Both the position numbers and the translations under genes were made by a program. Below, one piece after another: positions 1 to 64,000 of a DNA stretch of 64,000 nucleotides (position 1 is its first letter; every line of letters starts with the position of its first letter). The notes under the pieces are model-generated. The model searched no databases and was not told the DNA's origin. It worked only from the letters and a program-made list of their open reading frames with translations. The stretch spans positions 3,501,501 to 3,565,500 of the forward strand of contig NZ_CP150661.1 in NCBI RefSeq assembly GCF_038024105.1, in the 5' to 3' direction. Origin of the DNA: Polaribacter butkevichii. GTDB taxonomy: Bacteria > Bacteroidota > Bacteroidia > Flavobacteriales > Flavobacteriaceae.

Positions 1-1
1 G

Positions 2-1528
2 GTAAGAGCGCATCCGATAGGTAAAATTGCAGAGCGTACTATTGGGTATGATGATTTTAGAGGAGAAGCAGGTATAGAAGGTGCTTTTGCTGATTATATG
101 CAAGGTGAAAATGGGTTGAGATGGAAGCAGAAAATTGCTAAAAATCAATGGAAACCTATAAATGATGTTAATGAAAAAGAACCTATAGATGGTCATGATA
201 TTATTACGACTATAGATGTTAATATTCAGGATATAACGCATCATGCGTTGTTAGATAACTTAGCATATTTTGAGGCAGAACATGGTTGTGCAGTGGTTAT
301 GGAAACGGCAACAGGAGAAATTAAAGCAATTTCTAATTTAGGAAGAACGTCTAAAGGAACCTATTACGAAAAAAGAAATTATGCGGTTTGGGAGAGTCAT
401 GAGCCAGGTTCTACTTTTAAGTTGGCAAGTTTAATGGTGGCTTTAGATGATAAAGTTATCGATACTTCTACAGTGGTAGATACGGAGAAAGGTAGAATTT
501 ATGTTAATAATAGAAAGGTAGAGGATTCTCATAGAGGAGGTTACGGTAAGATTTCTGCGGCAAGGGTTTTGGAGGTTTCGTCGAATGTTGGAGTGGTAAA
601 GATTATAAAAAAGTTTTATGATAAAAACCCAGAGAAATATTATAATAAAATAGCTGAATATGGTTTTACAAAGCCTATTGGTTTTCAAATAAAAGGAGAA
701 GGGAAGCCTTATGTTCCGAATCCTAAAGATAAGGAATGGAGTAAAATTTCTTTAGAGTGGATGGCTTGGGGTTATGGGGTTTCTGTTACGCCAATGCAAA
801 CATTAATGTTTTACAATGCGGTTGCAAATAATGGGGTTATGGTAAAACCAAGGTTTGTTAAAGAATTAAGAAGAGAGGATAAAACAGAGAAACTTTTTGA
901 AACAGAGATTGTAAATCCTAAAATAGCTTCAGATGAAACTTTAGCGAAGTTGAAAAAAGTGTTAGAAAACGTTGTAACTAAAGGTACGGCACGTAATATT
1001 TATTCTCCTAACTTTTCTATGGCAGGTAAAACAGGGACGGCAAAAAAGTACATTCCAAAGCATGTAGATGAGAAAGGTAAAACAGTATTTGGACATTATT
1101 CTACCAAGCATTATGTAGCGTCGTTTGCGGGTTTTTTTCCTGCGGATAAACCAAAATATTCTTGCATTGTGGTAATTCATGATCCAAAGAAAGAGAAAGG
1201 GTATTATGGTGCAACTGTTGCGGGGCCTGTGTTTAAAGAGATTGCACAAAAAATTTATACAACTACACCTATAGATAATCAGTCTGTAGATGATAAAATA
1301 GAATTTGCGTCGATTGAAAAGCAGTATTTAAGTTTTGATAAAAAATTAAATAAAGAATATCATGAAATTCCGGATGTTAGAGGGATGTCTGGTATGGATG
1401 CTTTGGCGTTGTTAGAAAATATTGGATTAAAAGTGCAGGTTTCTGGAGCGGGAAAAGTGAAGTCTCAATCACTACGAAAAGGAGAGAAGTTAATAAAAGG
1501 ACAAACAATTATTTTAAAACTTTCATAA
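2..1528 (+). CDS. ftsI: Penicillin-binding protein, FtsI/SpoVD type (5' end outside window)
   Basis: Class B penicillin-binding transpeptidase that cross-links septal peptidoglycan, membrane-anchored and acting in the periplasm. The reading frame is open from the first bases, so the N-terminal membrane helix and part of the dimerisation domain lie upstream; 508 codons are visible. The active-site STFK motif is at bases 410-421 (catalytic Ser), followed by an SSN motif and the KTGT motif from base 1028. The last ~60 residues resemble a PASTA domain (EIPDVRGMSGMDAL...), as in SpoVD-type proteins. It heads the visible dcw cluster, and murE follows within a base or two. The family is certain; the name FtsI rather than SpoVD is conventional for Bacteroidota. 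Confidence 0.93.
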   Translation, partial: VRAHPIGKIAERTIGYDDFRGEAGIEGAFADYMQGENGLRWKQKIAKNQWKPINDVNEKEPIDGHDIITTIDVNIQDITHHALLDNLAYFEAEHGCAVVMETATGEIKAISNLGRTSKGTYYEKRNYAVWESHEPGSTFKLASLMVALDDKVIDTSTVVDTEKGRIYVNNRKVEDSHRGGYGKISAARVLEVSSNVGVVKIIKKFYDKNPEKYYNKIAEYGFTKPIGFQIKGEGKPYVPNPKDKEWSKISLEWMAWGYGVSVTPMQTLMFYNAVANNGVMVKPRFVKELRREDKTEKLFETEIVNPKIASDETLAKLKKVLENVVTKGTARNIYSPNFSMAGKTGTAKKYIPKHVDEKGKTVFGHYSTKHYVASFAGFFPADKPKYSCIVVIHDPKKEKGYYGATVAGPVFKEIAQKIYTTTPIDNQSVDDKIEFASIEKQYLSFDKKLNKEYHEIPDVRGMSGMDALALLENIGLKVQVSGAGKVKSQSLRKGEKLIKGQTIILKLS

Positions 1529-1529
1529 G

Positions 1530-2996
1530 CTGAAAAATTTAAAAGACATATTATATCAGGTTGCTATTCATCAAGTATTTGGACTTACAGATATTAAGGT
1601 GAATTCTATTGTTTTTGATTCTAGAAAGATTGAAAAGAATGCTGTTTTTGTTGCTCAAAAAGGAGTTTCAGTAGATGGGCATTTATATATAGATAAAGCA
1701 ATTTCTTTAGGAGCAATCGCAATTATTTGCGAAGATTTTCCTGCGGATAAAAAAGAAGGAATTACTTATGTTCAGGTGACGGATGCAAATGTAGCATTGG
1801 CTATTATGGCGTCTAATTTTTATAACAATCCATCAAAAAAACTTCCTTTAGTGGGAGTTACGGGTACTAATGGTAAAACAACAATAGCATCACTTTTATA
1901 TCAATTATTTAAAAAAGCGGGTTATAAAGTTGGTTTACTTTCTACTGTTAAAATTTTGGTTGATGAAACGGAGTTTAAGGCAACGCATACAACACCAGAT
2001 TCTGTAACTATCAATAGTTATTTGGATAAAATGATTGAAGCTGGAGTAGATTACTGTTTTATGGAAGTGAGTTCTCATGGAATTCATCAAAAAAGAACAG
2101 AAGGATTAACTTTTGCAGGTGGAATTTTTACCAACTTATCGCACGATCATTTAGATTATCACAACACGTTTGCAGAGTATAGAGATGTAAAAAAATCATT
2201 TTTCGATTCATTGCCAAAATCAGCTTTTGCGTTGACAAATATTGATGATAAAAATGGCGACTTTATGTTGCAAAACACCAAGGCTAAAAAGAAAACATAC
2301 GCGTTAAAAACAATAGCAGATTATAAAGCGAAGATTTTAGAAAAACAATTTTCTGGTACACTTTTAAAGTTAAATGACACGGAGGTTTGGACAAAGTTAA
2401 TTGGTCAGTTTAATGCTTCTAATTTATTGGCAATTTATGCTACGGCAGAATTATTAGGTTTAGAAAAGTTAGAAATTTTAACAATAATAAGTCAGTTAGA
2501 AAATGTAAGCGGACGTTTTGAATATGTGGTTTCTGGTGATGGAGTTACAGCAATTGTAGATTATGCGCATACGCCAGATGCTTTAAAAAATGTGTTAGAA
2601 ACCATTAATGATATTAGAACTGGTAACGAAAAAGTAATTACAGTTGTAGGTTGTGGTGGTGATAGAGATAAAACAAAAAGACCTAAAATGGCGCACATTG
2701 CTTCGCAATTAAGTAATCAAGCAATTTTTACGTCAGACAATCCAAGAACAGAAAATGCGCAAACTATTTTAGATGAAATGGAAGTTGGTGTTGCTGCAGA
2801 AAATTATAAAAAAACATTGTCAATTTTAGATAGAAGACAAGCCATAAAAACAGCTTGTAAGTTTTCTGAAAATGGAGATATCATATTAATTGCCGGAAAA
2901 GGGCATGAAAATTATCAAGAAATAAACGGAGTTAGAACTCATTTTGATGATTTAGAGGAGGTAAGAAATTGTTTCAATCAATTAAAAAATAATTAA
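1530..2996 (+). CDS. murE: UDP-MurNAc-L-Ala-D-Glu:meso-DAP ligase MurE, probable CTG start
   Basis: Cytoplasmic ATP-dependent ligase adding the third stem-peptide residue to UDP-MurNAc-dipeptide. The ATP-binding GTNGKTT loop is at about residues 112-118. The DNPR motif at 403-406 is the signature of meso-diaminopimelate specificity. The start needs comment: the first ATG/GTG/TTG in frame is GTG at 1599, but the 23 codons before it ([20 protein letters not shown]) look like the conserved N-terminus of flavobacterial MurE. The only start-like codon that includes them is CTG at 1530, two bases after the ftsI stop; an in-frame stop lies at 1515-1517. With CTG the protein is 488 residues, normal for the family. 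Using 1599 would lose the first beta-strand region. Confidence 0.9.
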
Positions 2997-2998
2997 GA

Positions 2999-4225
2999 AT
3001 GCTGTATTATTTATTTCAATATTTAGAAAGTGTAATGGATTTTCCTGGTGCAGGATTGTTCCATTTTATCACATTTAGAGCTGCAGCAGCTTTTATTTTA
3101 TCCTTGTTAATTTCTACCATTTATGGTAAGCGAATTATAGATTTTTTAAGAAATCAACAAGTTGGTGAAACAGTAAGAGATTTAGGTTTAGATGGTCAAA
3201 AACAAAAAACAGGAACGCCTACAATGGGTGGTGTTATTATCATTTTAGCAACATTAATTCCGGTTTTATTGTTAGCCAAATTAGATAATATCTATGTCAT
3301 TATTTTAATCATCACCACAGTTTGGATGGGGTTAATTGGTTTTTTAGATGATTATATAAAAGTTTTTAAGAAAGATAAAGGAGGTTTAAGTGGTAAGTTT
3401 AAAGTTTTAGGTCAGATTGGTTTAGGTCTTATTGTGGGGTCTATGCTTTATTTTAACGATGGAGTTACTATTAAAGAACAATTGCCAAAAGACCAACAAA
3501 TAGTAAATAAGGAAGGAAGAAAAATTGTTTTTGGAGAAGCTCATAAATCAACAAAAACAACAGTTCCTTTTTTAAAGGATAACGAATTAGATTACTCTAA
3601 AGCATTCAGTTTTTTAGGGGATGGTTATGAAAAATACGGTTGGATTATTTTTATTTTTATTACTGTTTTTATTGTAACAGGGGTTTCTAATGGAGCAAAT
3701 TTAACAGATGGAATAGATGGTTTGGCCGCTGGTTCTTCTGCTATTATTGTAATAACGTTAGCTGTTTTTGCGTGGGTTTCTGGTAATATCATTTTTGCAG
3801 ATTATTTAGACATTATGTTTATACCAAATTCGGGAGAAATGACAGTTTTTATATTGGCTTTTGCTGGGGCTTTAATTGGTTTTCTTTGGTATAATACATA
3901 TCCTGCTCAAGTTTTTATGGGAGATACAGGAAGTTTAACTATCGGTGGAATTATAGCTGTTATTGCTATTGCAATTCGAAAAGAATTATTACTGCCAATT
4001 TTAGCTGGAATATTTGTAGTAGAAAACCTATCTGTAATTATGCAAGTTTCTTGGTTTAAGTATACTAGAAAAAAATACGGAGAAGGAAGAAGGATTTTTA
4101 AAATGTCTCCGTTGCATCATCATTATCAAAAATTAAGTTATCACGAAAGTAAAATTGTAGTCCGTTTTTGGATTGTTGGAATTTTACTGGCAGTATTTAC
4201 AATTGTAACCTTAAAATTAAGATAA
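2999..4225 (+). CDS. mraY: Phospho-MurNAc-pentapeptide transferase MraY
   Basis: Integral membrane enzyme that transfers phospho-MurNAc-pentapeptide from UDP to undecaprenyl phosphate, giving lipid I. The 408-residue protein has about ten hydrophobic segments, the FLDDYIKV aspartate motif, an NLTDGIDGL motif, a GDTGSL motif and the C-terminal SPLHHHYQ histidine motif. It is longer than the ~360-residue proteobacterial enzyme because of an extra hydrophilic stretch of about 45 residues near residues 155-205 (with INVK-like and [11 protein letters not shown] segments); such an insertion is usual in Bacteroidota MraY. It lies 2 bp after murE and is directly abutted by murD, consistent with one transcript. 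Confidence 0.96.
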
Positions 4226-5560
4226 ATGAAACGATTGGTAGTTCTTGGTGGAGGAGAAAGTGGTGTTGGTGCAGCGCTTTTAGGAAAACAAAAAGGCTAT
4301 GAAGTCTTTGTGTCTGACAAGGGTGCTATATCAAAAAAATATAAAGAAGTTCTTTTAAATAATAAGATTGATTTTGAGGAAAAGCAACATACAGAAAGCA
4401 AAATTTTAAATGCAGATGTAGTTGTAAAAAGTCCTGGAATTCCGGATACCGTTGCGTTGATTGTAAAGTTGAAAGAAAATTTGATTCCTGTTATTTCAGA
4501 AATTGAATTTGCAGCAAAATATACCAGTGCAAATATTATAAGTATTACGGGGTCTAACGGTAAAACAACCACCACATTATTATTGCATCATATTTTAAAA
4601 AATGCAGGTTTAGATGTTGGTATTGCAGGGAATATTGGGGATAGTTTTGCGCAACAAGTAGCAGAACAATCGTATGAAAATTATGTGTTAGAGTTAAGTA
4701 GTTTTCAATTAGATGGTATTGAAGACTTTAATAGTCATATTGCCATTTTAACCAATATTACACCAGATCATTTAGATAGATATGAGTACGATTTTAATAA
4801 ATATGTAGCCTCAAAATTTAGAATAACAAAGAATCAAAAAGAAACCGATTATTTAATTTTTGATGCTGATGATGAAGCAATCAATAATTGGTTAAAAGAG
4901 AATAAAACAAGCGCAAAATTAGTTCCGTTTTCGCTTGAAAAAGAATTAGAGTACGGAGCTTATGTCAAAGACAATAATATGATTATCAATATAAATAAAG
5001 AAAAAATTAACATGCCGTTATCAACTTTATCAGTAAAAGGAAAACACAATACTAAAAACGCAATGGCGGCAACAATGGCTGCACAATTGTTAAAAGTAAG
5101 AAGACAAGCAATTAAAGAAAGCTTAGAAGATTTTGAAGGTGTAGAGCATCGTTTAGAAAATGTTGCAAAAGTTAAAGGGGTAGCATTTATAAATGATTCT
5201 AAGGCAACCAATGTAAATGCAACTTATTATGCCTTAGAATGCATGGATAAAACAACTATTTGGATTGTTGGTGGTGTAGATAAAGGAAATGATTATAATG
5301 ATTTATTGCCTTTGGTTAGAGAAAAGGTAAAAGCAATTGTGTGTTTAGGTCTTGATAATGAGAAAATAAAAAACACTTTTGAAAACGTTGTTGATATTAT
5401 TGTAGAAACTGCCGGGGCAGAAGAAGCTGTAAAAGTTTCTCAGAAATTAGCAGAAAGAGGAGAAGCTGTTTTGTTATCTCCATGTTGTGCAAGTTTTGAT
5501 TTATTTGAAAATTATGAAGACAGAGGGCGTCAATTTAAAAACGCTGTAAGAAGTCTTTAA
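4226..5560 (+). CDS. murD: UDP-MurNAc-L-alanine:D-glutamate ligase MurD
   Basis: Cytoplasmic ligase adding D-glutamate to UDP-MurNAc-L-Ala. The 444-residue protein starts with a Rossmann-like glycine-rich stretch (VVLGGGESGVG, residues 5-15). The ATP-binding GSNGKTTT loop is at 109-116, followed by the conserved ITPDHLDRY and HRLE(N) motifs and the NDSKATN motif near residue 327. The start ATG immediately follows the mraY TAA stop with no gap, so translation is probably coupled. An 88-bp spacer with two hairpins separates it from ftsW, the longest gap within the cluster. Confidence 0.97.
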   Translation: MKRLVVLGGGESGVGAALLGKQKGYEVFVSDKGAISKKYKEVLLNNKIDFEEKQHTESKILNADVVVKSPGIPDTVALIVKLKENLIPVISEIEFAAKYTSANIISITGSNGKTTTTLLLHHILKNAGLDVGIAGNIGDSFAQQVAEQSYENYVLELSSFQLDGIEDFNSHIAILTNITPDHLDRYEYDFNKYVASKFRITKNQKETDYLIFDADDEAINNWLKENKTSAKLVPFSLEKELEYGAYVKDNNMIININKEKINMPLSTLSVKGKHNTKNAMAATMAAQLLKVRRQAIKESLEDFEGVEHRLENVAKVKGVAFINDSKATNVNATYYALECMDKTTIWIVGGVDKGNDYNDLLPLVREKVKAIVCLGLDNEKIKNTFENVVDIIVETAGAEEAVKVSQKLAERGEAVLLSPCCASFDLFENYEDRGRQFKNAVRSL

Positions 5561-5564
5561 AAAA

Positions 5565-5623
5565 TGTAATTGCGTAAATATTAGCAATTAATTTTAGAAA
5601 GAATTATTTAAATCTTTCTAAAA
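5565..5623 (+). other. Two tandem hairpins in the murD-ftsW gap
   Basis: Two inverted repeats lie back to back in the only sizeable gap of the dcw cluster. The first pairs 5567-5573 with 5584-5590 (7 bp). The second pairs 5592-5602 with 5613-5623 (11 bp, A/T-rich, 10-nt loop). Neither is followed by a run of T, so they do not look like ordinary terminators. They could be an RNA processing site, a stability element or an attenuator; this is an inference from symmetry alone. Confidence 0.4.
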
Positions 5624-5648
5624 ACAAACTAAAACTAAAAGTTATAAA

Positions 5649-6833
5649 GTGAAAACCATTTTTAAATACATAAAAGGAGATCGAACCATTTGGGCAATTG
5701 TTGCTATTTTGGCTATATTCTCATTTATGCCGGTATATAGCGCAAGTACAAACTTGGTTTATGTAGTTGGGTCTGGTTCTTCTTTAGGATATTTGATGAA
5801 GCATATTCTGTTGTTAATTATGGGGTTTGCTATTATTTATGGTGTACACAAAGTACCTTATAGATATTTTTCTGGTGGTTCTGTAATTATGCTTCCTGTA
5901 ATTATCTTTTTATTGATTTACACATTGTCTCAAGGAACAACTATTGGGGGGGCAAATGCAAGTAGATGGATTAGAATTGGTGGTATTGGTTTTCAAACAT
6001 CTACCTTGGCAGGTTTGGTTCTAATGGTTTATGTAGCAAGATATTTATCTAGAAACAAGGATAAAATAATAAGTTTTAAAGAAAGTTTATGGCAGTTGTG
6101 GTTGCCTGTTGCAGCTATTTTAATGTTAATTTTACCAGCAAACTTTTCTACATCAGCCATTATTTTTGTAATGATTTTAATCTTAACTTTTCTAGGAGGA
6201 TATCCGGTTAAGTATTTAGGTTTTATAATGGGAGCGGGAGTTGGTTTGTTGTTGCTTTTTATTTTAGCAGCAAAAGCTTTTCCGGATGCCATGCCAAATA
6301 GGGTGCAGACTTGGCAAAATAGAATTGAGAGTTTTTCTGATAATGAAGGTAAAGAAGCATATCAGGTAGAAAAGGCAAAAATAGCTATTGCTATGGGGCA
6401 AACTTTTGGTGTAGGACCTGGTAAGAGCATTCAAAAAAACTTTTTACCTCAGTCTACTTCCGATTTTATTTACGCAATTATTGTAGAAGAATACGGTTTG
6501 GTTGGTGGTTTTTTAATTGTGTCTATCTATTTTATTCTGTTGTTCAGAATTTTTGTAGTCATTAGAAAAACAACTACAATTTTTGGCACGTTATTAGTGT
6601 TAGGAGTTGGGTTGCCTATTATTTTTCAGGCATCCATAAATATGGCGGTTGCAACCAATTTATTTCCTGTAACAGGGCAAACTTTACCATTAATAAGTAG
6701 TGGTGGTACTTCTATTTGGATGACGTGTTTTGCTTTAGGAATGATTTTAAGTGTAAGCGCATCAAAAGAAGAAACAGAAGAAGATATTTTAGATGATAAC
6801 CCTTTAGACATACTTCATGAAGCACTCGATTAA
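5649..6833 (+). CDS. ftsW: Septal peptidoglycan polymerase FtsW (SEDS family)
   Basis: SEDS-family glycosyltransferase that polymerises lipid II at the septum with the FtsI-type transpeptidase. The 394-residue protein has about ten membrane helices and family-typical stretches such as [12 protein letters not shown] (residues ~100-111), the [11 protein letters not shown] motif near 252-262 and the SSGGTS motif near the last helices. The start is GTG at 5649, with no earlier in-frame start fitting the family. The C-terminal tail is acidic ([14 protein letters not shown]). Its 3' end overlaps murG by 17 bp, a sign of coupled translation. Confidence 0.95.
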
Positions 6834-7911
6834 CATACTAATTTCAGGGGGAGGAACAGGAGGACACATCTATCCTGCAATTGCAATTGCAAACGAATTA
6901 AAGTTGCGTTATCCAGATGCAAAATTTTTGTTTGTAGGTGCAAAAGATAAAATGGAGATGGAAAAGGTGCCGCAAGCGGGGTATGAAATTAAAGGATTGT
7001 GGATTTCTGGTATTCAAAGAAAGTTAACTATAGCTAATTTATCGTTTCCTTTTAAGTTGATGAGTAGTTTGTGGAATGCATCAAAGATTATTAGAAAATT
7101 TAAACCAGATATTGCTATTGGTACTGGTGGTTTTGCTAGCGGACCAACATTGATAATGGCAAATAGAAAAGGAATTCCGACGTTGATACAAGAACAGAAT
7201 TCTTTTCCTGGAATTACGAATAAATTATTAAGCAAAAAGGCAAATAAAATTTGTGTTGCTTATGATCATTTAGAACGCTTTTTTCCTGCGGATAAAATTG
7301 TAAAAACAGGTAACCCTGTTCGGCAAGATTTGCTGTCAATTCATGCCAAAACAGCAGAGGGTAAAGCTTTTTTTAAATTAGATGAAAGTAAGAAAACGAT
7401 TTTAGTTTTAGGAGGAAGTTTAGGAGCTAGAAAAATAAATCAACTGGTAGAAACAAACTTAGGTTTTTTTAAAAAACAAGGAATTCAGGTTATTTGGCAA
7501 TGTGGTAAATTGTATTTTGAAGAATACAAAAAGTACAATGAAATAGATGGTGTACAAGTACATCAGTTTTTAAATAGAATGGATTTTGCGTATGCCGCAT
7601 CTGATATTATTATTTCTAGAGCAGGTGCAAGTTCGGTTTCAGAATTATGTATTGTTGGTAAGCCAGTTATATTTATTCCATCGCCTAATGTGTCGGAAGA
7701 TCATCAAACTAAAAACGCAAAGTCAATTGCAGATAAACATGGTGCAATTTTGTTAAAAGAGAGTGAGTTAGAAACGTTTCCAATAGTTTTTGAAACATTG
7801 ATAAAAGATCAAGGAAAACAAGATCATTTAGCAGAAAATATAAACGAATTAGCGCTTCCGGGTGCAACAACAGATATTGTTAACGAAGTAGAAAAATTAT
7901 TAAAAAAGTGA
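6817..7911 (+). CDS. murG: Lipid II-forming GlcNAc transferase MurG
   Basis: Peripheral membrane GT28 glycosyltransferase that adds GlcNAc from UDP-GlcNAc to lipid I on the cytoplasmic face. The 364-residue protein has the N-terminal [10 protein letters not shown] loop (residues 11-20), a second glycine loop ([11 protein letters not shown]) at the start of the C-terminal domain, and the conserved [10 protein letters not shown] and EDHQTKNA motifs that bind the UDP-GlcNAc donor. ATG at 6817 lies inside the end of ftsW, and the stop overlaps the murC start by 4 bp. Confidence 0.97.
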
Positions 7912-9260
7912 ATTTAAACAATATACATAACGTCTTTTTTGTCGGTATTGGTGGCATAGGAATGAGCGCAATTGCCCGTTACTTTGCTACGAATGGAAAA
8001 AAAGTGGCTGGTTATGATAAAACTCCTTCTCAAATCACTTTAGATTTAGAGGAATTAGGAGTTGAAATTCATTTTGAAGATGCTGTAAAAAATATTCCTA
8101 TTTCATTTTTAAATACCAAAAAAACATTGGTGGTTTATACGCCTGCAATCTCTAAAACTAATGTAGAATTAAATTATTTTTTAGAGAATGATTTTTCGGT
8201 TTTAAAAAGATCAGAAATTTTAGGAAGAATCACAGAAACTACCTTTTGTTTAGCTGTTGCAGGTACGCACGGTAAAACAACTACTTCTGCTATTTTAGGA
8301 CATATTATGGCAGAAGCAAATGCAACTTCTTTTTTAGGAGGAATTGCAGAAAATTATAATTCTAACCTAATTTTAGGTGAAGATAAAATTAGTGTTGTGG
8401 AGGCAGATGAGTTTGATCGATCTTTCTTAAAATTGAGTCCAAATATTGCTTGTGTAACTTCTATGGATGCCGATCATTTAGATATTTATGGAGATGCAGA
8501 AGCATTGAATGAGTCTTTTGTAGAGTTTGCAAACAAAGTTTCTGGAACCTTAATTGTTGCAAAAGGGTTGCCTTTAAAAGGATTAACGTATGCAGTTAAT
8601 AAAGCGGCAGATTATGCGGCTTTAAATTTAAAAATTGAAAGCGGAACATATGTTTTTGATGTGAAAACACCATCATCAGAAATTAAAAATATTGAATTTC
8701 ATTTACCAGGGCAGCATAATGTTATGAATGCTTTAGCGGCTTTGGCAATGGCAGATGTTTATGGGATATCATTAGAAAACATCAAACAACGTTTGTCTAG
8801 TTTTAAAGGGGTTAAGCGTAGGTTTTCTTATAAAATTAAAACAAATAATTTTGTGCTGATTGATGATTATGCACATCACCCAACGGCAATAAATGCAGTT
8901 GAAAGTTCTATAAGAGAAATGTACCCGGATGAAAAAGTGTTGGTTGTTTTTCAGCCTCATTTATTTTCTAGAACAAAAGATTTTATTGAAGATTTTGCCT
9001 TGGCGTTATCTAAATTTGATGAAGTTTTGTTGTTAGACATTTATCCTGCAAGAGAAGAACCGATCACTGGAGTAGACTCTGAATGGTTATTAAATAAAAT
9101 TGATTGTAAGAATAAAAATTTAACTAAAAAAAATAATTTAGTAAAAGATATTAAGAATTCATCGGCAAAAGTAGTGGTAATGTTAGGGGCAGGAGACATA
9201 GGTGTGATGGTTAATGAGGTAACAAATGAACTTTTAAAAACCACCAATAGTTATGATTAA
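7908..9260 (+). CDS. murC: UDP-MurNAc:L-alanine ligase MurC
   Basis: Cytoplasmic ligase adding the first stem residue, L-alanine, to UDP-MurNAc. The 450-residue protein shows the [11 protein letters not shown] nucleotide-binding stretch near residues 13-23, the ATP loop GTHGKTTT at 119-126, the [10 protein letters not shown] motif and the DDYAHHPT motif. The GTG start overlaps the murG stop by 4 bp (GTGA), the classic coupled junction. The 3' end overlaps ftsQ by 8 bp. Confidence 0.97.
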
Positions 9261-9975
9261 GAAGTTTTTAAAATATATCTCTTTCCTTTTATTGATAGTG
9301 GTTTTGGGGATTTTATATAGTTTTTCTTCTGCAAGAAATTCTAAGAAAAAGGTAAAAGATATTGTGGTAGAATTTGAAGCTGGAGAGAACCATTTTTTAA
9401 CACATGCTATGGTTAATAAATTGTTAATACAAAATGATTCAACTGTGAAAAACCAAGCAAAATCTGTGATAAATTTATACAGTTTGGAAAAAATGGTTTC
9501 TAAAAATCCATATGTAGCACATGCAGCTGTATTTTTAACCATTGGGGGTACCTTAAAAACAATCATAAAACAGCGAGCACCTGTTGCAAGAATTATGACT
9601 AAAAGTGATTCTTATTATATTGATAAACAAGGAGTAAAAATACCTTTGTCTGCTAATTATTCGGCAAGAGTACTGTTGGTTTCTGGGGTTAAAAAAGAAG
9701 AAGAAATTAAATGGATATTACCATTAATATCCTTTATTTTGCAAGATAGTTTTTTGCAAAAAGAAGTGGTAGGAATTGAGAAATTTGATGATGATGATTA
9801 TCAATTGGCCGTGAGAAGTGGAGATTATAAAATCGATTTAGGTAAATTAACCGAAATGGATGTAAAATTTAAGAAGTTAAAGGCGTTTTATAACAAAGCA
9901 TTTAAAGATAAAACGATTCAGAATTATAAAACGATTAATTTAAAATATCACAACCAAGTTGTGTGCGCAAAATAA
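9253..9975 (+). CDS. ftsQ: Cell division protein FtsQ/DivIB
   Basis: Bitopic membrane protein that links early and late divisome parts. The 240-residue product has a short basic cytoplasmic tail, one membrane helix at about residues 5-25, then a periplasmic part with a POTRA-like beginning (the SLEKMVSKNPYVAHAAVFLTIGG region) and the conserved KQRAPVARI stretch. Sequence conservation in this family is weak, so position between murC and ftsA carries part of the assignment. It starts 8 bp before the murC stop and ends 6 bp before ftsA. Confidence 0.9.
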   Translation: MIKKFLKYISFLLLIVVLGILYSFSSARNSKKKVKDIVVEFEAGENHFLTHAMVNKLLIQNDSTVKNQAKSVINLYSLEKMVSKNPYVAHAAVFLTIGGTLKTIIKQRAPVARIMTKSDSYYIDKQGVKIPLSANYSARVLLVSGVKKEEEIKWILPLISFILQDSFLQKEVVGIEKFDDDDYQLAVRSGDYKIDLGKLTEMDVKFKKLKAFYNKAFKDKTIQNYKTINLKYHNQVVCAK

Positions 9976-9981
9976 ATCAAA

Positions 9982-11328
9982 ATGGAGAACAATAAAATAG
10001 CAATTGGTTTAGATATTGGTACAACCAAAATCGCTGCAATGATTGGTCGCAAGAACGAATATGGTAAGATTGAGGTTATTGGTATTGGTAAAGCAAAAAG
10101 CTTAGGTGTAAAACGTGGTGTTGTAAGTAACATTACACAAACCATACAATCTATTCAGCAAGCGGTAGAAGAGGCAGAAAGTGTTTCTGGTGTTAAGATT
10201 GAAGAAGTTGTTGTGGGTATAGCTGGTCAGCATATTCGTAGTTTACATCATAGTGATTATATCACTAGAAATAATGCAGATGAAGTAATTGATGAAAACG
10301 ATATTGAAGATTTAGTAAATCAAGTTCATAAATTGGTAATGTTACCTGGAGAAGAAATTATTCATGTATTACCACAAGAATTTAAAGTAGATTCTCAAGC
10401 AGACATTAAAGAACCAATTGGTATGTATGGCGGTCGTTTAGAGGCTAATTTTCATGTAGTGGTTGGGCAAGTTTCATCCATTAGAAATATTGGACGTTGT
10501 GTTAAAAGTGCAGGTTTAGGTTTAAGTGAAATTACATTAGAACCTTTAGCATCTGCCTCTGCAGTGTTAAGTCAAGAAGAAAAAGAAGCAGGTGTAGCGT
10601 TGATTGATATAGGTGGTGGAACAACAGATTTGGCTATTTTTAAAGACGGAATTATTAGACACACAGCTGTAATTCCTTTTGGCGGAAACGTAATTACTGA
10701 TGATATAAAAGAAGGTTGTTCTATTATAGAAAAACAAGCAGAGTTATTAAAAATAAAATTTGGTTCTGCATGGCCAGGAGAAAATAAAGAAACAGAAATA
10801 GTTTCTATACCTGGGTTAAGAGGCAGAGAACCAAAAGAAATTACGCTTAAAAATTTATCGAAAATTATACATGCAAGAGTACAAGAAATTATAGAGCATG
10901 TGTATTTAGAAATTAAAAATTACGGACATGAAACTGCAAAAGGAAAATTAATTGCAGGAATTGTATTAACCGGTGGAGGTGCACAATTAAAGCATTTACG
11001 TCAGTTGGTAGAATACATAACAGGCATGGATGCAAGAATTGGATATCCAAATGAGCATTTGGCAGGGGAGTCCGATGAAATATTATCGAGTCCAGCTTTT
11101 GCTACAACAGTTGGATTATTGATGGAAGGCTTAGAAAAACAAAAGGCCAAAGAAGAAAAAGAAGTGGTAGAAGAGGTTATAGAGGAAGTTGTAGATGAAA
11201 GCCTAGAACAAATAATAGAAGAAAAACCACCGGTTGTTGAGGTAAAACCAACACCAAAACCAAAAAAGAAGTCGTTTTTTGAAAAGTTTACAGAAGGATT
11301 AAAAGATTTCTTAGACAACGCAGAGTAA
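9982..11328 (+). CDS. ftsA: Cell division protein FtsA
   Basis: Actin-like ATPase that tethers FtsZ filaments to the membrane and recruits the divisome. Visible features are the phosphate-1 loop GLDIGTTKIAAMIG (residues 9-22), the phosphate-2 loop DIGGGTTDLA (about 208-217), and the adenosine motif VLTGGGAQL (about 325-333). A Glu/Lys/Pro-rich linker (~residues 385-425) leads to a C-terminal amphipathic segment (SFFEKFTEGLKDFL) expected to bind the membrane. At 448 residues it is slightly longer than enterobacterial FtsA, mostly because of this linker. Confidence 0.97.
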   Translation: MENNKIAIGLDIGTTKIAAMIGRKNEYGKIEVIGIGKAKSLGVKRGVVSNITQTIQSIQQAVEEAESVSGVKIEEVVVGIAGQHIRSLHHSDYITRNNADEVIDENDIEDLVNQVHKLVMLPGEEIIHVLPQEFKVDSQADIKEPIGMYGGRLEANFHVVVGQVSSIRNIGRCVKSAGLGLSEITLEPLASASAVLSQEEKEAGVALIDIGGGTTDLAIFKDGIIRHTAVIPFGGNVITDDIKEGCSIIEKQAELLKIKFGSAWPGENKETEIVSIPGLRGREPKEITLKNLSKIIHARVQEIIEHVYLEIKNYGHETAKGKLIAGIVLTGGGAQLKHLRQLVEYITGMDARIGYPNEHLAGESDEILSSPAFATTVGLLMEGLEKQKAKEEKEVVEEVIEEVVDESLEQIIEEKPPVVEVKPTPKPKKKSFFEKFTEGLKDFLDNAE

Positions 11329-11389
11329 GATTAAGAAAAAAAGAGAGAACAAAAATTAAAAAATAATAATAAACAATATATCGGTTATT

Positions 11390-13243
11390 ATGAGCGCAGA
11401 ATTCGATAACATTTCATTTGACATGCCTAAAACGCAATCTAACACAATTAAAGTAATTGGTGTTGGTGGTGGTGGTAGCAACGCAGTAAACCACATGTTT
11501 ACGCAACAGATTAAAGGAGTAGACTTTGTAATTTGTAACACAGATGCACAGGCTTTAGAAAATAGCCCTGTTCCTAATAAAATTCAATTAGGAGTAAGCT
11601 TAACATCTGGTTTAGGTGCAGGAGCAAATCCAGAAGTTGGAGAGAAAGCTGCTAAAGAAAGCATGCAAGAAATACAGCAAATGTTAAATACCCAAACAAA
11701 AATGGTGTTTATTACTGCTGGTATGGGAGGAGGTACAGGTACAGGAGCCGCTCCAATAATAGCCAAAATAGCAAAGGATATGGATATCCTTACTGTAGGT
11801 ATTGTTACCATGCCTTTTGCTTTTGAAGGCAGAAGACGTTCTAAACAAGCTCAAACAGGAATCGATCAATTGCGCCAAAATGTTGATTCTTTAATTGTTA
11901 TTAATAATAATAAACTTCGTGAAGTTTATGGAAATCTTGGTTTTAAAGCCGGTTTTTCTAAAGCAGATGAGGTATTATCTACTGCTTCTCGTGGTATTGC
12001 AGAAGTAATTACGCATCACTATAAGCAAAATATTGACTTGCATGATGCTAAAACGGTACTTTCTAACAGTGGAACTGCAATTATGGGTTCTGCAAAAGAA
12101 GAAGGGCAAACGAGAGCTAAAACGGCTATCGTTAAAGCTTTAGACTCCCCATTATTAAACGATAATAAAATTACAGGAGCAAAGAACGTGTTGTTGTTAA
12201 TTGTATCGGGTACAAATGAAGTAACGTTAGATGAGATTGGAGAAATCAATGATCATATCCAAGATGAAGCAGGTTATGACGCTAACATTATTATGGGGAT
12301 TGGTGAAGACGAAGAATTAGGAGATGCCATTGCTGTAACAATTGTTGCAACAGGTTTTGCTGCAGATCAGCAAAGTACCATTACCAATACAGAAGTTAAA
12401 AAAATTGTACACACTTTAGAAGACGAACAAAAAGCAACGTACGATTTTAGTGAAAAAACAGTTATAAAAGCACCATCATTAAACGAACCTTTAACAAATA
12501 ATGTAGAGCAAAAAATTGTTCATACATTAGAGGAAGAGGTTGTAGAGCCAAAACCAAGCTTGGTTAGAACAACTAATGAAATAGCAAATATGTCTGTTGT
12601 TTATGATGAGATTCCATTAGAAACTATTTCTGAAGAAGATTTTGTTATTACAGATGTAACTCCGGTTCAAGAAAAACAAGTAACTGAAGAGCCTAAAGCA
12701 ATGCAACCTAATTTGTTATTTGATTTGCCTTTAAATCCAAAAGCAGAAGTAAAGGATACAAAGGTAAATGAGATTGAGGTTTTTGAAGAGGAAGAAGTTG
12801 TTTTTGAGAGAAAAGAAGTAGAAAAACGTTATGTTTTAGAAGATTTTGATGCAAAGCCAACTATTGGTAAAAGTTCTGGAATTGTAGAGAGAAAAGTTGT
12901 TGAAGAAGAAATTAAGTTTGAATTAAAAACGAGAACTCCACAAGTAGAAATTAATCAAATAGATACGCAAAGTGAAGAGGTTTCTCCTTTAGATTTAACA
13001 ATTACAGAATTGCAAAAGAGAGCCGAAGAACGACGCAAAAAAATGAAAGGTTTCAACTATAAGTTCAATGATCAAATGAACAAAAATATAGATGAAATTG
13101 AACGTCAACCTGCATATAAAAGATTAGGTGTTAATTTAGATATAAATAGTCCTATTAGTAATACAAAAACATCTATTAAGCAAGATGCAGATGAAATTGG
13201 TTTAAAATCGAACAATTCATTTTTACATGATAATGTAGATTAA
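11390..13243 (+). CDS. ftsZ: Cell division protein FtsZ with long C-terminal extension
   Basis: Tubulin-like GTPase forming the Z-ring. The N-terminal core (residues ~20-325) has the GVGGGGSNAVNHM loop and the tubulin signature GGGTGTG at 113-119. The remaining ~290 residues are a variable, Glu/Val-rich, probably disordered linker ending in a conserved-looking segment (PAYKRLGVNLDI) close to the C-terminus. The linker contains an internal repeat: KKIVHTLEDEQ near residue 340 and QKIVHTLEEEV near residue 376. Long FtsZ tails are usual in Flavobacteriia. It is the last gene of the cluster and is followed by a strong terminator. Confidence 0.98.
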   Translation: MSAEFDNISFDMPKTQSNTIKVIGVGGGGSNAVNHMFTQQIKGVDFVICNTDAQALENSPVPNKIQLGVSLTSGLGAGANPEVGEKAAKESMQEIQQMLNTQTKMVFITAGMGGGTGTGAAPIIAKIAKDMDILTVGIVTMPFAFEGRRRSKQAQTGIDQLRQNVDSLIVINNNKLREVYGNLGFKAGFSKADEVLSTASRGIAEVITHHYKQNIDLHDAKTVLSNSGTAIMGSAKEEGQTRAKTAIVKALDSPLLNDNKITGAKNVLLLIVSGTNEVTLDEIGEINDHIQDEAGYDANIIMGIGEDEELGDAIAVTIVATGFAADQQSTITNTEVKKIVHTLEDEQKATYDFSEKTVIKAPSLNEPLTNNVEQKIVHTLEEEVVEPKPSLVRTTNEIANMSVVYDEIPLETISEEDFVITDVTPVQEKQVTEEPKAMQPNLLFDLPLNPKAEVKDTKVNEIEVFEEEEVVFERKEVEKRYVLEDFDAKPTIGKSSGIVERKVVEEEIKFELKTRTPQVEINQIDTQSEEVSPLDLTITELQKRAEERRKKMKGFNYKFNDQMNKNIDEIERQPAYKRLGVNLDINSPISNTKTSIKQDADEIGLKSNNSFLHDNVD

Positions 13244-13275
13244 TCACTATATAAAATACCCTTTTATAGATTTAC

Positions 13276-13305
13276 AGCCACACCCTTTATAGGTGTGGCT
13301 TTTTT
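13276..13305 (+). terminator. Intrinsic terminator after ftsZ
   Basis: A perfect 9-bp stem (13276-13284 with 13292-13300), GC-containing with a 7-nt loop, is followed directly by TTTTT. It closes the dcw transcript 32 bp after the ftsZ stop. Confidence 0.9.
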
Positions 13306-13428
13306 GTTTTTTATGTAAAATGAATTCGTCATTTTAAAACACCAATTCATCTACACTTTTAAGTTAATAGTCTTAGTTTGTGATGTTAAAAAGTTGTATC
13401 TTAATACCTTTACATAAAAATACGAATT

Positions 13429-16077
13429 ATGATAAAACAATTACATCCCTCAATTGCCAGAGTTTTATTCTTTTTAGTGGTTATTTTAAGCATGTCTATA
13501 AGTGCACAAAATGAACCCTTTAATTGTGATTATAATGCATACTTGTTTCAAAGAAATGATATTTATGCTTTAGATTTAGCTTCAGGAAGCTCTTATCTTG
13601 TAAGAGAAGATATTACAGAAGGGTCGGTTAACGCGGTAGGATATAATCCTGCGGATGGCTACATCTGGGGCTCATTAAGTTCTCCTGCAAAAACAATTGT
13701 AAGAATTGGTAAAAATTTTAATGTAGAAACGTTTTATATTGATGAGTTGCCGAGTTCTAATAGATATGTTGGAGATGTTAGTTCGGAAGGAATTTACTAT
13801 TTAAAAGGTGGTGGAACCAGTTTTTTTAAAATAGATTTAAATCCAGAATCTGCTACTTACACAAAGTATGTAAGCACCAATACATTATCTAAAAATATTT
13901 CTGTACACGATTGGGCTTTTAATGCCGTAGATGGTTTTTTGTATACCGTAGAAAAAAACACCAACATATTGTATAGAGTAAATGCGGTTACAGGTGAAGT
14001 TATAGATTTAGGAGAAGTTCCTATTTTAGCAGGTTTAAGTTATACGTATGGAGCCGTTTATTTTGATGCATCAGGACGTTTTTATGTTTCTGCTAATCAA
14101 ACAGGAACGGTGTATGTAATTCAAAGCGTACAAACATTACAACCAGGAAGTACTCTAGATTCTAACCTTTTTGCTTACGGACCTTCTAGTAGTTCTAATG
14201 ATGGAGCAAGATGTCCTACAGCACCAGTACCGCAAGAAGATTGTGCAAATGGAGTTGATGATGATGGAGATGGTTTGGTAGATTGTGATGATCCGGCTTG
14301 TTCTGGGGTAGCAGCGTGTCCTATACTTGCTCCACAAGTTTCTAGTGGAAATGATGGCGGTTTAGAAAGTAACGATCGTCTTTCTCAGCAAATAAACCAA
14401 AGAAACTATTTAAGAAAAAAAGGAAACTATAAGTTTGATAAATCAAAGGCTAAAAGAGTTATAAAAACTAAGAGTTATAAAAAGTCTGCATCAAAAAGTA
14501 CCAATTTTGAATTAAAAGATTTAATTCCTTTAGATGTTATTCCTGGAACTACAACTGTAGAGTCTTCTCCGTCAGATTTAATAGCAATAACCAACGCAAC
14601 AGAATTGTATTCTGTAGATTATGTAAAAGATGGAGAAACAGTGGCAGTTGTTTTAGCGACAAAAACAGAAAACGGTGTATATGAGCACACTAAGTTTATT
14701 TGTGATCGATTATTAGGAGCAGAATTATTGTCTGTTTCTACTATAGAGTTGTTTCAAGAAGAGATTGAAGAAGGTGAAGAAGGAGAAGAAAAAGAAGGGG
14801 TGCATTTTATTAAATCAATTATAAAGAATAGCAACGGATCAAAAGAATTTGTTTTAAGTTTTTCTGGAAGATTGATTAATGATGATGTAAATTTTGAAAT
14901 AGATAGTCATTGGAATATTGATAAATATGAAGCAGACGCTACTTACTATAACTTTCAAATCTGGACAAATAGTGTAGATGATTTGTTAACTTTAGGAGAA
15001 GAGGCTTTGGCTTTATTTGAAATACAAAAGCCTATTTCAGATTATGTTACATCAACACCACCACCTGTATTTGTTAAAAAAGGAGAATATGTAAACGGTA
15101 CTTTAGAATTAGAGTTGATTAATATTAGAAGAAGTAAAAGTGTAGTTATAGATGCAGGTTTTAAAAGAACAGAAACTTCTACAACAGAATATTTTAATAA
15201 TACAATCGATTTAACTGGTAATTATATTGAAACTCTAGTTATTGAAACTGGAAACATCTTTGACATCGGTTTTAGAATTGAAAATGAATATAATTTAACT
15301 CCAGATGATTTATTTATGTCGGATGGTGTTTGGGGAAAAGACGATTCTCCTGCAGGAACCACTGTTAACGAATTTGTAATTACCCAAAATGATAATATTT
15401 ATGCTGGTAGTGGTTATAGAGTAGAAAGAAATATTTCTTTAAAAGCAACTACAAACTCGTATGTTTCTGCATTTAGATCGTTTACACCAAGAAGTACCGC
15501 TGTAGATTTATCTGAGTTTGATACGTTTGAGTTAGATGCAAGCGGAACAGGTGATTTAGAAATTACGATTTTAAAAGAAGGTATTGATGCGTGGGAAAAT
15601 CAATTTAGAACCACTATAAAGTTAAATGAAACAGAAACGCATTATGCAATTCCTTTGGCGCATTTTGTTTCTGCAGCAGGCGGTAATATTAATTTAACAG
15701 ATGCTATAAATATTACTTTTACAATGTCTTCTGATGGAACAACTGTTTTAGAGAAAGAAATGAACTTAAAAGACATACAGTTTACACAAAAATCACTTGG
15801 AGTAAATACAGATGTTATTGCAGAAAATGAAGCGATATTAATGCCAAATCCAATGAGTTATAATGCCGAATTAAGTTTTTATTCAGAAACAAATGCAACC
15901 TCAAAAATTGAAGTATATAATGTAACAGGTGCTTTGGTTAGAAAAATGGAAGAAAATACTACGATAGGAAATAATAGTATATCTATGTTAAGAGAAGGAT
16001 TAAAATCGGGTATTTATTTTGTGCAAATTAGAAATGATTTTAGAAAGTATAAAACAATTAAATTAGTTGTAAATTAA
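13429..16077 (+). CDS. Type IX-secreted surface protein with N-terminal propeller-like domain
   Basis: Secreted protein of unknown role, 882 residues. A signal peptide covers residues ~1-27 (ends SISAQ). Residues ~30-265 resemble the DUF6923-type beta-propeller-like domain (repeats of the kind 'YALDLASGSSYLV' and 'LYRVNAVTGEVIDLG'). At 272-291 there is an acidic cysteine-containing motif (CANGVDDDGDGLVDC...), common in Bacteroidota surface proteins and possibly calcium-binding. A basic Lys/Ser-rich stretch follows (~320-360), then a long beta-rich middle part without a recognised domain. The last ~78 residues, from MPNPMSYNAEL at 805, form a type A type IX sorting domain ending IKLVVN, which directs export through the system that includes PorU/PorV encoded at 53-58 kb. 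It is transcribed alone, between terminators at 13276 and 16103. Confidence 0.85.
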   Translation: MIKQLHPSIARVLFFLVVILSMSISAQNEPFNCDYNAYLFQRNDIYALDLASGSSYLVREDITEGSVNAVGYNPADGYIWGSLSSPAKTIVRIGKNFNVETFYIDELPSSNRYVGDVSSEGIYYLKGGGTSFFKIDLNPESATYTKYVSTNTLSKNISVHDWAFNAVDGFLYTVEKNTNILYRVNAVTGEVIDLGEVPILAGLSYTYGAVYFDASGRFYVSANQTGTVYVIQSVQTLQPGSTLDSNLFAYGPSSSSNDGARCPTAPVPQEDCANGVDDDGDGLVDCDDPACSGVAACPILAPQVSSGNDGGLESNDRLSQQINQRNYLRKKGNYKFDKSKAKRVIKTKSYKKSASKSTNFELKDLIPLDVIPGTTTVESSPSDLIAITNATELYSVDYVKDGETVAVVLATKTENGVYEHTKFICDRLLGAELLSVSTIELFQEEIEEGEEGEEKEGVHFIKSIIKNSNGSKEFVLSFSGRLINDDVNFEIDSHWNIDKYEADATYYNFQIWTNSVDDLLTLGEEALALFEIQKPISDYVTSTPPPVFVKKGEYVNGTLELELINIRRSKSVVIDAGFKRTETSTTEYFNNTIDLTGNYIETLVIETGNIFDIGFRIENEYNLTPDDLFMSDGVWGKDDSPAGTTVNEFVITQNDNIYAGSGYRVERNISLKATTNSYVSAFRSFTPRSTAVDLSEFDTFELDASGTGDLEITILKEGIDAWENQFRTTIKLNETETHYAIPLAHFVSAAGGNINLTDAINITFTMSSDGTTVLEKEMNLKDIQFTQKSLGVNTDVIAENEAILMPNPMSYNAELSFYSETNATSKIEVYNVTGALVRKMEENTTIGNNSISMLREGLKSGIYFVQIRNDFRKYKTIKLVVN

Positions 16078-16102
16078 ATTGATTGTACTTTTTATCTATT
16101 TA

Positions 16103-16142
16103 AATGTCCGGTAATTAAGAATTAATTACCGGACATTTTTTT
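16103..16142 (+). terminator. Strong intrinsic terminator after the secreted-protein gene
   Basis: A perfect 15-bp inverted repeat (16103-16117 with 16123-16137) with a 5-nt loop is followed by TTTTTTT. It lies 26 bp after the stop codon of the upstream gene. Confidence 0.92.
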
Positions 16143-16805
16143 AAATTGATTCATTCTGATATACGCTTTCGGTGTTATGATTCGTGTTTTTGTTTTGTTT
16201 TTTTTTTTAGAGAAGGCTTCATCTGTGTTTAAAACTAAATATTGGTTTTAAATTATCAATGAAGGGTAGAAAGTAAAGCTATAATTACTTTCAGGTATGC
16301 TTGCAAGCTTGTGTTTTTATAATCATTGTTACTTAATGATGTAAAGGACAAAGTAAGAAGAGTAGTCTTTTTTAATCCGTAAAGTATCTTAACTATAAGT
16401 TGTTCTTTTATTAATGTGCTTAAAGTCAGTATGCTAAAAACATTTTTTTTAGTTTAAAAAAACGCTTATCGGGTTAAATTAGCTTTTTATCTATAGTTAT
16501 GTGTTAATGGTCTGATATGTAGTTTTTTAAGTAATATTAATAATATCTTTGAAGTATAAGAACAAGATTTAACAAAAAAAGCAAAGATATAACCCCCTAA
16601 TGGTCCCCCAAATTTTCTTAAAGCCATGTCTAATTTATATAGGCGTGGTTTTATTATTTTAATTAGTATTGTACCTTTTAGGCTGTAAAATTATTAGCTT
16701 AAAGTATTCGTTGATTTCATTTACTTTTTTATAAAATAGAAAGTCTTTCGGCTTTATATCATAAAAGAAATTCTACTATTATTTTCTTAATAAGGTGTTA
16801 TTAGA
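16143..16805. other. Gene desert of about 660 bp
   Basis: No open frame of credible length or composition exists on either strand here, and no decayed gene was recognised. The stretch is very AT-rich with long T runs. The only organised signals are a TAnnTTTG-type box at 16544-16551, a cytosine-rich patch around 16592-16609 and a terminator-like hairpin at 16620-16652, described separately as a candidate small RNA. Confidence 0.6.
16556..16660 (+). ncRNA. Candidate small RNA (promoter box, C-rich patch, terminator)
   Basis: A TATCTTTG box matching the Bacteroidota -7 consensus sits at 16544-16551, though without a clear -33 TTTG. About 70 nt further a 13-bp hairpin with three G-U pairs (16620-16632 with 16640-16652) is followed by ATTATTTT. 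Between them lie two runs of five C (16592-16609 region), striking in this AT-rich desert. The arrangement fits a ~100-nt independent transcript. There is no known-family match that I can name, and the start and end are estimates. Confidence 0.25.
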
Positions 16806-16845
16806 ACAAAAAAAATCCATCTAAAAAAGAATGGATTTTTAATAT
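16806..16845 (-). terminator. Terminator for the minus-strand aminotransferase gene
   Basis: An inverted repeat (about 16811-16820 with 16831-16840) lies ~20 bp beyond the stop of the minus-strand gene. Read on the minus strand, the stem is followed by a run of T. Confidence 0.75.
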
Positions 16846-16862
16846 TTAATAAGATTTAAAGT

Positions 16863-18050
16863 TTAGCTTAATGCTTCTTTAATTCTTTTAATTGCTTCTC
16901 TAATTTGTAATTCTGATGCTGCGTAAGAAATTCTAATACAGTTTGGTGTACCAAAAGCATCACCAGTTACTGTAGCAACATTCGCTTTTTCTAGAATAAA
17001 CAAAGCAAAATCACTTGCGTTTTCAATTTTTACTCCATTAATGGTTTTACCAAAAAATGCAGAAACATCTGGGAAAACGTAAAAAGCACCTTCAGGTACA
17101 TTTACTTTAAAACCATCAATTTCTCTTAACAAGTCAATAATGATATCTCTACGAGTTTTAAATTCGTCTACCATATATTGAATTTTAGAAACTGGTGCTA
17201 AGACTGCTGTAATTGCAGCTCTTTGCGCAATACAGTTTGTACCAGAAGTAATTTGACCTTGCATTTTTGTACAAGCTTTAGCAATCCATTCTGGAGCACC
17301 TATATAACCAATTCTCCAACCTGTCATAGCAAATGCTTTTGCCAAACCGTTTACGGTAATGGTTCTGTCGTACATGCTTTCAATTGCTGCAAAACTAAAT
17401 GGTTTTGTTTCGTAATTGATATGTTCATAGATTTCATCTGATAAGATAAAAATCTGTGGGTGTTTTTCTAAAACTGCAGCCAACGCTCTGTATTCTGCTT
17501 CACTATAAATAGTTCCACTTGGGTTGTTTGGCGAGTTAAAGAAAATCATTTTTGTTTTAGGCGTAATAGAAGCTTCTAATTGTTCTGGAGTGATTTTAAA
17601 ATCATTCTCTATAGAAGAAGGAATTTCTACATACGTTGCTTCGCATAATATTGCAATTGCAGAGTAACTTACCCAATAAGGAGCTGGTAATAACACTTCG
17701 TCTCCTGGGTTTAATAATACTTGAGCAATGTTTGCTATAGATTGTTTTGCTCCGGTAGAAACCACAATTTGACTTGGTTTATACTCTAAATCATTGTCTC
17801 GTTTAAACTTGGTGCAAATAGCTTCTTTTAAATCTGCGTATCCATCTACTGGAGAATACGAATTATAATTTTGATTGATAGCTTCAATAGCAGCGTCTTT
17901 AATAAAATCTGGCGTATTAAAATCTGGTTCTCCCAAACTTAAACCAATAATATCTTTTCCTTCTGCTCTTAGTTCTCTCGCTTTAGCAGCCATTGCTAAA
18001 GTTTGAGAGACAGGTAAACTGTTAATTCTGTCCGATAATGGATTTTTCAT
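16863..18050 (-). CDS. Pyridoxal-phosphate aspartate aminotransferase (class I/II)
   Basis: Fold-type I aminotransferase, 395 residues, probably interconverting aspartate/oxaloacetate and glutamate/2-oxoglutarate in the cytoplasm. Seen motifs are LSLGEPDFNTPDFI near residues 38-51, the NNPSG(T) motif around 174-179, the DEIYEHINY motif, and the pyridoxal-lysine region NGLAKAFAMTGWRIGY near residue 230. The sequence is of the 'Ib' type seen in many Gram-positives, thermophiles and Bacteroidota. The start is ATG at 18050, 26 bp after the desaturase gene on the same strand, so the two are probably cotranscribed. Exact amino-acid preference cannot be read from the sequence. Confidence 0.9.
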   Translation of the reverse strand: MKNPLSDRINSLPVSQTLAMAAKARELRAEGKDIIGLSLGEPDFNTPDFIKDAAIEAINQNYNSYSPVDGYADLKEAICTKFKRDNDLEYKPSQIVVSTGAKQSIANIAQVLLNPGDEVLLPAPYWVSYSAIAILCEATYVEIPSSIENDFKITPEQLEASITPKTKMIFFNSPNNPSGTIYSEAEYRALAAVLEKHPQIFILSDEIYEHINYETKPFSFAAIESMYDRTITVNGLAKAFAMTGWRIGYIGAPEWIAKACTKMQGQITSGTNCIAQRAAITAVLAPVSKIQYMVDEFKTRRDIIIDLLREIDGFKVNVPEGAFYVFPDVSAFFGKTINGVKIENASDFALFILEKANVATVTGDAFGTPNCIRISYAASELQIREAIKRIKEALS

Positions 18051-18076
18051 TTTACTGTTAGTTGTTGTTGTTCTAC

Positions 18077-19168
18077 TTATGCTATTTCAGGGTTATTACC
18101 CAAAACTCCCAAATGTCTAAAATGTTCTATAACTGCTTTACGCATGGTTTCGTATTCGTTATATGGCAAATTAAATTCCTTGGCGGTTTCTTTTACAATT
18201 TTAGCTAATTTATCATAATGTACATGAGAAATATGCGGAAAAATATGATGTTCAACTTGATGATTTAATCCACCTGTATAGAAGTTTACCAACCAATTAC
18301 TAGGCGCAAAGTTAGATGTAGTGTATAATTGATGGACTGCCCAAGTGTGTTCTAAATTTCCTTCTTTGTCTGGAATTGGCATTTCTGTATTAGGTACAAT
18401 GTGTGCCAATTGAAAAACCAAACTTAAAATCATACCTGCTGTATAATGCATGACAAAAAAGCCTATTAAAATTTTCCACCAAGCTACATCTAGTACCAGT
18501 AGAGGCAAAAGAATCCAAAGAGAATAATACGCAATTTTAGAAATTATTAATTTGGTCCATTCTGTAGCAGGGTTTGGAAACTCTCCATAAGATAATTTGC
18601 GTTTTAAATAACGATGCATTTGCTTAATATCTGTAGTAATAGCCCAGTTAATGGTTAATAAGCCATATAAAAATATTGAATAATATTTTTGAATTTTATG
18701 AATTGGTAACCATTTAGAATGCTGAGAAAAACGAATAATTCTACCTGCATCAATATCTTCATCATGTCCTTCTACGTTTGTAAATGTATGGTGTAAAACG
18801 TTGTGTTGTACTTTCCAATTATAAACATTACCTGCAAGGATATAAATACTGCTTCCCATTAATTTATTAACCCATTTTCTCTTAGAAAAAGAATCGTGAT
18901 TGGCATCGTGCATTACATTCATACCAACACCAGCCATTCCTATTCCTGTAACCACCATTAAAAGTGCCATTACCCATTGCGGCATGGAAACGGTTAGGAT
19001 TAAAATAAATGGGACTAAGAAAAGAGAAAACATAATAATTGCTTTTGTATACAATTTCCAGTTTCCTGTTCTTTTTAATTCATTTTCTTTAAAATATGTA
19101 TTTACTCTTTTATTAAGAGTTCTAAAGAATTTAGCTTTATCTACTCTCGAAAAATTTATTGTTTTCAT
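18077..19168 (-). CDS. Membrane fatty acid desaturase (acyl-lipid/acyl-CoA type)
   Basis: Integral membrane di-iron desaturase inserting a double bond into a fatty-acyl chain, 363 residues. All three histidine boxes are present: HDANH at 87-91, HNVLHH at 122-127 and QVEHH at 304-308. The glutamine-first third box (QxxHH) is the hallmark of 'front-end' or linoleoyl-CoA-desaturase-like enzymes. No cytochrome b5 domain is fused, as is common in bacterial members. Hydrophobic segments lie at ~43-60, 66-85 and in the middle. It precedes the aminotransferase gene and is divergent from rsmG. A role in membrane fluidity is inferred from the family. Confidence 0.9.
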   Translation of the reverse strand: MKTINFSRVDKAKFFRTLNKRVNTYFKENELKRTGNWKLYTKAIIMFSLFLVPFILILTVSMPQWVMALLMVVTGIGMAGVGMNVMHDANHDSFSKRKWVNKLMGSSIYILAGNVYNWKVQHNVLHHTFTNVEGHDEDIDAGRIIRFSQHSKWLPIHKIQKYYSIFLYGLLTINWAITTDIKQMHRYLKRKLSYGEFPNPATEWTKLIISKIAYYSLWILLPLLVLDVAWWKILIGFFVMHYTAGMILSLVFQLAHIVPNTEMPIPDKEGNLEHTWAVHQLYTTSNFAPSNWLVNFYTGGLNHQVEHHIFPHISHVHYDKLAKIVKETAKEFNLPYNEYETMRKAVIEHFRHLGVLGNNPEIA

Positions 19169-19188
19169 GTACTGTTTTAAATAATTTA

Positions 19189-19196
19189 CAAAAATA
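19189..19196 (-). promoter_or_regulatory. Probable -7 box for the desaturase gene
   Basis: On the minus strand this reads TATTTTTG, matching the Bacteroidota TAnnTTTG box, 20 bp before the desaturase ATG. No clear -33 TTTG is visible, so confidence is moderate. Confidence 0.45.
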
Positions 19197-19263
19197 TGCT
19201 TTTTGAAATAGCTTTTTATGATAAACGTCAGTTATTGTTAAGAATTGTTCCAATTCAAATGGC

Positions 19264-19271
19264 TATTTTTG
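19264..19271 (+). promoter_or_regulatory. Probable -7 box for rsmG
   Basis: TATTTTTG, an exact TAnnTTTG match, ends 20 bp before the rsmG ATG. A possible upstream ATTG at 19244-19247 is 16 bp away, slightly short of the usual spacing. Confidence 0.5.
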
Positions 19272-19291
19272 CAATATAAATAAATTTATTG

Positions 19292-19921
19292 ATGGAAATT
19301 ATACTCAAATACTTTAAAGACCTAACGGCAACTCAAATTGATCAGTTCTCTAAACTTCAAGAATTATACCAAGATTGGAATTTAAAAATAAACGTTGTTT
19401 CTAGAAAAGATATAGACGAATTGTATTTGCGCCATGTATTGCATTCTTTGGCTATAGCAAAAGTAATACAGTTTAAACCAGGTTCTAAAGTAATGGATGT
19501 TGGAACAGGTGGAGGATTCCCAGGCATTCCATTAGCAATTTTGTTTCCAGAAACCCAGTTTCATTTGGTAGACTCTATAGGTAAAAAGATAAAAGTAGTA
19601 AACGAAGTTGTAGCAGGGTTAGGTTTAGAAAACGTAAAAACTACAAATGGTAGAGTAGAAGAAGTAAAGGATACTTATGATTTTATTGTAAGTAGAGCGG
19701 TTGCTCAAATGGAAACTTTTGTAGGTTGGACTAAAGGTAGAATTTCTAAAAAGCAAAATCACGATTTAAAAAACGGAATTTTATACTTAAAAGGAGGCGA
19801 TTTAACAGAGGAATTAAAATTATACACCTCTGCAACAATTTATAATTTACCAGATTATTTTGATGAAGATTTTTATGAAACCAAAAAAGTGGTTCATTTG
19901 GGGATGAAATTTAAAGGGTAG
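19292..19921 (+). CDS. rsmG: 16S rRNA (guanine-N7)-methyltransferase RsmG
   Basis: AdoMet-dependent methyltransferase that modifies the 530 loop of 16S rRNA (G527 in E. coli). The 209-residue protein has the motif I region VMDVGTGGGFPGIPLA (AdoMet loop at 71-78), the FHLVDSIGKKIKVV acidic motif and the conserved FIVSRAVAQM segment. I chose ATG at 19292 over the TTG one codon earlier. The gene is complete, but its last ~150 bp occur again, slightly diverged, at 21131-21284 beyond the next gene. Its 3' end may therefore have been replaced by recombination. It converges with the esterase gene, with 7 bp between the stop codons. Confidence 0.95.
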   Translation: MEIILKYFKDLTATQIDQFSKLQELYQDWNLKINVVSRKDIDELYLRHVLHSLAIAKVIQFKPGSKVMDVGTGGGFPGIPLAILFPETQFHLVDSIGKKIKVVNEVVAGLGLENVKTTNGRVEEVKDTYDFIVSRAVAQMETFVGWTKGRISKKQNHDLKNGILYLKGGDLTEELKLYTSATIYNLPDYFDEDFYETKKVVHLGMKFKG

Positions 19922-19928
19922 GTATTAT

Positions 19929-21008
19929 CTACCAATCTATATTTTCTTTAATAAAATTAATTAAACTTTTTGCCATTAATTCTTGTTCTTCTATAGATGG
20001 ATGACCAACACTTTTTTTATATGGCATAACGTGTGTGTAAATTGCAGTATCATTTAAATGATCAACTGCTTTTCTAATATATTTAATCCATTTAGAGCCT
20101 TTTTTACTTGCATCCATAGATCCTAGTGTGCAGATAATATTGGCTCTAGGATAATGTTTTCTTATTTTAGATACAAATTGTTGGTATGCATTTATAATAT
20201 ATTTTTCATTTGGAGGTTTAGTGCCAAACCTAGCTTTAAACTCATCGTTTTCTGGCATATTTACTAACCAAGAATCATTTTGTAATAAGTTAATCACAAC
20301 TACATCCGGAGTATAAAGAGAGAAATTCCATTTGCTATTTGGGTCTTTAGGTATTAATCGATCATACATTTCTGGCATTATTAGTGGAAACCAACTAACT
20401 GTTATTCCAATTCCACTTTTACAGATACATTGATATTTTGCATCAAAGTGTCTGGCAGTAATGGCAGCATAACTTAAATAATTGTTAGTGTAAGTACTGT
20501 CTGGAGAATCTTTTCCAGATAAATCTTCAACTGCATATCCAGCAGTTATAGAGTTTCCGTAAAATTCTATTTTTCTTTTTTTACTTATAGGCTTCTTTAG
20601 TACTTTTGAATTTCCTTCTAATTTGAAACCGTAAAAAGAAGTTTTACCTCTATTCCATTCAGTTCTTTTAAAAATTTCAAGGGTATGTTTTCCTTTCGGT
20701 AATTTTGATGCAAGTTTATAATAACGTTTAATTGTATCTGGACGTAAAATAAAGAGGCTATCATTATCAATTATAATATTGTAATAATTATCTCCTTTTT
20801 CATTTTTAAGCAATGCTGATATAGATTCGCCTTCAAAATTAAATTTTATGGAAGTTCCTGACCAATATAGTTCTGCTGCTTTCGTTTTTGAAGAGTCTAT
20901 TCTGCCCGAATATTCTATTTGCGAATTTGTATAATTTATGAGTGTTTCTTTTTTTGAAGAACACGCAAAAACAAGAGATAAAACTATAAGTAAAAGTATC
21001 CTTCTCAA
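19929..21008 (-). CDS. SGNH/GDSL lipoprotein esterase resembling carbohydrate esterase family 2
   Basis: Probable outer-membrane or periplasmic lipoprotein esterase, perhaps removing acetyl groups from polysaccharide. I chose the TTG start at 21008, which gives an ideal lipoprotein signal (LRRILLLIVLSLVFAC, lipid-bearing Cys16). A GTG start at 21071 would add 21 residues before the signal. Residues ~35-130 look like the N-terminal beta-sandwich of CE2 esterases. The catalytic domain has the serine block YGNSITAGYA (Ser153), the VINLLQNDSW block (~residue 265) and the histidine block VGHPS (His336). The gene stands alone and is flanked by the rsmG 3' end and its duplicate, which suggests acquisition. 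The SGNH family is well supported; CE2 membership and substrate are inferred. Confidence 0.8.
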   Translation of the reverse strand: MRRILLLIVLSLVFACSSKKETLINYTNSQIEYSGRIDSSKTKAAELYWSGTSIKFNFEGESISALLKNEKGDNYYNIIIDNDSLFILRPDTIKRYYKLASKLPKGKHTLEIFKRTEWNRGKTSFYGFKLEGNSKVLKKPISKKRKIEFYGNSITAGYAVEDLSGKDSPDSTYTNNYLSYAAITARHFDAKYQCICKSGIGITVSWFPLIMPEMYDRLIPKDPNSKWNFSLYTPDVVVINLLQNDSWLVNMPENDEFKARFGTKPPNEKYIINAYQQFVSKIRKHYPRANIICTLGSMDASKKGSKWIKYIRKAVDHLNDTAIYTHVMPYKKSVGHPSIEEQELMAKSLINFIKENIDW

Positions 21009-21130
21009 AATGATAGGTGTTTTTTTTGTATTTAAATGTACAGCAACGTTATGTTTAGTAAAAAACAACACAATAACGAAGATACTTTAAAATCAAATAA
21101 AAATGTATTCTATTTAAAATAAACCACGGT

Positions 21131-21284
21131 TTTAAAACGGAATTTATACTTAAAAGGTGGTGATTTAACTGAAGAATTAAAATTATACACCTCTGCAACG
21201 ATTTATAATTTACCAGATTATTTTGATGAAGATTTTTATGAAACCAAAAAAGTGGTTCATTTAGCCATGAAATTTAAAGGCTAA
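21131..21284 (+). pseudogene. Duplicated rsmG 3'-end fragment
   Basis: This fragment is about 92-94 percent identical to the last ~157 bp of rsmG (19765-19921), by my hand alignment: about ten substitutions plus 3 deleted bases near its left end. Most substitutions fall at third codon positions, and the frame runs to its own stop codon (TAA at 21282-21284). It has no start and cannot be a gene. The pattern looks like the former end of rsmG left behind when a block carrying a related rsmG end plus the esterase gene was recombined in. Confidence 0.88.
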
Positions 21285-21310
21285 TATTTTAACTGATATT
21301 TGTTTAAATT

Positions 21311-21345
21311 ATTTAAGATAACTTAACATATAAGTTGTCTTAAAT
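21311..21345 (+). terminator. Long hairpin, possibly the former rsmG terminator
   Basis: A 15-bp stem (21311-21325 with 21331-21345, one G-U pair, 5-nt loop) lies 27 bp after the stop of the duplicated rsmG end. No solid T run follows, so it is a weak intrinsic terminator or a bidirectional insulating hairpin. Its place fits an ancestral transcript end of rsmG. Confidence 0.45.
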
Positions 21346-21460
21346 AGTTGTATTCTAATTTTAAATTTGATAATGTTGGTTGCAAGTAAAATTGTTTGTT
21401 TTATTTAGTGTGTAATAGATTTGAATTTTCAATAGACATTCCTAATTACAACTTTTTTGT

Positions 21461-21489
21461 GTTGAGCCATGATTCTTTTATTATATTTG
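21461..21489 (+). promoter_or_regulatory. Probable promoter of the polysaccharide locus
   Basis: TATATTTG at 21482-21489 matches the Bacteroidota -7 box exactly. GTTG at 21461-21464 (17 bp upstream) or TTTG at 21456-21459 (22 bp) could be the -33 element. It lies 34 bp before the first gene of the locus. Confidence 0.5.
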
Positions 21490-21523
21490 TTTCTTTTAAA
21501 AAAAATAGCTAAAACATTTGTTA

Positions 21524-22510
21524 ATGGATATTAAGTTGTCAGGGAAAAAGATACTTGTTACAGGAGGTGCTGGTTTTATTGGTTCTAATCTGTGCGAGGC
21601 TTTACTTGAAAAAAATAATACGGTAATCTGTTTAGATAATTTTTCTACAGGAAAAAGAGAAAACATCGCTTCTCTTAAAGAAAACTTAAACTTTTCATTA
21701 ATTGAAGGAGATATAAGAAATCTAGAAGATTGTATGTTGGCAGCTTCTGGTGTAGATTATATTTTACATCAAGCAGCTTTGGGGTCTGTTCCAAGGTCCA
21801 TAAAAGATCCTATTACTACAAATGATGTGAATGTTTCTGGGTTTTTAAATATGTTAGTAGCAGCAAGAGATAACAATGTAAAAAGATTTGTTTTTGCGGC
21901 GAGTTCATCTACGTATGGAGATTCAGAATCGTTGCCAAAAGTAGAAGGTGTTATTGGGAAGCCGTTATCACCTTACGCAGTTACCAAATATGTAAATGAG
22001 TTGTATGCAGATGTTTTTGGTAAAACATATGGCTTAGAAACAATTGGGTTAAGATATTTTAATGTTTTTGGAAGAAAGCAAGACGCTAATGGAGCGTATG
22101 CGGCGGTAATACCTAAGTTTGTAAATCAGTTTATGAGTTTAGAATCTCCGGTTATCAATGGAGATGGTTCTTTTTCTAGAGATTTCACATATATAGACAA
22201 CGTTATTCAGGCAAACTTACTGAGTTTAATTGCAGATAAAGAAGCGGCTAATGAAATTTATAATGTTGCATTTGGAGATAGAAATACTTTAATTGATTTA
22301 TGTGATTCTTTAAAAGAGTTTTTATCGAATTATAATCCAAAAATAAAGGATGTAGAAGTGGTCTTTGGACCTAATAGAATTGGAGATATTCCACATTCTC
22401 ACGCAGATATATCAAAAGCTAAGAAATTATTAAATTACAACCCAAAATTCTCTTTAAAAGAAGGTTTAAAAGAATCGATAGATTGGTATTGGGAAAACTT
22501 AAATAAATGA
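21524..22510 (+). CDS. tviC: UDP-N-acetylglucosamine 4-epimerase-type enzyme (TviC/WbpP)
   Basis: Extended short-chain dehydrogenase that interconverts the gluco and galacto forms of UDP-HexNAc or its uronic acid. The 328-residue protein has the NAD loop GGAGFIGSNL near residues 14-23, the SSSTYG serine block and the YAVTK catalytic Tyr-Lys motif. Resemblance is closest to WbpP/TviC, which act with the TviB-type dehydrogenase encoded next (4-bp overlap, ATGA). ATG at 21524 is preferred to the TTG two codons upstream. It opens the polysaccharide locus. Whether the substrate is UDP-GlcNAc or UDP-GlcNAcA is not decided by the sequence. Confidence 0.85.
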   Translation: MDIKLSGKKILVTGGAGFIGSNLCEALLEKNNTVICLDNFSTGKRENIASLKENLNFSLIEGDIRNLEDCMLAASGVDYILHQAALGSVPRSIKDPITTNDVNVSGFLNMLVAARDNNVKRFVFAASSSTYGDSESLPKVEGVIGKPLSPYAVTKYVNELYADVFGKTYGLETIGLRYFNVFGRKQDANGAYAAVIPKFVNQFMSLESPVINGDGSFSRDFTYIDNVIQANLLSLIADKEAANEIYNVAFGDRNTLIDLCDSLKEFLSNYNPKIKDVEVVFGPNRIGDIPHSHADISKAKKLLNYNPKFSLKEGLKESIDWYWENLNK

Positions 22511-23790
22511 GTAAAATTAAAATAGGTATTATTGGTTTAGGCTATGTTGGCTTACCATTAGCGAGACTTTTTGCAACAAAATTTTCTGTTGTTGGTTTTG
22601 ATATCAATCAAACTAGAATAGAAGAACTTGGGCAAGGTAAAGATGTTACTAGAGAGATTTCTAAAGAACTTTTAGATAAAGTTGTACTTAAAGAAAACAA
22701 AAATGATGTAGGGTTATTTTTTACATCAAAATTAGAAGATTTAAAGGATTGTAATTATTTTGTAGTTACGGTTCCTACGCCAGTAGATAAAAATAACAGA
22801 CCTGTTTTAACTCCTTTAATAAAAGCAAGTGAAACCGTTGGGAGTGTTATTAAAAAAGGAGATATTGTAATTTATGAATCTACGGTCTATCCTGGGGCAA
22901 CAGAAGAAGACTGTGTGCCTATTTTAGAAAGAGTTTCTGGTTTAGTTTTTAATAAAGATTTTTTTGTAGGATATTCTCCGGAAAGAATAAATCCGGGTGA
23001 TAAAAAACACACTGTAGAAAAAATATTAAAAGTTACTTCTGGATCTACGAAAGAAGTAGGTGAAAAAGTAAATGATTTATATGCGTCTGTAATTACAGCA
23101 GGTACACATTTAGCGCCTTCAATTAAAGTTGCAGAAGCAGCAAAAGTGATTGAAAATTCTCAGAGAGATATTAATATTGCTTTTGTAAATGAATTGGCTA
23201 AGATTTTTGGGTTGATGGATATCAATACACAAGATGTTTTAGAAGCTGCAGGTACAAAATGGAATTTTTTACCTTTTAAACCAGGTTTAGTTGGTGGGCA
23301 TTGTATTGGTGTAGATCCTTATTATTTAGCTCAAAAAGCACAAGAATATGGTTATCATCCAGAAATTATTTTGGCAGGTAGAAGAGTCAATGATGGAATG
23401 GGTAGATATGTAGCGTCTGAGGTTGCTAAATTGATGATTCAGAGAGATATTGAGGTAAAAGGAGCTGAGGTTTTAGTTTTAGGAATCACTTTTAAAGAGA
23501 ACTGTCCGGATGTTAGAAACACAAAAGCTGTAGATCTTATTTATGAATTAAAAGAGTATGGAGCAAACGTAACTATTTTTGACCCTCATGCAAATTCAAA
23601 GGAGGTTGAAAGAGAGTATCAGTTAGCGTCTAGCGTTGTTTTACCAAAAAAGAAATTTGATGCTGTTATCTTAGTGGTGGCACACAAAGAATTTCTTAGT
23701 TTGGATTTTACAGACCTTAAAAAAGAAAAATCAATTGTATACGATGTAAAGAATTTTTTAGATTCTAAACACGTAGATAAGTCACTATAA
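22507..23790 (+). CDS. tviB: UDP-N-acetyl-hexosamine 6-dehydrogenase (TviB/WbpO type)
   Basis: NAD-dependent dehydrogenase oxidising C6 of UDP-GlcNAc or UDP-GalNAc to the uronic acid. The 427-residue protein has the GLGYVGLPLA loop at residues 10-19, and the catalytic cysteine in the GLVGGHCIGVDPYYLA motif near residue 260. The C-terminal UDP-binding domain begins around 320 (LGITFKENCPDVRNT). The start overlaps the 4-epimerase gene by 4 bp. With that gene it matches the two-enzyme TviB/TviC route to UDP-GalNAcA. It is one of three nucleotide-sugar dehydrogenases in this locus. Confidence 0.9.
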   Translation: MSKIKIGIIGLGYVGLPLARLFATKFSVVGFDINQTRIEELGQGKDVTREISKELLDKVVLKENKNDVGLFFTSKLEDLKDCNYFVVTVPTPVDKNNRPVLTPLIKASETVGSVIKKGDIVIYESTVYPGATEEDCVPILERVSGLVFNKDFFVGYSPERINPGDKKHTVEKILKVTSGSTKEVGEKVNDLYASVITAGTHLAPSIKVAEAAKVIENSQRDINIAFVNELAKIFGLMDINTQDVLEAAGTKWNFLPFKPGLVGGHCIGVDPYYLAQKAQEYGYHPEIILAGRRVNDGMGRYVASEVAKLMIQRDIEVKGAEVLVLGITFKENCPDVRNTKAVDLIYELKEYGANVTIFDPHANSKEVEREYQLASSVVLPKKKFDAVILVVAHKEFLSLDFTDLKKEKSIVYDVKNFLDSKHVDKSL

Positions 23791-23794
23791 CGAA

Positions 23795-24727
23795 ATGAAA
23801 AATTTTGCATTAATAGGTGCTGCAGGATATATTGCGCCAAGACATTTAAAAGCTATTAAGGAAACAAATAACCAGTTAATTGCTGCTTTAGATAAGTTTG
23901 ATAGTGTTGGTGTAATGGATAGTTTTTTTCCGAAAGCAGATTTTTTTGTAGAATTTGAAAGATTTGATCGCCATATAGAAAAATTAAAAAGAGGTGGTAC
24001 ACATTTAGATTATGTAAGTATTTGTACGCCTAATTATTTGCATGATTCTCATATTAGAATGGCATTAAGAAGAGGTGCCGATGCTATTTGTGAAAAACCA
24101 TTAGTTTTAAATCCTTGGAATGTTGATGCTTTAAAAGATATCGAAAAAGAATCTGGGCAAAAAATAAATACAATTTTACAATTAAGACTACACCCAAGTA
24201 TTATTGCATTAAAAAACAAAGTAGCAGTAGAAAATAAAGCGGGTAAATACGATGTAGATTTAACATATATTACCTCTAGAGGCAGATGGTATGATATTTC
24301 TTGGAAAGGAGATGAAAGTAAATCCGGAGGAATTGCAACAAATATTGGAGTCCATTTTTACGACATGCTTTCATGGATTTTTGGGGAAGTTCAAGAAAAT
24401 ATAGTACATGTTAGAGAGAAAGATAAGTCGGCAGGATATTTAGAATTTAAAAATGCTAGAGTACGCTGGTTTTTATCAATTAATGAGGATGATTTACCAG
24501 AAGACATAAAAGAAAAAGGACAAAGAACTTTTAGGTCCATCACTATTGATGATCAAGAATTAGAGTTTAGTGCTGGTTTTACAGATTTACATACTAAAAG
24601 TTACGAACAAATATTAAAAGGAAACGGTTTTGGGTTAAAAGAGTCGGAAGCATCCATAAAAATTGTTCATAATATACGAAACACATCCATCAGTACAATT
24701 GGAGAAAAACACCCGTTTATTAAGTAA
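23795..24727 (+). CDS. Gfo/Idh/MocA oxidoreductase, WbpB-like
   Basis: NAD-dependent oxidoreductase, 310 residues, resembling WbpB/WlbA, which oxidise C3 of UDP-GlcNAcA on the way to 2,3-diamino-2,3-dideoxy uronic acids. The N-terminal Rossmann part starts FALIGAAGYIAPRHLKAI. The family motif CEKPLVLNPWN is near residue 104-114, and the GGIATNIGVHFYDML helix carries the expected catalytic-region histidine near residue 188. It lies 4 bp after the TviB gene. The partner aminotransferase (WbpE) and acetyltransferase (WbpD) of the classic pathway are not next to it. Confidence 0.82.
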   Translation: MKNFALIGAAGYIAPRHLKAIKETNNQLIAALDKFDSVGVMDSFFPKADFFVEFERFDRHIEKLKRGGTHLDYVSICTPNYLHDSHIRMALRRGADAICEKPLVLNPWNVDALKDIEKESGQKINTILQLRLHPSIIALKNKVAVENKAGKYDVDLTYITSRGRWYDISWKGDESKSGGIATNIGVHFYDMLSWIFGEVQENIVHVREKDKSAGYLEFKNARVRWFLSINEDDLPEDIKEKGQRTFRSITIDDQELEFSAGFTDLHTKSYEQILKGNGFGLKESEASIKIVHNIRNTSISTIGEKHPFIK

Positions 24728-24780
24728 AAAAGATTTTCTAAGTTAAAATCAACTTATTTATAAAAACATGTAGTTTTTAC

Positions 24781-24803
24781 TTAAGGTAAGGATGTTGCCT
24801 TAA
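24781..24803 (+). other. Hairpin in the leader of the 2-epimerase gene
   Basis: A 9-bp stem with one G-U pair (24781-24789 with 24795-24803) and a 5-nt loop lies 42 bp before the wecB-like ATG. It lacks a following T run. It may be a leader hairpin; function unknown. Confidence 0.3.
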
Positions 24804-24844
24804 AAAGGGAGCGTCATAAGATTGTATTATTTTGAATAAAAATA

Positions 24845-25966
24845 ATGAAAAAAAAGAATCTATTAATTTTCGGCACAAGGCCAGAAGCTATTAAAATGGC
24901 ACCTTTAGTTAATCAATTTTTAGCCGATAAAAGGTTTGAAACAAAGGTTTGTGTTACAGGTCAGCATAGAGAAATGTTAGATCAGGTTTTAAGTTTTTTT
25001 GATATTACTCCAGATTTCGATTTGTGTTTAATGAAACCCAATCAGAATTTATACAACTTAACGGGAGAAGTAATTTCTGGGTTAAAACCTATTTTAGAAT
25101 CATTTAATCCCGATTATGTGTTTGTTCATGGAGATACAACAACAACTATGGCAGCAAGTATTGCTGGTTTTTATTCCGGAGCAAAAGTTTGTCATGTAGA
25201 AGCAGGTTTAAGAACCCATAATATGTTGTCTCCTTTTCCCGAAGAGATGAATCGTCAGGTAGCAAGTAGAGTTGCAACGTATCATTTTGCGCCAACCATT
25301 AAATCAAAAGAAAATCTTTTAGGAGAAAATATATCCGAAGAAAATATTTTAATTACAGGAAACACTGTTATTGATGCTTTGTTAGAAAGTTCTAATAGAG
25401 TAGGTGATTTAGATAATGAGGATGTTAAAGAAATTAAAAGTAAAGTTAATGTTGATAAGAAAATCATTTTAGTAACGGGACATAGAAGAGAAAATCACGG
25501 ACAAGGATTTATAAATATTTGTGCAGCTCTTAAAGAAATAGCAGTTAATAATCCAGATGTAGAAATAGTATATCCGGTTCATTTAAATCCGAATGTATTA
25601 AAGCCTGTAAATGAATTGTTAGGCGCTATTAGTAATATTCATTTGGTAAAACCATTGTCATATCCATCTTTTGTTTGGTTGATGAATCAGTCGTATTTAA
25701 TAATAACAGATAGTGGAGGTGTACAAGAAGAAGCGCCAAGTTTAGGAAAACCCGTTTTAGTAATGCGAGATACCACAGAAAGACCAGAAGCTGTAGAAGC
25801 AGGAACGGTTATTTTAGTAGGTACAGATCGTGCTAAAATTGTAAGTGAAACGCAAGCGTTGTTAGATGATGCAAAAAAATATCAATCAATGAGTTCTTTG
25901 CATAATCCGTATGGAGATGGAAAAGCGTGCAAAAGGATTATTGAATTTATTTCAAATTTAGAATAA
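24845..25966 (+). CDS. wecB: UDP-N-acetylglucosamine 2-epimerase (non-hydrolysing)
   Basis: Interconverts UDP-GlcNAc and UDP-ManNAc in the cytoplasm. The 373-residue GT-B-like protein begins with LIFGTRPEAIKMAPL and carries the conserved GDTTTTMA, HVEAGLRT, FPEEMNR, TGHRRENHG and DSGGVQEEAP motifs. Its stop overlaps the next ATG by one base (TAATG). The following gene is the matching UDP-ManNAc dehydrogenase, so the pair makes UDP-ManNAcA. A WbpI-type epimerase acting on a diacetylated uronic acid is the alternative, given the WbpB-like gene just upstream. Confidence 0.9.
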   Translation: MKKKNLLIFGTRPEAIKMAPLVNQFLADKRFETKVCVTGQHREMLDQVLSFFDITPDFDLCLMKPNQNLYNLTGEVISGLKPILESFNPDYVFVHGDTTTTMAASIAGFYSGAKVCHVEAGLRTHNMLSPFPEEMNRQVASRVATYHFAPTIKSKENLLGENISEENILITGNTVIDALLESSNRVGDLDNEDVKEIKSKVNVDKKIILVTGHRRENHGQGFINICAALKEIAVNNPDVEIVYPVHLNPNVLKPVNELLGAISNIHLVKPLSYPSFVWLMNQSYLIITDSGGVQEEAPSLGKPVLVMRDTTERPEAVEAGTVILVGTDRAKIVSETQALLDDAKKYQSMSSLHNPYGDGKACKRIIEFISNLE

Positions 25967-27177
25967 TGAAACAAGTAGAAGTTGTAACGATAGGTTTAGG
26001 GTATATTGGTTTGCCAACATCAGCATTAATAGCACAAAACGGAATTCAAGTCCACGGTGTAGATATTAATCAACATGTTGTAGATACTATTAATCAGGGT
26101 AAAATACATATCATAGAACCAAGTTTAGATATTGCTGTAGAAGAAGCTGTAAAAAAAGGTTTTTTAAGGGCAGACATAAAACCAGTAGAAGCAACTACTT
26201 ATTTAATTGTGGTGCCTACTCCTTTTAAAGGAAACCATGAGCCAGATATTTCTTATGTAGAATTGGCAACAAAGAATATTATTCCGTTTTTAAAAGAAGA
26301 CGATTTATATATTATAGAATCTACTTCGCCAATTGGTACTACAGAAAAAATGAGAAGACTTATTTATGATGTAAGACCAGAGCTAAAAGATAAATTAAAC
26401 ATTGCCTATTGTCCGGAAAGAGTTTTGCCGGGAAATGTAATGCATGAGTTGGTTTATAATGATAGAGTTATCGGTGGTGTAGATGAAAAATCTACCCAAA
26501 AAGCAATTGATTTTTACAAGCAATTTGTAAAAGGAGCGTTGCATGCTACCAATGCAAGAACAGCAGAAATGTGCAAGTTAACAGAAAATTCCTCTAGAGA
26601 TGTACAGATTGCATTTGCAAATGAGCTTTCATTAATTTGTGATAAGGCAGGTATAAATGTTTGGGAGTTAATTAATTTAGCAAACAAGCATCCAAGAGTT
26701 AATATACTGCAACCAGGTTGTGGAGTTGGAGGGCATTGTATTGCTGTGGATCCTTATTTTATTGTATCCGATTACCCAATGGAATCTAAGATTATAGGTA
26801 CAGCGCGTGAGGTAAATAATTACAAGTCTTTTTGGTGTGCAGAAAAAATTCAGAATGAGAAATTAAAATTTGAATTAAAGCATGGTAGAAAACCAAGTAT
26901 TGCCTTAATGGGGTTGGCTTTTAAACCAAATATTGATGATTTGCGTGAATCTCCAGCAAAATACATTGCTCAGAAAGTTTTGCAAAATACCAACAATGAA
27001 GAATATTTTATTGTTGAACCTAATATTACAGAACATAATATATTTAAAATTACAAATTATAAAGAAGCATATAAAAAGGCAGATATTGTAGCGTACCTAG
27101 TTGCTCATAATGAATTTAAAACATTACCTGTAGATTCAGAAAAGGTTGTTTTAGATTTTTGTGGTGTTATGAAATGA
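25966..27177 (+). CDS. wecC: UDP-N-acetyl-D-mannosamine 6-dehydrogenase WecC
   Basis: NAD-dependent four-electron dehydrogenase converting UDP-ManNAc to UDP-ManNAcA, 403 residues. The Rossmann loop is GLGYIGLPTSA at about 9-19. The catalytic cysteine lies in PGCGVGGHCIAVDPYFI near residue 254-257. The SPIGTTEKM and MGLAFKPNIDDLRESPA stretches are typical of WecC. It begins on the last base of the 2-epimerase gene, so translation is coupled. It is followed by a 352-bp gap. Confidence 0.93.
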   Translation: MKQVEVVTIGLGYIGLPTSALIAQNGIQVHGVDINQHVVDTINQGKIHIIEPSLDIAVEEAVKKGFLRADIKPVEATTYLIVVPTPFKGNHEPDISYVELATKNIIPFLKEDDLYIIESTSPIGTTEKMRRLIYDVRPELKDKLNIAYCPERVLPGNVMHELVYNDRVIGGVDEKSTQKAIDFYKQFVKGALHATNARTAEMCKLTENSSRDVQIAFANELSLICDKAGINVWELINLANKHPRVNILQPGCGVGGHCIAVDPYFIVSDYPMESKIIGTAREVNNYKSFWCAEKIQNEKLKFELKHGRKPSIALMGLAFKPNIDDLRESPAKYIAQKVLQNTNNEEYFIVEPNITEHNIFKITNYKEAYKKADIVAYLVAHNEFKTLPVDSEKVVLDFCGVMK

Positions 27178-27483
27178 TTAAATTTTGAATTATGATATTC
27201 ATTAAAACGGAGCTTCTTTTATCGAATCATTCTTAAAAAGAGGTGTAATCTAATGTAGATAAATCAATGAAGGAGTTTGTGGTAGATGATTTCTAAATTT
27301 TAACGTACAAAATGAATGTTTTTTTAACAATATGAAAGTTTCGCTTTTTACATCTCAATATAAATAAGGTCTTGTGTTTAAGTTGAGTTTATTTTTTTGA
27401 TTATTAATGGTTTAAGTGTGTCTTTTTGTTGTTTTATTTTTGATTGTATTTTTAATTGAAATGACCGCAGTGTAGGTAGGTCC
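27178..27483. other. Gene-free gap after wecC
   Basis: About 300 bp with no supported gene on either strand and no recognised decayed gene. The sequence is T-rich towards its right end and leads into the promoter at 27484-27513. Confidence 0.5.
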
Positions 27484-27513
27484 TTTGTTTATTAAATAAT
27501 TAACATATATTTG
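27484..27513 (+). promoter_or_regulatory. Bacteroidota-type promoter of the first nucleotidyltransferase gene
   Basis: TTTG at 27484-27487, an 18-bp spacer and TATATTTG at 27506-27513 match the -33/-7 consensus (TTTG...TAnnTTTG) closely. The ATG is 16 bp after the -7 box. A near-copy stands before the second nucleotidyltransferase gene. Confidence 0.8.
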
Positions 27514-27529
27514 CACAAAAAATAAATTT

Positions 27530-27961
27530 ATGAAAGTAGGTATTACCTTTAGTGCTTTTGATTTATTTCATGCTGGGCATGTAAAAATGTTAGAAGAAGC
27601 AAAAATGGAATGTGATTATTTAATTTGTGGCTTACAGACAAACCCAACTTTAGATCGTCCAGAAAAAAATATGCCAGTACAATCTGTAGTCGAGAGATAC
27701 ATTCAGTTAAAAGGATGTAGATTTGTAGATGAAATTGTTCCTTACGCAACAGAACAAGATTTAGAAGATATCTTAAGATCTTTTAAAGTAGATGTCCGTA
27801 TTATAGGAGATGAATATGCTAGCAAGCAATTTACAGGTAGAAAATATTGTGAAGAAAAAGGAATCGATTTATTCTTTAATAAAAGAGAGCACCGTTTTTC
27901 TAGTAGTGGACTACGTAAAGAGGTTCAAGAAAAAGAGAACTTAAAAAAGAAAGATAAGTAG
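27530..27961 (+). CDS. Small cytidylyl/adenylyltransferase (TagD-like)
   Basis: Cytoplasmic nucleotidyltransferase of the HxGH superfamily, 143 residues, the usual length for TagD-type glycerol-3-phosphate cytidylyltransferases. The HAGH signature is at residues 15-18 in FSAFDLFHAGHVKML, and a variant of the second signature (RFSSSGLRKE) is near 124-133. It probably activates a small phosphorylated compound with CTP or ATP for attachment to the polysaccharide; the substrate cannot be read from the sequence. It has its own promoter and lies between the uronic-acid genes and ugd, next to a second HxGH protein. Confidence 0.8.
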   Translation: MKVGITFSAFDLFHAGHVKMLEEAKMECDYLICGLQTNPTLDRPEKNMPVQSVVERYIQLKGCRFVDEIVPYATEQDLEDILRSFKVDVRIIGDEYASKQFTGRKYCEEKGIDLFFNKREHRFSSSGLRKEVQEKENLKKKDK

Positions 27962-28055
27962 GCAGTACTTACTTATTTATAGTGTTTTAATAACATATTT
28001 TTTTATTAAATTAATTCACTTGTTTTTGTAGAGAAAAGATAGGGGAAAAACCTTT

Positions 28056-28085
28056 TTTGCTACTTAGAAATTAAACATATATTTG
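28056..28085 (+). promoter_or_regulatory. Bacteroidota-type promoter of the second nucleotidyltransferase gene
   Basis: TTTG at 28056-28059, an 18-bp spacer and TATATTTG at 28078-28085. Spacing and the ACATATATTTGCA context are the same as in the promoter at 27484-27513. Confidence 0.8.
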
Positions 28086-28095
28086 CAGAAAAAAA

Positions 28096-28518
28096 ATGAA
28101 AAAACTTATTATAGTATCAGGGTATTTTAATCCAATTCATAAAGGACATTTAGAGTATTTTAATAATGCAAAAGCTTTAGCAGATGAGTTGTTTGTTATT
28201 GTAAATAGCGATTTACAAAGAGGGTTAAAAGGTTCTAAAGAATTTCAAAATGAAGAAGAGCGTTTGTTTATTGTAGAAAATATTAAATCGGTAGATAAAG
28301 CAATGATCTCTGTTGATAAAGATAGAACTGTTTGTGCCTCTATACGTGCTATTCATGAGAAGTACGGAAAAGAATATCAATTAGGTTTTGCTAACGGAGG
28401 AGATCAAGATAATAATTCAATTCCAGAAGCACCTGTTTGTAAAGAATTGAATATTGATTTAATTGATGGTTTGGGAGATAAAATTCAATCTTCATCTTGG
28501 TTGTTGAAAAATAATTAA
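28096..28518 (+). CDS. Second HxGH nucleotidyltransferase, substrate unknown
   Basis: Cytidyltransferase-like protein of 140 residues with the HKGH signature at 15-18 in SGYFNPIHKGHLEYF. It differs from its neighbour: instead of the TagD-type C-terminal signature it has a FANGGDQDN motif near 98-106 and ends with DKIQSSSWLL, where the two serines may take the place of the usual STT(x)L region. A nucleotidyltransferase fold is well supported, but neither the nucleotide nor the acceptor can be named. It stands alone between its own promoter and a terminator, suggesting a self-contained cassette inside the polysaccharide locus. Confidence 0.75.
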   Translation: MKKLIIVSGYFNPIHKGHLEYFNNAKALADELFVIVNSDLQRGLKGSKEFQNEEERLFIVENIKSVDKAMISVDKDRTVCASIRAIHEKYGKEYQLGFANGGDQDNNSIPEAPVCKELNIDLIDGLGDKIQSSSWLLKNN

Positions 28519-28526
28519 GTTTAGAA

Positions 28527-28555
28527 TAAGCACTTATTTATAAGTGTTTTTTTTA
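28527..28555 (+). terminator. Intrinsic terminator after the second nucleotidyltransferase
   Basis: A short stem (28531-28536 with 28541-28546, extendable by A-U pairs) with a 4-nt loop is followed by TTTTTTTT, 12 bp after the stop codon. Confidence 0.75.
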
Positions 28556-28703
28556 TAAACTTATTTAACTAAAATGTTTATTTGGTTAAATAAGAATTGT
28601 TTTATAGAAAAGAATATTAAGAAGTAAAAAGAGTACACGGTTTTAAGTAAAAAAGATATTTTTTTACAAATTGTGATAAAATAAAAATAAACAAATAAAT
28701 AGT

Positions 28704-30026
28704 ATGAATGTTGCTGTAATTGGGTCAGGTTATGTTGGTTTAGTTTCTGGTACTTGTTTCGCAGAAATGGGGAATAAAGTGACCTGTGTAGATATAGATC
28801 AAAAGAAAATTCAAAAATTAGAAGAAGGAATTATTCCTATTTTTGAACCAGGTTTAGAACAAATGGTTTTAAAGAATGTAAAAAATAAAAATTTATTTTT
28901 TACAACCAATTTAGGAAATGCTATTAGTGATGCAGAAATTGTTTTTATTGCTGTTGGTACACCAATGGGTGATGATGGTTCTGCAGATTTACAATATGTT
29001 TTAGCCGTAGCAAAGTCTATTGGAGAAACAATGAATAAAAGATTAATAGTTGTTGATAAATCTACTGTACCTATTGGTACTGCAGATAAGGTAAAAGCAA
29101 CCATTCAAGCAGAACTAGATAAAAGGAATGAAAATATAGAGTTTAGTGTAGTTTCAAATCCTGAGTTCTTAAAAGAAGGAGCTGCTATCGGCGATTTTAT
29201 GAAGCCTGATAGAGTAGTAGTAGGTGCTGACTCAGAATATGCAGTTTCTAAAATGAAAGAATTATACCATCCTTTTTGTATGTCTCATGATCGTTTTATA
29301 AGTATGGATATTCGTTCTGCGGAAATGACAAAATATGCAGCAAACACCATGTTGGCTACAAAAATTTCATTTATGAATGAGATTGCTAATATTTGTGAAA
29401 GGGTAGGTGCAGATGCTAATATGGTTAGAATAGGTATTGGTTCTGATAAAAGAATTGGATATAGTTTTATTTACCCAGGTGCAGGTTACGGAGGGTCTTG
29501 TTTTCCTAAAGATGTAAAAGCTTTAAAGAAAATTGCAGAAGAAAACGGGTATAAAGCAAACTTAATAGAATCCGTAGAGAATGTAAATGATGCTCAGAAA
29601 TTAGTAATTGCTAACAAGATTGTAAAACGTTTTGGAGAAGATTTATCAGGAATGACTTTTGGTTTATGGGGATTGGCTTTTAAACCGGGTACCGATGACA
29701 TGAGAGAAGCTCCAGCAATTTATATTGTAAAAGAATTAGAAAAAAGAGGAGCAAAAGTAAAAGCTTATGATCCTAAAGCAATTGAGGAGTCAAAAGAATT
29801 TTACTTAAAGGATGCTAAAAATATAACATACTGTACTTCTAAGTACGAAGTTTTACAAAATGCAGATGCCTTAATTTTATTAACGGAATGGAAAGAGTTT
29901 AGATCTCCGGATTTTGTAGAAATTAAGCAACAACTAAAGACTCCTATTATTTTTGATGGTAGAAATCAATACAATGCCTTTAATTTAGAAGAAAAAGGAT
30001 TTGAGTATTTTCAAATAGGGAAATAA
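28704..30026 (+). CDS. ugd: UDP-glucose 6-dehydrogenase
   Basis: Oxidises UDP-glucose to UDP-glucuronate with two NAD, 440 residues. The Rossmann loop GSGYVGLVSGTCFA starts at residue 7, and the catalytic cysteine is in the GAGYGGSCFPKDVKAL motif near residue 263. The FGLWGLAFKPGTDDMREAP hinge motif follows near 320. It begins a run of plus-strand sugar-nucleotide genes. The UDP-glucuronate 4-epimerase encoded at 32804 can use its product to give UDP-GalA. Confidence 0.95.
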   Translation: MNVAVIGSGYVGLVSGTCFAEMGNKVTCVDIDQKKIQKLEEGIIPIFEPGLEQMVLKNVKNKNLFFTTNLGNAISDAEIVFIAVGTPMGDDGSADLQYVLAVAKSIGETMNKRLIVVDKSTVPIGTADKVKATIQAELDKRNENIEFSVVSNPEFLKEGAAIGDFMKPDRVVVGADSEYAVSKMKELYHPFCMSHDRFISMDIRSAEMTKYAANTMLATKISFMNEIANICERVGADANMVRIGIGSDKRIGYSFIYPGAGYGGSCFPKDVKALKKIAEENGYKANLIESVENVNDAQKLVIANKIVKRFGEDLSGMTFGLWGLAFKPGTDDMREAPAIYIVKELEKRGAKVKAYDPKAIEESKEFYLKDAKNITYCTSKYEVLQNADALILLTEWKEFRSPDFVEIKQQLKTPIIFDGRNQYNAFNLEEKGFEYFQIGK

Positions 30027-30033
30027 AAAAAAG

Positions 30034-30984
30034 ATGAAAAAAGACACTAAAATTTATATTGCAGGTCATAGAGGCATGGTAGGTTCTGCAGTATGGAGAA
30101 CTTTAGAGAAAAAAGGATATACAAATCTAATAGGGAAAACGAGTAAAGAGCTTGACTTAAAAGATCAGGTGGCGGTACTTCATTTCTATCAAAAAGAAAA
30201 ACCGGCAGTTGTTATAGATGCTGCTGCAAAAGTGGGTGGTATTTTAGCCAATAATAATTTCCCATATCAGTTTTTGATGGAAAACATGCAAATTCAAAAT
30301 AATCTAATAGATAGTGCCTTAAAATCTGGGATTGAAAAATTTATATTTTTAGGAAGCTCTTGTATCTATCCAAAATTTGCTCCTCAGCCATTAAAAGAAG
30401 AGTATTTACTAACAGATTCTTTAGAGCCTACAAATGAATGGTATGCTCTTGCAAAAATTACAGGAGTAAAAGCATGTCAGGCGATTAGAAATCAGTTTCA
30501 AAAAGATTATGTAAGTTTAATGCCTACAAATCTGTATGGTACACATGATAATTTTGATTTAAAATCTTCTCATGTATTGCCTGCAATGATTCGTAAATTT
30601 CACGAGGCAAAAAACAATAATAATTCAGACGTAATGTTGTGGGGAAGTGGAACTCCAATGCGTGAATTCTTATATGTAGATGATATGGCAGAGGCAGTGG
30701 TGTATGCCTTAGAAAATAAATTACCAGAGTATTTATATAACATAGGTACTGGAGAAGATTTGACGATTAAAGAATTGGCAGAAACCATTCAACAAGTTGT
30801 TGGGCATGAAGGAAAATTAGTTTGGGATAGCTCTAAACCAGATGGAACACCAAGAAAATTAATGGATATTTCTAAAATGCACAACTTAGGTTGGAAGCAT
30901 AAAGTTGATTTAAAGCAAGGGATTGAAAAAACCTACACTTGGTTTTTAGAAAATATAGAAAATTTTAAAGAAGTTAAATTGTAA
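30034..30984 (+). CDS. fcl: GDP-L-fucose synthase
   Basis: Epimerase-reductase that converts GDP-4-keto-6-deoxy-mannose to GDP-L-fucose, 316 residues. Motifs are the NADP loop AGHRGMVGSAVWR at residues 10-22, the GSSCIYPKFAPQP serine block near 108-120, and the catalytic YALAK near 136-140. It works after GDP-mannose dehydratase (gmd), which usually lies beside it. Here the two are separated by ~620 bp holding a four-helix-bundle gene and two heptamer arrays. Confidence 0.95.
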   Translation: MKKDTKIYIAGHRGMVGSAVWRTLEKKGYTNLIGKTSKELDLKDQVAVLHFYQKEKPAVVIDAAAKVGGILANNNFPYQFLMENMQIQNNLIDSALKSGIEKFIFLGSSCIYPKFAPQPLKEEYLLTDSLEPTNEWYALAKITGVKACQAIRNQFQKDYVSLMPTNLYGTHDNFDLKSSHVLPAMIRKFHEAKNNNNSDVMLWGSGTPMREFLYVDDMAEAVVYALENKLPEYLYNIGTGEDLTIKELAETIQQVVGHEGKLVWDSSKPDGTPRKLMDISKMHNLGWKHKVDLKQGIEKTYTWFLENIENFKEVKL

Positions 30985-30988
30985 AAGT

Positions 30989-31086
30989 CGTTATTCGTCT
31001 TTCGTTTATCGTTAATCGTCCATCGTTAACCGTCGATCGTCCAACGAGAATCGAACAACGTTCAACGAAAACCGAGCAACGAAAAA
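30989..31086. repeat. Left heptamer array: CG every 7 bp, 14 times
   Basis: Fourteen CG dinucleotides recur at exactly 7-bp steps from 30989 to 31080. The five bases after each CG vary. The first eight units are of CGT type (CGTTATT, CGTCTTT, CGTCCAT, CGTTAAC), and later units are mostly of CGA type (CGAACAA, CGAAAAC), so the two halves are partly complementary and could fold back. The array begins 4 bp after the fcl stop and ends just before the small gene at 31092. Such regular CG spacing stands out strongly in this AT-rich DNA. Confidence 0.95.
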
Positions 31087-31091
31087 AAAAT

Positions 31092-31436
31092 ATGGAATGT
31101 AAACTAGAGGTTTGGAAATTGGCACATCAATTAACTCTTGATGTATACGAAGTTTCAAAAAACTTTCCTTCTTCAGAAAAATTTGGGTTAACCAATCAAG
31201 TAAGAAGAAGTTCTAGTAGTGTTCCAACAAATATAATAGAAGGGCAAGGGAGGCAATATAAAAAGGAATTTATTCAGTTTTTATATATTGCTAAAGGCTC
31301 TTTGGAAGAAGCAAATTATCAATTGTTTTTGGCAAAAGATTTAGAGTATATTTCTAATGAACAATATATGAAATTATTTGATCTTTGTACGAGAATTAAA
31401 ATGATGTTATATAAATTAATAAGTTCTTTAAAGTAG
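31092..31436 (+). CDS. Four-helix-bundle protein (S23/IVS family)
   Basis: Small protein of 114 residues, predicted all-alpha, of the family found as 'S23' in 23S rRNA intervening sequences and related to the Avd accessory protein of diversity-generating retroelements. Family features are the [19 protein letters not shown] start, the [19 protein letters not shown] motif near residues 33-51 and the [19 protein letters not shown] helix. Function in stand-alone settings is unknown. It is exactly bracketed by two CG-heptamer arrays and interrupts the usual fcl-gmd pairing, which suggests that arrays and gene moved or evolve as one unit. No reverse transcriptase or rRNA is nearby. Confidence 0.85.
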
Positions 31437-31448
31437 TTTTTGGTCTTT

Positions 31449-31595
31449 CGTTAACCGTCCATCGTCCAACGAAAATCGAACAACGAAAATCGTCCATCGT
31501 CCATCGAACAACGAACAACGAAAACCGAACAACGAACAACGAACAACGAAAACCGAACAACGAACAACGAACAACGAAAATCGAACAACGAACAA
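31449..31595. repeat. Right heptamer array: CG every 7 bp, 21 times
   Basis: Twenty-one CG dinucleotides are spaced exactly 7 bp apart from 31449 to 31589. The left third mixes CGT-type (CGTTAAC, CGTCCAT, CGTCCAA) and CGA-type units. The right two thirds are almost only CGAACAA with CGAAAAC or CGAAAAT every third or fourth unit, giving a second-order period. The array starts 13 bp after the small gene and ends about 5 bp before the gmd ATG, so it forms the gmd leader. Confidence 0.95.
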
Positions 31596-31600
31596 AAATC

Positions 31601-32731
31601 ATGAATAAAGTAGCATTAATTACAGGGATTACCGGTCAAGACGGCTCATACTTAGCTGAGTTATTATTAGAAAAAGGATATATCGTACACGGTATTAAAA
31701 GAAGATCATCTCTTTTTAATACAGATAGAATAGATCATTTATATCAAGACCCACACGACCCGGATCAAAGATTAAAATTGCATTATGGAGACTTAACGGA
31801 CTCTATGAATTTGACACGTATTATACAAGAATGTCAACCTGATGAAATTTATAATTTAGGAGCAATGTCTCACGTAGCGGTTTCTTTTGATACGCCAGAA
31901 TATGTAGGTAATGTAGATGGATTAGGAACTTTAAGAATCTTAGAAGCAGTAAGAATTTTAGGTTTAGAAAAGAAAACAAGAATTTATCAAGCTTCTACTT
32001 CAGAGTTATACGGTGGAATGCCAGAAAATAAAAATGAAAGAGGCTTTTATGACGAATCTTCTCCATTTTACCCTCGTTCTCCTTATGGAGTAGCAAAAAT
32101 TTACGGTTTTTGGATTACAAAAAATTATCGTGAAGCTTATGATATGTTTGCTTGTAATGGTATTTTGTTTAATCATGAATCTCCAAGAAGAGGAGAAACG
32201 TTTGTAACAAGAAAAATTACACGTGCCGTAGCTAAAATAGCTTTAGGATTACAAGAAAAAGTGTTTTTAGGTAATTTAGAGGCAAAACGTGATTGGGGGC
32301 ATGCAAAAGATTATGTTCGTATGATGTGGATGATCTTACAAGCAGATAAACCAGAAGACTGGGTAATTGCTACTGGTGTTACTACAACTGTAAGAGACTT
32401 TGTACGTTTGGCTTTTAGTGAAGTTGGGATAGAAGTAGAATTTAAAGGAGAAGGTGTTGATGAAAAAGCGTACGTTATAGCATGTAATCATAAAGATTTT
32501 CAAATAGAAATAGGTAAAGAAGTCTTATCTGTAGACCCTTCTTACTTCCGTCCAACAGAAGTAGATTTGTTAATTGGAGATCCTTCTAAAGCTAAGAATG
32601 AATTAGGATGGGTGCCAGAGCATGATTTGGCTTCTTTGGTAAAAGATATGATGAAAGGTGATGTTTCTTTAATGAAAAAAGATGTTGTTTTATTAAAAGC
32701 AGGTCATGAAATTTTAAAACAGGCTGAGTAA
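31601..32731 (+). CDS. gmd: GDP-mannose 4,6-dehydratase
   Basis: First enzyme of GDP-L-fucose synthesis, making GDP-4-keto-6-deoxy-D-mannose, 376 residues. Visible motifs are the NADP loop [14 protein letters not shown] at 9-22, [11 protein letters not shown] near 126-136, the catalytic YGVAK near 160, and [15 protein letters not shown] near 192-206. Its ATG lies at the edge of the right heptamer array, so the sequence just upstream holds no recognisable promoter. Its product is used by GDP-fucose synthase encoded on the other side of the arrays. Confidence 0.96.
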
Positions 32732-32803
32732 AAAATACTTAATATTTACTTTAAAAATGGATGATTAAATATTAGGACTTAATTGTATTATTAAAAAAAA
32801 TAA

Positions 32804-33826
32804 ATGAAAATATTAATTACAGGAGCGGCAGGTTTTATTGGGTTTCATTTGTCTAAACGATTATTAGCCAAAGGGCATGTGGTAGTGGGTATAGATAATA
32901 TTAATGATTATTACGATGTAAATTTAAAATATGCTCGATTAAAAGAACTAGGAATCATTAGGGGACAAGCGGAAAAATTTTTAAATAAATCTACAGGAGA
33001 TTTATTTAATGATGCATTCCAATTTGTGAGAATGAATTTAGAGGATCGAGAAAATTTACCAATCCTTTTTAAGGATAATAAGTTTGATGTTGTTTGTAAT
33101 TTGGGAGCTCAAGCTGGGGTTCGTTATAGTATTGAAAATCCAGAAACGTATATTGATAGTAATGTTGTAGGTTTTTTAAATATTTTAGAATGTTGTAGAC
33201 ATTATAAAATTAAACATTTATTATATGCAAGTAGTTCTAGTGTTTATGGACAAAACAAGAAAATTCCTTTTTCAACTTCTGACAATGTAGATTACCCTAT
33301 TAGTTTGTATGCCGCAACTAAAAAGAGCAATGAACTAATGGCACATACTTATAGTCATTTATTTGGAATACCAACTACGGGATTGCGTTTCTTTACTGTT
33401 TATGGACCATGGGGAAGACCAGATATGGCTCCAATCTTATTTGCAGATGCGATATCTAATAATAGAGCTATTAAGGTCTTTAATAATGGAAATATGCGTA
33501 GGGATTTTACTTATATTGATGATATTATTAGTGGTATTGAGATTTTATTAGCAAATGCTCCCAAAAAAATAAATGAAAAGCCTCCTTATAGAATTTCAAA
33601 TATTGGAAATGGAAGCCCAGAATCTTTGGGTGATTTTATTAAAGCAATAGAGGTTAGTCTGGGGGTAGAGGCGAAAAAAGAATACTTACCAATGCAACCT
33701 GGAGATGTTCCACAAACATGGGCTGACATTACAGAAATTGAAAAATTAGGTTATAAAAGTACGACAGGAATTAATGAGGGAGTTAAAAAATTTATTGTTT
33801 GGTTCTCGGAATTTTATTCTAAATAA
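32804..33826 (+). CDS. UDP-glucuronate 4-epimerase-type enzyme
   Basis: Extended short-chain dehydrogenase converting UDP-GlcA to UDP-GalA, 340 residues. The NAD loop GAAGFIGFHLSKRLL is at residues 7-21, followed by the DNINDYYDVNLKYARL stretch typical of the LspL/Cap1J/WbnF group. The SSSVYG block and YAATK catalytic motif are present. Its substrate is made by Ugd, encoded 2.8 kb upstream. A related UDP-sugar epimerase activity cannot be excluded by motif reading alone. Confidence 0.88.
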   Translation: MKILITGAAGFIGFHLSKRLLAKGHVVVGIDNINDYYDVNLKYARLKELGIIRGQAEKFLNKSTGDLFNDAFQFVRMNLEDRENLPILFKDNKFDVVCNLGAQAGVRYSIENPETYIDSNVVGFLNILECCRHYKIKHLLYASSSSVYGQNKKIPFSTSDNVDYPISLYAATKKSNELMAHTYSHLFGIPTTGLRFFTVYGPWGRPDMAPILFADAISNNRAIKVFNNGNMRRDFTYIDDIISGIEILLANAPKKINEKPPYRISNIGNGSPESLGDFIKAIEVSLGVEAKKEYLPMQPGDVPQTWADITEIEKLGYKSTTGINEGVKKFIVWFSEFYSK

Positions 33827-33878
33827 AATTGAAATTAGCTTGCTTAAATAGTAATGTTTTTAATTAGATTAAAATTGG

Positions 33879-35135
33879 ATGAAAAATAAATTTTTAAAGT
33901 TATATTCAGGAAATAAAGATATAGTTAAGAATTTTTCTTATTTAGCAATATTACAAGTGTTTAACTTGGCAGTACCTCTTATAACCTTACCTTACCTATT
34001 AACCGTTTTAGGTAAAGAAAATTATGGTTTAATAGTATTCTCTCAAACATTGGTTTCGTATTTTTTGATTTTAATAAATTTCGGATTTGATATTATAGCT
34101 ACAAAAGAGGTTTCACTGCATAGAGATGATAAAAAAAAGCTTTCTGAAGTTGTAAGTAGCGTTTTTATAGTTAAGGGAATATTTTTTATTATTTCTTTTG
34201 TGATTTTGCTTACATTGTTACCCTTGTTTTCAGATGAAAGACTTAAGTATTTATTGATTTTCATGATGTATTTGTGTTTTTATGAATGGATTTTTCCAGT
34301 TTGGTATTTTCAAGGAAAGGAAGAAATGAAATATATAACTATAGTAAACATGATAAGTAGGGTTATATTTTTAATTTTAATCTTTTTTGTTGTTAAAAAT
34401 GAACAAGATTTTTTAAAAGTACCCATTATTAATGGAACTGGTTGTTTTTTTGCTGGATTAGTTTCTATATGGCTGGTGTTTAAAAAAGATGGAATTAAAT
34501 TCAAATTTCAAAAAATTAGTGTTTTAAAAAAGTATGTTATAGAAAGTTTTCCCATATTTTTTGGAAATATAGCAGGGAAAATTAAAATCTTAAGTAATAA
34601 AGCAATATTAGGGTCTTTTGTAGGAATGGAAATTCTTGCAGTTTATGATGTTGCCGATAAAATTAAAGATCTATTTATATATTTTCTTCAAATTATAGTC
34701 TCTGTTTTATTTCCTAATGTAGTAAAAAGTAAAAATGGAAATTTAGTTAGAAAGATTATAAAAATCATTTTTTATAGTTCAATTCTCATATTTTTATTGA
34801 CGAGTTTAATGATTTATTTCACGACTAAGTATTATTTTAATAGTGATTTTGATGTTTTATATATATTCTTATTCTTAGGTCTTTTAATTATTCTGCAGCC
34901 ATTGAGTTATATGATTGGAGTAACGGTATTATTGGTTAATGATTTAAAAAAAGAGTATACTTTAAGTCTTTACTTATCTGTTTTATTTTATATACTATTA
35001 AATTTAAGTTTTTATTTATTTGGTCAGATAACAGTTTATAGTGTGTCATTGACGCTTTTACTTTCTGTTTTGTTTGAATTAATAGTGAGAATATTAATTA
35101 GTAAAAAAAATAAATTAATAAAATGGATTTTTTAA
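33879..35135 (+). CDS. Wzx-type oligosaccharide flippase
   Basis: Polytopic membrane protein of 418 residues with about 12 hydrophobic segments and the polysaccharide-synthase/MATE-like pattern (FNLAVPLITLPYLLTVLGKENYG... near residues 25-50). It would flip the lipid-linked repeat unit across the inner membrane. It starts the most AT-rich part of the locus (33.9-39.2 kb), which with the next genes forms the strain-specific core. Confidence 0.88.
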   Translation: MKNKFLKLYSGNKDIVKNFSYLAILQVFNLAVPLITLPYLLTVLGKENYGLIVFSQTLVSYFLILINFGFDIIATKEVSLHRDDKKKLSEVVSSVFIVKGIFFIISFVILLTLLPLFSDERLKYLLIFMMYLCFYEWIFPVWYFQGKEEMKYITIVNMISRVIFLILIFFVVKNEQDFLKVPIINGTGCFFAGLVSIWLVFKKDGIKFKFQKISVLKKYVIESFPIFFGNIAGKIKILSNKAILGSFVGMEILAVYDVADKIKDLFIYFLQIIVSVLFPNVVKSKNGNLVRKIIKIIFYSSILIFLLTSLMIYFTTKYYFNSDFDVLYIFLFLGLLIILQPLSYMIGVTVLLVNDLKKEYTLSLYLSVLFYILLNLSFYLFGQITVYSVSLTLLLSVLFELIVRILISKKNKLIKWIF

Positions 35136-35164
35136 CTACGTATAATAAATAAACCTATTATTTA

Positions 35165-36334
35165 ATGAATATTTTAATAAACCTAAATTCTTCTTCTAAG
35201 GATGTGAAAAATCCCTTTCATGGGGGTAATGAATATGCTAATAGAATAGTTATAGAAATTATAAAAGCGAATAAAGTTAATACATTATATTTTTATTGTT
35301 TATCAAAAAAGTATATTGATAGTAAAGTTTTAGAAACAATAAAAAATAAGAATAGTAATTCTATTATTGTTGATCAAAGTAAGTGTTATAATATTGAAGA
35401 TGCTATAAAAAAGTACAATATAGGAAGACTATTTGATCCGTTAGGTGTTGGGTTGGGGAATTTAAATTTAGTTGATATTGATGTTGTGTATACTGTGCAT
35501 GGTTTAAGACCTGTAGAATTATTAACAGATATTAATGAGTATTATTTTGAAGGTAAAATTAAATATGTTTTAAAACATATACTTGCACCTTATTTTAATA
35601 ATAAATATAAAAATAAGTTTAGGAATGTAATTAATTTAAAAGCTAAAAAGAAACAATTAGTGGTTGTATCGGAACATACAAAAAATACAATTGTTACTCT
35701 ATTTGGTACAAACCCAGATGACATATCTGTTTTTTATAGTCCGGAGAAAATATTCGAAAAAACTAATTTACTTGAAGAGAAAAACTTTTTTTTAAAAACA
35801 AATATTATCCCTAAAGATTACTTTCTATTAGTTAGCTCTAAGCGGTGGGTAAAAAATACTTATCGAGCGATTAAGGCATTTGATGATTTAATTGATAAAG
35901 GTCTTTTAACAAAAAAAATAGTTTTAACGGGGGTAAATAGTAAAGTTAAGAAAGTAGTAAAAAATAAAGAAATGTTTTATTTCTTGGATTATGTACCATC
36001 TAAAGAATTAGAGATTTTATACAAGAATGCTTTTTGTTTTGTGTATCCTTCTTTAAATGAAGGGTTTGGTTATCCGCCTCTAGAAGCTATGAAATATGGA
36101 ACCCCCGTAATAGCTTCTATGATTACGGCAATTCCAGAAGTAGTAGGGGAAGCATGTTTAAAGTTTAATCCATTTTCAATTTTAGAAATACAATCCAGAA
36201 TCTTTCAAATACAGAATGATGATAATCTTAGAAAAGAACTTAGAATTCTTGGAAAAAAAAGATATGTACTAATATCTAACAAGCAAAAAGAAGATTTAAT
36301 TAAATTGGTTGATATAATTTTATTAAACGAATGA
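35165..36334 (+). CDS. Glycosyltransferase, family 4 type (GT-B)
   Basis: Cytoplasmic retaining glycosyltransferase, 389 residues, adding a sugar to the growing repeat unit. The C-terminal domain shows SSKRWVKNTYRAIKAF near 225-240 and the acidic donor motif EGFGYPPLEAMKYGTPVIAS near 296-315. Donor and acceptor are unknown. The 3' end overlaps the next gene by 4 bp (ATGA). The AT content is very high, with many A and T homopolymers. Confidence 0.87.
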   Translation: MNILINLNSSSKDVKNPFHGGNEYANRIVIEIIKANKVNTLYFYCLSKKYIDSKVLETIKNKNSNSIIVDQSKCYNIEDAIKKYNIGRLFDPLGVGLGNLNLVDIDVVYTVHGLRPVELLTDINEYYFEGKIKYVLKHILAPYFNNKYKNKFRNVINLKAKKKQLVVVSEHTKNTIVTLFGTNPDDISVFYSPEKIFEKTNLLEEKNFFLKTNIIPKDYFLLVSSKRWVKNTYRAIKAFDDLIDKGLLTKKIVLTGVNSKVKKVVKNKEMFYFLDYVPSKELEILYKNAFCFVYPSLNEGFGYPPLEAMKYGTPVIASMITAIPEVVGEACLKFNPFSILEIQSRIFQIQNDDNLRKELRILGKKRYVLISNKQKEDLIKLVDIILLNE

Positions 36335-37683
36335 GAGTTGGTTATAATCATAAGAATACACAGGTAAATACTTTATTATTCGTTTTTATTTTTTTAAATG
36401 GGTTGTTAATTTCAGTAACAAATTTTCAGTCAATATATTCGTACGTATATACTTTCTTTCTTTTTTGTTTAATAAATAAATTTATAAAGGCAAAAACATT
36501 TTTTTTAAAAAATTTTTTAGTATTAAATTTTTTTATTTTCTTATCAATTCTACTATACTGGGGACAATATTTGATAATGCCAGATTGGTTTGGTTTTACG
36601 GGTATGTATGGAGGTGTGGGAACAGATGATAGTAGATTTTTTGCGGGGGTTGCCTCAAGTGAAATTAATATTCCTAGATATGCAAGGGGATATATCGGTA
36701 TGGATCATGGTTTTGTTGATTTTCTTAAAATTTTATATCCCTTTAAGATTGTCCATCCTTTAACAATTATTATACCTAATCTTTTAGGAATTTGTTTCAT
36801 ACCTTATTTTACATATAGGTTAAGTTTTCATTTAACAAATAATTTAAAAGTAAGTAGATTGAGCTTTTTATTAGTTGTAATTTGTCCTGTAATTTTATCA
36901 AATGGTTTGATTTTAATGAGAGATGGTTGGGTTGCCTTTTTGAGTATTGCTGGTGTATTCTATTTGTTAAATAGGAATAATAAATCATTTATAATTATAT
37001 TAATAATATTGTTTTTAGTACGTCCTGGTTCTGCTATATTGTTGCTCTTAGCGCCTGTGTTTTACTTTAAGAAATCTATATTAAAAGGAAATAATTTTAA
37101 CAAGATTCCTAAGGTGGTTTTGGTTTTCTCAATGGTTGCAGTCCTATTATATTTAATGCTACCATTTTTAACTGAATATTTGGCCGTAAAAGGATTGGAT
37201 AGTTTTGAGCGTGCGGGTTTTGTTGAAACTACTATAAAAAAGGCAGATGCAGGTTCAATTATTTATAAAATTTATACTTTACCAATTTATTTAAAAATAC
37301 CGATTGGTTTTATTTTTTTCTTATTCCTACCTTTTTTTCAAGGAGAGTTTTATACCTTAAATATTTTAAATATTAGAACTATAATGTTTTCAACTATTAT
37401 GCCAATTCTTTCTTTATTTTATTTTAAGTATTTTTTTTCAGGTGTGGTGTATATGTATCAAAGAAACGAAAAAGAAATGAAACTATTTTTTTACCTATTT
37501 TGTTTTTTTTTACTCATTATAAGTCAAGCCTCTATACAGCCAAGACATAAAACAGCATTAATGCCTTTTTTTTATATTCTTGTTGCTTATGGTGTTCATA
37601 ACGGGAATTCGTCATCTAAAGCTTTTGGTACGTTTGTTTTTGTGTTTTTATTTGTAATTCAGTTTTATATGGCTTTATTCTAA
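36331..37683 (+). CDS. Polytopic membrane protein, candidate Wzy polymerase
   Basis: Membrane protein of 450 residues with about ten hydrophobic helices and no clear family motif. Position between glycosyltransferases, downstream of the flippase and in a locus with Wza/Wzc, makes it the best candidate for the Wzy repeat-unit polymerase, a family known for very poor conservation. A long loop (~residues 75-125, with GMYGGVGTDDSRFFAGV) separates the early helices. The start overlaps the preceding stop by 4 bp. Function is inferred from topology and context only. Confidence 0.6.
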   Translation: MRVGYNHKNTQVNTLLFVFIFLNGLLISVTNFQSIYSYVYTFFLFCLINKFIKAKTFFLKNFLVLNFFIFLSILLYWGQYLIMPDWFGFTGMYGGVGTDDSRFFAGVASSEINIPRYARGYIGMDHGFVDFLKILYPFKIVHPLTIIIPNLLGICFIPYFTYRLSFHLTNNLKVSRLSFLLVVICPVILSNGLILMRDGWVAFLSIAGVFYLLNRNNKSFIIILIILFLVRPGSAILLLLAPVFYFKKSILKGNNFNKIPKVVLVFSMVAVLLYLMLPFLTEYLAVKGLDSFERAGFVETTIKKADAGSIIYKIYTLPIYLKIPIGFIFFLFLPFFQGEFYTLNILNIRTIMFSTIMPILSLFYFKYFFSGVVYMYQRNEKEMKLFFYLFCFFLLIISQASIQPRHKTALMPFFYILVAYGVHNGNSSSKAFGTFVFVFLFVIQFYMALF

Positions 37684-37990
37684 AAAAAGGAAAGTTAAAA
37701 TATTGATTTTAATTAATATAATATAATGGAGTTCGGGTTTTTAATAAAATCGATTTTATACTTGAATAATAATTAATGTGTGTAATTTTAGTTATGAAAG
37801 AGTTAAAATAATTGCTAATAATGTAGTTATAATAATATATTTATTCATTAATATATTGTCTCTGAATAGTATTATTATGTCAAGAAAAATATATAGAAGA
37901 AAATTGATGATAAATAATATTTTATCATTAAATTATTATGATAGTAACAAATTTGTCTATTTAAAAAAGAATAGTCTTAAAAATTTTTTT
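37684..37990. other. AT-rich gap upstream of the second family 4 glycosyltransferase
   Basis: About 307 bp without a supported gene. The frame of the next gene stays open back to 37778, but the 71 residues so added are low-complexity, Ile/Asn/Lys/Tyr-rich and precede the conserved GT-B start, so I read them as leader DNA. No promoter was identified with confidence. Confidence 0.5.
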
Positions 37991-39163
37991 ATGAAAATTA
38001 ATGTTTTATTGTTGATGGGAACCAACTCCAGAAATGCTGGTGGTTTATTTAATAGTGTAAAAAGTCTGGCTAAAGAGTTGCATACAGATAAGCAAACAGA
38101 ACTTTCTGTTTTGTCTCATAATGATGGTTTTAGTCCAGAAGATATAAAAACATGGGGAAATTTAAATATGTTAATTTACTCTGTGTTAGGCCCGTCTTCC
38201 TTTGGGTTTTCCCTCGATTTATTTAAAATATTAAAAAAGAAGAACCCTCAGATAATTCATCAACAAGGTATATGGATGTTTTCTTCTAAGATGGCTTTAA
38301 AATTTTTAAAATTAAATAATTCAGTAAATATAATAACACCAAGAGGCATGCTAGATTCTTGGGCAATTAACAATTCATCATTTAAAAAGAAATTGGTTGG
38401 TACTTGGTTTGAATATAAAAATTTAAAAAATGCTGATTGTATTCAAGCTCTTTGTAAATCTGAATATCTCGCAATTCGTGACTTTGGGTTAAAAGTTCCA
38501 GTAGCAATTATACCTAATGGAATTAATCTTCCAGAAAATAAACCTTTGAAAAAATTAATTAATAATCGCGAAAAGAAAATATTATTATTTATTGGAAGAA
38601 TCCATCCTAAAAAAGGTTTAGATAATTTAATAGAGGCACTATATATTATAAATAAAACCCATTCTGAATTGTTAAATAAATGGGAGGTTAGGATTGCTGG
38701 TTGGAATCAAGTAAAGCATCAGGAATTTTTGATGGAAAAGTGTGCGAAATATAAATTGGAAAAAGTTATTACTTTTATAGGTTCTGTGTATGGAGAAATT
38801 AAAGAACAAGAATTAATGAATGCTAATGCTTTTATTTTACCGTCTTTAAGTGAAGGTTTACCAATGTCTATTCTTGAGGCTTGGTCGTATAAATTACCTG
38901 TAATTATGACAAAAGAATGTAATATACCTGAAGGATTTGAGAATGGAGCGGCTATTGATATTAATCATGATCCAAAAGATATGTCTTTGGTTTTAAAAGA
39001 TTTGTTTTTAAAAGAAAATAATGAATTATTAGAAATTGGGGTTAATGGTTATGAATTAGTTAAAAGTAAATTTACTTGGGAGAAAATTGCAGAGGATACT
39101 AAAGAAATGTATTCTTGGGTATTAGGAAAGTCTGAAAAACCACATTTTATACATTTAGACTAA
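37991..39163 (+). CDS. Glycosyltransferase, family 4 type (GT-B)
   Basis: Retaining glycosyltransferase, 390 residues from ATG 37991. The N-terminal NVLLLMGTNSRNAGGLFNSV is the expected first strand and glycine loop of GT-B enzymes, which is why I chose this start over upstream frames. The donor-binding half begins at LLFIGRIHPKKGLDNLIEAL (~residues 200-219), and the acidic motif EGLPMSILEAWSYKLPVIMT is near 290-309. It overlaps the acetyltransferase start by one base, so the two are probably translated together. Sugar specificity is unknown. Confidence 0.88.
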   Translation: MKINVLLLMGTNSRNAGGLFNSVKSLAKELHTDKQTELSVLSHNDGFSPEDIKTWGNLNMLIYSVLGPSSFGFSLDLFKILKKKNPQIIHQQGIWMFSSKMALKFLKLNNSVNIITPRGMLDSWAINNSSFKKKLVGTWFEYKNLKNADCIQALCKSEYLAIRDFGLKVPVAIIPNGINLPENKPLKKLINNREKKILLFIGRIHPKKGLDNLIEALYIINKTHSELLNKWEVRIAGWNQVKHQEFLMEKCAKYKLEKVITFIGSVYGEIKEQELMNANAFILPSLSEGLPMSILEAWSYKLPVIMTKECNIPEGFENGAAIDINHDPKDMSLVLKDLFLKENNELLEIGVNGYELVKSKFTWEKIAEDTKEMYSWVLGKSEKPHFIHLD

Positions 39164-39717
39164 TGCATAAAAAGGTTCAATTTCAGTTATATAATAATCA
39201 TTGGTATAAACCGGGATCAAAAATTAAAATATTAATATGGTATTTTATAAATATTTTATTTTTTATAAATCCACTAAATCCTTTATCATCCTTAAAGGTA
39301 TTTATACTTAGAATCTTTGGAGCAAAAATAGGAAGTAATGTAGCTATCAAACAAAGTGTTAATCTAAAATATCCGTGGTTATTAGAAGTAGGAAATAATG
39401 TTTGGATTGGAGAAAATGTTTGGATAGATAACTTGGCAAAAGTAAAAATAGAAGATAATGTTTGTATTTCTCAAGGAGCAATGTTACTTTGTGGAAATCA
39501 TGATTATAAAAAGTCTAGTTTTGATTTAATTGTAGGGCAAATTGTTTTAGAGGAAGGTTCTTGGGTTGGAGCAAAATCGGTTGTTTGTTCAGGAGTAACT
39601 TTGAAATCTCATGCTATTTTATCTGTGGGGTCTGTAGCAAATAAAGATTTAGAAGCGTATTCCATATATCAGGGTAATCCAGCAGTAAAAATTAGAAAAC
39701 GAAATATAGTAGAATAA
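39163..39717 (+). CDS. WcaF-like hexapeptide-repeat acetyltransferase
   Basis: Left-handed beta-helix acyltransferase of 184 residues that probably O-acetylates a sugar of the repeat unit using acetyl-CoA. The N-terminal part (FQLYNNHWYKPGSKIKI) matches the WcaF/colanic-acid acetyltransferase group. Hexapeptide turns run from about residue 58 to 165, with the catalytic-type histidine in LLCGNHDYKK near 108-114 and the C-terminal GNPAVKIRKR. It overlaps the preceding glycosyltransferase by one base and is followed 4 bp later by a family 2 glycosyltransferase. Confidence 0.85.
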   Translation: MHKKVQFQLYNNHWYKPGSKIKILIWYFINILFFINPLNPLSSLKVFILRIFGAKIGSNVAIKQSVNLKYPWLLEVGNNVWIGENVWIDNLAKVKIEDNVCISQGAMLLCGNHDYKKSSFDLIVGQIVLEEGSWVGAKSVVCSGVTLKSHAILSVGSVANKDLEAYSIYQGNPAVKIRKRNIVE

Positions 39718-39721
39718 ATTT

Positions 39722-40468
39722 ATGAAAATATCTATCATCACCGTTTGTTACAACAGTGCTAAAACCATTGAAAAAACATTCAAATCGGTAGCTAACCAAA
39801 CCTATACAGATATAGAATATATTGTAGTAGATGGAGGTTCTAAAGACACTACATTAGAGATTGTCGAAAAATATAAAAAAATAGTGTCTCAATCTGTTTC
39901 TGAACCAGATAAAGGTTTGTACGATGCCATGAATAAAGGAATTAAAATGGCTACAGGAGATTTAGTAGGTATTTTAAATTCTGATGATATTTTTACAGAT
40001 GAAAGCGTTTTAGAAAATGTAGCGAATTTTCATAAACAGAATAATATAGATGCTTCTGTAGGAAATATTATACAGTTTAATGAAGAAGGAAAAACGGTGC
40101 GTAAATATTCTGCAAAAAACTGGAATCCGGAAAAACTAAAAATTGGTTTTATGCCTGCGCATCCTGCCATCTTTTTCAAAAGAGAATTATTTGATCAATT
40201 TGGAAATTATCAATTAGATTTTACCATTGGTGCAGATTATGAGTTAATTACACGCTTTTTCTTAAAGCATAAAATTTCATGGAAATTTTCTAATATTACT
40301 ACAACTTCTATGTTAATAGGAGGTTTAAGTAGTTCTGGTGTGAGTAGTTATCAGTTGATATCGAAAGAAATTAATAAAGCATTGACTAGAAATAATATAA
40401 AATTTAGTTATTTAAAAGTACAATTAAGAGGTTTTTGGAAATTAATAGGTTTTTTAAAGAAAAAGTAA
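39722..40468 (+). CDS. Glycosyltransferase, family 2 (GT-A)
   Basis: Inverting GT-A glycosyltransferase of 248 residues. The fold signature begins ISIITVCYNSAKTIEKTFKSV at residues 3-23 (first 18 are conserved). The VVDGGSKDTT motif is near 37-46, and LNSDDIFTDE carries the DxD-like metal site near 87-96. A possible base lies in the IGADYELITRF helix near 165. It resembles the WcaA-like enzymes that often sit beside WcaF-type acetyltransferases. Base composition returns here to the window average after the AT-rich core. Confidence 0.88.
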   Translation: MKISIITVCYNSAKTIEKTFKSVANQTYTDIEYIVVDGGSKDTTLEIVEKYKKIVSQSVSEPDKGLYDAMNKGIKMATGDLVGILNSDDIFTDESVLENVANFHKQNNIDASVGNIIQFNEEGKTVRKYSAKNWNPEKLKIGFMPAHPAIFFKRELFDQFGNYQLDFTIGADYELITRFFLKHKISWKFSNITTTSMLIGGLSSSGVSSYQLISKEINKALTRNNIKFSYLKVQLRGFWKLIGFLKKK

Positions 40469-40469
40469 T

Positions 40470-41393
40470 TTGAATACGAACTTACATATCATAACGGGAC
40501 ATAAAGGGTTTGTTGGTCTTAATTTAGTAAAGTATCTTAAAAATCAACAAAAAGAAATAAAAGGAGTTTCTCGCAAACCATCAAAGAATGAGCTTAGTTA
40601 TAAAACATTAAGTTTAGAAGTCTTTAAGACATCTAAAAGTTGTATTCATTTGGCTGGTAAAGCGCATGATTTAAAAAAGACATCTGATGATTCTGAGTAT
40701 TATAAAGTAAATACAGAATTAACAAAGTTGCTTTTCGACAAGTTTTTACAAAGTGACTGTGAAGTTTTTATCTACATGAGCTCTGTAAAAGCAGCGGCCG
40801 ATGAAGTTGCAGGTGTTTTAACAGAAGAAGTTATTCCTAATCCTGTAACCGTATACGGGAAATCTAAGTTAGCTGCCGAAAATTATATTTTGTCAAAAGA
40901 AATCCCTAAAAACAAAAGAGTTTATATCTTAAGGCCTTGTATGATTCATGGTCCTAATAATAAAGGGAACTTAAATTTATTATATAGTTTTGTTTCTAAA
41001 GGCATTCCGTATCCTTTTGGGAAATTTGAAAATAAAAGATCTTTTGTGTCAGTTGAAAATTTGTGTTTTGTTATTAATGAATTAATAGATAACAAAAATA
41101 TTACATCTGGTATTTACAATATAGCAGATGATGAGAGTTTGTCTACAAATCAATTAGTTTCTATTATTGGTGATGTTGTTAACAAACAAGCAAAAATAGT
41201 AAATGTACCAAAAGGCTTGGTTAAGTTAATTGCTAAAGGTGGAGACGTTTTACCATTACCTATAAACTCGGAAAGACTACAAAAGCTTACCGAAAATTAT
41301 GAAGTTTCTAATTTGAAGATAAAAAAAGCAATGCAAAAAAACTTACCTTTGTCAGCTGAAAAAGGCTTACAAAAAACAATTGCATCATTTTAG
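40470..41393 (+). CDS. NAD-dependent epimerase/4-ketoreductase (WbpV-like)
   Basis: Short-chain dehydrogenase of 307 residues, likely reducing or epimerising a UDP-4-keto-6-deoxy-HexNAc, as WbpV-type enzymes do. The loop is TGHKGFVGLNLVKYL (residues 9-23, GxxGxxG with an unusual histidine), followed by the IHLAGKAHDL motif, the serine block YMSSVKAAAD and YGKSKLAAE with the catalytic Tyr and Lys. The only start-like codon is TTG at 40470, 1 bp after the previous stop. The adjoining MraY/WecA-type transferase strengthens the link with WbpV-WbpL pairs. Confidence 0.82.
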   Translation: MNTNLHIITGHKGFVGLNLVKYLKNQQKEIKGVSRKPSKNELSYKTLSLEVFKTSKSCIHLAGKAHDLKKTSDDSEYYKVNTELTKLLFDKFLQSDCEVFIYMSSVKAAADEVAGVLTEEVIPNPVTVYGKSKLAAENYILSKEIPKNKRVYILRPCMIHGPNNKGNLNLLYSFVSKGIPYPFGKFENKRSFVSVENLCFVINELIDNKNITSGIYNIADDESLSTNQLVSIIGDVVNKQAKIVNVPKGLVKLIAKGGDVLPLPINSERLQKLTENYEVSNLKIKKAMQKNLPLSAEKGLQKTIASF

Positions 41394-41396
41394 ATT

Positions 41397-42371
41397 ATGG
41401 AAAAATATTTTTTTATTTTAGTATTATTAGCAGTCATTTCTTTTCTCTATTTAAAATTAGCGGTAAAGTTTAAAATTATTGACAAACCCAACCAAAGAAG
41501 TTCACACACAAAAATAACTGTTAGAGGAGGAGGAATTATTTTTCCTATTTCAATTTTATTGTTCTTTTTTCTAAATGATTACCAATATCCTTATTTTTTA
41601 TTGGGTGTTTTTTTAATTTCCGTTGTTAGTTTTTTAGATGATATTTATACGTTAAGCTCTAAGATTAGGTTTCCTTTTCAGTTTTTAGCAGTCTTTTTAA
41701 TACTTTATCAAGTAAGTTTTCCTTTTGCACCCATTTACCTATTTGCTTTTTATTTAATTATGGGAATTGGGGTTGTAAATATGTTTAACTTTATGGATGG
41801 CATCAACGGAATTACAGGAATTTATAGTATCTGTGTTTTATTAGGGTTGTTTGTTATAAATAGGAGTGAACATTTAGTAGATGACAACTTAATTATATAT
41901 CCACTACTGTCTTTAATCGTTTTTGGATTTTATAATTTTAGAAGGAAAGCATTGTTTTTTGCTGGTGATATTGGTAGTATCGCGATAGGGATGTTAGTCT
42001 TTTTTCTAGGCTTTTTATTTGCAGTTAGATTATCATCACCTTTAATTATTTTATTAGTAATAGTCTATGGTGCAGATGCAGGTAATACCATCTTGTATAG
42101 AAAACTTTTTACAAAAGAAAGTATTTTTGAAGCACATAGACATCATATTTATCAGAAGTTAGTAGACGTATATAAAATGTCTCATTTAAAAGTTGCGGGT
42201 ATTTATGGAATACTTCAGATAATAATCAATTTAGTAATTTATAAGACCTATACATTAGACGTATCTAGTCAGTTTTTAATTTTCTTCGGATTAATTGTAG
42301 GCTTTATAATTGCATATGTTTTGCTTTTTAAAACGATTCAGAAAAAAGTAGCCTTAAATAATGAGTCATAA
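41397..42371 (+). CDS. Polyprenyl-phosphate sugar-1-phosphate transferase (WecA/WbpL-like)
   Basis: Integral membrane enzyme of the MraY/WecA family, 324 residues with about ten helices, that starts the repeat unit by moving a HexNAc-phosphate onto undecaprenyl phosphate. Motifs are FLDDIYTL near 80-87, NMFNFMDGINGITG near 128-141, FAGDIGSIAIG near 187-197 and the cytosolic histidine loop AHRHHIYQ near 249-256. It is the only initiating-transferase candidate in the locus. Its 3' end overlaps the aminotransferase by 11 bp. The donor is probably a 6-deoxy-HexNAc, by analogy with WbpL. Confidence 0.88.
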   Translation: MEKYFFILVLLAVISFLYLKLAVKFKIIDKPNQRSSHTKITVRGGGIIFPISILLFFFLNDYQYPYFLLGVFLISVVSFLDDIYTLSSKIRFPFQFLAVFLILYQVSFPFAPIYLFAFYLIMGIGVVNMFNFMDGINGITGIYSICVLLGLFVINRSEHLVDDNLIIYPLLSLIVFGFYNFRRKALFFAGDIGSIAIGMLVFFLGFLFAVRLSSPLIILLVIVYGADAGNTILYRKLFTKESIFEAHRHHIYQKLVDVYKMSHLKVAGIYGILQIIINLVIYKTYTLDVSSQFLIFFGLIVGFIIAYVLLFKTIQKKVALNNES

Positions 42372-43467
42372 AATTTCTTTATCGGAATCTACTATAAATA
42401 TTGATATGGAAACGTCGTTTTCATCAATTGATGGGGGATTTGTTAATCAATTTGAACAAACTTTAGAGGAATATTATCAACAAGAAAAAAAAATTGTTGC
42501 ATTAAACTCGGGTACTGCGGCCATACATTTAGCCTTAATTTTAAGTGGAGTAGAAGAAGGAGATGAAGTTTTGTGTCAGTCTTTTACATATGTCGCAACA
42601 GTAAGCCCTATTATATATCAAAAAGCAATACCTGTTTTTATTGACAGCGAGAATGAAACATGGAACATGTGTCCTGTTCAGTTAGAACTCGCTATAAAAG
42701 ATCGGATTGCTAAAGGGAGAAAACCAAAAGCAATTATTTTTGTACATTCTTACGGAATGCCGGCAAAGATTGATGAAATTGTTGCGGTTTCTCGTAAATA
42801 CAAGATTACTTTAATTGAAGACGCTGCAGAAGCCTTGGGCTCTGAGTATAAAGGAAAAAAATGCGGTACTTTTGGGGATTTTGGAATCCTTTCTTTTAAT
42901 AATAATAAAATTGTGACCACCTTAGGAGGTGGGGTTTTAATTTGTAAAACAGAAGAGGAAAAGCAGAAAGCAATTTTTTATGCAACGCAGGCAAGGGAAA
43001 ATGTAAATTATTATCAGTATAAAGAAATTGGTTTTAATTATAGAATGAATTCTTTTGCAGCTTTTATAGGTGTTTCTGAATTTAAAAAGTTAGCTGATTA
43101 TCTAAAAGGGCGTTTAGATATAAACAGCTTTTATAAGAAACATTTGAGAGTGTTTAGCAATATTACGCTATTAAAAAATCCATCAATAGATTTTAGCTCT
43201 AACCATTGGTTAAGTTGTATTAGTATTGATGAAAAAAGTACTAAGAATACCAGAGATAAACTGATGGATTGTTTTATCCAAAATAATATTGAATGTAGAT
43301 TTTTATGGAAACCGATGCATTTACAGCCTGTTTTTAAGGGATACCCTTATTATGGAGCAGAAATAGCAGAGAACCTTTTTAATAAAGGTTTATGTTTACC
43401 ATCTGGAGTAAATTTGAGCGAAAATGATTTAGAGAGAATTTTAAGTTCAATAAAGAAAATTTTGTAG
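42361..43467 (+). CDS. DegT/DnrJ/EryC1/StrS sugar aminotransferase
   Basis: Pyridoxal-phosphate aminotransferase acting on a keto-sugar nucleotide, 368 residues. The cofactor-binding NSGTAAIHLAL is near residues 50-60, EDAAEALGSEY near 154-164, and the Schiff-base lysine lies in SFNNNKIVTTLGGG near 179-192. The motif style is that of PglE/PseC-like enzymes that aminate C4 of UDP-4-keto-6-deoxy-GlcNAc. The keto-sugar would come from the dehydratase encoded 29 bp downstream. It might instead serve the WbpB-like 3-keto route; the sequence alone does not decide. Confidence 0.87.
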   Translation: MSHKISLSESTINIDMETSFSSIDGGFVNQFEQTLEEYYQQEKKIVALNSGTAAIHLALILSGVEEGDEVLCQSFTYVATVSPIIYQKAIPVFIDSENETWNMCPVQLELAIKDRIAKGRKPKAIIFVHSYGMPAKIDEIVAVSRKYKITLIEDAAEALGSEYKGKKCGTFGDFGILSFNNNKIVTTLGGGVLICKTEEEKQKAIFYATQARENVNYYQYKEIGFNYRMNSFAAFIGVSEFKKLADYLKGRLDINSFYKKHLRVFSNITLLKNPSIDFSSNHWLSCISIDEKSTKNTRDKLMDCFIQNNIECRFLWKPMHLQPVFKGYPYYGAEIAENLFNKGLCLPSGVNLSENDLERILSSIKKIL

Positions 43468-43496
43468 ATTTGTCAACAAACTAGAACCTTGAAATA

Positions 43497-45410
43497 ATGA
43501 TAAGAAATTTTGTGTTAAGAACGTTAGATAAATATGCTTCTAAATGGGTAGTTTTTTTTATAGATTTATTTTTAGTATTCGTTTCTTTTTTTGTAGCTTA
43601 TTTTATTCGATTTAATGTTAGCTTTAATTTTAACTTTTCAAACTTATTAAATCAAATACCTCTGGTATTGTTTTTTGCTGTTGTAAGTTTTTTAACGGTT
43701 GGGTCTTACAAAGGTATTATTAGACATACTGGAGTTCGTGATGCTTTTAATGTATTTATAGCAAGTACATTATTGTGTTTATTGCTATTATTAGCAGTAA
43801 CTGTTAATGTTTTTTTTAAGGTAATAGATTCTTTTTATATACCAAAATCTATCATAATTATTCATTATTTGGTAACTGCCTTAGTACTTATTTTAAGTAG
43901 ATTTATTTTTAAAGCTTTTATAGAAGTATTATCTACAGAGTTAGATGCAATACATAATGTACTTATTTATGGTGCAGGAGATTCTGGTATTATTGCTTTT
44001 AGTGCTTTAAATAGAGACAAAAAAAATAATTATGATGTAATTGGGTTTATTGATGACAATAAAAATAAAATTGGAAAAAAGATTGATAGAGTTAAGATTT
44101 TTAATCCAGATGTGATTACTAAAAAATTCATCGAAAAACATGCTGTAGATGAGGTAATTATTTCTATTCAAAATATAAAACCCAATAGGTTATTAGCCAT
44201 TACTGATAAATTTATAGATTTAGATATTGATGTAAAAATTGTGCCACCTTTATCTAAATGGATTGATGGGGACTTAAATGCCAATCAAATTAGACAGATT
44301 AAGATAGAGGATTTATTAGATAGAGCACCAATTATTATTGACAATCCTATTGTGCAAAGAGAGGTAGACAATCAAGTAGTACTAGTCTCGGGAGCAGCAG
44401 GATCTATAGGTAGTGAAATTTCTAGACAATTAAGTTTGTATAACTGTAAATTAATTGTTTTAATTGATCAAGCAGAATCTCCTTTATATGATTTACAACA
44501 AGAGTTAATCCAGAAAGGAATCACCAATTTTGTCGCCATTGTATCAGATGTAAGAGATCGATTTAAAGTAGAACGTATCTTTAAAAAATACAAACCCAAA
44601 AGAGTTTTTCATGCGGCAGCTTATAAGCATGTTCCTTTAATGGAAAAGTCTCCTTACGAAGCAATCAAAGTAAATGTATTAGGAACCAAAAATTTGGCAG
44701 ATTTATCAATAGAATATAAAATAGATCGATTTGTGATGATTTCTACAGATAAAGCTGTGAACCCAACAAACGTAATGGGGGCTTCTAAAAGAATAGCCGA
44801 ATTATATATTAGTAGCGTTAGTAAAAGCTCTAAAAAAACCAAATTTACAATTACAAGGTTTGGTAATGTTTTAGGATCTAATGGTTCTGTAATTCCGTTG
44901 TTTAAAAGACAAATAGAAAATGGAGGGCCTTTAACGGTAACCCATAAAAAAATTACAAGATATTTCATGACCATCCCAGAAGCTTGTAGCCTAGTTTTAG
45001 AAGCAGGTACCATGGGGAAAGGTGGTGAGATTTATATTTTTGATATGGGGAAATCTGTTAAGATTTTTGAAATAGCAAAGAGAATGATTTATTTATCCGG
45101 ATTGAATTACCCTGATGATATTGATATTAAAATTACAGGGTTAAGACCTGGTGAAAAATTATATGAGGAGTTATTGGCTGATGGAGAAAACACCACTAAG
45201 ACCTATCATGATAAAATAATGATTGCCAAAACGCAAAAGTTAGACAACTCTATTGTTAAAATGAAAATAGATGATTTGGCACTTAACTTTAACACCTTAA
45301 ACAATAGTGAACTTGTAAAATTAATGAAAGAATTGGTGCCAGAATATGTTTCTAATAATTCTGAATTTGAAATATTAGATGTAAAAAATTCCGAAGTCAA
45401 TATAAAATAG
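43497..45410 (+). CDS. UDP-N-acetylhexosamine 4,6-dehydratase (WbpM/CapD/PglF type)
   Basis: Large membrane-bound dehydratase, 637 residues, making UDP-4-keto-6-deoxy-HexNAc. Four hydrophobic helices occupy roughly residues 15-140, then a first Rossmann domain (YGAGDSGIIAFSAL near 158) and the catalytic domain starting VSGAAGSIGSEISRQL near 298. The AAYKHVPLME motif and STDKAVNPTNVMGASK are typical of the group in which a methionine replaces the usual tyrosine (MxxxK). A TAGATTTG box overlaps the previous stop codon at 43465-43472 and might act as an internal promoter. Confidence 0.92.
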   Translation: MIRNFVLRTLDKYASKWVVFFIDLFLVFVSFFVAYFIRFNVSFNFNFSNLLNQIPLVLFFAVVSFLTVGSYKGIIRHTGVRDAFNVFIASTLLCLLLLLAVTVNVFFKVIDSFYIPKSIIIIHYLVTALVLILSRFIFKAFIEVLSTELDAIHNVLIYGAGDSGIIAFSALNRDKKNNYDVIGFIDDNKNKIGKKIDRVKIFNPDVITKKFIEKHAVDEVIISIQNIKPNRLLAITDKFIDLDIDVKIVPPLSKWIDGDLNANQIRQIKIEDLLDRAPIIIDNPIVQREVDNQVVLVSGAAGSIGSEISRQLSLYNCKLIVLIDQAESPLYDLQQELIQKGITNFVAIVSDVRDRFKVERIFKKYKPKRVFHAAAYKHVPLMEKSPYEAIKVNVLGTKNLADLSIEYKIDRFVMISTDKAVNPTNVMGASKRIAELYISSVSKSSKKTKFTITRFGNVLGSNGSVIPLFKRQIENGGPLTVTHKKITRYFMTIPEACSLVLEAGTMGKGGEIYIFDMGKSVKIFEIAKRMIYLSGLNYPDDIDIKITGLRPGEKLYEELLADGENTTKTYHDKIMIAKTQKLDNSIVKMKIDDLALNFNTLNNSELVKLMKELVPEYVSNNSEFEILDVKNSEVNIK

Positions 45411-45434
45411 TATTTTCGCAAAAAAAAAAGTTAT

Positions 45435-46202
45435 ATGATGAGAGTTAGCACAACTATCTTTTTATTAATTATAGCACTATCCTCATGTGTTTCTAACAAG
45501 GATATTGCCTATTTTCAATTTGATGAAATTGAACAATCTAAGGTGAGTAACAGTTTTAAAACGATTTTTAAACCTGACGATTTATTACAAATCACCATTT
45601 CTTCGGATGATATTGAAGCTACTAAACCCTTTAATTTGCCAGCTGTAGCTTATACTACAACTACTAATTCTGTAGTAGGGACTCCTCAGCAACAATCTTA
45701 TTTAATAGATAGTGATGGTGAAATCGATTTCCCCATTTTAGGAAAGTTAAAATTAGGTGGGTTGTCTAGAGAAGATGTTTTAAAATTGTTGAAAAATAAG
45801 TTATCTCCAGATTATGTTAAAAACCCTACAATAAATATTAGGATAGCTAACTTTAAAGTAACGGTGTATGGTGATGTAAAAAAACCAGGAACCTTTACAA
45901 TACCCAATGAAAGAGTTAGTATTTTAGACGCTATAGGTTTAGCCGGTGATTTAAATATTTCTGGACGAAGAGATAATGTGATGGTGATAAGAGAAGAAAA
46001 TAATAAAAAAGTAAAATACCAAGTAAACTTATTATCAAATAAAACATTGACTTCTCCAGTTTTCTATTTACAACAAAATGATGTGGTGTATGTAGAACAT
46101 AATAAGGCAAGAATTCAATCGGCATCCTCAAATACAAATACTAGCTTATTCATATCCGTTACAGGACTGATTATTACCATCGTTTCTATACTAACAAGAT
46201 AA
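45435..46202 (+). CDS. wza: Wza-type polysaccharide export lipoprotein
   Basis: Outer-membrane export channel subunit, 255 residues. It is a lipoprotein: the signal ends ALSSC with Cys18. The poly_export domain covers about residues 35-125 (FKPDDLLQITISS..., LIDSDGEIDFPILGKLKLGG), followed by an SLBB-like domain (VTVYGDVKKPGTFTIPNERV near 140-159). A hydrophobic C-terminal helix (about 235-253) ends the protein, a feature of several Bacteroidota homologues. It precedes the wzc gene by 3 bp, and the pair forms the export apparatus. Either of two adjacent ATG codons may start it. Confidence 0.92.
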   Translation: MMRVSTTIFLLIIALSSCVSNKDIAYFQFDEIEQSKVSNSFKTIFKPDDLLQITISSDDIEATKPFNLPAVAYTTTTNSVVGTPQQQSYLIDSDGEIDFPILGKLKLGGLSREDVLKLLKNKLSPDYVKNPTINIRIANFKVTVYGDVKKPGTFTIPNERVSILDAIGLAGDLNISGRRDNVMVIREENNKKVKYQVNLLSNKTLTSPVFYLQQNDVVYVEHNKARIQSASSNTNTSLFISVTGLIITIVSILTR

Positions 46203-46205
46203 AAA

Positions 46206-48599
46206 ATGCAGATACATAAAGAAAACACTAATTTTAAGGGTGGTGAAGAGTCAGACACTATTAATATTAGAGAAGAGTTAGAAAAATATCTTTTTCATTG
46301 GAAATGGTTTGTGTTAGGTGCTATTATTGCACTTTTTGTAGCCTTTATGTTTTTAAGATACGCTACACCTCAATATAATGCAGTTACTTCTATCATGATA
46401 AAAGACAATCAAAAGTCTGGTATATCAAAAGAACTAGAAGCCTTTAAAGATATGGGGATTGTAGGAGGTGGTTCTTCTAATAATACGGATAATGAAATAG
46501 AAATATTAAAATCTCGAAAAATTATAGGTGCGGTTGTAGATACTTTAAATTTAACGACTACTTATTTTACAAAAGGGAGAATAAAGAGAACAGAGGTTTA
46601 TAGGAATAACCCAATTCAGATACTCTTTAATAAAAATAATGAATCTTTAATAAATCAAATAAAAGATACTTCTTTTACGGTAAATGTTTTATCAGAAAAT
46701 AAATTTGAATTGAAAGATATTGAAGATAATGTCATTTCAACGCACCATTTTGGTGAAATTATTATTTCTGATATAGGTAATTTTAAAGTAGAGAAAACTA
46801 AAGTATTTGAATTTAAAGAAGAAGAAATTTATATTAATATTTTAAAAAGGACAGAAGTTATAGATGCTTATAAAAAAGGTGTTAGTATTAATTCTGTAAA
46901 TAAAAATTCTAGTGTTTTAACACTTTCTTTTAAACATCCAATTAAAGAAAAAGCCGAAGATTTTTTAAATGAGTTGGTAACACAATACAATTTAGATGCT
47001 ATTAAGGATAAAAGTGAAGTTTCTCAAAAAACCAAAAGCTTTATTGATGAAAGGTTATTTGCAATTGGTAAGGACTTGAACTCTATACAAGATCGAGTTA
47101 AAAAATTTAAAACGGATAATAATATTACTGGGCTATCTACTGAAGGAGAATTGGCTTTAAACACTGCATCAAAAAATAATCAGGAATTAATTCAAATTAA
47201 AACAGAATTAACTATTGCTGAGAGTGTTTTAGATAATATCAACAAACAATCTAATAAGGATGAAACTTTACCTCAGAATCTAGGTTTTTCAGAAGAGGCT
47301 ATTTCTCAGTCTATTAAAAACTATAATGAATTGGTGGTTTTTAAAAATAGATTGAGTGTAAATGCGGGCTCTAAAAATCCTCAGTTAATCCAATATCAAA
47401 AAGAAATTAATTCTTTAAAATTTAATTTAAAGAATAGTATTTCAAATTTAATTAGTTCTTTAAAAACGCAGTATGAACAAATTAAGAATGAAGCTAATAA
47501 AATAAATTCTAAAGTGTCAGCGATCCCTTCTTTAGAAAGAGGTTATATAGATATAGAAAGAGAGCAAGAAATAATTTCTGGTTTGTATTCTTATCTATTA
47601 AAGAAAAAAGAGGAAACTGCAATTTCATTAGCTGTAACTGTTCCAAACGCGAAAATTATAGATGTTGCATACAGCGATGGTATCCCTGTTTCACCAAAAA
47701 GAAAAATAATATTTTTAGCAGCTCTATTAATGGGGGTGTTAATTCCATTTATAATTATTTATGTTAAAAATTTATTAGATACAAAAATTCATACTAGAAA
47801 AGATATAGAAGAATTAACAACTGTTCCTTTTTTAGGAGATGTACCTCATTCTGAATCGAATGAAAAAATTGTTATTGGAAACGATGCTAGAACAAGTACA
47901 GCAGAAGCTTTTCGTTTGATAAGAACCAATTTAGATTTTATGTTGTCCAATAATAAAGATAGTGATTTAGGGAAGACAATATTTATAACTTCTACAACAA
48001 GTGGAGAGGGAAAATCATTCATTTCTATCAATCTTGCGGCAGCACTCTCTTTATCTAATAAAAAGGTTTTACTTGTTGGAATGGACCTTAGAGCTCCTAA
48101 AGTTACAGAGTACCTGGGGATTCCAGAACGAAAAGGAGTTACTAATTTTATTACGAATGATTCTCTGTCTTTAGACGATGTTAAATTTTCTATTCCAGAA
48201 ATTAAAGGATTAGATATTATTGCTTCTGGAGTTATACCTCCTAATCCTGCGGAGTTGCTTCTAACAGGTAAAATTAAAGACTTATTTGACGAAGTAAAAA
48301 AAGATTATGATTATATTATTGTAGATACGGCTCCTGTAAATTTAGTTACGGATACTCTTTTAGTTTCTAAGTATGCAGATATGTTTTTATATGTATCAAG
48401 AGCAAATTATTTAGATAAGCGTATGCTGAATATAGTTCAAACATTATACAACGAAAAGAAATTACCAAATATGGCTATCGTTTTAAATGATACAGATATG
48501 ACTAGAGGCTATGGTTATGGCTATGGTTATGGCTATGGTTACGGAAATGGATATGTTGAGGATGTTAAGAAACCTTGGTATAAAAGAATTTTAAGTTAA
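46206..48599 (+). CDS. wzc: Wzc-type polysaccharide co-polymerase and tyrosine kinase
   Basis: Inner-membrane protein of 797 residues controlling chain length and export. It has two membrane helices (about 35-53 and 500-520) flanking a coiled-coil-rich periplasmic domain. The C-terminal bacterial tyrosine kinase has Walker A TSGEGKS near 598-604, Walker A' LLVGMDLRAPK and Walker B YIIVDTAP. The tail is a run of GY repeats (residues ~768-781) ending GNGYVEDV, the target of autophosphorylation. The DNA behind it is a 12-bp tandem repeat. The matching phosphatase gene lies convergently downstream, beyond a shared terminator. Confidence 0.95.
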   Translation: MQIHKENTNFKGGEESDTINIREELEKYLFHWKWFVLGAIIALFVAFMFLRYATPQYNAVTSIMIKDNQKSGISKELEAFKDMGIVGGGSSNNTDNEIEILKSRKIIGAVVDTLNLTTTYFTKGRIKRTEVYRNNPIQILFNKNNESLINQIKDTSFTVNVLSENKFELKDIEDNVISTHHFGEIIISDIGNFKVEKTKVFEFKEEEIYINILKRTEVIDAYKKGVSINSVNKNSSVLTLSFKHPIKEKAEDFLNELVTQYNLDAIKDKSEVSQKTKSFIDERLFAIGKDLNSIQDRVKKFKTDNNITGLSTEGELALNTASKNNQELIQIKTELTIAESVLDNINKQSNKDETLPQNLGFSEEAISQSIKNYNELVVFKNRLSVNAGSKNPQLIQYQKEINSLKFNLKNSISNLISSLKTQYEQIKNEANKINSKVSAIPSLERGYIDIEREQEIISGLYSYLLKKKEETAISLAVTVPNAKIIDVAYSDGIPVSPKRKIIFLAALLMGVLIPFIIIYVKNLLDTKIHTRKDIEELTTVPFLGDVPHSESNEKIVIGNDARTSTAEAFRLIRTNLDFMLSNNKDSDLGKTIFITSTTSGEGKSFISINLAAALSLSNKKVLLVGMDLRAPKVTEYLGIPERKGVTNFITNDSLSLDDVKFSIPEIKGLDIIASGVIPPNPAELLLTGKIKDLFDEVKKDYDYIIVDTAPVNLVTDTLLVSKYADMFLYVSRANYLDKRMLNIVQTLYNEKKLPNMAIVLNDTDMTRGYGYGYGYGYGYGNGYVEDVKKPWYKRILS
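48507..48542 (+). repeat. 12-bp tandem repeat coding for the Wzc tyrosine tail
   Basis: Three units of GGCTATGGTTAT (the third ends TAC) encode alternating Gly-Tyr. Because the unit is a multiple of three, loss or gain would change the number of tyrosines in pairs without breaking the frame. Confidence 0.9.
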
Positions 48600-48600
48600 A

Positions 48601-48630
48601 AAAAAAGCATCCATTTGGATGCTTTTTTTT
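48601..48630. terminator. Bidirectional terminator between wzc and the phosphatase gene
   Basis: A 12-bp stem including A/T flanks (48601-48612 with 48617-48628), 4-nt loop, with A run on the left and T run on the right. It can stop transcription from both convergent genes. It begins 2 bp after the wzc stop. Confidence 0.93.
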
Positions 48631-49366
48631 ATATAAATTTTTTATTATTCTCTAAGAGATGCTTAATTTTTTCTAGATTCTTTTTATTTCCAATTTTTTT
48701 TAATAATTGCAAGTGTCTTTGGTGATGTGTGTCTGAACCAACAAAGTCATATAGGTTTTCTTTTAAAAGCTTTTCAGACATTTTTTGAACTCCTTTACCA
48801 TACTGTTCGGTTAGAGATAGTAAGTTTAATTGAAAGACACAGCCTGCTTTTTTAAGCTTATAGTAATGGTCTATATTTGTATGGAAAAAATTATAACGTT
48901 CTGGATGCGCTAATACAGGTTTATAGCCTTTAACCTGAATATCAAATAAGAGGTCATAAAGGTTGATAGGTGCGCTAAAATAAGACATTTCTACAAGTAC
49001 ATAATTATCTTTTAAAGTTAGAATATCATCATTTTCTAAAAGTATAGAGAACTGTTCGTCCATCATATATTCTGCAGCAGCTCTTATAGAAACTTCAGTA
49101 ATATTTCTTTTTTGAAGTTCATCTCTAACTTCTTTAAGTTTGTTTTTTATAGTTGTTGATGAGTTTTGGTAAACATCACCTAACACATGTGGAGTTGTAA
49201 TGATGTTTTTTATTCCGTATGAAGCCATTTTAGAAATTAATTCAATAGAATTATCTAAATCTTTTGCACCATCATCAATTCCTGGAAGTAGGTGAGAGTG
49301 AATGTCTACAAAGCCTTCAGGGAAAAAGTCTGTTAAAGCAATTTCTTTCTTTTTAAAAAAGATCAT
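48629..49366 (-). CDS. PHP-family tyrosine-protein phosphatase (CpsB/YwqE type)
   Basis: Metal-dependent phosphatase of 245 residues that would dephosphorylate the Wzc tyrosine tail. PHP-family metal motifs are visible: DIHSHLLPGIDDGA at residues 21-34, TTPHVLGDVY near 56-65, HPERYNFF near 147-154, and the C-terminal GSDTHHQRH near 213-221. The Wzb low-molecular-weight phosphatase of proteobacteria is absent here; this PHP enzyme, as in Firmicutes and many Bacteroidota, takes that place. It is convergent with wzc and probably has its own promoter (TAnnTTTG on the minus strand at 49383-49390). Confidence 0.9.
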   Translation of the reverse strand: MIFFKKKEIALTDFFPEGFVDIHSHLLPGIDDGAKDLDNSIELISKMASYGIKNIITTPHVLGDVYQNSSTTIKNKLKEVRDELQKRNITEVSIRAAAEYMMDEQFSILLENDDILTLKDNYVLVEMSYFSAPINLYDLLFDIQVKGYKPVLAHPERYNFFHTNIDHYYKLKKAGCVFQLNLLSLTEQYGKGVQKMSEKLLKENLYDFVGSDTHHQRHLQLLKKIGNKKNLEKIKHLLENNKKFI

Positions 49367-49382
49367 ATCATTATATTTAATA

Positions 49383-49390
49383 CAAATTTA
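49383..49390 (-). promoter_or_regulatory. Probable -7 box for the phosphatase gene
   Basis: The minus strand reads TAAATTTG, an exact TAnnTTTG match 16 bp before the ATG. No -33 TTTG is visible at the usual distance. Confidence 0.45.
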
Positions 49391-49472
49391 CAATAATTTA
49401 ATGCTTTTTTTTAATCTTAATCCTATTCAAAATAAAAAATTTCATACGAAAACGATTGAAAATTGATTTGCT

Positions 49473-49504
49473 ATTGTATATGAATCTTACTTGTAATATC
49501 TTTG
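49473..49504 (+). promoter_or_regulatory. Probable promoter of the BadF-type kinase gene
   Basis: ATTG at 49473-49476, a 20-bp spacer and TATCTTTG at 49497-49504, 16 bp before the ATG. It fits the Bacteroidota consensus with one change in the -33 element. Confidence 0.6.
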
Positions 49505-49520
49505 AGTAAAACAAAAAATT

Positions 49521-50372
49521 ATGATTTTAATTGCAGATGGAGGTTCTACAAAAGCAGATTGGATTGCTATTGATAAAAACAAAGAAGAAGCATTTAGAGT
49601 AAGAACTTTAGGTTTAAACCCAGCTATTGTTCCTGAAGAAGAATTGCACAATAGAATTATTAATATGTTTCAACTTATTAATATTAAAGATGACGTTGAA
49701 GAAATTCATTTTTATGGAGCGGGTTGTGGTACTCCAAAACCAATTGAAATTTTAAAGAATATTTTGGAGTCTATTTTTGTTAATGCTAAAGTCTTTATTT
49801 CTGAAGATATGTTAGCAGCAGTTTATGCAGCTACAGGTAAAGAACCAGCTTTGGTGTGTATTTTAGGTACAGGATCTAATAGTTGCTATTATGACGGCGA
49901 AAAAATGGAAATGCTAGTTCCTTCTTTGGGGTATATTTTAATGGATGAAGCGAGTGGTAATTATTTTGGTAAAAAATTAATTGTTGATTATTACTACAAA
50001 AGAATGCCTAGTGCAATTGCTAAAAAGTTTAATGAAGAGTTTGATTTAGATGCAGATTATATAAAGAAAAATTTATATAGAGAATCAAACCCTAATATGT
50101 ATTTAGCATCTTTTGCAAAATTTATGTTTGATTTTAAAGAGGATAAATACATAAAAAAACTAATTAAGAAAGGGTTTCAAGAGTTTTTTAAATGTAGAGT
50201 ATTACCTTATAATAAAACGGCAGAAACACCTATTTACTTTATTGGTTCTATCGCTTATTATTTTAAAGATATTTTAGAAAAAATGGCTAAAAAGAATAAT
50301 TTGGTAATTACAGATGTAATACAAAGACCTATTGATAAATTATTAGAATTTCATAAGAATAATATCAATTAA
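49521..50372 (+). CDS. BadF/BadG/BcrA-type ATPase, probable N-acetylglucosamine kinase
   Basis: ASKHA-fold sugar kinase of 283 residues. The phosphate-1 loop is ADGGSTKADWIAID at residues 4-17, the phosphate-2 region is VCILGTGSNSCYYDG near 112-126, and an aspartate-bearing ILMDEASGNYFGKKL follows near 140-154. Bacteroidota homologues are annotated as N-acetylglucosamine kinases. That would let the cell recycle amino sugar from its wall, and it lies next to murF. The exact substrate is inferred. It is convergent with murF and overlaps its 3' end by 8 bp. Confidence 0.78.
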   Translation: MILIADGGSTKADWIAIDKNKEEAFRVRTLGLNPAIVPEEELHNRIINMFQLINIKDDVEEIHFYGAGCGTPKPIEILKNILESIFVNAKVFISEDMLAAVYAATGKEPALVCILGTGSNSCYYDGEKMEMLVPSLGYILMDEASGNYFGKKLIVDYYYKRMPSAIAKKFNEEFDLDADYIKKNLYRESNPNMYLASFAKFMFDFKEDKYIKKLIKKGFQEFFKCRVLPYNKTAETPIYFIGSIAYYFKDILEKMAKKNNLVITDVIQRPIDKLLEFHKNNIN

Positions 50373-51621
50373 TAATTTCTAATAATCTTTCTAAACGCAT
50401 TCCTCTTGAGCCTTTAATTAAAATAGATTGAAGATTAAGAGGATTGTTTTTTAGATGTGCTAACAGGTCTTCAAACGTTTTAAATTGCATGTTCTTTGTT
50501 GTTGTTTGATGAAAAATTTCTCCAACAAAATAACAATCATCAAAATGTAACTTTTCAACTAACTTTACAATAGTTTGATGTTCTTCTAAACTTGTTTTGC
50601 CTAATTCAAACATATCTCCTAAAATAACCGTTTTATTTGGTGCTTTTATAGATTCAAAATTTTCTAGCGCAGCTTTCATACTTGTTGGATTTGCGTTATA
50701 AGCATCTAAAATAATTTTATTAGCTTCTTTTTGAATGATTTGAGATCGGTTATTATCTGGAATATAGTTTTCTATAGCTTCTTTAATTTTCTTGTCAGAA
50801 ATCTTAAAATAATGACCAATGGTACACGCAATGGCAATATTTGTATAATTGTATTGACCAATAAGATGGCTTTGAATATTTGTAGAGTTTAAAGATAATT
50901 TTACAAAAGGGTTAACCTCTAAATATTTAAGGTTAGGATTAAAAGGAATTGTTTTTAGTTTTTTTGATTTCTCAACCTGAATAACGTCATCAGGATTTAT
51001 AAAAGCACTTTTATTATTTTTTTCTAAGTAAGCATATAATTCACTTTTGCCTTCAATAACACCTTCAATACCTCCAAAACCTTCTAAATGCGCTTTTCCA
51101 AAATTGGTAATATATCCAAAATCTGGTTCGCAAATAGTGCATAAAAAGGCAATTTCTTTTTTATGATTTGCACCCATTTCTACGATACCTATTTCCGTTT
51201 TAGGAGTCATAGAAAGTAACGTAAGCGGCACGCCAATATGGTTGTTTAAATTTCCTTTGGTTGCAGAGGTTTTATAAGTTGTACTTAAAACAGCATTGAT
51301 TAATTCTTTTGTTGTTGTTTTTCCATTACTACCTGTAAGACCAATAATAGGTATGTCTAAAATTTTTCTATGGTAATTTGCTAGTTGTTGCAGTATTTTT
51401 AAAACATTGTCAACTAAAATAATATTAGGATGATTTTGATACAAATCTTCATCAACAATGGCGAAAAGAGCACCTTGTTTAAGAGCTTCTTTAGCAAATA
51501 GATTCCCATTAAATTTTTCACCTTTTAAAGCAAAAAACAGAGTATTTTTTCTAATGTTTCTTGTGTCTGTATCTACAAGATAATGTTCTTTATACAGTTT
51601 ATAAATCTCTTTAATTTCCAT
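50365..51621 (-). CDS. murF: UDP-MurNAc-tripeptide:D-Ala-D-Ala ligase MurF
   Basis: Cytoplasmic ligase adding D-Ala-D-Ala to complete the UDP-MurNAc pentapeptide, 418 residues. It has the ATP loop LTGSNGKTTTKEL near residues 94-106, the VEMGANHKKEIA motif near 146-157, YNYTNIAIA near 255-263 and ILDAYNANPTSM near 302-313. Unlike the other Mur ligases of the window it is outside the dcw cluster, on the minus strand downstream of gldJ, from which a terminator separates it. Confidence 0.95.
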   Translation of the reverse strand: MEIKEIYKLYKEHYLVDTDTRNIRKNTLFFALKGEKFNGNLFAKEALKQGALFAIVDEDLYQNHPNIILVDNVLKILQQLANYHRKILDIPIIGLTGSNGKTTTKELINAVLSTTYKTSATKGNLNNHIGVPLTLLSMTPKTEIGIVEMGANHKKEIAFLCTICEPDFGYITNFGKAHLEGFGGIEGVIEGKSELYAYLEKNNKSAFINPDDVIQVEKSKKLKTIPFNPNLKYLEVNPFVKLSLNSTNIQSHLIGQYNYTNIAIACTIGHYFKISDKKIKEAIENYIPDNNRSQIIQKEANKIILDAYNANPTSMKAALENFESIKAPNKTVILGDMFELGKTSLEEHQTIVKLVEKLHFDDCYFVGEIFHQTTTKNMQFKTFEDLLAHLKNNPLNLQSILIKGSRGMRLERLLEIIN

Positions 51622-51629
51622 TTTTAAAT

Positions 51630-51665
51630 ATAAAAAAACCTCACTGTAGAAATTACAGTGAGGTT
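51630..51665 (-). terminator. Intrinsic terminator after gldJ
   Basis: A perfect 12-bp stem (51637-51648 with 51654-51665) and a 5-nt loop. Read on the minus strand it is followed by TTTTTTT and lies just after the gldJ stop, just before murF. Confidence 0.9.
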
Positions 51666-51687
51666 ATGTTTTTTAATAAATATTTTA

Positions 51688-53358
51688 TTATCTAACTGAG
51701 TTTCTAGCTTTTTTTCTTTTAGAAGACATCGGTCCTACTTTATCAGTAACACATCTAAAACCAATAAAGTTTGTAGCCATGTATTCTGGTAAATATCTTC
51801 TTTGTGCTGGGTCCAACCAATATTCTCTATCAGACCAAGCCCCACCTTTATACACTCGAGTATTATTACTAATTAAGGTAGTTCTCTTTTTAGCATCATT
51901 TACTAAAATTTCTTTACCTGTTTCTGGGTCTATTTCTTTACTAGGGCTTCTAGGAGAGTTGTACATACTTGGTTTAGAACCAAATTGGTCTTCTTCTTCT
52001 TCATAGAATCTAGAAGAGTTTAAATCTCCATCACCAATATCTGTATTGTCTGCTACAGAAAAGTTTCTTCTTAAGGCAGCATCATCTTTTGTAATTGGTA
52101 TGTATTTAATACTTCCTGGTAATTCTTTTGGAATTATTTTTCCGTTAGGCAACGTGTCGTATTCTATTTCTGCATTATCAGAACTGTTAACAATTACAAC
52201 TTTACCTTCTTTGTCAATCATTTTTTTAGTAAAAATATTACCTCTAAAATAATTAAAGTCATTAGCATCATTATCAATAATAGGTCTATAAACATCGGCA
52301 ACCCATTCTGCTACGTTTCCAGACATATCATATAATCCAAATGCATTTGGTGGATATGATTTTACTTTAATAGGAATGTCTGAACCATCAGAACTCCAAC
52401 CAGATAAGCCACTGTAATCTCCTGCACCTTGTTTAAAGTTAGCTAATTGGTCTCCTCTATGTCTTTTTTTAGTTTCTCTAGAATATTTACCATTCCAAGC
52501 ATATTTTTTACGACCTCTAATATTGTTGTATTCTCTATTTTCAATATTTGCTTTTGCAGCAAACTCCCATTCAGCTTCTGTTGGTAGTCTGTATTTCTGA
52601 CTTAAAACACCGTCTGCTTGTGTGATTTTTCTACCTTGAAAAGAGCCTTTTTTATTTTTAACGGTTCCTCTAGATCTAATTCCTCTTTTATAAACAGTGG
52701 TATCACCATCAAAAAGATTGTCTGAAGCCGCTAAGAAAACATCTGTATCAAAAAAGTTTCTAATACTATCGTTTTCAAAGATGTTTTTTATGTATCCTTT
52801 GTCAATTAATTTTTTTAGGTTTACTGCATTTGTACGCCATTTACAGTATTGATTTGCTTGTAACCAACTAACACCAACAACAGGGTAATCTGAATATGCA
52901 GGATGTCTAAAATAGTTTTCAGATAAAATATCTGTGTTTCCTAAACTTTTTCTCCAAACTAAAGTATCTGGTAAAACAGAATTATAAATGTGTTTATATT
53001 TTTCTTCTGATGGAGGAAAAACATCTTTAATGTTCTGTACATATAAAAAGTATTCAGAGTTGGTAACTTCTGATTCATCCATGTAGAATGAGCGAATGTG
53101 CATCTTTTTAGGCGTTGTATTCCAATCAAACATTACATCATCTTGCACTTGTCCCATTGTAAAAGAACCTCCTTCTACAGCAACCATCCCCAAAGGGATT
53201 TCTTGTCCTGCTGTTTCATTTCCTCTTATATAATTACCAAATTTTGGATTGTTAAAAGGTAATCCTGTAAGTGTCGAATTTCCTGAAGTTGATTTACTAC
53301 AACTAGCCAAAGTTAAGGCAGATAGTACAACTAAAGATATTTTAAATACGTTTCTCAT
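51688..53358 (-). CDS. gldJ: Gliding motility lipoprotein GldJ
   Basis: Lipoprotein required for gliding motility and stability of the GldK-type type IX secretion ring in Flavobacterium. The 556-residue protein has a lipoprotein signal with Cys20 (ALTLASC). The rest is a formylglycine-generating-enzyme-like (SUMF1/FGE) fold: MVAVEGGSFTMGQ near 58-70, DESEVTNSEYFLYV near 93-106, RLPTEAEWEFAAKA near 258-271, MSGNVAEWVADVY near 344-356 and the terminal GFRCV. The enzymatic role is thought lost in Gld proteins. A charged C-terminal tail follows. It is divergent from porU. Confidence 0.93.
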   Translation of the reverse strand: MRNVFKISLVVLSALTLASCSKSTSGNSTLTGLPFNNPKFGNYIRGNETAGQEIPLGMVAVEGGSFTMGQVQDDVMFDWNTTPKKMHIRSFYMDESEVTNSEYFLYVQNIKDVFPPSEEKYKHIYNSVLPDTLVWRKSLGNTDILSENYFRHPAYSDYPVVGVSWLQANQYCKWRTNAVNLKKLIDKGYIKNIFENDSIRNFFDTDVFLAASDNLFDGDTTVYKRGIRSRGTVKNKKGSFQGRKITQADGVLSQKYRLPTEAEWEFAAKANIENREYNNIRGRKKYAWNGKYSRETKKRHRGDQLANFKQGAGDYSGLSGWSSDGSDIPIKVKSYPPNAFGLYDMSGNVAEWVADVYRPIIDNDANDFNYFRGNIFTKKMIDKEGKVVIVNSSDNAEIEYDTLPNGKIIPKELPGSIKYIPITKDDAALRRNFSVADNTDIGDGDLNSSRFYEEEEDQFGSKPSMYNSPRSPSKEIDPETGKEILVNDAKKRTTLISNNTRVYKGGAWSDREYWLDPAQRRYLPEYMATNFIGFRCVTDKVGPMSSKRKKARNSVR

Positions 53359-53480
53359 TCCTAATTGAAAATTAGTTTAGGGTTTTTATTATAGCGATGC
53401 AATTTACAATAATTCTACATTCATACAAGTAAAATGGTAATTTTAACGCTGCATTTTTCTTCTCACTTTTATTTAAACGA

Positions 53481-53512
53481 TTGCTTTTTAAATTTAGTAT
53501 AATTTATCTTTG
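53481..53512 (+). promoter_or_regulatory. Probable porU promoter
   Basis: TATCTTTG at 53505-53512 matches the -7 consensus. TTG at 53481-53483, 21 bp upstream, may be the -33 element. The box lies 47 bp before the chosen porU ATG. Confidence 0.5.
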
Positions 53513-53559
53513 CAACTACTAAAATATCTACAAATTATTTGCGTTATTTGAATATAATT

Positions 53560-56500
53560 ATGAGAAAACCATTTTTAACTCTTTTTTTTAGTTTTTTAAT
53601 TCAAATAATTTCCGCTCAGAACAGTGCTTCTGTTCTTGCTTCTGGAGATTGGTTTAAGTTTTCGGTAGATACTACTGGCGTTTTTAAAATAGACAAAAAT
53701 CTATTGCAACAAATAGGCGTTTCTACCAATAACCTAAATCCAAAAAAAATTCGTATTTATGGTAATGGAGGAAGTCTTTTACCTGTTTTAAATGCTGATG
53801 ATAGGTATGGTGGATTGCAAGAAAATGCTATTTATATAGAAGGTGAAAATGATGGAACTTTTGATAATGAAGACTATATTCTATTTTACGCTAAAGGTGC
53901 GCATGATTGGGTAGGGAAATCTGCATCTATAGTACGTCATAGACAAAATATTTATGATGATAATGCTTATTATTTTATTACTGTTTCTAATGAGGATGGA
54001 AAAAGAATTCAACCCAAAACGAGTATTACAAGTGTTGCTACATCGCAAATTACAACTTTTGATGATTATACTTTTTATGAAAAAGATGAAAGGAATTTAA
54101 TTGCTGCGGGTACTCAATGGTTTTTTAATACCGATTTTAATATAGAAAATACACAGAGTTTTAAAATTCCGTTTCCCAATTCGGTTTCAGGTGCTGTTAG
54201 CTTTATTAAAGTTAGAGGTGTTTCTACATCTATCGCTTCTTCTCAAATGAGTGTTAAGGTGAATGGAGTAGATCTTTACAACCTTAATTTTTCGGCAATA
54301 AGCGAAGTAGATAGAGCAAAAACATCAGAAAATAAAGGAAGTATATCAAATACTACAGATTTTTTTGACGTAAGTATTACCTACGATAATAAAGGAAATC
54401 CGTCTGCTACTGCTTTTTTAGACTATATAGAAATTGTTGGTAAAAAAGAATTAATTGCTAATGGAAATCAATTTTCATTTAGAAGTTTTGAGCAGGCAAA
54501 TTCAACCGGAGTTGTAGAGTATCAAATAGAAAATAATTCAAATATTTTTCAAGTTTGGGATGTGTCTAATCATTTAGATCCTAAAAACATTAGTAATCAA
54601 GGTACCGGAAATAATTTTAATTTTAAAGAAAATGGTGGTGATTTAAAAGAATTTATCGTTTTAAATCAGAATGATTATTATATACCTAAAACATTGCGAA
54701 ACAGTCGTGTAGTTAATCAAAATTTACATGGTTTAAAAGATATTAATTATCTTGTTATTACAAATTTAGATCTTTCTAGTGAAGCACAAAGAATGGCAGA
54801 TTATCATCAAGAGAACTCCAGCTTAACAACAAAAGTAGTTTTGTTAGATGAAATTTATAATGAATTTTCTTCAGGATCTAAAGATATTACGGGAATTAGA
54901 GATTTTTTAAAGCATTTATATACAACCAATTCATCTGAAGATAAAAAACTAAAATATGTTTGTTTCTTTGGCGATTCTTCTTACGATTATAAAGATAGAA
55001 TTTCGGGAAATAATAATATTGTTCCTGTAAAATTATCTGAAAGTAGTTTTAATTTAGCTAGTTCTTGGGTTACAGATGATTTTTTTGTAATGTTAGATGA
55101 TAACGAGGGAACTATGAATTCAGGTAGTCATACCATTGATGTTGCTTCTAGTAGAATTCCGGTTTCTACCATTTCGGAAGCCAAAATAGCTGTTGATAAA
55201 ATTTTAAGTTATTACAGTAAAGATGCTCTTGGAGATTGGCGAAATACAATAACCCTCTTAGCAGATGATATAGATGCTGTAGGAGAAGAAGTTTTACAAG
55301 AAGGTGTAGAGTCTATTGCAGATGAAATAACAGATAAAAAGCAGGTTTTTAATATTAATAAAATTTATTTAAATGCCTTTGTACAAGAGAGTTCTTCTGG
55401 TGGAGAACGATATCCGGAAGTTAATGAGGCAATTACAAATGCAATAGAAAAAGGAACATTGGTTTTCGATTATTTTGGTCATGGAGGAGAAGATGGTTTT
55501 GCATCAGAAAAAATATTAGAAAAACCACAAATTCAAGCTTTTAACAACCCTAATACCTTGCCGCTTTTAATAACCGTTACTTGCGATTTTTCAAGATTTG
55601 ATAACCCTAATAGAATTACAGCAGGAGAACTTACTTTTTTAAATGATAAAGGTGGTGCAGCTAGTATGATAACAACTACAAGAGAAGTGTATATTTCTAC
55701 AGGTCAGTTGTTTAATGAAGATTTAATTCGTGTTTTATTAGCCTTTAATGATGAGGATTTATCTGTTGCAGAATCTTTAATGAAAACTAAAAATAATTTC
55801 TCGAGCACACAAAAATTCTTTATTTTTCATTTTGGAGATCCAGCAATGAAATTAGCAATTCCAAAACCAAATGTTCGTATTACCGAAATGAATGGTAAAG
55901 ATATTTCTCAATTAGATACCTTAAAAGCATTATCTAAAGTCCATTTTAAAGGAGTAGTTTTAGATGATAAAAACGAGGTGTTACCAGATTTTAACGGTAC
56001 CTTATCTACTACTGTTTTTGATAAATCTATAGATAGAACTACGTTAGATAATGATGGTTTTGGAAAAACTATGTCTTTTGATTTACAAAACAGTAAAATT
56101 TTTAGAGGAGAATCTACAGTTACAAATGGCGAGTTCGAGTTTGATTTTATTGTGCCAAAGGATATAAAAATTGCCTACGGTAAAGGAAAGTTAAGTTTTT
56201 ATGTTAATAATAAAGAGGTAGATAAAGCAGGTTATAATGTAGATGTTGTTGTTGGAGGTATCGATGAGAATGCACCAGACGATACGGTTGGCCCAGAAAT
56301 AAAACTCTATATGAATGATGAGTCTTTTATTGATGGAGGAAACACCAACAGTTCACCTAATTTAATTGCTGTTTTATCTGATGCTAGCGGAATTAATACT
56401 TCTATTACAGCGGTAGACCATGATATTGTTGGTATTTTAGATGGTGACACCACCAACCCAATTATACTAAATGATTTTTATAAAACAGAACTTAACGATT

Positions 56501-56946
56501 TTACTAAAGGTAAAGTAACGTATACATTAAGAGATTTAGAGGTTGGGCCACATACTTTAAAGATAAAAGTTTGGGATACATACAATAATTCATCAGAATT
56601 AACGTTAAATTTCGTGGTTGTAAGTGATACAATCTTAAATTTAGAAAATGTTTTAAATTACCCAAACCCTTTTGTAAATTACACACAGTTTTGGTTTAAT
56701 CACAACAAACCTAATGAAAACCTAGAAGTGCAAGTTCAAATATTTACGGTTTCGGGTAAATTAATAAAAACAATAAACCAAAACATACCAAACGCAGAAA
56801 CGTTGGTAAGAAGTATTACTTGGAATGGTTTAGACGATTTTGGGAACAAAATAGGAAAAGGCGTTTATGTTTATAAATTAAAAGTAAAATCAACAGAAAG
56901 TAATCTAGTGGCAGAGAAGTATGAAAAATTAGTAATACTTCAATAA
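53560..56946 (+). CDS. porU: Type IX secretion system sortase PorU
   Basis: Cell-surface gingipain-like (C25) peptidase that removes C-terminal sorting domains and attaches cargo on the outer membrane. The protein has 1128 residues from ATG 53560, chosen because it begins a clean signal peptide (MRKPFLTLFFSFLIQIISAQ); the frame extends 7 codons further to a TTG. The catalytic pair is visible: His641 in YFGHGGEDG and Cys675 in TVTCDFSRF. The C-terminus is itself a sorting-type domain (NYPNPF... to KLVILQ), which PorU keeps uncleaved. PorV, its outer-membrane partner, is encoded next, 43 bp downstream. Confidence 0.95.
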   Translation: MRKPFLTLFFSFLIQIISAQNSASVLASGDWFKFSVDTTGVFKIDKNLLQQIGVSTNNLNPKKIRIYGNGGSLLPVLNADDRYGGLQENAIYIEGENDGTFDNEDYILFYAKGAHDWVGKSASIVRHRQNIYDDNAYYFITVSNEDGKRIQPKTSITSVATSQITTFDDYTFYEKDERNLIAAGTQWFFNTDFNIENTQSFKIPFPNSVSGAVSFIKVRGVSTSIASSQMSVKVNGVDLYNLNFSAISEVDRAKTSENKGSISNTTDFFDVSITYDNKGNPSATAFLDYIEIVGKKELIANGNQFSFRSFEQANSTGVVEYQIENNSNIFQVWDVSNHLDPKNISNQGTGNNFNFKENGGDLKEFIVLNQNDYYIPKTLRNSRVVNQNLHGLKDINYLVITNLDLSSEAQRMADYHQENSSLTTKVVLLDEIYNEFSSGSKDITGIRDFLKHLYTTNSSEDKKLKYVCFFGDSSYDYKDRISGNNNIVPVKLSESSFNLASSWVTDDFFVMLDDNEGTMNSGSHTIDVASSRIPVSTISEAKIAVDKILSYYSKDALGDWRNTITLLADDIDAVGEEVLQEGVESIADEITDKKQVFNINKIYLNAFVQESSSGGERYPEVNEAITNAIEKGTLVFDYFGHGGEDGFASEKILEKPQIQAFNNPNTLPLLITVTCDFSRFDNPNRITAGELTFLNDKGGAASMITTTREVYISTGQLFNEDLIRVLLAFNDEDLSVAESLMKTKNNFSSTQKFFIFHFGDPAMKLAIPKPNVRITEMNGKDISQLDTLKALSKVHFKGVVLDDKNEVLPDFNGTLSTTVFDKSIDRTTLDNDGFGKTMSFDLQNSKIFRGESTVTNGEFEFDFIVPKDIKIAYGKGKLSFYVNNKEVDKAGYNVDVVVGGIDENAPDDTVGPEIKLYMNDESFIDGGNTNSSPNLIAVLSDASGINTSITAVDHDIVGILDGDTTNPIILNDFYKTELNDFTKGKVTYTLRDLEVGPHTLKIKVWDTYNNSSELTLNFVVVSDTILNLENVLNYPNPFVNYTQFWFNHNKPNENLEVQVQIFTVSGKLIKTINQNIPNAETLVRSITWNGLDDFGNKIGKGVYVYKLKVKSTESNLVAEKYEKLVILQ

Positions 56947-56989
56947 AAATTAGATATTTGTCAAATAAAAATCAGAATAAAGAAATCAA

Positions 56990-58144
56990 ATGAAAAAATT
57001 AGGAATCTATTTTATATTGTGTGCGTTTGTAACTATAAAGACAACTGCACAAACAGAAATAAACACCGATAATATTGGAGGTATTACAACTGCTGTACCA
57101 TTCTTACTAATAACACCAGATGCAAGAGCAGGTGGTATGGGAGATGTAGGAGTTGCAACTTCTGCAGATGCTTTTTCTTTGTTTCATAATGCGGCAAAAA
57201 TGACGTTTAGTAACAGACAAGTTAAAGCGGGTATTACGTACTCACCTTGGTTACGTAATTTAACCGATGATATTTTTACAGGAAGTGCATCTTACATGAA
57301 CCGTTTTAGTGATAGAGCAGCTTGGGGTGCCGATTTAAAATATTTTTCTTTAGGTCAGATAGATTTAACAAACTCAGATGGTAGTGATAATGGAACAATT
57401 AACCCAAATGAATTAGCATTTACAGGTGCATATGCACTAAAGTTAAGCGAAACATTTTCTATGGGAGTAGGTTTAAAATATGTTAGATCTAATTTAACTT
57501 TTAATGGAACAAATAGTACATTAAGACCTATAAATTCTTTTGCAGTTGATGTTTCTGGATATTACCAGTCTTTAGAAGAAAACTACGGTAACTTTAATGG
57601 TAGATATAGATTAGGATTTAATATTGCTAATATTGGGCCAAAGGTTTCTTACAGTCCAGGAAGCGAAGATTTTATTCCTACCAATTTAAAATTAGGGGGT
57701 GGGTTTGATTTTATTTTAGATGATTATAATACCATTTCTACAACATTAGAATTTACAAAATTATTAGTACCAACTCCACCAATTAGAGACAATGATGGTA
57801 ATATTGTAGAAGGTGAAGACGATAATGTTGGTTGGGTAAGCGGAATTTTTCAATCTTTTGGAGACGCTCCAGGCGGATTTAGCGAAGAAATAAAAGAATT
57901 TACTTATGCTTTAGGGGCAGAGTATTTATATAACAATGCCTTTGCTTTAAGAGGAGGTTATTTTCATGAAAGTCAAGAGAAAGGAAATAGACAATATTTT
58001 ACATTAGGTGGTGGGTTTAAAACCAATGCATTAAATGTAGATTTGTCTTATTTAATTAATGCTTCTGATGTAAATAATCCACTAGAAAACTCTTTACGTT
58101 TTTCATTATCATTTGATTTAGGTGAAGTTTTTGATGATTATTAA
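56990..58144 (+). CDS. porV: Type IX secretion outer-membrane protein PorV
   Basis: Outer-membrane beta-barrel shuttle that accepts cargo from the translocon and delivers it to PorU; FadL-like family. The 384-residue protein has a signal peptide of ~20 residues (ending TTAQ), the conserved LLITPDARAGGMGDVGVA stretch near 40-57 and aromatic/glycine-alternating strands to the C-terminus (SLRFSLSFDLGEVFDDY). It forms an operon with porU and is followed by a terminator. Expected cargo includes the sorting-domain protein encoded at 13429-16077. Confidence 0.95.
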   Translation: MKKLGIYFILCAFVTIKTTAQTEINTDNIGGITTAVPFLLITPDARAGGMGDVGVATSADAFSLFHNAAKMTFSNRQVKAGITYSPWLRNLTDDIFTGSASYMNRFSDRAAWGADLKYFSLGQIDLTNSDGSDNGTINPNELAFTGAYALKLSETFSMGVGLKYVRSNLTFNGTNSTLRPINSFAVDVSGYYQSLEENYGNFNGRYRLGFNIANIGPKVSYSPGSEDFIPTNLKLGGGFDFILDDYNTISTTLEFTKLLVPTPPIRDNDGNIVEGEDDNVGWVSGIFQSFGDAPGGFSEEIKEFTYALGAEYLYNNAFALRGGYFHESQEKGNRQYFTLGGGFKTNALNVDLSYLINASDVNNPLENSLRFSLSFDLGEVFDDY

Positions 58145-58181
58145 AAAGTCAATTATTTTTAGTAAGTTTATAACAATATTT

Positions 58182-58210
58182 AAAAGCAGTCAAATAAGGC
58201 TGCTTTTTTT
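58182..58210 (+). terminator. Intrinsic terminator after porV
   Basis: An 8-bp stem (58182-58189 with 58200-58207) with a 10-nt loop, followed by a T run. It lies 37 bp after the porV stop and ends 16 bp before the cdd ATG. Confidence 0.75.
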
Positions 58211-58225
58211 GACGAACAGATTTTT

Positions 58226-58708
58226 ATGAGAAAAATTGAAGTTTCAACATCTGCAACTATTTATACCGATATTTCAGAACTTTCTGAAGAAGACAATATG
58301 TTAATGCATAAAGCCATTGAAGCTAGAAAAAAAGCATACGCACCGTATTCTAAATTTAATGTAGGGGCTGCTTTGTTGTTAGATAATGGAGAAATAGTTT
58401 TAGGTAATAACCAAGAAAGTGCAGCATATCCTTCTGGTATGTGTGCAGAAAGAGTTGCTATTTGGAAAGCAGGTTCAACGTATCCTGATATGAAAATTAA
58501 GAAATTAGCAATTACAGCAAGTTCTACCATTACCAACGTAAACAAACCAATAGGTCCTTGTGGAGCTTGTAGGCAAACCTTATCTGAGTATGAAATCAAT
58601 CAAAAAGAACCCTTTAAAGTACTTTTTATGGGAGAAGTAGGTGAAGTTGTTGTAACAGAATCTCTACTTTCTTTATTACCTTTTTCGTTTGATAGTAAAT
58701 ACTTGTAG
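58226..58708 (+). CDS. cdd: Cytidine deaminase
   Basis: Zinc enzyme deaminating cytidine and deoxycytidine to the uridine forms, 160 residues. The substrate part YAPYSKFNVGAALL is near residues 37-50. The zinc site has Cys and the catalytic Glu in GMCAERVAIWKA near 71-82, and PCGACRQTLSEY near 111-122. Having Cys rather than His in the first zinc motif marks the tetrameric, homologous-to-Bacillus class. It lies after the porV terminator and is expressed separately or by read-through. Confidence 0.94.
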   Translation: MRKIEVSTSATIYTDISELSEEDNMLMHKAIEARKKAYAPYSKFNVGAALLLDNGEIVLGNNQESAAYPSGMCAERVAIWKAGSTYPDMKIKKLAITASSTITNVNKPIGPCGACRQTLSEYEINQKEPFKVLFMGEVGEVVVTESLLSLLPFSFDSKYL

Positions 58709-58859
58709 TTTTTTTAGGGCGTTTTAACAGGCTTTCCACTATATCTTTTTATGCAGCATTTAGATTAGCTTATTTTGCTAAAAAAAAATGAATTAATTAC
58801 AAAAAAAGATAAAGAATAAAAGGGAAGCATAAAAAGGATGCCGTTTCAATCCCTAACGC

Positions 58860-58882
58860 AAACAGTAAATGATACTGTTTTT
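58860..58882 (+). terminator. Weak terminator-like hairpin downstream of cdd
   Basis: An 8-bp stem (58860-58867 with 58873-58880), 5-nt loop, and a short T run. It is 150 bp after the cdd stop, so it may end that transcript. Confidence 0.35.
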
Positions 58883-58902
58883 AGAATCTTACCTTGTCTT
58901 TT

Positions 58903-58929
58903 CCTGCAAGGTTTTAAGAACCTTGTAGG
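58903..58929. repeat. Inverted repeat of the 'AACCTTG...CAAGGTT' kind
   Basis: An 11-bp near-perfect inverted repeat (58903-58913 with 58919-58929, one G-U pair, 5-nt loop), preceded by a partial extra copy (ACCTTG at 58891-58896). The shape is that of short dispersed palindromes common in Flavobacteriaceae intergenic DNA; only one clear copy is present in this window. Confidence 0.5.
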
Positions 58930-58966
58930 TGTGTGTTCTTAGGAAAATAATAAAACTAAATTGTAT

Positions 58967-59347
58967 ATGAAACCAGATATTTCTTCAAGAAAAGACATCA
59001 AATTGATCATTACAAAATTTTATGATTTATTATTGGCAGACAAAAAAATGATTCCTTTTTTTGAGGATATTGTTGCCCAAAATCATTTAGAAGAGCATTT
59101 AAATGTGATTTCTGATTTCTGGAATGATATTCTTTTTGATACAAATACTTATGCTAATAATGTGATGAAAAAGCATCTCGATAAAAACGTTTTTGTAGCT
59201 TTTAAGAAAGAGCATTTTACCATTTGGATATCGTATTTATTTGAAACTATTGATGCTAATTTTGAAGGAGAAAATGTACATAACATGAAAAATAGAGCAA
59301 GGTCTATTGCCACTGTTATGGAACTAAAACTGGGTATTTATCAATAA
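58967..59347 (+). CDS. Group III truncated hemoglobin
   Basis: Small heme protein of 126 residues, cytoplasmic, of the group III truncated globins seen in Campylobacter (Ctb) and Bacteroidota. Family features are the KPDISSRKDIKLIITKFYD start, the FWNDILFDTNTYANN helix, KKHLDKN, and the FKKEHFTIWISYLFETID stretch holding the presumed heme-ligand histidine (~residue 86). Glycine motifs of groups I and II are absent, as expected for group III. ATG 58967 was chosen over the TTG two codons earlier. Physiological role (oxygen or nitric-oxide chemistry) is not known. Confidence 0.88.
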   Translation: MKPDISSRKDIKLIITKFYDLLLADKKMIPFFEDIVAQNHLEEHLNVISDFWNDILFDTNTYANNVMKKHLDKNVFVAFKKEHFTIWISYLFETIDANFEGENVHNMKNRARSIATVMELKLGIYQ

Positions 59348-59457
59348 AAATAAACACTAATTTTTTAAGTTTTTCTTAATAAATAATAGCTTTGAATATC
59401 ATTAAAAAAACACAAATTTTAGTGTGGTTTATAGCGAATTTTGTATTTTAGAGGGCT

Positions 59458-59465
59458 TATATTTG
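59458..59465 (+). promoter_or_regulatory. Probable -7 box for the KAS III-like gene
   Basis: TATATTTG, an exact consensus match, 26 bp before the ATG at 59492. The nearest TTTG (59440-59443) is only 14 bp upstream, so the -33 element is uncertain. Confidence 0.5.
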
Positions 59466-59491
59466 CAATAAAATAATATTTAATATCAATT

Positions 59492-60556
59492 ATGATTTCA
59501 TCAAAAATAATAGGAACAGGAACATTTATTCCTTCTATAAAAAAAGAAAATAAAGATTTCTTAAATGAACACTTTTTAAACGAAGATGGGTCATCTTTTG
59601 ATTCTGATAATGATGTAATTATTGAAAAATTTAAAGCAATTACTGGTATTGAAGAAAGGCGGTATGCAAAACCAGAATATAACTCTTCTGATTTGGCATA
59701 CTTTGCAGCTCAAAAAGCTATTGATGATGCTAATATTAATCAAGAAGAATTAGATTATATTATTATTGCTCATAATTTTGGAGACGTAAAAGTAGGTGCT
59801 GTACAAAGTGATATGTTACCAAGTTTGGCAACTAGAGTTAAACATAAATTGGGTATAGAAAACCCTAACTGTGTTGCGTATGATATCCTTTTTGGTTGCC
59901 CTGGTTGGATAGAAGCAACCATACAAGCCCATGCATTTATTAAAGCAGGAATGGCTAAAAAATGTTTGGTTATTGGTTCTGAAACTTTGTCTAGAGTAGT
60001 AGATAGATATGATAGAGATTCTATGATTTTTAGTGATGGGGCAGGAGCTTGTATTTTAGAAGCAACAGAAGAAGCTAATGTTGGTATTTTAAGTCATGCA
60101 ACGCAAACTTTTGCAAAAGACGAAGCCTTTTATTTACATTATGGAAGTACTTTTAATAAAGAAGAAAACCAAGATGTACAATATATTAAAATGTTAGGTA
60201 GAAAAATTTATGAATTTGCCTTGGTTCATGTGCCTGCTGCAATGAAATTTGCTTTAGATAATGCAGGTGTAGAAATAGATGATGTTAAAAAAATATTCAT
60301 TCACCAAGCCAATGAAAAAATGGATGAGGCTATTATGAAACGTTTCTTTAGATTGTTTAAAAAGAAAGTTCCAGAAGGAATAATGCCTTTAAGTATTCGT
60401 AAATTAGGAAATAGTTCTGTGGCAACCGTACCTACATTATTAGACTTAGTTTTAAAAGGTGAAATTGAAAATCAAGAAGTAAATAAAGGTGATGTTGTTA
60501 TTTTTGCTTCCGTTGGAGCAGGAATGAATATCAACGCAATTGTTTATAGGTTTTAG
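59492..60556 (+). CDS. 3-oxoacyl-ACP synthase III family protein
   Basis: Thiolase-fold condensing enzyme of 354 residues. The catalytic triad of the KAS III family is present: Cys136 in DILFGCPGW, His271 in IFIHQANEKMD and Asn307 in LGNSSVATVP. It begins SKIIGTGTFIPSI. Compared with housekeeping FabH (~330 residues) it is longer and has insertions near 195-225, matching a second FabH-like group frequent in Flavobacteriia. That group's acyl substrate is not settled, so I give no gene symbol. It has its own promoter box and stands alone before guaA. Confidence 0.88.
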   Translation: MISSKIIGTGTFIPSIKKENKDFLNEHFLNEDGSSFDSDNDVIIEKFKAITGIEERRYAKPEYNSSDLAYFAAQKAIDDANINQEELDYIIIAHNFGDVKVGAVQSDMLPSLATRVKHKLGIENPNCVAYDILFGCPGWIEATIQAHAFIKAGMAKKCLVIGSETLSRVVDRYDRDSMIFSDGAGACILEATEEANVGILSHATQTFAKDEAFYLHYGSTFNKEENQDVQYIKMLGRKIYEFALVHVPAAMKFALDNAGVEIDDVKKIFIHQANEKMDEAIMKRFFRLFKKKVPEGIMPLSIRKLGNSSVATVPTLLDLVLKGEIENQEVNKGDVVIFASVGAGMNINAIVYRF

Positions 60557-60756
60557 TAGAAGCCTTTAGCGGTTTATAACATTTTTTATTTTTTTAGAGG
60601 ATTTTACAAAAAAAAAACGAACATTTTGTTTAGAAATTAACGCAGAATGTTAAGTGATATTCTTGTGTTTTTCTATCAAATTATAGAGAAATAGTAACGT
60701 TTTCTAATTGGTGATAAAAAATATGAATTTCAGTGTTAAAATTTAATCTGAAATAG

Positions 60757-60764
60757 TATTTTTG
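60757..60764 (+). promoter_or_regulatory. Probable -7 box immediately before guaA
   Basis: TATTTTTG matches TAnnTTTG and ends only 3 bp before the guaA ATG. If used, transcription would begin at or very near the start codon, giving a leaderless message. No clear -33 TTTG is seen. Confidence 0.4.
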
Positions 60765-60767
60765 CGC

Positions 60768-62303
60768 ATGCAACAACACAACGTACTTATTTTAGATTTC
60801 GGGTCGCAATACACACAGTTAATTGCGAGAAGAGTAAGAGAATTAAACATTTATTGTGAAATTCATCCTTATAACCATCCACCAAAAAATCAAGCAGAGT
60901 TTAAAGCGGTTATCTTATCCGGAAGCCCAAATTCTGTAAGAGGAGAAAATGTTTTACATCCAGATTTATCAGAAATTAGAGGAAAAAAACCTGTTTTAGC
61001 AGTTTGCTATGGTGCACAATACCTAGCCCATTTTGCTGGCGGACAAGTGGCTCCTTCTAATACAAGAGAATATGGTAGAGCAAATTTATCGTACATAAAA
61101 AGCGATGAAACTTTCTTTGAAAACATTTCTACTGGAAGTCAGGTTTGGATGAGTCACTCAGACACAATTAAAGAATTGCCAACTAATGGAGAATTGTTAG
61201 CTAGCACAAAAGACGTAGAAAATGCGGCTTATAAAATTAAAGGCGAAGAAACTTTTGCCATTCAATTTCACCCAGAAGTATATCATTCTAAAGATGGTAA
61301 ACAAATTTTAGAAAACTTTTTAGTAAAGATTGCAGGAGTAGCACAAACCTGGACACCAGATTCTTTTGTAGAAAGTACTGTAGCCTCTATAAGAGAAAAA
61401 GTAGGCAACGATAAAGTTGTTTTAGGGCTTTCTGGAGGTGTAGATTCTTCTGTAGCAGCAGTTTTGTTAAACAAAGCAATTGGTAAAAACCTATACTGTA
61501 TTTTTGTAAATAACGGACTTTTACGTAAAAATGAGTTCGAAACTGTATTAAAAAGATACGAAGGCATGGGATTAAACGTTAAAGGTGTAGATGCATCGGC
61601 ACGTTTTTTGAAAGCCTTAGAAGGATTAACCGATCCAGAAAAGAAAAGAAAAGCAATTGGAAATGCCTTTATAGAGGTTTTTGATGATGAAGCTCATAAA
61701 ATTACAGATGTAACTTGGTTAGCACAAGGAACTATTTATCCCGATGTTATTGAGTCTGTTTCTGTAAATGGAGGTCCATCTGCAACTATTAAAAGTCATC
61801 ATAATGTAGGAGGTTTACCAGATTTTATGAAATTAAAAATTGTAGAACCTTTAAAAATGATTTTTAAAGATGAGGTAAGAAGAGTAGGTGCTTCTATGGG
61901 GATAGATCCAGAATTATTAGGACGTCATCCTTTTCCTGGTCCAGGTTTAGGAATCCGTATTTTAGGAGATATTACAGCAGAAAAGGTGCGTATTTTACAA
62001 GAAGTAGACGCTATTTTTGTAAACGGATTAAAAGAAGATGGTTTGTATGATAAAGTTTGGCAAGCTGGTGCTATGTTACTTCCTGTAAACTCTGTTGGAG
62101 TAATGGGAGATGAAAGAACATACGAAAAAGTTGTTGCTTTAAGAGCTGTAGAAAGTACAGACGGTATGACAGCAGATTGGGTAAATTTACCTTATGAGTT
62201 TTTACAAAAAACATCTAATAAAATTATAAATCAAGTAAAAGGTGTAAACAGAGTTGTATATGATATTAGCTCTAAACCACCTGCAACTATAGAATGGGAA
62301 TAA
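60768..62303 (+). CDS. guaA: GMP synthase (glutamine-hydrolysing)
   Basis: Converts XMP to GMP using ATP and glutamine in the cytoplasm, 511 residues. The N-terminal class I amidotransferase domain has [17 protein letters not shown] at the start, the catalytic Cys80 in [10 protein letters not shown] and the FHPEVYHS motif near 166-173. The ATP pyrophosphatase domain has the PP-loop [16 protein letters not shown] near 222-237, and the C-terminal dimerisation domain ends [12 protein letters not shown] 60768 was chosen; the TTG two codons upstream lies inside the -7 box. Confidence 0.97.
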
Positions 62304-62308
62304 TGTAT

Positions 62309-63916
62309 ATGAAACATGTAAAATTTTTTGTTTTTCTATGTATTTTAACGTTTACTGTTTCTTGCGGTCAACAAAAAAAATACGTTCAGTATAAGGTAAA
62401 AGAAGGTGAAACCATGAGGGCAATTGCCCAAAGATTGGATATGAAAACCAGTGATTTACTTCGCTTAAACCCAGATGTGGGCAGAAAGCCAGAAGCAAAC
62501 TCTGTAATTGTAATTCCTAACAAAAAAATAAAAGCATCAAATTCAATTACAAAAGGAAAAACGGTAGATGATAAAATTACAGAGGCAGCCAAAAACGAAG
62601 CAGCTTTAAAAAATAAAGAGGAAGAACTTCTAAATGAACTTAAAAAGAACTTTGTTGTTTATGAAGTAAAAAAAGGAGATACTTTCTATAGTTTAACGCG
62701 TTTTTATAATGTTTCTCAAGAAAATTTAATTGCTTTAAATCCCATTTTATCAGAGGGGTTAAAAGTAGGGCAGCATATAAAAATTAAAGCCATAGAAGCA
62801 GGCGATACTTCAGAAAACTATATTTACGAAGATGTTATAGAACGTAATATTTCTTTAAAAGTAGCATTGCTTTTGCCGTTTAGTGCAAAAGAACACAGTG
62901 GTACAGAATCTAAAGATATATTTCAGAGAAGTAAATTGGCAAACATGGTAACCGATTTTTATTTAGGAGCAGAAATAGCTATAGATTCTTTAAGAAAACA
63001 AGGAATTAACATAGACCTTAATGTTTTTGATACAGAAAAAAATGGTACAAAAATTAAAACCATTTTGGCAGAAAACAATCTTAATAAAAACGATGTTGTT
63101 ATTGGGCCTTTGTATTCAGAAGAAGTAGAAATAGTTGCAAATAAAGTAAATGCACCTGTAATTTTTCCTTTTTATTCTAAAAATCAATCTAAATTTTCTG
63201 CATCAAAGTTGATTAAAACATCACCTGAGAAAAAAGTTTTTAGAGAAGAGTTAACTGCTTATATTAAAGATAATTTTACAAAAGGTAATTTAATTTTAGT
63301 GGGTGATGGAAAATCAGAATCTAACGCTTCTAATGCCATTATAAAACAAGCTTTACAATCTCATGATTCTATTAGCGTTGTACATATTCTTAAACCCAAT
63401 AAAGGATATATCGCTAAAGACCGTTTCTTAAAAATTTTGAAACCAAATCAAGAAAATTGGGTGGTTTTAACATCTGGTAATACTATTTTGGTAGCAGATG
63501 CTATTAATAGTTTAATTAGTTTGCCAGAAAATACAAGCGTTCGTGTTTTTACATTTAATAAAGGAAAAGCTTTCGATAAAATTGCCAATTTAAAATTAGC
63601 CAAAGTTAACCTAACTTATGTTAGTGATGAGTATGTAAATGAAGCTTCAGCATCAACACAACAATTTAATAAGCAATACGCTAAAAAGAACAACGCGTTG
63701 CCTTCTTTTTCGGCAACCAAAGGTTTTGATATTACGTATGATGTTTTAATCCGTTTAGCGTCTGGAGATGATTTAAAAGATACTTTTAAAGACGGTGCCT
63801 CTTTTAGAGTAGAAAGTAAATTTGATTACTCAAGCAAAGCATTTGGAGTTTCAGAAAATAAAGGACTATTTATCGTTCAATATAATAAAGATTTAAGTTT
63901 AACTAGATTAAAATAG
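62309..63916 (+). CDS. LysM lipoprotein with periplasmic-binding-protein-like domain
   Basis: Envelope lipoprotein of 535 residues. ATG 62309 gives a lipoprotein signal with Cys19 (LTFTVSCGQQ); other in-frame ATGs at 62294 and 62303 overlap the guaA stop region. Two LysM peptidoglycan-binding domains follow: about residues 27-75 (YKVKEGETMRAIAQRL...) and 115-160 (YEVKKGDTFYSLTRFY...). From ~180 (SLKVALLLPFSAKEH) to the end it resembles type I periplasmic-binding (amino-acid ABC/LpoA-like) folds. Combination of LysM with this fold suggests a wall-anchored sensor or regulator of peptidoglycan synthesis, an inference from domains only. Confidence 0.85.
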   Translation: MKHVKFFVFLCILTFTVSCGQQKKYVQYKVKEGETMRAIAQRLDMKTSDLLRLNPDVGRKPEANSVIVIPNKKIKASNSITKGKTVDDKITEAAKNEAALKNKEEELLNELKKNFVVYEVKKGDTFYSLTRFYNVSQENLIALNPILSEGLKVGQHIKIKAIEAGDTSENYIYEDVIERNISLKVALLLPFSAKEHSGTESKDIFQRSKLANMVTDFYLGAEIAIDSLRKQGINIDLNVFDTEKNGTKIKTILAENNLNKNDVVIGPLYSEEVEIVANKVNAPVIFPFYSKNQSKFSASKLIKTSPEKKVFREELTAYIKDNFTKGNLILVGDGKSESNASNAIIKQALQSHDSISVVHILKPNKGYIAKDRFLKILKPNQENWVVLTSGNTILVADAINSLISLPENTSVRVFTFNKGKAFDKIANLKLAKVNLTYVSDEYVNEASASTQQFNKQYAKKNNALPSFSATKGFDITYDVLIRLASGDDLKDTFKDGASFRVESKFDYSSKAFGVSENKGLFIVQYNKDLSLTRLK

Positions 63917-63934
63917 AAAGCTCTTAGCGTAAAT

Positions 63935-63964
63935 AGGAAATAGTTTTTTTAGAAGCTATTTCCT
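63935..63964. terminator. Inverted repeat downstream of the LysM lipoprotein gene
   Basis: A 9-bp perfect stem (63935-63943 with 63956-63964) with a 12-nt loop lies 19 bp after the stop codon. No immediate T run follows it, so termination is only possible, not clear. Confidence 0.35.
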
Positions 63965-64000
63965 GCTTTCACTACTCGCTTTTTTAGTACTGATAAAAAT

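Follow-up and report, generated by a model that had tools for sequence, protein, structure and literature searches.

S23 genes mostly lie between arrays of evenly spaced short repeats at bacterial gene junctions, in an arrangement like that of the 23S rRNA intervening sequence

S23 genes, which encode the 23S rRNA-intervening-sequence protein, mostly lie among arrays of short words repeated at a fixed step; such arrays also occur alone, and arrays and S23 genes co-vary between genomes of the same genus. The step is a general feature of S23 loci, and a fixed CG is a trait of the S23 subfamily described here, a member of which lies between fcl and gmd in a window of 64,000 nucleotides (the whole stretch of DNA that was analysed) from Polaribacter butkevichii. 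We give an even chance to the reading that the insert in the window is like an intervening sequence (IVS) placed in mRNA, with arrays that form an RNA stem and an Avd-related protein of a pentamer family. The locus is composed as follows.

30034..30984, + strand: fcl, GDP-L-fucose synthase, upstream host gene; Pfam Epimerase over the cut-off
30989..31086, no strand: left array of 14 heptads with fixed CG; the first half is of CGT type and the second mostly of CGA type, and the halves are reverse-complementary
31092..31436, + strand: S23 / 23S rRNA-intervening-sequence protein, four-helix bundle, 114 aa; PF05635, TIGR02436
31449..31595, no strand: right array of 21 heptads with fixed CG, mostly CGAACAA
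31601..32731, + strand: gmd, GDP-mannose 4,6-dehydratase, downstream host gene; TIGR01472 at 557.5 bits (cut-off 415)

An earlier note on this DNA had described CG at exact 7-bp steps, and this was confirmed: CG recurs 14 times over 30989-31081 and 21 times over 31449-31590 with no slip, and in 200 first-order Markov shuffles of the window the longest CG run never exceeded 3. No further CG runs of at least 4 were found in the 64-kb window at steps of 3 to 13, and step 14 returned only the same two arrays. The two classes of filling that the note had distinguished are also real; when rotated, the CGT class is for the most part the reverse complement of the CGA class. The assignment of the enclosed gene to S23 and of its neighbours to fcl and gmd was borne out by the family profiles, with the NCBIfam GDPFucSynFcl score of fcl (473 bits) falling under the cut-off of 500. 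The arrays had been said to flank the gene exactly; they do bracket it, but are not strictly contiguous with it, the left one lying 5 bp from S23 and 4 bp from fcl and the right one 12 bp from S23 and 5 bp from gmd. Elsewhere in the window (48507-48555) there is a tandem GGCTAT/GGTTAT repeat of 6/12 bp, possibly a Gly-Tyr-rich coding stretch.

The S23 protein of the window scores above the curated family cut-offs and has the four-helix bundle fold of the family, and its named close matches are from Polaribacter. The whole genome (4.08 Mb) contains 12 matches to PF05635. Unlike Avd of the diversity-generating retroelements, the protein lies below the Avd family cut-offs (bAvd, 30 bits against 40; DivGenRetAVD, 32.6 against 80) and by these is not an Avd. 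The S23 protein is under purifying selection, with dN/dS of 0.05-0.11 in eight of eight pairs; L010/L243 and L010/L245 (frame) and L003/L227 (unequal length, 0.21) were left out, and L007/L241 gave 0.74 on very few changes.

The subfamily of the window protein (E <= 1e-30) is present in 16 of the 146 genomes from the same genus and in 4 of the 397 from the family, our genome being counted in both. Among its 19 loci, one of which (L212) was unplaced and two of which (L210 and L212) are at contig ends, runs of at least 4 CG at 7-bp steps (CG-7) occur on both sides of the gene in 13 and on one side in 3. L210 has CG-7 runs on both sides as read by eye, and L216 (52% identity) has none. The upstream array of L210 (1-640) is expanded to a higher-order repeat of about 87 bp with runs of 9 CG-heptads. 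Eight of the junctions are fcl|gmd, and the others include ugd|fcl, ugd|manA-like, ugd|glmS-like, tagD-like|ugd and a few more; nearly all of the hosts, named by sequence likeness, look like polysaccharide genes. At fcl|gmd the left run varies from 4 to 32 units. Because CG-7 arrays recur at different junctions of this subfamily, the array word travels with the S23 gene within it.

The fixed CG at a conserved step, as the earlier note described it, is thus in part general: the step recurs among S23 loci, and the CG is confined to the window subfamily. CG was dropped as the key feature, since CG-7 runs of at least 3 occur at one of the 12 S23 loci of the genome and other words take its place elsewhere at the same step. 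By eye, these words are GC at 7 bp in L002 (groES-S23-groEL), GAC/GTC in L004, CAGT/ACTG in L007, AATT in L008, GATAACT in L010 and AGTGAAA/TTTTCAC in L011, and L003 has a period of 8/16. In the 80 flanks of 40 loci (our 12 and 28 from relatives, the latter a part of all matches there) the best period was 7 in 33, 14 in 12, 8 in 11 and 16 in 2. Minus-strand loci were left unturned in this reading and this count, which affects only the up and down labels.

We then have a diverse set, the best 80 of 570 confirmed S23 loci in named genomes, which carry 17 NCBI phylum labels, with two rows unlabelled. The best period in its 160 flanks was 7 in 54%, 14 in 11%, 8 in 14%, 16 in 6% and 9 in 8%, whereas in 1815 control segments of the same 80 loci it was 7 in 9% and 14 in 5%. 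Periods of 7 or 14 bp together were therefore best in 65% of diverse flanks compared with 14% of controls, the remaining flanks mostly having 8 or 9, and the association of S23 genes with step arrays beyond chance, for which the earlier note had proposed a search, was found. Flanks of ParE toxin genes reached z7>=4.5 in none of 60 cases, compared with 30% of 140 S23 flanks. Within the genome, arrays of 7 or 14 bp were present in 6 of 165 random intergenic gaps and 14 of 24 S23 flanks, whereas the control periods 5, 10, 11 and 13 gave 14 of 165 gaps and 1 of 24 flanks. At least one flank had an array at the 95th percentile of the controls in 143 of 173 loci (8/12 in our genome, 22/28, 25/30, 71/80 and 17/23 in the other sets). 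The 99th percentile was reached on at least one side in just 40 of 173 loci, which counts against the IVS-like reading, although the control itself contains arrays.

The two arrays of a locus are related to each other. Among the 100 loci with two confident calls, drawn from the 173 examined, both flanks agree in step in 92 (72 at 7, 17 at 8 and 3 at 9). In 61 of the 80 diverse loci the upstream and downstream arrays are more alike as inverted than as direct repeats, and in 71 of 80 the RNA duplex predicted between the two flanks exceeds in strength the average duplex formed with other loci (mean -50 versus -33 kcal/mol). A loose motif, GTNA, is found in 40 of 91 upstream words versus 5 of 91 on the other strand (91 of 120 loci having arrays strong enough on both sides). 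The median is 4.7 units per array on each side, and the medians of the distance to the matched S23 core are about 30-38 bp. Of 120 S23 genes, 91 run in the same direction as both neighbours, 3 run against both and 11 are mixed, with no call in 15. Antisense S23 genes between two genes of the same orientation were seen at L381 2477-2845 and L379 2483-2863, the hosts being ribonucleotide reductase subunit genes (Nostoc edaphicum) and two secretion genes (Calothrix).

The earlier note knew of no described mechanism, which is not quite right, in that the 23S rRNA IVS, where inverted repeats enclose an S23 ORF and RNase III does the cutting, comes close as a precedent. The IVSs of Leptospira, Coxiella and others share with the window insert the protein family and the placement of the ORF between stem-forming inverted repeats. 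In the window, the left array alone forms an imperfect predicted hairpin (z -2.62, equally good in 4 of 200 shuffles), and in the predicted fold of 30985-31599 its pairing partner is the end of the right array (z -2.57, 20 shuffles), so that the S23 ORF is enclosed by inverted repeats with predicted stem potential. Window-type inserts are unlike the IVS in lying in protein operons, in their longer arrays, in that the arrays are also found without S23, and in that excision is a prediction. Because the insert lies between fcl and gmd rather than in a 23S rRNA gene, and no Rfam match was found in 29900-32700 up to E 1, it is IVS-like and not a 23S IVS.

One of our loci is an S23 gene within 23S rRNA. 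L386, from Azospirillum lipoferum 4B, has S23 within the 23S rRNA gene (LSU model at 1274-4472 of the locus), and the inverted heptads that flank S23 on either side are predicted to form a long stem with each other. A blastn search with the Azospirillum LSU placed 1 of 184 loci in 23S rRNA, this being L386 itself, and among 20 of the 80 diverse loci searched with Rfam at the gathering threshold there was one tRNA only. The Coxiella IVS is described in PMC4990558 as having two or three tandem heptamers ahead of the S23 ORF, with the 5' cut of RNase III falling where the first of these repeats begins. On the basis of one sequence (Azospirillum) and one published case (Coxiella), inserts in operons and IVSs in rRNA so share one plan.

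Among plasmid records, 41 match the window S23, and by name at least 27 of them are cyanobacterial; L386 is one of ten loci fetched from this group. Nine of the ten were cyanobacterial (two of them near-copies) and one was from Azospirillum; step-7 or step-8 arrays are present on both sides in nine and on one side in L379, a count that has no matched control. In cyanobacterial plasmids S23 is also seen in CRISPR gene clusters (L380 2486-2845, L387 2477-2845 and L385 2477-2833), where it is located at cas6|cas4 of type I-D (twice) and at cas10|cmr3 of type III-B. Among IMG/VR contigs the close-relative search gave one relative, L087, and among phages there was one weak record. By eye, L087 carries inverted AGC-7 arrays, and what seem to be additional S23 fragments flank the match on either side.

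The preferred reading, in which the insert is IVS-like, could operate as follows. The window locus would be one of a widespread class, an S23 gene between two often inverted step arrays in mostly co-directional gene junctions, which would work like a 23S rRNA IVS moved into messenger RNA. After transcription the arrays would pair with each other or fold on themselves to give an interrupted stem; the host RNase III may then cut this stem, freeing the S23 segment and allowing fcl and gmd to be expressed apart. The S23 protein, of a pentamer family with an Avd-like fold, may bind the evenly spaced repeats and serve the spread or upkeep of the element, and internal loss of S23 would leave solo arrays. 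Several observations count against the IVS-like reading. Taken alone and read on the gene strand, the right array has a predicted fold no better than that of shuffled sequences (z 0.35), and the paired stem is broken at intervals of a few bases, which sets it apart from a perfect substrate of RNase III. The excess of inverted likeness is non-significant nearer home (8/12 in our genome, p 0.75; 18/28 in order-level relatives, p 0.11), and four of the 12 S23 genes of the genome are under the 95th percentile of controls on both sides. The two antisense cyanobacterial S23 genes and the arrays without S23 also count against it, as does the view taken in the Coxiella study (PMC4990558) that in that organism the S23 protein is unlikely to be produced in vivo.

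The occupancy of gene junctions differs between relatives. For gmd, 16 of 30 fetched loci were read, and in 8 of these gmd does not adjoin fcl. At the other eight, our genome and L181 carry a window-type S23 with CG-7 arrays in the fcl-gmd junction, L169 (Gmd 93% identical) carries a broken S23 of another kind among other words, at L171 there is a solo palindromic array without S23, and L170, L172, L176 and L177 have tight empty junctions, the empty site in relatives that the earlier note had proposed to look for. The comparison of L004 and L010, for which 30 of 40 S23 places in four relatives were fetched, gave a similar picture: at the L004 site in G448 the flanks are 97/92% identical and S23 matches at just 67% over 167 nt, and in G527 the flanks are 90/91% identical and S23 is without a match, as is also the case for L010 in G527. 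The groES-groEL junctions of eight relatives contain, by eye, inverted GC-7 arrays without S23 in four, CAGT-7 arrays in three and neither in one. At the L009 site, one of seven matching relatives has a broken S23 and six have none. Downstream of the gene at this site, in L256-L261, there is a recurring intergenic element (..TAGAAGCTATTTCCTGCTTT..GGGCTAA..) in several same-genus genomes, some copies differing by a base, with an inverted repeat, ACCTCACAGGTTTTTAAAACCTGTGAGGT, beside it in some genomes. Similar junctions recur at the distant loci L113 and L127: a Desulfobulbaceae MAG carries S23 between genes resembling gmd and fcl, and a Gastranaerophilales MAG carries it between genes resembling groES and groEL (assigned by eye from the sequence).

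The proposal in the earlier note that array, gene and array form a single unit stands insofar as other junctions show the arrangement again, with words of one kind within the subfamily. Arrays also occur alone, however, which the note had named as a refuting result, and as a strict claim the proposal is refuted by the S23-free arrays at the L171 fcl-gmd junction, at groES-groEL in seven of eight relatives and in the GTTATCA-type arrays of our genome, of which, among the matches listed, 7 of 8 places are more than 22 kb from any S23. No target-site duplication was seen at fcl-gmd, where the fcl end, located in 3 of 8 loci, differs between filled and empty sites, and no donor-recipient pair was seen; movement of the element is therefore inferred from the site turnover, and a part of S23 in it would be a further step. 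A tree of the 80 diverse loci had 27 label changes versus a shuffled mean of 29.7 (0 of 200 shuffles as low). It was not used as proof of horizontal transfer, because few branches are resolved and the loci were picked by likeness.

This turnover could also be the work of an element similar to RAYT/REPIN, in which the arrays are terminal inverted repeats at the DNA level that are moved as ssDNA or cDNA, with S23 as a helper and the solo arrays as non-autonomous copies. A gene bracketed by inverted repeats, gene-free arrays scattered in the genome and a relation between array content and gene number make up the RAYT/REPIN layout as given in PMC3116915, and the fold kinship of S23 with Avd, a component of a reverse-transcriptase complex, is in keeping with it. 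At our loci the flanking inverted repeats do occur gene-free elsewhere, with inversion clear in the 80 diverse loci and non-significant in our own 12. RAYT, however, is a tyrosine transposase, whereas S23 is a four-helix bundle without known enzymatic activity; no Y1 transposase lies between the repeats of the window locus, and the window protein matches no Pfam transposase family (PF05635 and the sub-cut-off bAvd only) and has no nameable catalytic domain. The S23 repeats also differ in being step arrays with element-specific words, and the fcl-gmd site lacks a visible target duplication. We regard this explanation as unlikely.

Array content and S23 content are related beyond the S23 loci. 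In random samples of intergenic DNA, three S23-rich genomes (59.8, 20.4 and 25.6 kb sampled) had 4, 3 and 6 distinct 7/14-bp arrays, none of them at an S23 place, and four S23-poor genomes (26.9, 35.9, 25.0 and 35.8 kb) had 0, 0, 0 and 1, at a threshold of 20/28 lag matches. The genomes are separated at thresholds of 20 and 22 and not at 18, where the S23-free G003 gave 12 segment counts at period 7/14, counts at 7 and 14 partly counting one array twice. At threshold 20, period 8/16 gave 6, 6 and 0 in the S23-rich and 2, 2, 0 and 0 in the S23-poor genomes, and the control periods 5, 10, 11, 13 and 17 gave 7, 0 and 2 and 4, 7, 2 and 1, respectively. Across the 146 same-genus genomes the number of GTTATCA arrays correlates with that of S23 genes (Spearman 0.51, kinship ignored); both counts rise with genome size, after which the partial correlation is 0.42-0.43, and a reversed control pattern gave 0.33. 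At a completeness of at least 90%, a GTTATCA array is present in 2 of 18 genomes without S23, 6 of 18 with one, 16 of 26 with 2-4, 23 of 27 with 5-8 and 18 of 23 with at least 9, a rise that is non-monotone at the top (85% and then 78%). In all 146 genomes, 3 of the 32 without S23 have the array.

These numbers bear on the explanation that S23 is a passenger, the heptad arrays being simple sequence repeats (SSRs) made by slippage in gene junctions and S23 merely landing or surviving there. Heptameric SSRs have the same unit length and are likewise intergenic and tandem; they include TAACTGA in Beggiatoaceae and Bacteroidetes, of which the GTTATCA arrays of our genome are the reverse complement, GGGAATC in Xanthomonas and the cyanobacterial heptanucleotides. 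Heptameric repeats are over-represented in many bacteria and an origin by slippage has been proposed, as cited in PMC4692102 and PMC4679880; arrays without S23 do exist, and a single whole-unit 7-bp deletion separates L007 and L241. Slippage alone, however, yields neither one step on both sides (92/100) nor inverted words (61/80), the GTTATCA array is found in 2 of 18 genomes without S23 compared with 18 of 23 with at least nine, and the ParE flanks are devoid of such arrays (0/60), so that we consider this explanation quite improbable. Inverted pairs of repeat sites are reported for Xanthomonas in PMC4692102, and a word search of the main texts of PMC4692102 and PMC4679880 gave no mention of S23, helix-bundle or intervening-sequence genes. 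Unlike the known heptameric SSRs, the arrays described here include steps of 8 and 9 and are linked to a gene family.

The step goes with S23 kinship at close range. On an S23 tree (stops set to X in proteins with at most two) the steps are clustered, with 20 changes versus a shuffled mean of 37.1 (0 of 200 shuffles as low). The diverse loci require 8 changes versus 12.7 (1 of 300 as low), and the set thinned below 60% identity 11 versus 12.9 (26 of 300 as low), a weak signal. Pairs of S23 proteins with at least 60% identity have the same step in 89-97% of cases. Because the clustering is weak in the thinned set, we keep S23 as a reader of the step as a possibility. TRAP regulates mRNAs via spaced triplets. 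That an S23 ring similarly binds one repeat per subunit and regulates array-bearing mRNAs, including its own, would suit the fixed step with variable filler, the median of 4.7 units on both sides, the close-range kinship of the step and the five chains present in each of the structures 2gsc and 2rld (a toroidal pentamer is described for 2gsc, as cited in PMC4990558), but it is very doubtful, given that of two reverse-complement arrays in one transcript only one is readable as RNA, that the step does not clearly track deep S23 kinship, and that unit counts reach 40, the low mode perhaps stemming from the detection method.

To return to the IVS-like reading, the old rRNA "intervening sequence" appears to be one instance of a broader family of inserts at gene junctions. 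Apart from the Coxiella heptamers, no work that links S23 genes with step arrays came up in the literature search, whose scope took in neither bioRxiv nor most of the subscription journals. A wider proposal can be made tentatively, that S23 and the step arrays constitute a mobile class spanning phyla, in which a ring of Avd fold reads the spacing of the repeats and not their sequence, and S23 makes, homogenises or spreads the arrays in cis and in trans; the heptamers of Bacteroidetes, cyanobacteria, Xanthomonas and Beggiatoaceae and the rRNA IVS would then be products of one system. The link between S23 genes and step arrays joins three things that have been treated separately: the 23S IVS with its S23 ORF, the unexplained excess of tandem 7-bp repeats between bacterial genes, and the many "four helix bundle protein" genes without an annotated function. 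If right, it would give S23 a testable job and supply a reason for a repeat unit of 7 (or 8 or 9), and it would mean that a common class of inserts alters mRNA structure between genes such as groES and groEL, fcl and gmd, and the cas genes.
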